From Bacteroidales bacterium (GTDB taxonomy: Bacteria > Bacteroidota > Bacteroidia > Bacteroidales > AUK083), in assembly GCA_021158345.1 (NCBI GenBank), contig JAGGUV010000185.1, forward strand, positions 1-33,776: a stretch of DNA of 33,776 bases, given 5' to 3'. The notes below the pieces were generated by a model. It did no database searches. It was not told the origin of the DNA and was given only the letters and a program-made list of their open reading frames with translations. Positions 1 through 33,776 of the stretch are shown piece after piece (positions within the stretch are counted from its first letter, which is position 1; each line of letters starts with the position of its first letter). The position numbers and the translations under genes were made by a program.

Positions 1-453
1 AGTCATTTCTGCCAAAAACTTCATTGTAAGTAAATATTGAGCCCAATTCTGAAAAACAGAACCATTTCCACCGTAAGTAATTAACTCATGAGGATATTGC
101 GCTACTACAGGGTCTAAATTGTTATTTATCATGACCATTATTGAAGCAGCTTGTTTCGATTTGCAAGGATAATCGTTAATGTTACGTGCATACATCTTGT
201 ATTTTGGACGGAATCTATACATATAGATTCTACCATAGTCTTTAAGTTCCTGAGCAAATTCTTTTGCTAAAATTTTATGATGCTTTTTAGGAAAATATCT
301 TAAAGCATTTATTAAAGCAAGTTTTTTTTCTTCAATATTTAGTATATCTTTTCTTTTTGGTGCGTGAGCAACACTCTTATCAATTTTTTGTAATTCAGGT
401 AATTCTTCGGGAATACCTTGTAAAATCATTCTTTGAAATTCTTTAATATCCAT
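1..453 (-). CDS. hutU: Urocanate hydratase, N-terminal part (runs off the left edge)
   Basis: Urocanate hydratase converts urocanate to imidazolonepropionate, the second step of histidine breakdown, in the cytosol with tightly bound NAD+. I translated the minus strand from the ATG at 453. The frame stays open to base 1, giving about 151 residues of a protein that is normally 550-670 residues long. The family segments are readable: APKRKDIL, EEKKLALINALRYFP, YGRIYMYRFRP, SKQAASIMVMINNNLDP and the Gly-rich HELITYGGNGSVFQNWAQY, which lines the NAD site. The start fits the usual N-terminus (MDIKEFQRMILQGIPEELP). No other hut gene is in view. The gene is divergent from the PurF-like gene at 683, across a 229-bp AT-rich spacer. 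Only the C-terminal part is missing, because of the window edge. Confidence 0.93.
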   Translation of the reverse strand, partial: MDIKEFQRMILQGIPEELPELQKIDKSVAHAPKRKDILNIEEKKLALINALRYFPKKHHKILAKEFAQELKDYGRIYMYRFRPKYKMYARNINDYPCKSKQAASIMVMINNNLDPVVAQYPHELITYGGNGSVFQNWAQYLLTMKFLAEMT

Positions 454-682
454 TTTGCTTTTTTTTATATGATATGACAAAAATAAATTATTATTACATA
501 TATTTATCTCTTTTTAAAGATAAATATTTAAGGTTTAATATAAAATTTTCAAATATAGTGTCGATTAACATATATTATTAATTAACAGACTATTAATAGA
601 TAAGAAAAGAAAAATATATATTTAGTGATAAAAATAGACTGTAAATATATAATTCTATTATTTTTGTAAAAAACATATATTA

Positions 683-2584
683 ATGAGTGATCAGATAAAA
701 CACGAATGTGGTATTGCATTAATACGATTATTAAAACCACAAGAATATTATTTGTCAAAATACGGCACAAGTTTTTATGGAATAAACAAATTGCACCTCT
801 TAATGGAGAAACAACACAACAGAGGGCAGGACGGTGCAGGTATTGTGAATATTAAATTCGATTTAGAACCCGGTCATAAATATATTAACAGATTAAGGTC
901 AAATTCTGATTCGCCTATAAAAGATATTTTTAACAAGATATTTTTAAATTTATCAAAGGTAAAGGATAAAAATCCAAAACTTTTGAATGATATAAATTGG
1001 TTAAAGTATAATGTTGATTTCACTGGTGAACTGTTATTGGGTCATCTAAGATATGGCACTTTCGGTAATAACGGCATTAATGACGTACATCCTTTTATCA
1101 GATCAAACAATTGGAAGACCAAGAGCCTGGCCTTAGCCGGTAATTTTAATTTAACAAATGTTGATGAGTTATTTCAGAAGCTTGTTGAAATAGGACAATA
1201 TCCTGTTGAGACATCAGATACCATTACAGTACTTGAAAAAGTAGGCCATTTTTTAGATGAAGAAAACGAAATATTATATAATAAATATAAAAAACAAGGA
1301 TATTCAAAAAAAGAGATTACACCCTTAATATCAGAAAACATAGACATACAAAAAATTCTAACACAAGCGACAGAATATTGGGATGGTGGTTATGTTATTG
1401 CCGGGCTATTAGGTCATGGCGATGCTTTTGTAATGCGTGATGAACACGGTATTCGTCCTGCTTATTATTATCATGATGATGAAGTTGTTGTTGTTGCCTC
1501 GGAAAGACCTGCTATTCAAACAACTTTTAATGTTAGCAGTAATTCTATTCAGGAAATAAAACCCGGGCATGCTCTTATCATAAAAAAAAATGGACAGTGG
1601 AAAGAATATCCATTTAAAAAACCCGGCGAAAAGAAATCTTGTTCTTTTGAAAGAATATATTTTTCAAGAGGTACTGATAAGGATATTTATAAAGAAAGAA
1701 AAAAATTAGGTAATTTGCTTGTGCCTACAATTTTAAAAGCAATTGATTATAATATTAAAAACACTGTTTTTTCATATATCCCTAATACTGCTATTGATTC
1801 ATTCTACGGTATGCTTGAAGGACTTTACAGCTTTTGTAATGATTATAAAAAAGAAAAAATTATTCAATTAGGGCAGAATTTTAACCTTAAAAAAATTAAT
1901 GAAATCTTTGATTTACATCCAAGAATTGAAAAACTTACTGTTAAAGATGTAAAACTAAGAACTTTTATCACTGAAGACAATAGGAGAGACGACCTTGTAG
2001 AACATGTCTATGACATCACTTATGGCACAATAAATAAAAATGTTGACAATCTTGTAATTATTGATGATTCTATTGTAAGAGGAACAACTCTTAAACATAG
2101 CATCATTAGAATACTCGACAGATTGCATCCCAAAAAAATTATCATATTATCTTCTGCACCACAAATACGATATCCCGACTGTTATGGTATTGATATGGCT
2201 AAGCTACAGGATTTTATTGCTTTTAATGCAGCTATTGAATTGCTTAATGAAACTAATCAGTCTGATATAATAAATACTGTTTATAAAAAATCAAAAGCTC
2301 AGGAAAATCTGCCTAAAGAAAAGATTATTAATTATGTTAAAGAAATTTATAAGCCTTTTACTCCAGAACAAATTTCAAAAAAGATTGCAGAATTAATAAC
2401 TCATAAAGATATAAATGCAAAGGTAGAAGTAATTTTCCAGAACATAGAAAATTTACATCAGGCATGTCCCAAAGATCTTGGTGACTGGTATTTTACTGGC
2501 GATTACCCAACACCGGGAGGTAATAAAGTTGTTAATAAGTCATTTATTAATTATATAGAAAAAGTTGACAAACGAGCATATTAA
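683..2584 (+). CDS. Long PurF-like amidophosphoribosyltransferase (class II glutamine amidotransferase + PRTase)
   Basis: The protein is related to amidophosphoribosyltransferase, which makes 5-phosphoribosylamine from PRPP and glutamine in purine synthesis. It is 633 residues, against about 470-500 for ordinary PurF, and matches the longer form known from Bacteroidetes. Cys9 (in HECGIAL) is placed to become the N-terminal nucleophile after removal of a short propeptide. GHLRYGT (120-126) is the glutaminase arginine loop. The oxyanion segment reads LAGNFNLTN (151-159) where classic PurF has HNGNL. The PRPP loop VIIDDSIVRGTT lies at about 458-469. Because Bacteroidetes often carry an ordinary PurF as well, this copy may be a paralogue rather than the main purine enzyme. 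It stands alone: divergent from hutU and about 170 bp before the next gene. Confidence 0.88.
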   Translation: MSDQIKHECGIALIRLLKPQEYYLSKYGTSFYGINKLHLLMEKQHNRGQDGAGIVNIKFDLEPGHKYINRLRSNSDSPIKDIFNKIFLNLSKVKDKNPKLLNDINWLKYNVDFTGELLLGHLRYGTFGNNGINDVHPFIRSNNWKTKSLALAGNFNLTNVDELFQKLVEIGQYPVETSDTITVLEKVGHFLDEENEILYNKYKKQGYSKKEITPLISENIDIQKILTQATEYWDGGYVIAGLLGHGDAFVMRDEHGIRPAYYYHDDEVVVVASERPAIQTTFNVSSNSIQEIKPGHALIIKKNGQWKEYPFKKPGEKKSCSFERIYFSRGTDKDIYKERKKLGNLLVPTILKAIDYNIKNTVFSYIPNTAIDSFYGMLEGLYSFCNDYKKEKIIQLGQNFNLKKINEIFDLHPRIEKLTVKDVKLRTFITEDNRRDDLVEHVYDITYGTINKNVDNLVIIDDSIVRGTTLKHSIIRILDRLHPKKIIILSSAPQIRYPDCYGIDMAKLQDFIAFNAAIELLNETNQSDIINTVYKKSKAQENLPKEKIINYVKEIYKPFTPEQISKKIAELITHKDINAKVEVIFQNIENLHQACPKDLGDWYFTGDYPTPGGNKVVNKSFINYIEKVDKRAY

Positions 2585-2751
2585 TAATACTGGGTTTCAT
2601 CTGCACATTTTTTAGAAAATATGATAGAAATGACAATTGACACAATCAGGGAATAGGCTGAAAATAGATGTTGGCTATATTTCGGTAAGTGCATAAAGTC
2701 ATCAAATTAAAAATCTTGATGTGAGTTTGAAGACTTTTTAATCACAGCAAA

Positions 2752-3699
2752 ATGAAAATCTATTTAAAAATTATTTCTTTATTCAGAAAGTTGTATGAGC
2801 CTTTAGAAGCAGTAGTTGTAAGACTTTCAAAAAAGATTATATTACCTGGTTTTGATGGAATGCCGTTATATGATGTTGTAAAATTTTTTTTTAGAGGAAT
2901 TAATCAAAGTTCACTAATATCACGAGCAAATTCTCTTTCATTTACTTTTTTACTTGCAATATTTCCTGCTATTATATTTTTTTTTACTTTAATACCATAT
3001 ATTCCAATTGAAAATTTGCAAAGCACTATTTTACAAACTCTTGAAAATGCCTTACCCGAACATACCTATATTGCTGTCAAGGATACAATTGAGGAAATTG
3101 TAAAACAAGAGCACGGAGGTTTGCTTTCTATTGGATTTTTGCTTTCATTTTATTTTTCATCTAATGGGATGTTAGGAATTATGAAGGCATTTAACAGAAC
3201 TTCCCATACTATTGAAAGCCGATCGTTTTTCAAGATACGATTTGTGTCTGTTACATTAGTTCTTATAGTTACAACTTTAGTTATTTTGGCTGCAACTATG
3301 CTTATTGGTGCAAGTATTGCTTTAGATTATCTTGCCTCCAATCATATGATTAAAAGTGAATTCACATTTATTTTGATAAATTTTGGAAAATGGGTAATAA
3401 CCCTAATAATAGTTTTTACAGCAATTTCATTTATTTATTATCTTGCCCCGGCAAAAAGAAGAAGCTTTAAATTTATTTCCGCCGGTTCAACACTCGCTAC
3501 TTTTTTGTCGTTGTTGTTTATTGTAGGATTTAATTATTATATCGATAATTTTGCTCAATATAATAAGCTATACGGTTCCATTGGTACATTAATAATATTA
3601 ATGCTCTGGATCAAATTAAATGCAATTGTTCTTTTGATAGGATTTGAACTTAATGCCAGTATTTTAGAAGCAAAGAAGAAAAAAGAGATAATTGAATAA
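2752..3699 (+). CDS. YihY/BrkB family inner-membrane protein (UPF0761)
   Basis: This is a 315-residue integral membrane protein of the YihY/virulence factor BrkB family. The family was long confused with RNase BN and has no settled function. About six hydrophobic segments can be read, at roughly residues 65-85, 125-145, 165-190, 205-228, 240-265 and 275-300. Family-like features are the ISRANSLSFTFLLAIFPAI stretch before the first membrane span and the SNGMLGIMKAFNR loop. The C-terminus ends in a Lys-rich cytosolic tail (EAKKKKEIIE). The ATG at 2752 has no Shine-Dalgarno sequence, as usual here. The gene is convergent with the HIT gene across only 28 bp, with no convincing terminator between them. 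Confidence 0.85.
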   Translation: MKIYLKIISLFRKLYEPLEAVVVRLSKKIILPGFDGMPLYDVVKFFFRGINQSSLISRANSLSFTFLLAIFPAIIFFFTLIPYIPIENLQSTILQTLENALPEHTYIAVKDTIEEIVKQEHGGLLSIGFLLSFYFSSNGMLGIMKAFNRTSHTIESRSFFKIRFVSVTLVLIVTTLVILAATMLIGASIALDYLASNHMIKSEFTFILINFGKWVITLIIVFTAISFIYYLAPAKRRSFKFISAGSTLATFLSLLFIVGFNYYIDNFAQYNKLYGSIGTLIILMLWIKLNAIVLLIGFELNASILEAKKKKEIIE

Positions 3700-3727
3700 A
3701 CATTATCTATATAAATGTGTAATTCGG

Positions 3728-4120
3728 CTATAATGCGTTATTAATTTTTTCGGCTATCTCACAAAATTCATCATTAGTAAGCTTCAGTTTAGGATTAGAA
3801 AAGCTAATATCTGTTTCTCTATTCATTGGAATTAAATGAATATGAGCATGAGGCACTTCCAATCCCATCACTACAATACCTACTCTTTTGCAATCAATAA
3901 CATTATCTATTGCAAGAGCAATTTTTTTTGCAAATAAAAATAAGCCTTGAAATTCATCATCATTGATATCAAAAATATAATCAGTTTCTTTTTTGGGTAT
4001 CACTAATGTATGACCTTTCATTAAAGGATTAATATCGAGAAAAGCGTAATACTTATCATTTTCTGCAACTTTATATGAAGGAATTTCGCCCTTTACAATT
4101 TTTGAAAAAATACTTGTCAT
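3728..4120 (-). CDS. HIT family nucleotide hydrolase/transferase (Hint-like)
   Basis: This is a 130-residue histidine-triad protein. HIT proteins hydrolyse or transfer nucleoside monophosphates (Hint branch: phosphoramidates of AMP or GMP). The triad HAHIHLIP sits at residues 91-98, with His91, His93 and His95; the last is the usual nucleophile position. The N-terminus SIFSKIVKGEIPSYKV and the DINPLMKGHTLVIPKK segment (29-44) are typical of the Hint/YcfF group, and the length is normal. It lies downstream of greA on the same strand, but an intrinsic terminator stands between them (4179-4212), so it probably has its own promoter in the short AT-rich gap. No substrate can be inferred from the neighbours. 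Confidence 0.92.
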   Translation of the reverse strand: MTSIFSKIVKGEIPSYKVAENDKYYAFLDINPLMKGHTLVIPKKETDYIFDINDDEFQGLFLFAKKIALAIDNVIDCKRVGIVVMGLEVPHAHIHLIPMNRETDISFSNPKLKLTNDEFCEIAEKINNAL

Positions 4121-4178
4121 CTTATATATTTTTTTGTCATTAATTTTAACAAATATACAAATATAAAATTTAATAAGT

Positions 4179-4212
4179 AAAAAAAAGGAATCCTTAAATA
4201 AAAAAGGATTCC
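4179..4212 (-). terminator. Intrinsic terminator of greA
   Basis: Read on the minus strand, a perfect 9-bp stem (GGAATCCTT at 4187-4195 pairing with AAGGATTCC at 4204-4212) with an 8-nt A/T loop is followed by eight Ts. It starts 29 bp after the greA stop codon and ends well before the HIT start, so it should end greA transcription. Confidence 0.85.
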
Positions 4213-4240
4213 AAAATCAGAAATGTTTTTTATAAAAATT

Positions 4241-4714
4241 TTATCTTGAAATTTCAATAATTTCGAAATTAAAATTTCCTGCAGGGACAGAAATTTCAAC
4301 TTTGTCGCCTACAGATTTTCCTAATAATCCTTTTGCAATGGGCGAATTTATAGAAAGTTTAGAATTTTTGAGATCAGCTTCATTTTCAGGTACTAATGTA
4401 TAATTAAAAATTTTATTATTTGATAAATTTTTAATTTTAACCTTAGACATAATAAAAATTTTAGAATCATCCATTTTAGATTCATCAATAAGTCTTGCAT
4501 TAATAATTGTTTCCTGAAGTTTAGAAATTCTTAATTCCAGAAGGCCCTGTGCTTCTTTAGCAGCATCATATTCAGCATTTTCCGATAAATCTCCTTTATC
4601 TCTTGCCTCTGCAATTTGATTTGAGATTTTTTTTCTTTCAACAGTAGTGAGACGTTTTAATTCGTCTTTAAGTCTTTTAAGACCTTCTTTAGTATAATAA
4701 TTTATTTCTGCCAT
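4241..4714 (-). CDS. greA: Transcription elongation factor GreA
   Basis: GreA enters the secondary channel of RNA polymerase and stimulates cleavage of backtracked transcripts. The 157-residue length is normal. The N-terminal coiled coil (about 1-75) carries the family signature: YYTKEGLKRLKDEL, then ARDKGDLSENAEYDAAKEAQ (38-57) with the acidic Asp/Glu tip. The C-terminal FKBP-like domain ends with SPIAKGLLGKSVGDKVEISV and a short beta strand. The ATG at 4714 lies 24 bp from the palindromic terminator of the upstream operon (4738-4763), so the promoter must overlap that terminator or greA depends partly on read-through. A strong terminator follows the gene. Confidence 0.97.
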   Translation of the reverse strand: MAEINYYTKEGLKRLKDELKRLTTVERKKISNQIAEARDKGDLSENAEYDAAKEAQGLLELRISKLQETIINARLIDESKMDDSKIFIMSKVKIKNLSNNKIFNYTLVPENEADLKNSKLSINSPIAKGLLGKSVGDKVEISVPAGNFNFEIIEISR

Positions 4715-4737
4715 AACTATTAATTTATATAATAAAA

Positions 4738-4763
4738 TAGACCCTTTTGTACAAAAGGGTCTA
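4738..4763 (-). terminator. Perfect 26-bp palindrome, terminator of the TonB receptor/T9SS/PorV operon
   Basis: A 26-bp perfect palindrome is centred on GTAC, with arms reading TAGACCCTTTTGT. On the minus strand it lies 42 bp after the stop of the PorV/PorQ-like gene and is followed by a T-rich stretch (TTTTATTATATAAATT). It is the only strong hairpin between this operon and greA. As a perfect palindrome it could also act on the plus strand, but nothing is transcribed toward it from that side. Confidence 0.75.
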
Positions 4764-4805
4764 AATAAAATATTTTAAAATGTTTAATAATTTCAAAAAA
4801 GAAAA

Positions 4806-5873
4806 TTACAAATTAATTCTAGCACCAATAGTATGGGTGCCATTGAAATGATCTGTTGCGCGATAAGAATAATCAACTGAGAAACATGTGCCTTTTTCTT
4901 TATTTAAAGGTACTTGCACACTAAAGCCTGCACTTGGTCCTTTTGTGCAATTTGTTCTGTCAATGTCTTCAATATCTTTATATATACCTTCTTCATAAGT
5001 ATAACCGCCTCGTAAAATCAAATAAGATTTTAAAGAAAATTCAGCACCAAGACTAAATTGATCTTTAGTAAATGAATTTGAATTAAAATTACCAGCTAAA
5101 GTTAATCTGCTGTCTCCTTTAAAATTAAAATCATAAGCAAACCCAATATTTAACTGAGAAGGTAATTCAAAGTCATCAGATCTTTGATTTAAAGTAAACT
5201 GACTTTCCTGACCCGGTAAAAATCCCCTGATTGATAAACCATCGCCGGTAAATTTCATTGTTGGTCCCCAATTTCTAAGAGTTACCCCAAATTTAATATT
5301 ATCTTCAGGACCTGTAACATACTGAATACCCACGTCTATAGCCACTCCCTGAGCAGAGACATCAGACATTGATTCACTAATAATTTTAAGATTAAAACCA
5401 CCATAAATACTATTTGAAAATGCTTTTGAATATGATAATCCGATATTAAGATATTTAGGACTAAAATACCCTATTCCGCCATCAGGAAGATTTACAGTAG
5501 TTAATTCAATGTCTCCAAAATCCATAGACATAACACTAATACCGAGAACACCTGTTTCTCCTAATTGCTGGGTAAAACCAAAATTAGAAATATTAATTTC
5601 AGAACCTTTGAGCCATTGAGTTTGAGTAAACACCAGTTCAGTTCCTTTAGTGAAAGCAGCACCTGCTATGTTTATAAACATACTTTCAACACCTCTTACA
5701 TTAGCAGTATTAACACCACCCCAACCAGAGCTTCTTGCCCATGGGTTAATTAATAATTCTCCTGCACCTGCCTGTCCGGATCTATCCTTATTACCAGCAT
5801 ATATACTATTTATAGGTATTGTTAGTAAGACAATCAAAAAGATTGAAATTAGCGATCTATATATATTTTTCAT
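4806..5873 (-). CDS. PorV/PorQ-family outer membrane beta-barrel protein
   Basis: The protein (355 residues) starts with a Sec signal peptide (Lys at 2, hydrophobic core at about 7-22, cleavage near IYAG/NK). The next stretch, GAGELLINPWARSSGWGGVNT then VRGVESMFINIAGAAF, is the PorV/PorQ signature, with INIAG in place of the more common WNPAG. The rest alternates short amphipathic strands rich in Gly and aromatic residues, and it ends in a typical outer-membrane strand (HTIGARINL). PorV is the shuttle/attachment protein of T9SS; many Bacteroidetes have extra PorV-like barrels beside secreted proteins. It is the last gene of a three-gene unit, 48 bp after the giant T9SS-like protein. I infer that it serves that neighbour rather than being the general PorV. 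Confidence 0.8.
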   Translation of the reverse strand: MKNIYRSLISIFLIVLLTIPINSIYAGNKDRSGQAGAGELLINPWARSSGWGGVNTANVRGVESMFINIAGAAFTKGTELVFTQTQWLKGSEINISNFGFTQQLGETGVLGISVMSMDFGDIELTTVNLPDGGIGYFSPKYLNIGLSYSKAFSNSIYGGFNLKIISESMSDVSAQGVAIDVGIQYVTGPEDNIKFGVTLRNWGPTMKFTGDGLSIRGFLPGQESQFTLNQRSDDFELPSQLNIGFAYDFNFKGDSRLTLAGNFNSNSFTKDQFSLGAEFSLKSYLILRGGYTYEEGIYKDIEDIDRTNCTKGPSAGFSVQVPLNKEKGTCFSVDYSYRATDHFNGTHTIGARINL

Positions 5874-5921
5874 ACTTATTAATATTTTATTAATTTTTAT
5901 TCAAATTCAAGATATAATATA

Positions 5922-8900
5922 TTAAAATGCATTTAAGTCAATAGGACGAAGAACACCTAACCATTTAACAATTTTCTCGCCCACTCCATCAGCTTTAACA
6001 TGAATAATATAAACACCACCTGCAATAGGGATGCCTGCATAATTTTTCAAATCCCAGTCAATAGATGTTTTAATTTCATCTTTAAAAAATTGTCGTATTA
6101 AGGTACCACTTGTATTGTAAATAGAAATAGTACACTTACGTGGTAAATTAGTAATTTTAATACGATTATCTAACTGGTTAGTTTCATATTCTGAATACCC
6201 ATAATAAGGATTAGGGACAACTCTTATTAAATCTAAGTCTGTTTTTGCCTTTTCTACATCATTAGTAAGAGTAGAAATACCTTCAGTAGAGAAAGTATAA
6301 ATAGGATTATTATTATAAATAGTATCATTGTATGTGCTGTCTGTAAAAGGAACAGAATAATAAGGAGCATAAGGTTTTTTAACTCTAATTCTGATTTTTA
6401 CATCATTTGAAAGCCATTCTTCACCTTTAACAGATAAAGGAATATTAACCCACATACAACTAGCATAGAGATAATGTCGTCTAATAGCAGCAGCAATAGG
6501 TCCTTGTGCAGTTAAAGTTTTATTAGCCCATGCACCTGCATCATAAGCAGGACAATCAGCTTCTTTAATTCTTTCTCCTTGCTGTACCCACATATTTTGA
6601 GTATGTGCCATAACATATAAATAATGTTTCCCTCCAAAAACATAATCTAAACCTGACATAACATTAGGAGTAGGATTCCATAACATATCTCTCCCGTTTT
6701 CAGCAGATAACCATGAATCCTCACCAAACATAACATTTAATCTCTCTCCTGTTTCAACATTAATAACATAACCTGGGAACCAACCCATACCTATGCTATC
6801 AATATAATTTGAATTGTATAAAGGATCATCACTTACAACATCAGTTTCACCATCTACATTAACAGATTTATGTTGACGTTTGTCATATTTCTCGACATTA
6901 CCTTCAGCTCTAATTTTTTCGGGACACATTTCTACAACAGGACAACGTGTCCAAAGTGATTTATCTTTAGTTATAACAACATCAACACTTGCAAGTTGAC
7001 TCATTTGAAATTTTGTCTTAGAAATAGAAGTTTTAGCAGGAGCAGTAGGATCTTGGGTTTCATAAGCACAAAGATTATACGGAGCCCATGTTCCGTTTAG
7101 AATTTTTTCATAATTACCATTCGGGTCATAAGAATGACCTGTAGGTGTTGCACTAGAGGATAAATGAATATTCCAGTCATTCCATTGTAAAGCCTGAGGT
7201 TCACATTGAGAACCTGAACGTATCCAGTTTTGTGGATGAGGATTGTCATCATCCATAACACCAGATAACCATTTATGCGTACTATCGGCAAATTCTATTG
7301 AAGATTCCAATAATCCGTTATCATCTGTAACAGCTCCACCGTTTAATGTATCTCCGGGATATAACTGTTGTGAAATCTGAATCGATAATCCTAAATCAAG
7401 GAATAACTGCTCATTATTATAAATAATTGTAGTATCAGAATGATAAATTTTTCCTGTATTATTGTCCTTCAACATCCACTTACCAGATAAGATATCCATT
7501 TTTGATGTATCATAAATAAGATCGCATTGTTGTTTAAACATTGTATCCATAATAAGTGTATATGAAGAACTTTTCACATTTAATGGATCAATTATTTTAA
7601 CATTAACAGGGCCATGAGATTTTTTATACAAAGGGTTATAACAAATAGGATAGTTAGGATCTCCAAGTTGAGTTACATACGATGTGTCAGCTTCATGGAT
7701 AGTATCTATTGGAGGTTTAGATAAAATTTCATCAATAGATTCCTGTTCAAGTTCTAAAACTATTCCACCATTGCCTTGACCTTGAATACGTCTTATCATT
7801 GGACCTTCACCATAATTTCCTTGAGGAGCTGTCTTTCCAACAACAATATGAGGTATTCCTGTATAAGTTTTAATATTTTTACGACCTGCGAGATAGCATT
7901 CCTGCTGGCCATCCAATGCTAATGGATCTAAAGGATCGTAAGTTTTAAAATTATTATAAGCATATGCTAATGCGAGAAAATAATATTGTTTATGATTTAC
8001 TAATCTTTCACCTGTAAAAGCATCAAAGAATATCCTGACAGAATGTTTAATACCTTCGTCAGCACCATAAACTTCCTGAGTTGGGACATTACCACCTAAA
8101 TTTTGGTCAAAATTAAAATTCACAATCTGAGTTATACCATTTTTAATATCACATTGAAAAACTTCTCTAGCCAAATCAGGGTCGTGAATATCAGCAACAG
8201 AAACATTAGCATTTTTTAATTGAAAAATTTGATAACCTTCAAATCTGTAATAAGGGTCATAATCTTCGCCCGCAGCTTCAATTTCAGGATCTTTTTCTTT
8301 ATATCTTTCGTTAAAGTTATTACCTTTATCATTAGATTTTCTGTTAGAAATATAAATAATTAATTCTTTATCAAGTTCCTGAATAGTTAAATCAGGAGCA
8401 TTAGGACCATTAAGAACCTGGAAGCAGTTATCAAATAAAGCCTGACATTTATCATCAACTTTTCTAAGTAATTCAACAGAAGCCCAAGGGCCACCTGCAA
8501 CAGCTCTAGCCCATGGAATACCAACAGTAATATAGTTAACAGCACCGGCTTTAAGGGTAAAAGGACCTGCGGACTGCATAAATCTTCTATCATAAGGTGC
8601 ATTCTTTGCAGTTTCCTCAGTCCAATAAACTGGACCATTAGGAGGATTACCTTTAGTGCCCCAATTACAAGGGTCAGAATCACCAGGGAACATAAAATCA
8701 CATTCAGGACCATAAGCACCACCCGGATTCATATGAGCATTACCACCATACTGCATTTTGGTATTATCTTTCCATATACCACGTAAAAAGTTATAATACT
8801 GAATTGCATAATCAGGGTCAGTCATATAATCGGCAACACCGGAATTATTATGATATACAAAACGTCTCATACCAAAACGTTCATTATCTTTAATACCATC

Positions 8901-10106
8901 ACCAAAATTGACACCATTAATAGCAGCAGCGCCAACTCCATCAGATTCGGTATAATCAAAAATTGAACAGTCGCCTGTAAATGCAGGGTCATCTTTACCA
9001 TTAGGGTCTAAATAAGGTCCTTGGAAGAAGTCAACGCCAATAGCAGGAGGTTGGTCACCATATGCCCATGCTTGTCCGTTTCCGTCAACAGGTAATCCAT
9101 TATAACAATAACCTAAACCTCTAAGCACATCACAGCCGACATAGTCATCTTTGGCAAAACCCAAGTCAGTATCAACCCATTGGCTAAAGAAAGTATTTGT
9201 TAACTCAAAAGTTGAACGGTTAATAATTTCGTAAGAATAAAAAGTCATATTATTAACCTCATCATTAGTAGAGAAGCAAAAAGCCTGACCTCTGATTTCA
9301 AGACCAATAGGAACACCTTCAGTTTCAGTATGAATATTACCTTTGTCATTAAACACCCACCATAAAGTTTGGTCACCTTTAATAACCTGATCAGATAAAA
9401 TACCATTACCTTCAGCAGTAGTTTCTTTGCTTTTACAAAGGCTGCCGCTAATATCGTAATAAGGATAATCACCATCAGTAGGGTCATAATCACCATCACC
9501 ACCTCTATCAAAGAAAGGAGCGAGATAATATGATTGACCTTTGGATATATCACCATGAGCAGGCCAATTTAAAATAGATTGTGGAATTGTATAATCAGGA
9601 TATGATTCTTTATCATTCCACCAGGCAAGGTATTTATCAATTTCTTCTCTGGTTATAGGGAAAAGTTTATCATATTCCGAACAAACGGTTTCATCAATAG
9701 CAGCAGTACCATCAGTAGTTAAAGGTCCCGGCCAGTAATCATTACCACCACCAAAATTTGGCCCTTGACGATATCTTAAAGCAGCCAATTTAAGCTGATT
9801 ATTAACATCCATGCCACCAATCCAGAGAGAAGCAGAGAACATAGACATTTTCCCTGAACCTTTAGGGATTTCATAATCAGCGTCTTCAAAATCCCACCAC
9901 ATATCACCACCAGTATTGATTCTGGTTCTGACATTATTTAAATCTAAATATTTAAATCCGGCACCGGGCAAACACCCTGCTGCTGTTGACTTAATATTTT
10001 TAGAATGTTTTTTACCTGCACTACCATAATATTTTTCCGAATAAGTATTTAATGTTAATAAAATACTTAAAATCGAAAAGAATAAATATCGAAAATTATT
10101 TTTCAT
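5922..10106 (-). CDS. Giant secreted protein (about 1394 aa) with T9SS type A-like C-terminal domain
   Basis: Function is not recognised. I chose the ATG at 10106 because it gives a standard signal peptide (MKNNFRYLFFSILSILLTLN); an in-frame ATG at 10130 would add eight residues. The long middle is rich in Asp, Asn, Gly, Tyr and Trp with DxDGDYDP-type acidic loops (for example GGDGDYDPTDGDYPYYDI), which suggests calcium binding and repeated beta structure. The last ~100 residues resemble a T9SS sorting domain: IRVVPNPYYGYSEYE, a strand reading RIKITNLPRKCTISIYNTSG, IDWDLKNYAGIPIAGGVYI, then a basic KADGVGEKIVKW strand. Unusually, about ten residues follow it. The TonB-dependent receptor lies 61 bp upstream and the PorV-like barrel 48 bp downstream, all probably in one operon. 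Likely a cell-surface protein bound to these partners. Confidence 0.75.
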   Translation of the reverse strand: MKNNFRYLFFSILSILLTLNTYSEKYYGSAGKKHSKNIKSTAAGCLPGAGFKYLDLNNVRTRINTGGDMWWDFEDADYEIPKGSGKMSMFSASLWIGGMDVNNQLKLAALRYRQGPNFGGGNDYWPGPLTTDGTAAIDETVCSEYDKLFPITREEIDKYLAWWNDKESYPDYTIPQSILNWPAHGDISKGQSYYLAPFFDRGGDGDYDPTDGDYPYYDISGSLCKSKETTAEGNGILSDQVIKGDQTLWWVFNDKGNIHTETEGVPIGLEIRGQAFCFSTNDEVNNMTFYSYEIINRSTFELTNTFFSQWVDTDLGFAKDDYVGCDVLRGLGYCYNGLPVDGNGQAWAYGDQPPAIGVDFFQGPYLDPNGKDDPAFTGDCSIFDYTESDGVGAAAINGVNFGDGIKDNERFGMRRFVYHNNSGVADYMTDPDYAIQYYNFLRGIWKDNTKMQYGGNAHMNPGGAYGPECDFMFPGDSDPCNWGTKGNPPNGPVYWTEETAKNAPYDRRFMQSAGPFTLKAGAVNYITVGIPWARAVAGGPWASVELLRKVDDKCQALFDNCFQVLNGPNAPDLTIQELDKELIIYISNRKSNDKGNNFNERYKEKDPEIEAAGEDYDPYYRFEGYQIFQLKNANVSVADIHDPDLAREVFQCDIKNGITQIVNFNFDQNLGGNVPTQEVYGADEGIKHSVRIFFDAFTGERLVNHKQYYFLALAYAYNNFKTYDPLDPLALDGQQECYLAGRKNIKTYTGIPHIVVGKTAPQGNYGEGPMIRRIQGQGNGGIVLELEQESIDEILSKPPIDTIHEADTSYVTQLGDPNYPICYNPLYKKSHGPVNVKIIDPLNVKSSSYTLIMDTMFKQQCDLIYDTSKMDILSGKWMLKDNNTGKIYHSDTTIIYNNEQLFLDLGLSIQISQQLYPGDTLNGGAVTDDNGLLESSIEFADSTHKWLSGVMDDDNPHPQNWIRSGSQCEPQALQWNDWNIHLSSSATPTGHSYDPNGNYEKILNGTWAPYNLCAYETQDPTAPAKTSISKTKFQMSQLASVDVVITKDKSLWTRCPVVEMCPEKIRAEGNVEKYDKRQHKSVNVDGETDVVSDDPLYNSNYIDSIGMGWFPGYVINVETGERLNVMFGEDSWLSAENGRDMLWNPTPNVMSGLDYVFGGKHYLYVMAHTQNMWVQQGERIKEADCPAYDAGAWANKTLTAQGPIAAAIRRHYLYASCMWVNIPLSVKGEEWLSNDVKIRIRVKKPYAPYYSVPFTDSTYNDTIYNNNPIYTFSTEGISTLTNDVEKAKTDLDLIRVVPNPYYGYSEYETNQLDNRIKITNLPRKCTISIYNTSGTLIRQFFKDEIKTSIDWDLKNYAGIPIAGGVYIIHVKADGVGEKIVKWLGVLRPIDLNAF

Positions 10107-10167
10107 AGTATTTATATTTAATAAACTCAAAATTTCAAATAAATTAATAATTAAACTTTTTTTTCAA

Positions 10168-13100
10168 CTAAAAATTAAGAGATATACCTAAACGTAACAT
10201 ACGAGGTCTGCTATAATTATACGGGCTGTTAACTTTAGCAAGATAAAGGTCTCTATATGATTGTACATCCAATTGCTGATTTATTTGTGTTTGCCATTCA
10301 GCAGCAGACAAATAACCATCATCATCAGGGTTACCTGTTGCCGAGTAAACACCAAGAACATTTTTAGAATTCAATACATTTAATATTTGGAGATAAACAT
10401 TAAAGAAAGCAGATTTTTTATTACCTTCTTTATCTTTACCCCATTTAAGAACAATGTCTTTATCAATTCTGGCATCCATTCTAAAATTCCAGTCTAATCT
10501 TGAACCATTAATTGAGCCTTGAATAATACGATCGTTGCTAATTAAGGCAGGGTAAGTTTTACTTGATTTAGTATAAGGAGTTCCTGAACCTCCTATAAAA
10601 GTAATATTAAATCCGGTATTTTTTAATAGTTGAATAGTCTTTACTTTATCACCTGTTTTACGAGTAATAACAGGTCCGGTATATTTTTTACCATCAGAAA
10701 AACGATAATCAAGATTAAGAGTAATAGCATGTCTTCTATCAATATTCAGAGGGAAAAGAGTTCTAAGGTTAGGTTGACCTGATCTTATTAAAGCAGAAGC
10801 AGAAGAAGCATCGGAACCAGTACCTTCAGCAAACTGAAGTGTATAACTTGTAGAAATTTGAGCATTTTTTGTTCTTCTTAAATCATAAGATATAGTTAAC
10901 CCTTTTACTGTACCAAAGTCAATATTATTATAAGAATAATATGTTTTTGGATAAGCAGAAGTGTATCTGAACATTTGTATCTGATCTCTAATTTCACGAT
11001 AGAAAGCTGATATTTTTATTGCTGATGTTGGACCAATTTTTTGATTAAAACCAATTTCATAGTCAATAGTTTGCTCAGGTTTCAAGTTAGGATTATTAAT
11101 AGTAGGATTACTTCTTGTAGGCCAGAACAAATAATCAATAGGATTCATACGAACATTAGAAGTAGGCCTTTGTGTTAAGACATCATAATGAGCAAAGAAT
11201 AATGCAACATCAGAAATAGGGAAAGAGAAAGAAATACGAGGCATAAAACTGTTTTGAGGAGTATAATCTTCAAAAGCTTCTGCCTTAACAGTTTGGTCAT
11301 CAGGATTTACAAGATAAGGAGATACCCCATATCCATCATCAAGATATTTTTCAGGGTCAACAACTTCAGCTCCCTCAGAATTATACCATGTATTACCATT
11401 TCTAAAACCCATTATTTTAGTTGGATCTTTTACACTGTTAACATAAACAACATAATCATCACCAATATTTGAAGGTATTTCATTCAAATTAGTAACTTCC
11501 TTTGCAGTTTTTGAGGCATATAATAAATAAGGATCTTTTAATACTTTTTGGTTAGCGTCGAATCTGTCAACACGAATACCAATATTAAAAATTAAATCTT
11601 TAAAAGCAAATTTATCTTGAATGTAACCAGCCATATAAATTGGTTGATAGGGAGCTACAGGACGAGTACAATTTCCAAATTCGTCTTTTTCATTAAAGAA
11701 ATCATCAAAGCTGGGATTCGTAGTTAACTTATTACCTTTATAATCATATCCGTAATATGAAACATAATTATTACCATCGTTAAGTAGTTCATCGGCACTG
11801 AACATATCAATATTAAAACCATTTTCTAAAGTAACGGTTTTAAGATTTCCATCCTGATCATAATAATTAATAGAATTATTTTCCATATCATATGAATCAA
11901 CATCTATCCAATCGGTGCCATTAGTATTAAGTCCCATAGCTTGTCTGAGGCTTTTATCAAAGACACGTTGTGAATTAGCATCATATTTTCGTTGATAAAT
12001 AATAGTATCGAGAAAAACGCCTGCGTTAGCATCGCCTATTTTATAAATGCCATTATCATAAACACCATAAGGATTAAAAAGATCTAACTGTTCGATATGA
12101 GCATTTGTTAAACCTCTCATTAAATTCCATAAACCAGTGGCATTAACGCCGTAACTTCTATCGGCAAGTTGTTCGTATTGAAATCCAAATTCAAGAGCAT
12201 GATTACCAATATCAGCAGAACCATTAGCATTAATACTAAACTGTTCATTAAAAGAATGTCCATAGTTACTTTGAATAGCACCAACATTACCCCAAAGACT
12301 ATAAACACTATTAGGTGTCATACCATTCAATAAACCTCCACCATTAATAATATTATCTCTTTTATCATAGTTTCCTTCATTAATATCATAGAAGCTATAA
12401 TACTGGGAAGTATAATTGGCGAGAATAGGATTAACCTCACTTCTGTCATAAGAAATTAAAGTATCATTAAATGAATTATGTAAATGAGCATATAAACCTG
12501 AAATAGTGTCTAATAATAATTCATCTGAAAAAGAACGGCTTTTATATGTAGTAAATTTTCCTATATAACCATATTCGAAAAGATTATCTTTATGATTTCC
12601 ATCCTGCCATTTACTTGTATTTTGAGTATAGCTGGCCTGTAAAGTATAAAAAACATTTTTTATTAATGATTTGCTGTCTCTTTTTGTAGGGAATCTATGA
12701 GTAAATTTAGTGTATGCTCTCCAGGTATTAGTAGAATATTTCTGATTGTTATCATAATTAATCAATGAATTGGTATAACTAAACTGATTACCATTATATT
12801 TATTATAAGAACCACCAAAAGTTAAATTTGAGTTTTTAGAAGTTTTAACATCAATTTTACCTGAAAAAGCCAAAGAATAATTAGAAGTATTCTGAGTAGC
12901 TTTAACAAGTTCAAGGTCTTCATTTCTCAAAAAATCAGCAGCATCGTAAGTACCATGTCCCATACCTGTTGGTACCAAAGGTTGTTGTTTAATAGCTTCA
13001 AGTACATCATCTTTAACTTTATAAACACCATTAGCTGTAGGTCGACCATCGGCATTATATTTAAGGTCGCCGGCAATAAAAAAACCAATTATAGAATTAT

Positions 13101-13896
13101 GATTATCTTTCTTACTTTTAAGTAAAGGCCCTTGCAAATTAAATCCTAAACGGTTATAGCCATAGTTATCAAGAAATTGAGATGATTGGAGCTCAATACC
13201 TGCGCCAAATTTTCGTGAAGGACCTTTGGTGGTAACATTAATAATACCACCAACAGCATCACCATATTTAGCAGGCACACCGCCAAGTACAACAGATACC
13301 TGGTCTATGGAAGATTCAGGCAAAGATGACGAGCCCATAACTTTGATACCGTCAATATACATAACAGTACCTGCAGTACGCTGACCTCTGACACTACCTC
13401 TTTCACCATCAGCAGAATATACACCACCTACTGTAGTGGCGACAGCATTAGCAGATCTGTTAGGCATCTTTGAAATTTCTTTAGATGTCTTTGTAGCACC
13501 ACTTGATGTCTGGTCTTTTGAAATTAATGGCACTTTATAGTCAATAACTTCAAATTCTTTTAATGTTACAGCTGTTGACTGCATATTAATATTCTGAAAA
13601 GAAATTTTATCAGCACTAATAATAATACCACGAACTAATACAGGTTTATAGCCAACAAAAGTTGCTTTTAAATCATATTTTCCAGGTGTAATAGGCTTAA
13701 TAGTAAAATTTCCATCAAAGTCTGTTGTAGAACCACCGGCTTGTTTCCCTCCCATTTCAATAATTACGTTAGCAAATGGGATAGGTTCGTTAGTTTCTTT
13801 ATCAACGATTTTCCCTTTCAAAGCTCCTGACTGTGAAAACACCATTATGTTCACTGTCAGCAAAATACCAATAGTTAAAAGTAATTTTCTTAACAT
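10168..13896 (-). CDS. TonB-dependent outer membrane receptor with N-terminal carboxypeptidase-regulatory-like domain
   Basis: This 1242-residue protein has a signal peptide (MLRKLLLTIGILLTVNIMVF, cut near FSQ). A CarboxypepD_reg-like beta-sandwich follows at about 24-110 (GALKGKIVDKETNEPIPFAN, then DFDGNFTIKPITPGKYDL). The plug at about 125-235 contains RGQRTAGTVMYIDGIKV, IDQVSVVLGGVPAKYGDAVG and GGIINVTTKG. The remainder is a large barrel with aromatic strands, a NPNLKPEQTIDYEIGF motif and a terminal LRLGISLNF strand. Such receptors import large substrates, or in some cases help secretion, using TonB energy. No SusD-like lipoprotein is next to it, so this is not a standard SusCD pair; its partner appears to be the giant T9SS-like protein 37-61 bp downstream. 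The 276-bp upstream spacer should hold the operon promoter. Confidence 0.92.
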   Translation of the reverse strand: MLRKLLLTIGILLTVNIMVFSQSGALKGKIVDKETNEPIPFANVIIEMGGKQAGGSTTDFDGNFTIKPITPGKYDLKATFVGYKPVLVRGIIISADKISFQNINMQSTAVTLKEFEVIDYKVPLISKDQTSSGATKTSKEISKMPNRSANAVATTVGGVYSADGERGSVRGQRTAGTVMYIDGIKVMGSSSLPESSIDQVSVVLGGVPAKYGDAVGGIINVTTKGPSRKFGAGIELQSSQFLDNYGYNRLGFNLQGPLLKSKKDNHNSIIGFFIAGDLKYNADGRPTANGVYKVKDDVLEAIKQQPLVPTGMGHGTYDAADFLRNEDLELVKATQNTSNYSLAFSGKIDVKTSKNSNLTFGGSYNKYNGNQFSYTNSLINYDNNQKYSTNTWRAYTKFTHRFPTKRDSKSLIKNVFYTLQASYTQNTSKWQDGNHKDNLFEYGYIGKFTTYKSRSFSDELLLDTISGLYAHLHNSFNDTLISYDRSEVNPILANYTSQYYSFYDINEGNYDKRDNIINGGGLLNGMTPNSVYSLWGNVGAIQSNYGHSFNEQFSINANGSADIGNHALEFGFQYEQLADRSYGVNATGLWNLMRGLTNAHIEQLDLFNPYGVYDNGIYKIGDANAGVFLDTIIYQRKYDANSQRVFDKSLRQAMGLNTNGTDWIDVDSYDMENNSINYYDQDGNLKTVTLENGFNIDMFSADELLNDGNNYVSYYGYDYKGNKLTTNPSFDDFFNEKDEFGNCTRPVAPYQPIYMAGYIQDKFAFKDLIFNIGIRVDRFDANQKVLKDPYLLYASKTAKEVTNLNEIPSNIGDDYVVYVNSVKDPTKIMGFRNGNTWYNSEGAEVVDPEKYLDDGYGVSPYLVNPDDQTVKAEAFEDYTPQNSFMPRISFSFPISDVALFFAHYDVLTQRPTSNVRMNPIDYLFWPTRSNPTINNPNLKPEQTIDYEIGFNQKIGPTSAIKISAFYREIRDQIQMFRYTSAYPKTYYSYNNIDFGTVKGLTISYDLRRTKNAQISTSYTLQFAEGTGSDASSASALIRSGQPNLRTLFPLNIDRRHAITLNLDYRFSDGKKYTGPVITRKTGDKVKTIQLLKNTGFNITFIGGSGTPYTKSSKTYPALISNDRIIQGSINGSRLDWNFRMDARIDKDIVLKWGKDKEGNKKSAFFNVYLQILNVLNSKNVLGVYSATGNPDDDGYLSAAEWQTQINQQLDVQSYRDLYLAKVNSPYNYSRPRMLRLGISLNF

Positions 13897-13976
13897 ATTA
13901 TGTTGTTTTATTTTATATATATATTATTTTAGTTATAAAAAAGTGTGTAAAGATAATAATTAATTTACATAACTTC

Positions 13977-13984
13977 CAAAATTA
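13977..13984 (-). promoter_or_regulatory. Possible -7 element for the TonB receptor operon
   Basis: The minus strand reads TAATTTTG, a match to the Bacteroidetes -7 consensus TAnnTTTG, 80 bp before the receptor ATG. A clean -33 TTTG at the expected distance is not seen. In DNA this AT-rich a single 8-mer match is weak evidence. Confidence 0.3.
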
Positions 13985-14172
13985 TTTATGTCAAAAAAAG
14001 ATTTTTTTAACATAAACTTTATTCCGGTTAATTCATAAACTTAAAAGACCATAATTTTCAATTAATTTGACGAATAGGAAAAGCTAATATTTTGCTGCGC
14101 TTCACTTACAAAAATTAATTTTTTCTAAGTTGTCTTTAACCTGAATTAGTTTATGAAAAACATAAATTCATT

Positions 14173-14574
14173 TTAATAATCAGGCCTTTTAAGTATTTCA
14201 GAATAAATCACTGCATTTTTTAAATCAAAATCAATATTATCATCATCTGTATCTTCTTCAAAAGAAACAGTTGTTTTTTGAATTTCTTTTTTAACTTTTA
14301 ATAGTTCGGCTTGTTTTTTTAATTCTTCCTTTTGAATATTTTCTTCTATTATTTCTGTGTTTTCCTGCATGTCCATTGATTCGTATGGATTAGGGCTTTC
14401 ATTATCAGATAAAAAATCACCAAAAATTTCATTAATAAAATTTTTATTTTGAGCTTTTTTCAGGTTTTGAGGCTCAGAAGAATCTTTTTCTTGAGCTGCT
14501 TTATTTTTTATACTTTTTTTATAAAATCCATAAAGGATCCATAATATTGCTAATATAATATATACAGGTTTCAT
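14173..14574 (-). CDS. Small membrane-anchored acidic/coiled-coil protein of unknown function
   Basis: I do not recognise a named family. The 133-residue protein begins with one N-terminal membrane span (VYIILAILWILYGFY, about 4-18) followed by basic KKSIKNK, so the rest should face the cytoplasm. The middle is low-complexity and acidic with a probable coiled coil (ENIQKEELKKQAELLKVKKE, about 79-98). The C-terminus is more structured (DFDLKNAVIYSEILKRPDY); I recall similar DLrkAVIYSEIL endings in other Bacteroidetes hypothetical proteins, which hints at a conserved binding tail. It lies about 90 bp after the acyl-CoA ligase on the same strand. It could be an adaptor that holds a partner at the inner membrane. 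The start at the ATG in front of the span is secure. Confidence 0.7.
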   Translation of the reverse strand: MKPVYIILAILWILYGFYKKSIKNKAAQEKDSSEPQNLKKAQNKNFINEIFGDFLSDNESPNPYESMDMQENTEIIEENIQKEELKKQAELLKVKKEIQKTTVSFEEDTDDDNIDFDLKNAVIYSEILKRPDY

Positions 14575-14665
14575 TTGTTTATTTTTTTTAGTTTTTTAAT
14601 ATTCAATTGTCATTTATTATTTTCCAGATAGCCATCGGGAGTCATAAAAAACAATAACAAAGTAA

Positions 14666-16471
14666 TTATTCTTTCACAGCTCTGTTTTTTTCATTTTCCG
14701 AATAAGTATAAATTTCACGTAAAATATTTTCATATTTATTTTTTAAATACTTACGTTTAAGTTTAAGAGTCTGTGAAAGTTCGCTGGTTTCAGGAGACCA
14801 AGTCTCTTTTACAAGTCTGAATCTTTTTATCTGCTCAAACTGTGCAAGTTTTCGATTAAATTTATTTACTTCATTTTGAAATTTACGAATAACATCTTTA
14901 TTTAAAATAAGTTCTTGATTATTTTGAAAATGGATTTTATGTTTTTCAGCCCAAAAGTGTAAATAGTTAAAATCAGGAGAAATTAATGCGCTGGCAAATT
15001 TCTCACCTTCACCAACAACAATAAGTTGTTCAATAAAAGGCGACTCTTTAAAAAGAGTTTCAATAACTTGAGGTGAAATATATTTTCCTGAAGAAATCTT
15101 AAAAATTTCTTTTTTTCTATCTGTAATTTTCAAAAATTTATTTTTAAGCAAGACACCAATATCACCGGTATGAAACCATCCATCCTTATCAATAACCTCA
15201 TTTGTTAATTTTTCATTTTTATAATAGCCAAGCATAACATTGGGACCCTTACATAATATTTCTCCATCGTCGGCAAATTTAACTTCAACACCTTTAAGTA
15301 CAGGCCCAACAGTACCAAACATAACATTATCAGTAGTAGTAGGGTCATTAACAAAAATAACAGGGGAAGTTTCTGTCAGACCATAACCCTCAAAAACAGG
15401 CATTTGTGCAGCCCAAAATACTCTTTGTAGTCTTGTCTGTAACGTAGAACCTCCTGAAACTATTAATTTTATATTACCGCCGAGAGCTTCGCGCCATTTA
15501 CTGAAAATAATTTTATTCGCTATCTTTAGTCTTAAAGCATACCACCAATTATCAAGTTTTTTAAAATCATATTTCAATCCTATATTAACTGCCCAAAAGA
15601 ACAACCTTTTTTTAATGCCCGTCAAATCTTTTCCTTTAGCAATGATAGTATCATAAACTTTTTCAAGCAATCTTGGCACAGTATTAAAAACATCAGGTTT
15701 TATCTCTTTAATATTGCTTGCTATTTTACCGAGACTTTCAGCATAATAAATACTAACACCGTTATATTGAAAATTGTAATTCATCATTCTCTCATAAACA
15801 TGACACAAAGGCAAAAAGCTTAAAGCCCTATGAGTAGATTTTAATGGTAACATACTACCTGTTGTAAGTGCATTACTCATAATATTTTTATGAGATAGCA
15901 TTACACCTTTTGGTTTACCTGTTGTACCTGAAGTATATATTATGGTTAACAAATCATTTTCTTTAATTGATGTTTTAATATTTTCAAGTTCTTCTTTATA
16001 ATCACCTTGATATTTTTTACCAAGTTCAATAATTTCAGACCAATTTTTTTTATTTTCATCAAAAAGATAATAATCTTTAATACAAGATGTTTTTTTAATA
16101 ATAGGTTTTATTTTGTTTAGCAACAATTTGCCTGACAGAAACACATAAGAAGTTTCCGAATGATTAAAAATAAAACTAAAATCATCATAGCTTAAAGTAG
16201 GGTAAACCGGGACATGAATAACGCCAATCTGCGACATTCCCATGTCCATGATATTCCATTCAGGTCTATTATTTGTAATAGTGGCTATTTTGTCGCCTTT
16301 TTTCAAGCCTAATTTTAATAATCCGTAACTAACATAATTTGATAAATTAACATAATCTTCAGCAGAGTATTTAATCCATTCATCTTCAACTTTTTTAACT
16401 AAAGCATCTTTTTTGTCAGAATATTCATTTCTATATAATTCTAATAAATCAAAATTTCTCTTTATTTTCAC
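14666..16471 (-). CDS. Long-chain fatty acid--CoA ligase (AMP-binding, FadD-like)
   Basis: The 601-residue enzyme activates fatty acids with ATP and CoA through an acyl-AMP intermediate. The adenylate-forming motifs are all present: P-loop LLTIIYTSGTTGKPKGVML (174-192), the GYGLTETSP motif, GWFHTGDIG with the ATP-ribose Asp, and KITDRKKEIFKISSGKYISP in the hinge/C-terminal domain. The order and length match the bacterial/plant long-chain ligases (AMP-dependent synthetase, COG1022) that lack membrane spans. The start codon is GTG (16469-16471); the N-terminus MKIKRNFDLLELYRNEY fits the family. It lies 54 bp downstream of the COG2509 FAD protein and may be co-transcribed with it. Chain-length preference cannot be told from sequence. 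Confidence 0.93.
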   Translation of the reverse strand: MKIKRNFDLLELYRNEYSDKKDALVKKVEDEWIKYSAEDYVNLSNYVSYGLLKLGLKKGDKIATITNNRPEWNIMDMGMSQIGVIHVPVYPTLSYDDFSFIFNHSETSYVFLSGKLLLNKIKPIIKKTSCIKDYYLFDENKKNWSEIIELGKKYQGDYKEELENIKTSIKENDLLTIIYTSGTTGKPKGVMLSHKNIMSNALTTGSMLPLKSTHRALSFLPLCHVYERMMNYNFQYNGVSIYYAESLGKIASNIKEIKPDVFNTVPRLLEKVYDTIIAKGKDLTGIKKRLFFWAVNIGLKYDFKKLDNWWYALRLKIANKIIFSKWREALGGNIKLIVSGGSTLQTRLQRVFWAAQMPVFEGYGLTETSPVIFVNDPTTTDNVMFGTVGPVLKGVEVKFADDGEILCKGPNVMLGYYKNEKLTNEVIDKDGWFHTGDIGVLLKNKFLKITDRKKEIFKISSGKYISPQVIETLFKESPFIEQLIVVGEGEKFASALISPDFNYLHFWAEKHKIHFQNNQELILNKDVIRKFQNEVNKFNRKLAQFEQIKRFRLVKETWSPETSELSQTLKLKRKYLKNKYENILREIYTYSENEKNRAVKE

Positions 16472-16525
16472 AATATTAAAGTTTAGTTAATAAATATTAA
16501 AGGGCACAATATCAAGATTTTACAC

Positions 16526-17773
16526 TTATAAAAATTCTTCAGCAATAAGAAAGCCGTGAGCAGTTGCATAAATTATCGAACGGGTATAGCCTGAACAATC
16601 GCCAATAAATTTCAGGTTTTTAAATTTTTCATTATTTAATTTACTAGAATAAAATTTTATTTCAGGTGCATAAACTAAGTTATCAGGATTAGCAATACCC
16701 GGGATAACAACATTTAAATTCTCAATAAAATCAATTATGCTTTCAATAATTCTACGAGGAAATGCCAAATTTATATCACCAAGGATATATTTATCAGAGC
16801 TAAGTGTAGGCATTACCCTGTATAAATTTTTAGTTCGTTTTGATTTCTTAAAATGGTCATAAGTTTGAAGTATAACCTTGTCTTTACCTGCGAGGATATT
16901 TGTTAATTTGGCAATATGTGAGCCATAACCAATAGGGTCGTTAAAAGGTTGTGTCAGCTTCACTGTTGTTAAAACGGCAAAATTTGTATTTTTACTTTTA
17001 TCGTGCATTTTAGCATGACCGTTAACAGTAACAAAATCGCCATAATTTTCTCTTACAACATATCCTGAAGGGTTATTACAAAAAGTTCTGACCATATAAT
17101 TGGTTTTACTTTTGTACTTTACTTTAAATTCATACATCTCTTTGTTTAAATCCTCAACAATATGATTAGGTAACTCAATACGAACCCCTAAGTCAACATA
17201 AGTATTATCCAAAACCAAATCAGGATGTTTATCAATAATATGTTTTATTAATTTATGTCCACTTCTGCCTATTGCAACAACAACTGCATCAAAAATAAAT
17301 TCATTATTTAATACAAATTTTTTATTTTTTCTTTCAACTTCCTTAATTTCTTTATTGAAATGAAAATACAAATTAGGATATTTCAGAAAATCACTATAAA
17401 TGTTTTTCAATACAATTTTCAGCTGGTCTGTTCCGATATGATAAAAATCAGACAGCACAGGCATAAATCCATATTTATAAAATTGTTTATAATAGTCTTT
17501 ATTTTTAAATGAATGCCCTTTTTCAATATTATTACCATCAGTATGATTGATGTAAAAATCAACTAATTTTTTCTGTAATTTCACATCAACATCAATATTG
17601 CCGCCCATTTCTTTAGATACAAAAAGTTTTCCATCAGCTCTTATCCCTGATATACTTGAAGAGAAAATATCTTTACTCTTTTCAAAAACATGTACTTCGC
17701 AATTTGAGTCTTTTATTCTCTCGATAAAGCCAATTGCTGCCGCTCCAAAACCAATAATCGCTATTTTTTTCAC
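16526..17773 (-). CDS. FAD-dependent oxidoreductase of the COG2509 type
   Basis: This 415-residue flavoprotein begins with a Rossmann dinucleotide motif (IAIIGFGAAAIGFIERI, Gly8-x-Gly10) followed by an acidic strand end (VHVFEKSK). A second conserved region (DAVVVAIGRSGHKL) and the C-terminal FAD-contact segment (LKFIGDCSGYTRSIIYATAHG) place it with the uncharacterised FAD-dependent dehydrogenases of COG2509. The reaction is unknown. The start is GTG (17771-17773), needed to keep the first beta strand; the preceding CAGG may act as a weak ribosome site. It is upstream of the acyl-CoA ligase on the same strand. The 175-bp gap after YgiQ probably contains its promoter (a TAATTTTG -7 match at 17831-17838, without a clear -33). 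Confidence 0.85.
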   Translation of the reverse strand: MKKIAIIGFGAAAIGFIERIKDSNCEVHVFEKSKDIFSSSISGIRADGKLFVSKEMGGNIDVDVKLQKKLVDFYINHTDGNNIEKGHSFKNKDYYKQFYKYGFMPVLSDFYHIGTDQLKIVLKNIYSDFLKYPNLYFHFNKEIKEVERKNKKFVLNNEFIFDAVVVAIGRSGHKLIKHIIDKHPDLVLDNTYVDLGVRIELPNHIVEDLNKEMYEFKVKYKSKTNYMVRTFCNNPSGYVVRENYGDFVTVNGHAKMHDKSKNTNFAVLTTVKLTQPFNDPIGYGSHIAKLTNILAGKDKVILQTYDHFKKSKRTKNLYRVMPTLSSDKYILGDINLAFPRRIIESIIDFIENLNVVIPGIANPDNLVYAPEIKFYSSKLNNEKFKNLKFIGDCSGYTRSIIYATAHGFLIAEEFL

Positions 17774-17948
17774 CCTGTATTCTTTGTTAAAATAATGTTA
17801 TAAAACATTAAATAAAATATTTATTCTTTCCAAAATTAAAAAAAACATTAAGATATCGTAATAAATCTATATATTTTTTCTCTTTTTATTCGATTTTGAA
17901 TCAAATAATGTTTTAAAATGGCTTCTAAATATTCATCTTTTGTTATTT

Positions 17949-19799
17949 TTATTTGTTTCTTGAAAGAAATGAATTAATAGAAGACTCCTTAATATAACCA
18001 TTTTTACTCATTTGTTTTAAGGCATTTTTAACCCAATAATAATTTTCTTTTTTATACCAGAAAAAAAATTTTCTTTGATTAAGCCTTTCTTTTTTTGATT
18101 TAGCAGTATATACTTTTTCCATTGTATAAGGGTTATACCCTGAATAATATATCACAGTAGAAAGAGTCATAGGAGTAGGTGTGAAATCTTGCACCTGCTT
18201 TAATCTATAACCTAATTTTTTTGTTTCAATAGCAAGGTCTGCCATATCCTCTAATTTACAGCCCGGATGACTTGATATTAAATAAGGTATTAATTGCTGA
18301 TTTAATTTTCCCTTTGCAGAGATGTCATCAAATATTTTTTTGAACTCTTTAAAAAGTTTAAACGATGGTTTCCTTATTATTTTTAAAACATTATCAGAAC
18401 TATGTTCAGGAGCTACCTTTAATCTGCCGGGGACATGTTTTAAAATCAATTCCTTAATATATTCCTTATGATAATCTGATTTCTTAGAATTTTTATCAAG
18501 CAGAATATCATATCTTACTCCACTGCTGATAAACAATTTTTTAATTTCAGGTAATGATGATACTTTTTTATAAAGTTCAATCAAGGGTTTATGGTTAGTA
18601 TTTAAATTTTTACATACTGACGGGAAGATGCACGAAGGTCTTTTACATTTTTTACAAATAGAAATATCTATGGGTTCCAATTTATACATATTTGCTGAAG
18701 GACCTCCCAAATCGGAAATATAGCCTTTGAAATCAGGCATATTAGTAATTTTCTTTACTTCTTTAAGAATTGATTTTTGCGACCTGCTTATTATACTTCT
18801 TCCCTGATGAGCTGAAATAGTACAAAATGCACAACCACCAAAACAGCCTCTGTGTATGTTAACAGAATGTTTTATCATTTCATAAGCAGGAATAGCACCA
18901 CGTTTTTTATATTTTGGATGTGGCAATCTTGTGAATGGCAAATCAAAAAAACGGTCTATTTCTTTTTCTGTCATCAATGATTCAGGAGGATTAACAACTA
19001 AAACTTTATTGCCAATTCTCTGAATTAATTGTTTAGCAATTAGTCTGTTCGATTCCTGCTCAATATGTTTAAAATTCTCGGCAAAAAGTTTTTTATTTTT
19101 CAGGCACTGTTCATGTGAGTGCAATTCAAAACTTTCCCATTGTTTATCTTTATAAATTTTATCGTTATTATTCAGCAGAAAAGCAGTTTGTGGTAAATTT
19201 TTTATTGAAGATACAGGCACGCCTTTGTCAAGATACTTCAACAACTTAACAATTGGCAACTCGCCCATTCCATAAATTAAAATATCAGCTTTGCTATCAA
19301 ACAGAATACTTGGTTTGAGTTTATCAGACCAATAATCATAATGTGTAAATCTTCGTAATGAAGATTCTATCCCGCCAAGGACAACAGGAGTATCAGGATA
19401 TAATTTTTTAAGGATATTTGAATAAACAACAGAAGCATAATCAGGTCTGAATCCGGCTTTACCTCCAGGAGAATATGCGTCATCAGAACGAATTCGTTTG
19501 TTGGCAGTATAATGGTTTATCATAGAGTCCATACAACCAGCAGTAACACCAAAAAATAAACGGGGCTTGCACAATTTTTTAAAATCACGCAAATCGTCTC
19601 TCCAGTTAGGTTGTGGAATTATTGCCACTCTATATCCACAGTCTTGAATTATCCTGCCAATAACAGCATGACCAAAAGAAGGATGATCAACATAAGCATC
19701 GCCGGAAATAATAATTACATCCAGTTCATCCCAGCCTTGTTTTTCAACCTCTTTTTTAGTGGTAGGCAGCCAATCAGTTATATTATATTTTTCCGACAA
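17949..19799 (-). CDS. ygiQ: YgiQ-family radical SAM protein (UPF0313)
   Basis: This 616-residue radical SAM protein has an N-terminal B12-binding-like region (DVIIISGDAYVDHPSFGHAV, about 27-46) and the [4Fe-4S]-SAM motif RGCFGGCAFC with Cys319, Cys323 and Cys326. A further Cys set, CKKCKRPSC then PSVC, is typical of YgiQ and may hold another metal site. The C-terminal half contains HVPGRLKVAPEHSSD and VQDFTPTPMTLSTVIYYSG. The family is widespread but its reaction is unknown. The start is TTG (19797-19799), as no ATG is close to the conserved N-terminus. It lies 17 bp after the aldolase, so it is very likely co-transcribed with mtnA and the aldolase. No strong terminator was seen after it. 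Confidence 0.93.
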   Translation of the reverse strand: MSEKYNITDWLPTTKKEVEKQGWDELDVIIISGDAYVDHPSFGHAVIGRIIQDCGYRVAIIPQPNWRDDLRDFKKLCKPRLFFGVTAGCMDSMINHYTANKRIRSDDAYSPGGKAGFRPDYASVVYSNILKKLYPDTPVVLGGIESSLRRFTHYDYWSDKLKPSILFDSKADILIYGMGELPIVKLLKYLDKGVPVSSIKNLPQTAFLLNNNDKIYKDKQWESFELHSHEQCLKNKKLFAENFKHIEQESNRLIAKQLIQRIGNKVLVVNPPESLMTEKEIDRFFDLPFTRLPHPKYKKRGAIPAYEMIKHSVNIHRGCFGGCAFCTISAHQGRSIISRSQKSILKEVKKITNMPDFKGYISDLGGPSANMYKLEPIDISICKKCKRPSCIFPSVCKNLNTNHKPLIELYKKVSSLPEIKKLFISSGVRYDILLDKNSKKSDYHKEYIKELILKHVPGRLKVAPEHSSDNVLKIIRKPSFKLFKEFKKIFDDISAKGKLNQQLIPYLISSHPGCKLEDMADLAIETKKLGYRLKQVQDFTPTPMTLSTVIYYSGYNPYTMEKVYTAKSKKERLNQRKFFFWYKKENYYWVKNALKQMSKNGYIKESSINSFLSRNK

Positions 19800-19816
19800 A
19801 ATAAAATCTTTAATTA

Positions 19817-20440
19817 CTAAATCATTTTATCAATATCATTCAAATCTTGTTCTGAAATTTCATTTTTCTTTTTCAGTATTTCAGTGATAATATCAATTTT
19901 AGCAGCATTTTCAAGGACTTCAATTTTATTAAAAGCCATTAATAATGATTTTGCGACACAAATAACTCCATGATTTTGCATTAAAGCAACATCAGTTTTC
20001 AATAAAGTATCGGACACAATATCAGCAAGTTTTTCAGAGCCCATCAAAGCATAAGGAGCCATAAGGACATTACCCAAGATTAAACGTGCCTCGCCTGTGA
20101 GCTTAGAATTAACAGTTTTATTCATTACAGAAAAAGAAGTGGCGAGAGCAGGATGAGCGTGTATCACAGCTTTAACATCAGGTCTTTTTTTATAAATTTT
20201 TAAGTGCATTGGGGTTTCAATGCTAAGCTTAAATTCAGGTGTAAGATTTTCACCTTTAATATTTACAATTCTAATTTGTTCGGGCTGTAATCTGGCTTTA
20301 TCTAATTGTGAGGGTGTAATTAAAATGGCATCATCATTAATTTTATAACTAATGTTACCTCCTGAACAAGTTGTAAGATGTTGAGAATAAAGCCGGCGCA
20401 TATAATAAGCAACAGCCTCCTTTTGAATTTTATAATCCAT
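19817..20440 (-). CDS. Class II aldolase/adducin family protein (fuculose-phosphate aldolase-like)
   Basis: This 207-residue zinc aldolase has SGGNIS (26-31), the phosphate-binding segment, then Glu75 in ETPMHL, the metal pair His94/His96 in HAHPAL, and His157 in QNHG, which completes the zinc site. Family members cleave L-fuculose-1-phosphate, ribulose phosphates or 5-deoxyribulose-1-phosphate, or dehydrate methylthioribulose-1-phosphate (MtnB). Its start is 3 bp after the stop of mtnA, so it should act on the product of MtnA. With no other Met-salvage enzymes (enolase/phosphatase, acireductone dioxygenase) in view, a DHAP-shunt aldolase (DHAP plus acetaldehyde or methylthioacetaldehyde) is my preferred reading; MtnB remains possible. 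Confidence 0.85.
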   Translation of the reverse strand: MDYKIQKEAVAYYMRRLYSQHLTTCSGGNISYKINDDAILITPSQLDKARLQPEQIRIVNIKGENLTPEFKLSIETPMHLKIYKKRPDVKAVIHAHPALATSFSVMNKTVNSKLTGEARLILGNVLMAPYALMGSEKLADIVSDTLLKTDVALMQNHGVICVAKSLLMAFNKIEVLENAAKIDIITEILKKKNEISEQDLNDIDKMI

Positions 20441-20443
20441 TTT

Positions 20444-21484
20444 TTATTCTGTGTTAATAATGTTTATAATATTTTTTTCGTTGGGAGTAATAATTCCCTT
20501 TTCAGTAATAATACCTTTAATATATTCGGCAGGTGTAACATCAAAAGCAGGATTAAAAGCATCAGAGCCAGGATTGCAAACCAAGACTTTTTGAATATCA
20601 CCATTTTCGTTAGGTCCGGTCTGAAATAAAACTTCATTTTTGTCTCTCTGTTCGATGATGATATCATCGCCTGATTTGCAGTCAACATCAAAAGTTGACA
20701 GAGGAGCAGCGACATAAAAAGGCACATTAAAATTTTTAGCCACAATAGCTTTTTCAAAAGTGCCGATTTTATTAGCAACATCACCATTACGTGCAATTCT
20801 ATCAGCTCCGACAATCATCATATCCACTTCACCTTTCGACATAAGATAAGCTCCTGCATTATCAGGAATAATAAGATGGTCAATATTTTCGTTTTTCAAT
20901 TCCCATGCAGTAAGTCTGGCGCCCTGACTGCGTGGACGTGTTTCGTCAACATAGACAAAGACTTTTTTGCCTTGTTGTTTGGCAATATAAACAGGTGAAA
21001 GGGCGCTGCCATAATCCACAAAGCCGAGCCATCCTGCATTGCAATGGGTTTCTATTTTATATCCTTCATTAATAATCTCACTGCCATATTCTCCGATTTT
21101 TTTAGCATCTGCAACATTTTCATCAGCTAAATTTTGAGCTTCTATGACAGCATTTTTCACAGAAACCAAACCGGCTTTATAAACTCTGTTAGTAGCATAA
21201 AATAAATTTCTGGCAGTAGGTCTGGTAGCCTCAATTTCTTTTTTTGCTTTAGAAACAAAATCAGGATAAGAATCATGAATAAATGCCTGAGCCATAGCAA
21301 AACCGGCAGCAGCACCAATAGCACCGGCACCTCTTACTATCATAGTTTTTATTGCTCTGCATGTTTGCTGATATGTTTTTGATTCAAATATCTGAAAAGA
21401 AAAAGGCAATAAATTTTGGTCTATCAAAAATACAGTATTCCCCTCCATCCATACTGTTCTATAATTTTTATTGTTTACTTTCAT
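20444..21484 (-). CDS. mtnA: S-methyl-5-thioribose-1-phosphate isomerase (MtnA/DrdI type)
   Basis: The enzyme isomerises 5-methylthioribose-1-phosphate (or 5-deoxyribose-1-phosphate) to the ribulose-1-phosphate form. The 346-residue length is normal. Recognisable segments are RGAGAIGAAAGFAMAQA (51-67), TRPTARNLFYA (88-98), HCNAG with catalytic Cys148, VYVDETRPRSQGARLTAWEL (178-197), and GADRIARNGDVANKIGT with Asp228, the second catalytic residue. The sequence is related to eIF2B subunits but keeps both catalytic residues, so it is an enzyme. It heads the set mtnA, aldolase, ygiQ, with 3-bp and 17-bp gaps. No kinase (mtnK) or MTA phosphorylase is adjacent; these must be supplied from elsewhere. 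Confidence 0.95.
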   Translation of the reverse strand: MKVNNKNYRTVWMEGNTVFLIDQNLLPFSFQIFESKTYQQTCRAIKTMIVRGAGAIGAAAGFAMAQAFIHDSYPDFVSKAKKEIEATRPTARNLFYATNRVYKAGLVSVKNAVIEAQNLADENVADAKKIGEYGSEIINEGYKIETHCNAGWLGFVDYGSALSPVYIAKQQGKKVFVYVDETRPRSQGARLTAWELKNENIDHLIIPDNAGAYLMSKGEVDMMIVGADRIARNGDVANKIGTFEKAIVAKNFNVPFYVAAPLSTFDVDCKSGDDIIIEQRDKNEVLFQTGPNENGDIQKVLVCNPGSDAFNPAFDVTPAEYIKGIITEKGIITPNEKNIINIINTE

Positions 21485-21557
21485 ATTTTAAATTGTCATT
21501 TGCTGCAACGTCATTAATTTTATTTTTTAAATCTGATTATATTCTGTGTGTTAAAAT

Positions 21558-22031
21558 TTACTTAAAAGTATATCTTACAGAAATAGCTCCTGAATCGCCT
21601 TCAAAACCTGAATATCCGACAATTTCAAAAAACGGTTTCCAGTCCAGTGAAATATTAATTGGCAAATTATAAAAAGTATATTCAATACCGAGAATACCGT
21701 CAATTCCTAAAGTAAAGTGAGAATCATCATCATCAAACCAGGGATGATTGTCAAAACCTTCCCAGAAACCTGCATGAGCTCCATAACCATAATACCACTT
21801 TAAAGGAACAACATTAAAATCTTTATGCTTTTCGTATAATCCCGTTAATAATGTACCATGCCAACGAGTACAAATTATGCCTTCAAAAGCATGTTGCTCA
21901 CTTACAAAATACTTAACTGTAAGACCCTGGCTAATACCACCTCTCAGACCTACAGCCGTTTTATAATCCTGTGCGTTTACCATTAATACAGCACAGAAAA
22001 AAAATCCAAACATTAGTAATAATTTTTTCAT
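21558..22031 (-). CDS. Small secreted beta-rich protein, probably an outer membrane barrel
   Basis: No named family is recognised. The protein has 157 residues with a clear signal peptide (MKKLLLMFGFFFCAVLMVNA, cut before QD). The mature part alternates aromatic strands: AVGLRGGISQGLTVKYF, AFEGIICTRWHGTLLTGLYE, PLKWYYGYGAHAGFWEGF, HFTLGIDGILGIEYTF and INISLDWKPFF. It ends in AISVRYTFK, close to a C-terminal outer-membrane strand. This gives about eight short strands, as in small OmpA/OmpX-like Bacteroidetes barrels. An acidic loop (DDDDSHF) could bind a cation. It follows the M20 amidohydrolase by 30 bp on the same strand, and mtnA starts 73 bp downstream. A structural role in the outer membrane is the most that can be said. 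Confidence 0.75.
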   Translation of the reverse strand: MKKLLLMFGFFFCAVLMVNAQDYKTAVGLRGGISQGLTVKYFVSEQHAFEGIICTRWHGTLLTGLYEKHKDFNVVPLKWYYGYGAHAGFWEGFDNHPWFDDDDSHFTLGIDGILGIEYTFYNLPINISLDWKPFFEIVGYSGFEGDSGAISVRYTFK

Positions 22032-22061
22032 CTTTTTACAATTTTAAATCTTTTTAAAACT

Positions 22062-23255
22062 TTATTTTTTCAATTGATTAACAGTAACCCAAGCCATAAG
22101 CCCCATACCATATTCAATACTTTTTTCATCAACATTAAAAGTTGAAGAATGCAAATCAGAATCAATGCCTTTTGCTTTATTTCCAACACCTAATTTATAA
22201 AAGCACGAAGGGAGTCTTTGAGCATAATATGCAAAGTCTTCAGATATTGTCTCAATATCAAGGTCAACAACATTATCATCACCGAGATATTCTTGAGCAT
22301 ATTTTTTTACATTTTTAGTAAGAGTTTCATCATTATTTAAAAAAGGATAACCGTGAGCAATAGAGACATCACAATCGCCGCCCAGGGTTTTGGCAATACC
22401 TTTAGAAATTTCAATAATTTTTTCAAGAGCCTGTCTTCTCCAAGCCTCATCAAAAGTTCGGAGAATGCCCTCCATTTTCACTTCATTGGGGATAATATTT
22501 GTTCTGCCGTCAGCAATAACCCTGCCTATAGAAAGCACTGTGGGGATAGAAGGTCTGGCCTTTCTGCTGACAATCTGCTGCAAAGCAATAATAATTTGAG
22601 CAGCTATTAAAATAGTGTCAGTATTAGCATAAGGAGTAGCAGCATGACCACCTTTACCTTTAACAGTGAAATAAAGCTCGTCAGTAGAAGCTGTAAACTT
22701 ACCTGATTTAACACCAATTTTGCCTGTTTCCAAAGCGGGCATAACATGTTCACCAATAATAAAATCAGGAGTAGGATTTTCCAAAACACCTTCGTTTATC
22801 ATTGTTATGGCTCCACCTGGAAATTGCTCTTCCGAAGGTTGAAAGATTAATTTTACAGTGCCTGAAAAACTATCAGACAAAGTATTTAAAATTTTAGCTG
22901 CACCAAGCAAAACAGAGATGTGAACATCATGACCGCAGGCATGCATAACACCTTTATTTTTCGATTTATAGTCAACATCATTCATCTCAGTAATAGGCAG
23001 GGCATCCATATCAGCACGCAAAGCAATGGTTTTATCCGATTTGCCTTTGCCACGTATCTCTGCCACAATTCCTGTTCCTGCCATTCCTTTCATAAACGGA
23101 ATATTATATTCTGTCAGCTTCTTTGCTATGGTTTCAGATGTTTTATATTCTTTTGTTGAAAGTTCAGGATTAGCATGTAGCATACGTCTAATACCAACTA
23201 TCTCTTGATAAAATTCTTTTGATAAATTTTTAATTTTCTTTTTTAGGTCTTGCAT
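22062..23255 (-). CDS. M20 family amidohydrolase (N-acyl-amino acid / IAA-conjugate hydrolase type)
   Basis: This is a metal-dependent hydrolase that removes acyl groups from amino acids or small peptides. The M20D pattern is clear: RRMLHANPELSTKEYKT, ALRADMDALPI with the ligand Asp, HACGHDVH carrying the Cys/His ligands, PSEEQFPGGAITMI with the catalytic Glu pair, and SEDFAYYAQRLP near the end. I set the start at the ATG at 23255 (397 residues), because the frame upstream of it gives a non-homologous, Cys-rich leader and would overlap the -7 promoter element at 23272-23279. No signal peptide is seen, so it is cytosolic. The secreted beta-rich protein follows after 30 bp. Confidence 0.92.
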   Translation of the reverse strand: MQDLKKKIKNLSKEFYQEIVGIRRMLHANPELSTKEYKTSETIAKKLTEYNIPFMKGMAGTGIVAEIRGKGKSDKTIALRADMDALPITEMNDVDYKSKNKGVMHACGHDVHISVLLGAAKILNTLSDSFSGTVKLIFQPSEEQFPGGAITMINEGVLENPTPDFIIGEHVMPALETGKIGVKSGKFTASTDELYFTVKGKGGHAATPYANTDTILIAAQIIIALQQIVSRKARPSIPTVLSIGRVIADGRTNIIPNEVKMEGILRTFDEAWRRQALEKIIEISKGIAKTLGGDCDVSIAHGYPFLNNDETLTKNVKKYAQEYLGDDNVVDLDIETISEDFAYYAQRLPSCFYKLGVGNKAKGIDSDLHSSTFNVDEKSIEYGMGLMAWVTVNQLKK

Positions 23256-23271
23256 AAAAATATATTTAGTA

Positions 23272-23305
23272 CAAATATAATTAATGTTGGCTGATATAGA
23301 ACAAA
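23272..23305 (-). promoter_or_regulatory. Bacteroidetes-type promoter of the amidohydrolase gene
   Basis: On the minus strand TTTG (23302-23305) is followed, after a 22-bp spacer, by TATATTTG (23272-23279), matching the -33/-7 consensus of the Bacteroidetes primary sigma factor. The ATG at 23255 lies 17 bp downstream, giving a very short leader. Confidence 0.65.
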
Positions 23306-23403
23306 TGCACAAAAAAAATTAAACAGTGTAAATATTTAGATAGCTATCAAAAAAAAATTGGATGTTGAAAATAAAATTGATTATTTTGATGTTTTTTAGA
23401 GAA

Positions 23404-23431
23404 GTAGAGACGCAATATTTTTCGTCTCTAC
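23404..23431. repeat. REP-like hairpin in the divergent spacer 23256-23632
   Basis: A perfect 9-bp inverted repeat, GTAGAGACG (23404-23412) and CGTCTCTAC (23423-23431), encloses a 10-nt loop. No T-run follows on either strand, so it is not a normal terminator. Elements with this GTAGAGACG/CGTCTCTAC arm recur between genes in some bacterial genomes. The rest of the 377-bp spacer holds only the two divergent promoters; I see no gene in it. Confidence 0.6.
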
Positions 23432-23500
23432 ATAAAAAAACATTCCCATTATCAATTAATAAATTTAATTTCCTCTTTCTAATCCTAACCAAAATCCCAA

Positions 23501-23532
23501 TTTGCAATTGAATAAAAAAATCGTTATATTTG
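23501..23532 (+). promoter_or_regulatory. Bacteroidetes-type promoter of amrS-amrB
   Basis: TTTG (23501-23504), a 20-bp spacer and TATATTTG (23525-23532) match the -33/-7 consensus exactly. Transcription would start near 23539, leaving a leader of about 95 nt before the amrS ATG at 23633. Confidence 0.7.
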
Positions 23533-23632
23533 TAAATTACTATGTTAGGTGTAAAATACACAAAGCATTAATTTATATACTGTTAAATGTCAATAGTAAT
23601 AAATTTATATATTCAAAATTTTTTAATTTAAA

Positions 23633-24640
23633 ATGGAAGAAGCAAAATTTTACACAAGAACAGACAATAATAAAGTAATATGTAATTTATGTCCGCATAA
23701 CTGTTTAATAAGTCCGGGACAAAGGGGCAGCTGTGGTATAAGAAAAAATATTAACGGAGAGCTGTTTACAGAGATTTACGAAAAGATTGCTGCAATAAAT
23801 TTCGACCCTATCGAGAAAAAACCTTTATATCATTTCTATCCCGGTAGAAAAATATTATCAATAGGCACAATTGGTTGTAATCTGCATTGTAAATTTTGCC
23901 AGAATTATGACATCTCACAGACCAACATTGACGAATTTCCTTATCTGAAAAATTATACTTCTGATGAAATAATAAATATTGCTCTGCAAAAATCTGACAA
24001 TATCGGCATTGCCTACACTTATAACGAGCCCATTATTTGGTATGAGTTTGTATTGAAAACAGCAAAAAAAGCGCAAGCCAAAAATCTAAAAAACGTAATG
24101 GTTACCAATGGATATATCAACAAAAAACCTTTGGAAGAACTAATGCCTTATATAGATGCTTTTAGCGTTGACCTTAAAGCTTTCACAGAGGATTTCTATA
24201 AAGAAATAACATTATCGAAATTAGAGCCTGTTAAGGAAACACTAAAAACAATTTATAAAAATCACAAACATCTTGAAATTACAAATCTTATAATCCCCGG
24301 ACTAAATGATGATGAAAAAATATTTAAAGATATGGTTTTGTGGATAGCCAACGAGCTTGACAAAGATGTTGTTTTACATCTGTCGAGATATTTTCCTACA
24401 TATAAATTAGATATTAACCCAACACCAATATCAACACTCGAAAGTCTGCACAACATAGCAAAACAATTTCTTAATAATGTGTATCTCGGCAATGTTCAGG
24501 GTTTAGAAAAGGATAATACATATTGCAAAAAATGTAAAAAAGTCGTCATAAAAAGAACAGGCTATTATACAGACATTATGGGTGTTGACAAAAACGGCAA
24601 CTGTATATTTTGCGGAAACAAAATTTTAAAATATTGTTAA
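23633..24640 (+). CDS. amrS: AmmeMemoRadiSam system radical SAM enzyme
   Basis: This is a PflA-related radical SAM enzyme of the AmmeMemoRadiSam set (335 residues), whose role is still unknown. The N-terminal Cys cluster (CNLCPHNC at 17-24, then GSCGIR) is followed by the conserved FDPIEKKPLYHFYPG (57-71) and the [4Fe-4S]-SAM motif GCNLHCKFCQN with Cys82, Cys86 and Cys89. TYNEPIIWYEF and VTNGYI are standard strands of the TIM barrel. The C-terminus has a further C-x2-C ... C-x2-C pair (YCKKCKK and CIFCGNK) resembling a zinc ribbon. amrB begins 1 bp after its stop codon, so the two are translated together. A good promoter lies 100 bp upstream. Confidence 0.95.
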   Translation: MEEAKFYTRTDNNKVICNLCPHNCLISPGQRGSCGIRKNINGELFTEIYEKIAAINFDPIEKKPLYHFYPGRKILSIGTIGCNLHCKFCQNYDISQTNIDEFPYLKNYTSDEIINIALQKSDNIGIAYTYNEPIIWYEFVLKTAKKAQAKNLKNVMVTNGYINKKPLEELMPYIDAFSVDLKAFTEDFYKEITLSKLEPVKETLKTIYKNHKHLEITNLIIPGLNDDEKIFKDMVLWIANELDKDVVLHLSRYFPTYKLDINPTPISTLESLHNIAKQFLNNVYLGNVQGLEKDNTYCKKCKKVVIKRTGYYTDIMGVDKNGNCIFCGNKILKYC

Positions 24641-24641
24641 A

Positions 24642-25472
24642 ATGAAAATAAGAAAAGCATACAATGCCGGGAAATTTTATCCCGGCACAAAAACAGAAAT
24701 CATAGATTTAATAGATTTTATTTATGATAAAGAGAAAAAAAACATTAACTACAGCCTGTCAGGTCAAAATATTATTGGCGGAATAGTACCTCACGCAGGA
24801 TATAATTTTTCCGGCTATCAGGCTATACATTTCTTTGAGATAATAAAAAATTCGAAGCAAAAATTTGATACGATATTTATTATTAATCCAAGTCATACCG
24901 GCTATGGCGATGAAGTATCGCTCGATGACAATGACTATTGGGAAAATCCTCTCGGAATGGTTGAAACAGATAAAGATTTTTATAAAATAATGAATATTCC
25001 TGTTTCAGAGACAGCTAATAAGTATGAGCATTCGGGTGAGCTGATGCTTCCTTTTTTACAATATAAACTTTCGTATGATTTCAAAATTGTGCCAATAACT
25101 ATAAGAATGCAGAATTTTGATAATGCAAACAAAGTTGCTAAAGAAATTTACACTGCCAATAAATCATTAAATAAAAATATTTTACTTATTGCGTCATCAG
25201 ATTTTTCACATTATCTTGCCCCTGAAATTGGAAAATATTTTGACAATATGGTTTTAAATGAAATAAACAATCTGAACTCAAAAAAATTATTCAAGACAGT
25301 TATCCGTGAAAATATTTCAGTTTGCGGATACGGACCTATTATGACTTTGATAGAATATTCAAAGCTTATCACAAAAAATGTTAAAATCAAAATTCTAAAA
25401 AGAGGACACTCGGGCGAAGTAATGCAGTCACGAAAAGTTGTTGATTATATTTCAATATTGTTTTATCACTAA
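24642..25472 (+). CDS. amrB: AmmeMemoRadiSam system protein B (MEMO1 family)
   Basis: This is a MEMO-family protein (276 residues), related to extradiol dioxygenases and to human MEMO1. Conserved segments: GGIVPHAGYNFSG (46-58), IINPSHTGYGDEVSL, HSGELMLPFLQY and ASSDFSHYL. The His residues in PHAGY, PSHTG and DFSHY are those expected at the metal site. It follows amrS with a 1-bp gap. The third partner, AmrA (AMMECR1 domain), is not in the window and is not fused to this protein. The MEMO family is linked to copper or iron handling and oxidant control in animals, but the bacterial role is not established. Confidence 0.95.
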   Translation: MKIRKAYNAGKFYPGTKTEIIDLIDFIYDKEKKNINYSLSGQNIIGGIVPHAGYNFSGYQAIHFFEIIKNSKQKFDTIFIINPSHTGYGDEVSLDDNDYWENPLGMVETDKDFYKIMNIPVSETANKYEHSGELMLPFLQYKLSYDFKIVPITIRMQNFDNANKVAKEIYTANKSLNKNILLIASSDFSHYLAPEIGKYFDNMVLNEINNLNSKKLFKTVIRENISVCGYGPIMTLIEYSKLITKNVKIKILKRGHSGEVMQSRKVVDYISILFYH

Positions 25473-25574
25473 AAAATAATTAGTTGATATGTTTTTATTA
25501 ATCAGCAGAAATTAATTTTAAAAAAGAAATCAAAAAAATTAATAAATTAGCGGTATTCTTTTATACATATAAAT

Positions 25575-26312
25575 TTGAAAAAAAACATTACAAAAAAAAT
25601 ACTGCTGATATTAATAATTATACCTTTCTGTTTAAATGCCCAGACAGATACTTTGAATATTAAGAAAAACAAAAAATCAGGAATTATTAAAAAATTTATT
25701 ATCCCTGCAGGTATAATAAGCTCAGGAGCAATTATCTCGGGTAGTAATTTTGAAACGGATTTTCAAACAAATATTCGAAATTCTGTTGGCAATAATTATT
25801 TTTTTAAAATCGATGATTACATTCAATATGCTCCTATAGCAGAAATGTACACAGCAGATTTATTAGGATTAAAATCTAAAAATGATTTTTATACACAAAC
25901 AAAAAATTTAATTATTTCAAATATTACATCTGTAATAATTATTTATACACTAAAAAAAACAACAAATAAAACCCGTCCCAATGGTTTAAAAGATTCCTTT
26001 CCATCATGGCATACAACTTTTGCTTTTACTAATGCCACAATACTCTACCACGAATTTAAAGACAGTCACCCTGTTTTTGCATATAGCGGATTTGTATTTG
26101 CTGCTGCAACAGGTACTTTCAGAATTTTAAACAACAAACATTGGTTGTCTGATGTATTAGCAGGAGCAGGAATAGGCATTTTATCCGCTAATTTGGTTTA
26201 TCATTTTCAACCTTTAAAAAATTTTAATCCTTTTAATAAAAAGTTAGATATAAGTTTAATGCCGAATATTAATGATAAAGAATATGGTTTTTATCTGATA
26301 GCAAGATTTTAA
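25575..26312 (+). CDS. PAP2-superfamily phosphatase, exported
   Basis: This is a 245-residue acid phosphatase/lipid phosphatase of the PAP2 superfamily. A signal peptide or signal anchor (MKKNITKKILLILIIIPFCLNAQ) starts at a TTG codon (25575-25577); no ATG precedes the hydrophobic core. The three PAP2 motifs are KKTTNKTRPNG (127-137), PSWH (143-146) with the catalytic-type His, and RILNNKHWLSDVLAG (183-197), in which Arg183, His189 and Asp193 complete the active site. Several hydrophobic segments suggest a membrane-associated, periplasm-facing enzyme acting on lipid phosphates such as undecaprenyl or phosphatidylglycerol phosphate. A barrel-like ending (YGFYLIARF) is also present. It lies 102 bp after amrB and may have its own promoter. 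Confidence 0.88.
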   Translation: MKKNITKKILLILIIIPFCLNAQTDTLNIKKNKKSGIIKKFIIPAGIISSGAIISGSNFETDFQTNIRNSVGNNYFFKIDDYIQYAPIAEMYTADLLGLKSKNDFYTQTKNLIISNITSVIIIYTLKKTTNKTRPNGLKDSFPSWHTTFAFTNATILYHEFKDSHPVFAYSGFVFAAATGTFRILNNKHWLSDVLAGAGIGILSANLVYHFQPLKNFNPFNKKLDISLMPNINDKEYGFYLIARF

Positions 26313-26368
26313 AAATTATTAACACAAAAAAATACTATTTTTACAGCATTATTAAAATAAATATTTTT

Positions 26369-26854
26369 ATGGATAAAATAATATATAAATCAATAGGAAT
26401 CATTTATTCTGCATTTGACAAGCCAAACGGCACGCCTATACAACCCACAGCTGCAAAAGGCATTAAAGGAACAGTTGAAATTTTTCCCGGATATGTTGAC
26501 GGCTTAAAAGACCTTGAAAAATTTTCACATATTTATTTGATATTTAATTTCCATTTATCAAAAAAATCTTCCTTGCTGGTAAAACCTTTTATGGACACCC
26601 AAGCACACGGAGTGTTCTCAACAAGAGCTTCAAGCAGACCTAATTCAATTGGACTGTCAATAGTTGAACTTATTAGCATTGAAAAAAACATTCTTCATAT
26701 TTCTGATGTGGATATTGTAAACGGAACTCCTCTGCTGGATATCAAACCTTATGTCCCTGAATTTGACAGAAGAGAAACCAACAAAATAGGTTGGCTTAAT
26801 AAAAATGTACATAAACTTTCTACATCAAAAGATGACGGAAGGTTTATAAAATAA
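26369..26854 (+). CDS. trmO: tRNA (N6-threonylcarbamoyladenosine-37 N6)-methyltransferase TrmO (TsaA/YaeB)
   Basis: This 161-residue protein is of the UPF0066/TsaA family. TrmO uses SAM to methylate t6A37 to m6t6A, chiefly in a threonine tRNA, and has an unusual beta-barrel methyltransferase fold. Characteristic segments: SIGIIYSAFDKPNGTPIQP (8-26), FPGYVDGLKDLEKFSHIYLI, the SAM-site GVFSTRASSRPNSIGLS, and IVNGTPLLDIKPYVPEFD. Length is that of the single-domain archaeal/bacterial form. Single-domain TsaA genes are often found beside NifX/MinD-ferredoxin loci in anaerobes, as here, where the DUF134 gene follows after 148 bp. I infer that the gene is independent of that operon, because DUF134 has its own promoter. 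Confidence 0.92.
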   Translation: MDKIIYKSIGIIYSAFDKPNGTPIQPTAAKGIKGTVEIFPGYVDGLKDLEKFSHIYLIFNFHLSKKSSLLVKPFMDTQAHGVFSTRASSRPNSIGLSIVELISIEKNILHISDVDIVNGTPLLDIKPYVPEFDRRETNKIGWLNKNVHKLSTSKDDGRFIK

Positions 26855-26955
26855 TTTTTTTAAGATTATATTTCCGTATATTTTTGGTTATTAGCGTATT
26901 AAACTTTTCTCTTTATAACGAAATTAAAAATTAATAAAAAAATATTAAAAATCAC

Positions 26956-26986
26956 TTGCATTATAAACATATGTTCATTATTTTTG
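26956..26986 (+). promoter_or_regulatory. Promoter of the DUF134 gene with a palindrome in its spacer
   Basis: TTG (26956-26958), a 20-bp spacer and TATTTTTG (26979-26986) fit the Bacteroidetes -33/-7 pattern. The ATG at 27003 lies 16 bp after the -7 box, so the leader is nearly absent. A perfect 10-bp palindrome, AACATATGTT (26966-26975), sits between the boxes, where a repressor would block polymerase. Confidence 0.55.
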
Positions 26987-27002
26987 CAGAAAAAATAAAT
27001 AT

Positions 27003-27479
27003 ATGCCAAGACCTGAAAAAAATAGAATTGTTTATAAGCCACCATTATTTTCGGAGTTCAAACCTATAGGGATTGCAGGGAATTCATTAATTCAGGTTTT
27101 ATTAAGTCTTGACGAATATGAAGCATTCCGGTTATCTGATTATGAGGGGCTATCTCAAGCAGAAGCGGCAGAAGAAATGGAAATATCCAGGCCTACATTT
27201 ACAAGATTAATTGAAAAAGCGAGGAAAAAAATTGCAGATTTTATAGTTCAGGGAAAAGTTCTGACAATTGAAGGCGGGAACATCCATTTTAGACGAAATA
27301 TTATTAGGTGTTTAGATTGTGAACATATGTTTCAAATAAACATGAACGAATCCCTTACTGAGTGTCCAGATTGTGGCTCTAAAAATTTAATTAATCTCGC
27401 AGGTGGATTTGGTCATGGTCAATGCTGTGTAATAAATAGAAATAGAAGAAGAGGCGGAAATCGTGGAGGAAGAAGATAA
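27003..27479 (+). CDS. DUF134 (UPF0251) predicted DNA-binding protein with zinc ribbon and Arg/Gly tail
   Basis: The 158-residue protein starts with the DUF134 signature MPRPEKNR. A sigma-region-4-like helix-turn-helix spans about 35-80 (LSLDEYEAFRLSDYEGLSQA, then EEMEISRPTFTRLIEKARKK). Next comes a C-x2-C ... C-x2-C ribbon (Cys103, Cys106, Cys121, Cys124), then CysCys141-142 in GFGHGQCCVINR. The tail (RNRRRGGNRGGRR) is Arg/Gly-rich. DUF134 proteins usually lie beside NifX-type and MinD-ferredoxin genes, as here, and probably regulate them in response to a metal or Fe-S signal. I infer that it binds the AACATATGTT palindrome in its own promoter. Confidence 0.9.
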   Translation: MPRPEKNRIVYKPPLFSEFKPIGIAGNSLIQVLLSLDEYEAFRLSDYEGLSQAEAAEEMEISRPTFTRLIEKARKKIADFIVQGKVLTIEGGNIHFRRNIIRCLDCEHMFQINMNESLTECPDCGSKNLINLAGGFGHGQCCVINRNRRRGGNRGGRR

Positions 27480-27481
27480 AA

Positions 27482-27522
27482 TTCTACTTTGTAATAAATA
27501 AAGCTATTTAATAATAGTAGAA
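27482..27522 (+). other. Intergenic hairpin after the DUF134 gene
   Basis: TTCTACT (27482-27488) pairs with AGTAGAA (27516-27522). Inside, TAAATA (27495-27500) pairs with TATTTA (27505-27510) around an AAGC loop. No U-run follows, so this looks like an mRNA-processing or attenuation hairpin, not a full terminator. Confidence 0.4.
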
Positions 27523-27611
27523 CTAATGGCTTGAAGTTAATGTGGCGAAGTAAAATAATAAAAAGTAACTGTGAAATTTAAGAATAATAAATTTTGTACT
27601 AATTAATTAAA

Positions 27612-27619
27612 AAAGGAGG
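27612..27619 (+). promoter_or_regulatory. Strong Shine-Dalgarno sequence of the DUF5320 gene
   Basis: AAAGGAGG, followed by TTATT and the ATG at 27625, is a near-perfect anti-16S match. Almost no other gene here has one, which fixes this start and marks the gene as unusual. Confidence 0.85.
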
Positions 27620-27624
27620 TTATT

Positions 27625-27945
27625 ATGCCAAGAGGTGACAGAACAGGACCCGCAGGAAATGGTCCTATGACAGGAAGACAAATGGGTTATTGTGCAGGCA
27701 ATAATCAACCCGGATTTGTAAATTCCGGATATGGTAGCTATGGACGAGGTTTCGGACGTGGTCGTGGCTTCGGCATTGGTCGAGGTCTTGGCTATGGACG
27801 AGGGTTTGGATATTATAATTATCCAATTCCTCAATATTCTTCTTCTAACAAAGAAGCTCTTAAAAATGAAATCAATGCTTTAAAAGAACATTTATCATTT
27901 TTAGAAAAACAACTATCTGAATCTAAGGATAAAGATCAAAGTTAA
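27625..27945 (+). CDS. DUF5320 Gly/Arg-rich protein with C-terminal coiled coil
   Basis: The 106-residue protein opens with the DUF5320 signature MPRGDRTGPAGNGPMTGR and a single Cys in GYCAG (Cys23). Residues about 36-65 are a low-complexity Gly/Arg/Tyr/Phe stretch (GRGFGRGRGFGIGRGLGY), followed by a Tyr/Pro linker and a C-terminal coiled coil (SNKEALKNEINALKEHLSFL, then LEKQL, about 74-98). DUF5320 proteins are small, of unknown function, and common near NifX/MinD-ferredoxin genes of anaerobes. The strong Shine-Dalgarno sequence sets the start. The base composition is visibly more GC-rich than its neighbours because of the Gly/Arg codons. An intrinsic terminator follows directly. Confidence 0.88.
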   Translation: MPRGDRTGPAGNGPMTGRQMGYCAGNNQPGFVNSGYGSYGRGFGRGRGFGIGRGLGYGRGFGYYNYPIPQYSSSNKEALKNEINALKEHLSFLEKQLSESKDKDQS

Positions 27946-27976
27946 AAGGCAGGCATTATTTTATTGCCTGCTTTTA
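27944..27976 (+). terminator. Intrinsic terminator after the DUF5320 gene
   Basis: GCAGGCA (27949-27955) and TGCCTGC (27965-27971) form a 7-bp GC-rich stem with a 9-nt loop. It is extended by A4/T4 pairing around one bulged G and followed by TTTTAAT. It overlaps the stop codon, so the gene is probably made as a separate, abundant short mRNA, with partial read-through downstream. Confidence 0.75.
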
Positions 27977-28000
27977 ATAAAAATTAAACATTAAAAAAAA

Positions 28001-28219
28001 ATGAACAATAGAAGAAATAATGCTCCGGGTACAGGACGAGGTCTTGGACGCGGTGGCGGCCGTGGTCGTAATAACGGTGGTGCTTTTGGGACAGGAGGTT
28101 TTTGCGTATGTGCAAAATGTGGCACAAAAATACCTCATCAACAAGGCGTTAAATGCACTAATATCAAATGCCCTGAATGTGGTCATACTATGGTAAGAGA
28201 AGAATTATTGAATAGATAA
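28001..28219 (+). CDS. Small Gly/Arg-rich zinc-ribbon protein
   Basis: This 72-residue protein has a basic Gly/Arg N-terminus (residues 1-32, including TGRGLGRGGGRGRNNGG) and a compact metal site: FCVCAKCG with Cys35, Cys37 and Cys40, then Cys52, Cys57 and Cys60 (CPECGH), plus His46 and His62 as possible ligands. I recognise no named family, though similar small Cys-rich ribbons are seen beside DUF5320 and MinD-ferredoxin genes. Parts of the DNA (GGACGAGGTCTTGG) are near-identical to the DUF5320 gene, which suggests a shared origin of the Gly/Arg segment. It could bind a metal or nucleic acid for the neighbouring cluster-assembly proteins. Confidence 0.78.
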   Translation: MNNRRNNAPGTGRGLGRGGGRGRNNGGAFGTGGFCVCAKCGTKIPHQQGVKCTNIKCPECGHTMVREELLNR

Positions 28220-28233
28220 ATTGATATGTTGCC

Positions 28234-28276
28234 TGCCCCATGGAATATTTAGCTTATAAAACTATTCCATAGGGCA
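28234..28276 (+). other. Long mismatched hairpin before the MinD-ferredoxin genes
   Basis: ATGGAATA (28240-28247) pairs with TATTCCAT (28263-28270). One C/A mismatch follows outward, then TGCCC pairs with GGGCA, for a stem of about 13 pairs and a 15-nt loop. No U-run follows. It lies 31 bp before the ATG at 28307 and may be an attenuator, an mRNA-stabilising hairpin or an operator. Confidence 0.5.
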
Positions 28277-28306
28277 AACAATATCTTACAAATAAATATT
28301 TTATAT

Positions 28307-29173
28307 ATGAAAATAGCTATTGCTAGTGGAAAGGGCGGCACAGGAAAGACAACTCTTTCTACTAATCTTGCTGCATATATTGCAGAAAGTCAAAAAGTCG
28401 TTTTAAGTGACCTTGATGTAGAAGAGCCTAACTCGGGGTTATTTATCAAAGGAGCTCTTATTAAAGAAGAGAATAAATTTACAATGAAACCTGAATGGAA
28501 AGAAGACAAATGCACATTATGTGGATTATGTCAGGAAGTGTGTAATTATAATGCAATAGTAAAATTAGGTAACGAGATTGTTGTTTTTCCTGAATTATGC
28601 CACAGTTGTTATGCTTGCTCTGAGCTATGTCCTACCAATGCTTTGCCAATGGTTCCTCAAAAAATGGGAGTGCTTAAACATTTTGAAAAAAATGGCATAA
28701 GTTTTATTGAAAGCAGGTTGGATATTGGTCAGGAACAGGCAGTTCCATTAATAGCACAAACATTAGAATTTGTTGATGAAAATTTTCTTGACACTTCAAT
28801 TAAATTATATGATTCGCCTCCAGGAACTTCATGTCCTGTTATAGAAGCTACAAAAGATGCTGATTTTATAATACTAATAACAGAACCCACCCCATTTGGT
28901 TTTAATGACCTTAAACTCGCTATTGAAACAATGAAGAAATTAGAGAAAAAATTCGCAGTAGTGATAAACCGTTTTGGCATTGGAAATGATGATGTTGTTG
29001 AATACTGCGAAAAGGAAAATATCCCATTAATAGCAAAAATTCCTAATAACCGGAAAGTTGCAGAATTATATTCAAGAGGAGAATTAATTTATGATAAAAT
29101 TCCCGAAGTAAAACAAGAATTGAAAAAAATCACTGATTATATTTTAAAAATATTAAAACCCAATAAAGCATAA
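28307..29173 (+). CDS. MinD/ParA-type P-loop ATPase with inserted 2x[4Fe-4S] ferredoxin domain (first copy)
   Basis: This is a 288-residue SIMIBI-class ATPase of COG1149. The deviant Walker A motif is GKGGTGKTT (8-16) with the signature lysine, and LSDLDVEEPN (33-42) contains the Walker A' Asp. A ferredoxin domain is inserted at about 60-115, with Cys69/72/75/79 and Cys98/101/104/108, both as CxxCxxCxxxC. The switch region is YDSPPGTSCPVIEA (168-181), whose Cys176 may bridge a transferred cluster, as in Mrp/Nbp35-type carriers. Such ATPases occur in pairs beside NifX-family proteins, including in ORP-type loci. The next copy overlaps its stop by one base (TAATG). It likely moves or inserts a metal cluster in an ATP-dependent way. 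Confidence 0.93.
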   Translation: MKIAIASGKGGTGKTTLSTNLAAYIAESQKVVLSDLDVEEPNSGLFIKGALIKEENKFTMKPEWKEDKCTLCGLCQEVCNYNAIVKLGNEIVVFPELCHSCYACSELCPTNALPMVPQKMGVLKHFEKNGISFIESRLDIGQEQAVPLIAQTLEFVDENFLDTSIKLYDSPPGTSCPVIEATKDADFIILITEPTPFGFNDLKLAIETMKKLEKKFAVVINRFGIGNDDVVEYCEKENIPLIAKIPNNRKVAELYSRGELIYDKIPEVKQELKKITDYILKILKPNKA

Positions 29174-30048
29174 TGAAAGAGATTGTAATTATTTCGGGCA
29201 AAGGCGGTACAGGAAAAACATCTATCACTGCATCATTTGCTTATCTTGGAGGAAAAGATATTGTTGTTGCAGATTGCGATGTAGATGCTGCTGACATGCA
29301 CTTGCTTATGAAACCTGATTATTCAAAATCAGAAGACTTTTATAGTGGAGAAATTGCTAAAATTGATCAGGAAAAATGTATTAAATGCGGAAAATGTGCT
29401 GACGTATGCCGTTTTGATGCTATTCCTGTTATTAATAACCAATATGTTGTAAAGCCGTTAAATTGCGAAGGCTGCGGATATTGCGCAAGAGTGTGCCCGG
29501 TTAATGCAATTAATATGTTACCTCAGAAAGCAGGTCAGTGGTTTATCTCTAACACTAAAGCCGACAATGTTTTAGTACATGCAAAACTTGGTATTGGCGA
29601 TGATAACTCAGGTAAACTCGTTGCCAAAGTAAAAAAAGAAGCTAAACAGATTGCTGAAAACACGAACAAAAATATTACTGTTGTTGACGGGTCTCCCGGT
29701 ATTGGATGTCCTGTAATTTCATCAATTTCAGGTGCTGATTTTGTCGTTTTGGTAACAGAGCCTAGTATTTCCGGTCTCCACGATTTAAAACGTGTTTATA
29801 AATTAGTTGAAAAATTTAAAATCAAAGCAGGGTGTATTATCAACAAAGCAAATATCAATACTGAAGTTTCTGAAAAAATTAAGAAATTTCTTAAAGAAGA
29901 AAATATTGTTTATATCTCAAGTTTGCCTTATGATGAAACTTTTACAAAGGCTATGACTAACGGACAGACAATTGTTGAATACGGAGAAAGTGATTTAAAA
30001 AAATTAATTGTTGAGAGCTGGGAAAAAGTAAAGAAACTTGCAAACTAA
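29173..30048 (+). CDS. MinD/ParA-type P-loop ATPase with inserted 2x[4Fe-4S] ferredoxin domain (second copy)
   Basis: This is a paralogue of the preceding gene (291 residues) with the same layout. Walker A GKGGTGKTS is at 9-17 and ADCDVDAADMH (33-43) is the A' region. The ferredoxin insert has Cys69/72/75/79 and Cys98/101/104/108, exactly the same positions as in its neighbour. VDGSPGIGCPVISS (171-184) is the switch region with Cys179. The sequences outside the motifs differ, so the copies are old rather than a recent duplication, and probably form a heterodimer. Its ATG overlaps the stop codon of the first copy by one base, giving coupled, near-equal synthesis. The NifX-family gene follows after 131 bp. 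Confidence 0.93.
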   Translation: MKEIVIISGKGGTGKTSITASFAYLGGKDIVVADCDVDAADMHLLMKPDYSKSEDFYSGEIAKIDQEKCIKCGKCADVCRFDAIPVINNQYVVKPLNCEGCGYCARVCPVNAINMLPQKAGQWFISNTKADNVLVHAKLGIGDDNSGKLVAKVKKEAKQIAENTNKNITVVDGSPGIGCPVISSISGADFVVLVTEPSISGLHDLKRVYKLVEKFKIKAGCIINKANINTEVSEKIKKFLKEENIVYISSLPYDETFTKAMTNGQTIVEYGESDLKKLIVESWEKVKKLAN

Positions 30049-30179
30049 TCAAATAAAGAAACAAAGGAATTATAAAATATTCTTAATTTTATTTTCAACT
30101 TTAGAAATATTTTGTATATTGCATTAAATTATCAACCGAAAAAAGCACATTATAAATTTAATTTTAAAAAAGAATAAAA

Positions 30180-30518
30180 ATGAAAATAGCGTTCACAACA
30201 AAAGGAGAAAAGTGGGAATCGATGATTGACCCACGTTTTGGCAGAACAGAATTTATATTAATTTATGAAGAAGAGAAAGATGCTTTTATCTCTTTTGATA
30301 ACAGAGATATTGAACAAGAAGCACATGGTGCAGGACCTAAGACATCACAAGTTATTTATGATTTAAAACCTGATGTACTAATAACAGGAAACGGACCCGG
30401 AGGAAATGCTGCTTCTATATTAGAAAGAATGAATATTAAAATCTTTACAGGAGCAGGCAACATGACTGTAAAGGAGGCTTATGAAGCTTATAAAAAAGGG
30501 ACATTAAAAGAGTTTTAA
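30180..30518 (+). CDS. NifX/NifB-family (dinitrogenase iron-molybdenum cofactor type) metal-cluster-binding protein
   Basis: This 112-residue single-domain protein is of the Nitro_FeMo-Co family, with an RNase-H-like fold. Family features: MKIAFTT at the start, then DPRFGRTEFILIYE (17-30), DVLITGNGPGGNAASIL (65-81) and the ending GAGNMTVKEAYEAYKKGTL. Small proteins of this type bind Fe-Mo or, in the Desulfovibrio orange protein, a Mo-Cu-S cluster. His49 and the Met/Cys content fit cluster contact only loosely; there is no Cys. No nitrogenase gene is present, so nitrogen fixation is not implied. It lies 131 bp after the MinD-ferredoxin pair and 11 bp before the DUF59 gene. I infer that it is the acceptor or carrier of the cluster handled by those ATPases. 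Confidence 0.92.
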   Translation: MKIAFTTKGEKWESMIDPRFGRTEFILIYEEEKDAFISFDNRDIEQEAHGAGPKTSQVIYDLKPDVLITGNGPGGNAASILERMNIKIFTGAGNMTVKEAYEAYKKGTLKEF

Positions 30519-30529
30519 TTTTTTTCGCT

Positions 30530-30820
30530 ATGAAGACAAAAGAAGAAATAATAAGTACAATTTCAAAAGTTAAACATCCGGCTATTGATTTTTCATTACT
30601 CGAATTGGGTATAGTTAAAGACATAGAAATAACAGAAAACAATGTTAAAGTATGCTTTGCTTTTCCTTTTCCCGGAATTCCAATAGCAGAGATGCTTATT
30701 AATTCTATTGCCACGCCTGTTAAAGCCATGGGTTTAAATTTTGAATATACTGTTGTTGATATGACAGAAGAAGAAAAATTAAAATTTTTAGACATGGAAA
30801 ATAAAGCATGGAAAGGCTAA
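30530..30820 (+). CDS. DUF59/MIP18-family iron-sulfur assembly protein
   Basis: This is a 96-residue protein of the DUF59 (MIP18, SufT/PaaD-like) fold: EEIISTISKVKHPAIDFSLL (5-24), ELGIVKDIEITENNVKVCF, and a long final helix region. The family helps load Fe-S clusters and often forms the N-terminal domain of Mrp ATPases. Here it is free-standing and co-transcribed with the NifX-family gene (11-bp gap), which suggests it works with the MinD-ferredoxin ATPases in trans. The usual DPE motif is changed to KHPAIDFSL, and the single Cys42 lies in a beta strand (VCFAFPFPG). The gene ends about 60 bp before the cupin gene. Confidence 0.82.
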   Translation: MKTKEEIISTISKVKHPAIDFSLLELGIVKDIEITENNVKVCFAFPFPGIPIAEMLINSIATPVKAMGLNFEYTVVDMTEEEKLKFLDMENKAWKG

Positions 30821-30879
30821 AATTGCTAAATATTTTTTCGTATTCTATTGACTAATAATTAAAAACAGAAAGGAATATT

Positions 30880-31200
30880 ATGGAAAATTTAATGAATTTG
30901 TACAATGATTTAGGCTGGGAAGATGCAGATGAGTATTTCAAAGGAACGAAAAGAAAAGTACTAAGAGATGATAAAGGAGGAAGAACTGTTCTATTAAAAT
31001 TACCAAAAGGATTTTATATGTCTTTACATTCTCATATTACTACTGAGCAAAATTTTGTTCTTGATGGAGAATACCAAAGTAATGGCAAAAATTTTCCTGT
31101 GGGCTCATATCAAATTTTTAAACCTGGAGATGAACATGGACCATTTGAATCAAAAAACGGCGCTTTAATCCTGGTTATTTGGGACCCAGTAAAATCATAA
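30880..31200 (+). CDS. Small cupin-domain protein (metal-binding)
   Basis: This 106-residue single cupin has likely metal ligands His50, His52 and Glu56 (LHSHITTEQNFVL) in motif 1, and His86 in motif 2 (FKPGDEHGPFES). The build is like the ChrR/anti-sigma cupin or quercetinase-like small cupins, and the substrate is unknown. The ATG is preceded by AAAGGA, a weak Shine-Dalgarno sequence. It follows the DUF59 gene by about 60 bp on the same strand and may belong to the same operon, possibly as a metal sensor or detoxifying enzyme. No signal peptide is present. Confidence 0.85.
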   Translation: MENLMNLYNDLGWEDADEYFKGTKRKVLRDDKGGRTVLLKLPKGFYMSLHSHITTEQNFVLDGEYQSNGKNFPVGSYQIFKPGDEHGPFESKNGALILVIWDPVKS

Positions 31201-31340
31201 TTTATAATTTTAATTTTTTTTAAACACCTTGTATATTTCTATACAGAGCAGCTAAGTGTATGTATAAAAATAAAATTTTTAGATGTTATTTTTTTAGACT
31301 TAAATAATTGAATATTTTTTATTTACAAAACTACTAATAG

Positions 31341-31751
31341 ATGAAATTATTAATGATTTATATGAAAAGTTTTTCGTATAATCCAACAATAAAAACAGTT
31401 GAATCAATGCCTGACTTTACAGAGGAGAAAAAATTTGAAAATGTGCAGGCTGCCTTTATTCAGGTTGAAAAAGAAGATGTAGAAAACGAAACCTCGGTAA
31501 AAAAGAAATTATTGAAAAATCTTAAATGGATTGCAGGAAAAAATAATACAAGAAAAATTATTTTACATTCTTTTGCTCATTTGTCAGAAAGCAAGGCTGA
31601 ACCTGAATTTACAAAATCAATATTTGATAATATTGAGGAAAGACTTAAAAATTCAGGATTTGATGTAGAACAAACTCCATTTGGATATTTTTTAGATTTA
31701 AATATTGATGCTCCTGGGTATTCTTTGGCAAGAGTATTTAAAAATTTGTAA
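31341..31751 (+). CDS. Free-standing archaeal-type threonyl-tRNA synthetase editing domain
   Basis: The 136-residue protein matches the N-terminal editing domain of archaeal ThrRS, a fold shared with D-aminoacyl-tRNA deacylases. Recognisable segments: MKLLMIYMKSFSYNP at the start, VQAAFIQVEKEDVEN (35-49), the RKIILHSFAHLSESKA helix-strand (71-86) and TPFGYFLDL (112-120). In archaea the domain removes serine mischarged on tRNA-Thr; free-standing versions act in trans. The protein ends after this domain, with no synthetase part nearby. The Lys that follows FGYY in archaeal domains appears replaced (FGYFLDL), so activity or specificity may differ. It stands alone, 140 bp after the cupin. Confidence 0.8.
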   Translation: MKLLMIYMKSFSYNPTIKTVESMPDFTEEKKFENVQAAFIQVEKEDVENETSVKKKLLKNLKWIAGKNNTRKIILHSFAHLSESKAEPEFTKSIFDNIEERLKNSGFDVEQTPFGYFLDLNIDAPGYSLARVFKNL

Positions 31752-31837
31752 CTTTTTATAATGGTAAAGTATATAAATTACAAGGTAATAAGTTAAAAAA
31801 AATAAAAAGATGAAACATCCATGGACAAAGGGAATAT

Positions 31838-31879
31838 GATTTTAGATTTATGATTTTAGATTTTAGATTTTAGATTTAA
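31838..31879. repeat. 7-bp tandem repeat (GATTTTA), six units
   Basis: Six head-to-tail heptamers run from 31838 to 31879: GATTTTA, GATTTAT, three times GATTTTA, and GATTTAA. They lie in the 344-bp gene-free spacer 31752-32095. Such a microsatellite can change copy number by slippage. Confidence 0.85.
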
Positions 31880-31888
31880 TTTGGACAC

Positions 31889-31969
31889 ACCCTGTACATT
31901 TCACCCTGATATGCTTCGCTACAGGGTAAATTACAGGGCAAGCCCTGTACACATACGTTACAGGGCAAG
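31889..31969. repeat. Cluster of CCCTGTA/TACAGGG inverted and direct repeats
   Basis: TACAGGGC (31932-31939) and GCCCTGTA (31942-31949) form an 8-bp hairpin with a 2-nt loop. ACCCTG (31903-31908) pairs with CAGGGT (31922-31927). TTACAGGGCAAG occurs twice (31931-31942 and 31958-31969), and another CCCTGTACA lies at 31890-31898. The pattern suggests a dispersed, REP-like intergenic element. I see no ORF in this spacer. Confidence 0.7.
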
Positions 31970-32095
31970 TAAGAGTATGATTATATTTTGAAATTGGAAA
32001 CAGGAAATTAGAAAAAAATCCTATAAAAGCATAATTTTAAATATCTAATTTTTAACATTACTAATAAAATTTTTAAAAGATAAATATTTAATGTA

Positions 32096-32779
32096 ATGAT
32101 GAGTCAACTACAAGAAAATAATAAAATAAAAAAATTATACCCTGACTCAGGAGTTGAATTAAAAAAATTTACTGCAAGACATTATGATAAAATAATGAAT
32201 ATTGCCTCTTTTGGCAGATATAATAGCTTTATTAACAAAGCTATTGCAGATTTAGATATTAAACAAAATGATAAAATTCTTGATCTTGCCTGTGGTACAG
32301 GAAGAAATATTTTATTAATGAATAAATATGTATCTGATAATTCTTTGCTGATAGGATTAGACATTTCTAAAGACATGGAAAAACAATTTATAATAAATTG
32401 TAATAAATTTTCAAATATTAAATTTATCAACAAAAGAATTGATCAGTTATTTAATTTTGAACAAAAGTTCGACAAAGTTTTTATTAGCTTTGCCATACAC
32501 GGATTTCCTCACAAAATAAGAAAAATTATAATCGAAAATGCTTACAATAATTTAAAACCCGGTGGTAGTTTTAACATACTTGATTTTGCTGAATTTAACA
32601 TCAATAAAATGCCGTTTCTACATCGTTTTATCTTTAAAAAAATAGAATGTAAATATGCTTTTGATTTTATCGAAAAAGATTGGAAAGATATATTAAAAGG
32701 ATTTGGTTTTGATAATTTTAAAGAAAAGTTTTATTTCAAAAACTATGTTCGTTTACTTAAAGCAGAAAAACAATGTTAA
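32096..32779 (+). CDS. Class I SAM-dependent methyltransferase (UbiE/MenG-like)
   Basis: This is a 227-residue methyltransferase with motif I ILDLACGTGRN (61-71), the acidic loop LIGLDISKDM (85-94) and a post-I region NLKPGGSFNILDF typical of the Methyltransf_11/25 group. The substrate is not evident. It lacks the Cys set expected of arsenite methyltransferase (ArsM). An ATG at 32096 is followed by a second at 32099; either may serve. Its stop overlaps the start of the metal exporter by 7 bp, so the two are translationally coupled, and its job is probably linked to that exporter's substrate. Confidence 0.85.
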   Translation: MMSQLQENNKIKKLYPDSGVELKKFTARHYDKIMNIASFGRYNSFINKAIADLDIKQNDKILDLACGTGRNILLMNKYVSDNSLLIGLDISKDMEKQFIINCNKFSNIKFINKRIDQLFNFEQKFDKVFISFAIHGFPHKIRKIIIENAYNNLKPGGSFNILDFAEFNINKMPFLHRFIFKKIECKYAFDFIEKDWKDILKGFGFDNFKEKFYFKNYVRLLKAEKQC

Positions 32780-33776
32780 ATGAAATTTATCAAATATTAA
32801 AAGAAGCCTTAATGATAACAGGCTTTGTTTTTTTGATGATGTTGATAATTGAATATATTAATGTTCAGACAAATGGATTATGGCAAAAAAATATTTTTAG
32901 AAGCAAATGGGGACAATACTTATTTGCAGGTATTTTAGGGGCTATACCTGGATGTCTCGGCGCATTTACATCTGTTGCTTTATTTTCTCACAGATTGATA
33001 TCTTTTGGCGCAATTGTAACAACAATGATAGCCACAAGTGGTGATGAAGCCTTTGTTATGTTTGCCAGGTTCCCTCAAAAAGCTTTATTGCTTACTCTGA
33101 TAATTCTAACAGTAGGAATATTTGCCGGTTACATCACAGATAAAATGCCTTTTTCAAAAAAAATTGAAAACATATTTATAAAAAATAAATTATCTATCCA
33201 TGCAGAAGAACAATGTAAATGTTTTCAAAAAGATGATTTTTTTCAACACATCAGAAAACCTTCATTATACAGAATAATTTTAACAATAATTATAATATGT
33301 TTTTTAGTGGCTTTACTCACAGGCCTGATTGCAGGGAACGCAAAGCAATGGATAAAAATTTCATTATTAATAACAATACTATTTTCTTTGTTTGTGGTTA
33401 TAAGCGTACCTGAACATTTCCTTAAAAGACACCTTTGGGAGCATATTGTAAAAAAACATATCCTGCGAATATTTTTATGGACATTCGGTACTATGCTCGC
33501 AATACATTTTTTAATGTATTTTATGGATATTGAATCATGGATAACAGACAATATGCTTATTGTTATGATTATTGCTGTCTTGGTTGGAATAATTCCTGAG
33601 TCAGGGCCTCATTTGATATTCGTTACTTTATTTGCACAAGGGACTATCCCTTTTAGCATACTTTTGGCTAGCTCAATATCCCAAGACGGACATGGTATGC
33701 TTCCACTTCTTGCTGAATCAAAAAAAGGATTTTTAGCAGTAAAAACTGTTAATATAATTTTTGCGTTTATTATTGG
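32773..33776 (+). CDS. ArsP_2-type 10-TM heavy-metal exporter / putative manganese transporter, N-terminal part
   Basis: This ORF is open to the right edge (334 residues visible). I translated it from the ATG at 32773, which overlaps the methyltransferase stop by 7 bp. It is a polytopic membrane protein of two related halves. Each half carries a Gly/Pro loop: GAIPGCLGAF (56-65) and GIIPESGPH (272-280), the latter followed by SQDGHGMLPLLAE. Between the halves lies a cytosolic loop with possible metal ligands (HAEEQCKCF, 143-151). These traits fit the family annotated as putative arsenic efflux or putative manganese transporter (ArsP_2). About eight membrane segments are visible. The metal cannot be told from sequence, and the C-terminus is cut off by the window. 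Confidence 0.82.
   Translation, partial: MLNEIYQILKEALMITGFVFLMMLIIEYINVQTNGLWQKNIFRSKWGQYLFAGILGAIPGCLGAFTSVALFSHRLISFGAIVTTMIATSGDEAFVMFARFPQKALLLTLIILTVGIFAGYITDKMPFSKKIENIFIKNKLSIHAEEQCKCFQKDDFFQHIRKPSLYRIILTIIIICFLVALLTGLIAGNAKQWIKISLLITILFSLFVVISVPEHFLKRHLWEHIVKKHILRIFLWTFGTMLAIHFLMYFMDIESWITDNMLIVMIIAVLVGIIPESGPHLIFVTLFAQGTIPFSILLASSISQDGHGMLPLLAESKKGFLAVKTVNIIFAFII

Follow-up and report, generated by a model that had tools for sequence, protein, structure and literature searches.

A stand-alone bacterial relative of the archaeal threonyl-tRNA synthetase editing domain with an altered predicted active site

We identified a free-standing protein of 136 aa in a member of the Bacteroidales which, judged from its sequence and its place in a tree, belongs to a distinct and large bacterial subfamily next to the editing domain of archaeal threonyl-tRNA synthetase (ThrRS). 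The reading that we favour, at somewhat better than even chances, is that it is a homodimeric aminoacyl-tRNA deacylase of DTD-like fold, which would act in trans, make use of the 2'-OH of the tRNA and have a substrate other than serine on tRNAThr. We infer the dimer, the binding of tRNA, the deacylation and the altered substrate. The gene lies near the end of the stretch of DNA analysed here (33,776 nucleotides of contig JAGGUV010000185.1, hereafter the window):

31341..31751, plus strand: stand-alone PF08915 protein (136 aa) with an ATG start, supported by profile match, structure search, model and dN/dS

The protein matches PF08915 (tRNA-Thr_ED) over profile positions 1-136 of 137 (E 1.1e-40). 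Comparison with this profile had been named beforehand as a possible refutation, and the score is 139.4 bits against a cut-off of 30.2. The solved structures nearest to it come from the editing domains of ThrRS in P. abyssi, M. jannaschii and A. pernix, that of P. abyssi being the top sequence match (E 7.9e-17). The window genome holds a single copy of the gene, which has no fusion partner. An earlier note on this DNA, which had recognized a free-standing ThrRS editing domain of archaeal type, is thus borne out on both counts. The strand opposite the reading frame is full of stops. Against five close relatives dN is low (about 0.07-0.11) relative to dS (about 0.9-1.8), giving dN/dS of about 0.06-0.08; the gene is therefore a selected one under strong purifying selection, which rules out a chance reading frame or a pseudogene. 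Readings as a plasmid-borne, phage or defence gene were dropped after a tblastn search of plasmids, a PHROG search and PADLOC, respectively, returned no match for the protein. An Rfam search over 30800-33776 gave no match either, so no RNA element was found beside the gene.

The protein is predicted to have a DTD-like fold, as the earlier note had proposed, closest to that of the P. abyssi editing domain. An AlphaFold2 model of the monomer, built from 58 family members, reached a mean pLDDT of 93.4 and a pTM of 0.88. A Foldseek search with this model placed 23 archaeal editing-domain chains first (1y2q: E 2e-15; by query length, TM 0.91), followed by DTD chains with TM of about 0.6-0.68. A differing fold, the other refutation named in the earlier note, thus did not arise.

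In the archaeal domain Lys121 (P. abyssi numbering) places the catalytic water, Glu134 reaches across the dimer to hold the amino group of the substrate, and Phe117 stacks on the adenine (PMC4491819; PMC3845328). We surveyed these positions in 123 stand-alone sequences of the main clade, of which 106 are of an FGYF kind (with a few duplicates of one locus) and 17 of an FGYLNEW kind. The corresponding elements of the window gene are:

31566..31586, plus strand: H76-S77-F78-A79-H80-L81-S82, predicted oxyanion-hole strand (F81/A82 of P. abyssi) with the equivalent of His83 kept; roles after PMC4491819 and PMC3845328
31677..31697, plus strand: P113-F-G-Y-F-L-D119, adenosine-stacking Phe and Gly kept; Tyr120 replaced by Phe117, Lys121 by Leu118 and Ala122 by Asp119
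31731..31733, plus strand: R131 at the position of the cross-subunit Glu134, a charge reversal

The adenosine-stacking residues F114 and G115 and the residues F78, A79 and H80 of the oxyanion-hole strand are present in the window protein; across the survey Phe81, His83 and Gly118 (P. abyssi numbering) are invariant (123/123), and the Phe117 position is F, Y, W or L. Where archaeal domains carry FGYY and a Lys, the window protein reads PFGYFLD. The Lys121 position is occupied by Leu in 101 sequences, by Asn in 19 and by other residues in the few left, and never by Lys. Counting all 124 stand-alone sequences this Lys is absent throughout, and it is present in two synthetase-fused domains; its loss, which had been remarked on for the window protein alone, is a fixed feature of the whole family. 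The Tyr120 position is Phe or Leu with few exceptions, and that of Glu134 is Arg or Lys in 123/123. New invariant or near-invariant residues, shared by both kinds, are K62, W63, K67, H76, S77, K85, D/E119 and F133. By motif alignment, H76 would correspond to the serine of DTD in contact with the 2'-OH, and S77 to the DTD glutamine beside the carbonyl.

In the proposed mechanism, Phe114-Gly115 would hold a charged tRNA by its 3'-terminal A76, the tRNA's own 2'-OH would activate the attacking water, and the main chain of F78-A79 would serve as oxyanion hole. The acyl group would differ from serine on tRNAThr, perhaps lacking a free positive amino group, because the pocket appears rebuilt: Lys121 to Leu/Asn, Tyr120 to Phe/Leu and Glu134 to Arg/Lys, with His76, Ser77 and Asp/Glu119 as new invariant residues. 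We consider a deacylase the best-supported reading, since the elements predicted to bind A76 and form the oxyanion hole are kept in 123/123 while the side chains that would contact the substrate change together. To this are added the full-length PF08915 match, the model resembling archaeal editing domains, purifying selection and a dtd gene next to the gene in three loci; moreover, among the bacterial domains found just two have the Tyr-Lys pair, and these are fused to SepRS or CysRS. Against a deacylase, K121M severely impairs archaeal domains and E135A inactivates that of M. jannaschii (PMC4491819), so that the family might have lost deacylation. Loss of the Lys need not mean lost activity, because DTD works with Met at that position (PMC4491819), and a joint change of the pocket that has persisted along long branches speaks for a changed substrate and against decay. 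Also speaking against a deacylase is the gene neighbourhood: among 122 loci surveyed there is no universal neighbour, and several of the genes found there suggest a metabolic role and not one in translation. Those of the window gene are:

27003..30820, plus strand: upstream cluster of metal/Fe-S type (DUF134, DUF5320, a small zinc-ribbon-like ORF, two Fer4/Mrp-type ATPases, NifX-like, DUF59), context only
30880..31200, plus strand: upstream cupin (ChrR-like), context only, near the domain in 6 of the 122 loci
32096..32779, plus strand: UbiE-like SAM methyltransferase, a recurrent direct downstream partner and possible functional link

The metal/Fe-S cluster failed as a conserved context, with two or more of its families near the PF08915 gene in only 18 of the 122 loci. 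A methyltransferase lies directly downstream in 16 loci. These include five (L073, L092, L176, L177 and L179) whose remaining neighbourhood is unlike that of the window; three of the five enzymes were compared with that of the window and share 39-42% identity with it. In a set of 59 relatives, 3/9 PF08915-positive genomes have a methyltransferase orthologue, versus 1/50 negative ones (p 0.0095). PADLOC matched the window methyltransferase to only part of a MADS model. A Sir2-family gene follows directly in six loci from several phyla (L061, L066, L072, L095, L170 and L190), and dtd (PF02580) directly follows the stand-alone gene in three Bacteroidales loci (L005:1037-1911 on the minus strand, L064 and L087), where the two genes could form a pair for tRNA quality control. 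Since none of them is universal, we take these neighbours as leads rather than proof. Two further features were seen around the methyltransferase gene. An AT-rich spacer with short tandem direct repeats (GATTTTAGATTTA) separates it from the domain gene in the window (31760-32090), compared with a gap of only 2-43 bases in relatives; and at 32773-33774 a membrane protein of ArsP_2/arsenic-efflux type overlaps its end and runs off the window, a gene type that recurs near the PF08915 gene in a few relatives.

The known jobs of the DTD-like fold are already taken in the window genome. Its only full ThrRS is of bacterial type (645 aa) and comprises TGS, SAD/N2, catalytic and anticodon domains; the HSSAH and VDLCKGPHIP motifs are intact, so that the check for N2 proposed in the earlier note found it complete. 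ThrRS scored over the cut-off in 42 of the 47 other PF08915-positive genomes searched; 41 of these enzymes align from the first or second model position onwards and thereby include N2; the remaining one begins at a contig edge. A regular DTD is encoded in the window genome, in 57 of the 60 genomes of the order set and in all ten PF08915-positive ones among them. Compensation for a missing N2 or a missing DTD is accordingly ruled out, both being present in positive genomes. SepCysS reaches no more than 47.6 bits in the window genome (G000), with a cut-off of 365; this is at noise level and led us to reject a SepCysS pathway there. In the other positive genomes searched, only G398 has a match over the cut-off and G714 a partial one. 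That these jobs are taken, by ThrRS with N2 and by DTD, counted in favour of a deacylase with a changed substrate.

The protein could alternatively be a back-up trans-editing factor for Ser-tRNAThr (or for mischarged Gly or Ala) beside N2, like crenarchaeal ThrRS-ed. The nearest match in both fold and sequence is indeed a Ser-tRNAThr editing domain, the Y120A/E134A variant of the P. abyssi domain keeps its discrimination between Ser and Thr, and archaeal domains also cut Gly-tRNAGly (PMC4491819). Nonetheless, a Lys to Met change severely impairs three archaeal domains (K121M; PMC4491819), every stand-alone sequence is without that Lys, and N2 is complete in the window genome and in the 41 others just mentioned. 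We therefore regard such a back-up as quite improbable, and Ser-tRNAThr editing, one of three options that the earlier note had offered, is left in a weak position. A second of these options, D-aminoacyl-tRNA deacylation, is not supported. The fold class is the same, the non-polar residue at the Lys position is as in DTD (PMC4491819) and dtd adjoins the gene in three loci, but the SQFTL and NXGP(V/F)T (Gly-cisPro) motifs, essential in DTD (PMC3845328), are missing: the corresponding positions read HSFAHLS and APGYSLARVFK, PF02580 is not among the Pfam matches, and a regular DTD is already in place. We hold a second DTD to be very unlikely. Editing of Ser- or Sep-tRNACys seems equally remote; it is brought to mind by stand-alone PF08915 proteins beside archaeal SepCysS and by domains fused to bacterial SepRS (PMC5424206; PMC8762117), as well as by G398 with two such domains (fused to SepRS and CysRS), yet SepCysS is confined to that genome (and in part G714) among the positive ones searched, and the fused domains keep the Lys that the window protein lacks. 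The third option, a new substrate, is the best supported of the three, given the family-wide replacement of Lys121, Tyr120 and Glu134 and the fact that the known jobs are taken.

Alternatively, the protein may have no role on tRNA and be a hydrolase or binding protein that has been repurposed and serves, alongside the methyltransferase next to it, a pathway of small-molecule or redox/metal type. The same family of methyltransferase found directly downstream in unrelated contexts, its association across relatives, the metal/Fe-S type cluster upstream in the window and the many new invariant residues are consistent with this. However, the elements for adenosine and for the oxyanion hole, which act on tRNA in the DTD-like fold, are retained, dtd adjoins the gene in some loci, and most loci have neither metal cluster nor methyltransferase, so that we judge a role away from tRNA unlikely. 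Returning to the deacylase, a more specific version can be put forward tentatively, at well below even chances: the family may be a further branch of the DTD-like fold, a widespread bacterial trans-editor. Its pocket, with Arg/Lys in place of the Glu that holds the substrate's amino group in the archaeal domain, would select an acyl group on tRNA that is acidic, N-blocked or non-proteinogenic, and in some lineages a dedicated methyltransferase or a sirtuin would act as the enzyme's partner.

Of 60 genomes sampled from the same order, a single one for each family and the window genome among them, 10 carry the gene; it was found in only 2 of 296 in a sample of the phylum, one of them the window genome, and in 29 of 247, 6 of 198 and 4 of 50 genomes of other samples; positive genomes are nearly all metagenome-assembled, and single contigs may be misbinned, a source of error that would leave the pattern unaccounted for. 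At least 544 loci encoding a PF08915 protein came out of a scan with each species represented by one genome, and record titles of the best 80 of these mention Bacteroidota, Chlorobiota, Aminicenantes, Spirochaetes, Cloacimonas, Deltaproteobacteria, Zixibacteria, Atribacteria and Melioribacteraceae. A tree was built from 105 sequences, one of them archaeal, over 136 columns that leave many forks unresolved; in it a long branch (100/100) splits 101 stand-alone sequences from the archaeal domain, two bacterial synthetase-fused domains and L145. The latter (L145:1489-2031, minus strand, genome G744) is itself stand-alone, reads FGWFN...KGHPLSR and groups with the synthetase-fused type as a possible intermediate. 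The window gene groups among Bacteroidales, where its nearest kin are 85-86% identical, and L024 from Aminicenantes sits next to its clade; cross-phylum placements of this kind suggest transfers among bacteria. The earlier note had suggested acquisition from archaea. As a recent event this is not supported, given the Bacteroidales kin and a family forming one clade over many bacterial phyla; an ancient archaeal source of the family, with one archaeal sequence in the tree, may still apply. One further candidate, L101, was dropped as a false match (E 1.6e-4) lying in a YggS-like reading frame.

PF08915 outside ThrRS has been described before, in archaeal ThrRS-ed, in archaeal proteins linked to SepCysS and in bacterial ED-SepRS fusions (PMC5424206; PMC8762117). 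With the N-terminal editing domain of archaeal ThrRS (P. abyssi 1y2q; M. jannaschii 4rrf; A. pernix ThrRS-2 4rr6) the window protein shares PF08915, the modelled fold (TM 0.91 to 1y2q), the FAH(L/S) strand and the adenosine-stacking Phe and Gly; it differs in being free-standing and bacterial, in the replacement of Lys121, Tyr120 and Glu134, in an identity of only about 29% and in its separate clade. Crenarchaeal ThrRS-ed, a Ser-tRNAThr hydrolase (NF011500), is a trans-acting editing protein with the same domain, but has in addition an anticodon-binding domain (PMC8762117), whereas the window protein consists of nothing but the domain and reaches 50 bits, the NF011500 cut-off being 362. The tRNA-Thr-ED proteins of archaea include a single-domain form; they and the ED-SepRS fusions are linked to SepRS/SepCysS and the fused ones found here keep the Tyr-Lys pair, while the window genome is without SepCysS. 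DTD and ATD (D-aminoacyl-tRNA and Animalia-specific tRNA deacylases) are likewise single domains of DTD-like fold, and DTD too has a residue other than Lys at position 121, but the window protein has neither the SQFTL nor the Gly-Pro motif, is more distant in the model (TM about 0.6-0.68) and belongs to a different sequence family. The bacterial N2 domain shares at most a possible task, Ser-tRNAThr editing; its fold is unrelated (PMC11295145) and it sits separately in the ThrRS of the window genome.

In the open-licence literature searched we found no description of a bacterial stand-alone PF08915 family without the Lys, which apparently has not been studied. That literature confines the DTD-like fold to DTD, ATD and the archaeal ThrRS domain, to which the bacterial branch would be an addition, and the name of PF08915, 'archaea-specific editing domain of ThrRS', is misleading for bacterial stand-alone genes. 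That a bacterial branch is conserved and has its pocket changed in a coordinated way would imply a charging error or tRNA-linked acyl group as yet unexamined, mostly in uncultured bacteria. Fused and stand-alone forms together offer a natural test of the roles of Lys121 and Glu134. Both fused forms come from G398. At L153:7587-9545 (plus strand) a PF08915 domain with the Lys (FGWYK) stands at the N-terminus of a complete CysRS (652 aa) and could edit Ser-tRNACys in cis; this fusion is not mentioned in the papers on tRNACys systems (PMC5424206; PMC8762117). At L154:6341-8444 (plus strand) SepCysS precedes a PF08915 domain that is joined to the beginning of SepRS; fusions of this kind are known (PMC8762117). 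The remainder of SepRS lies in a masked stretch; a 1122-aa reading frame that suggested a PilY1 fusion crosses this stretch and was rejected, the partner of the domain being SepRS.
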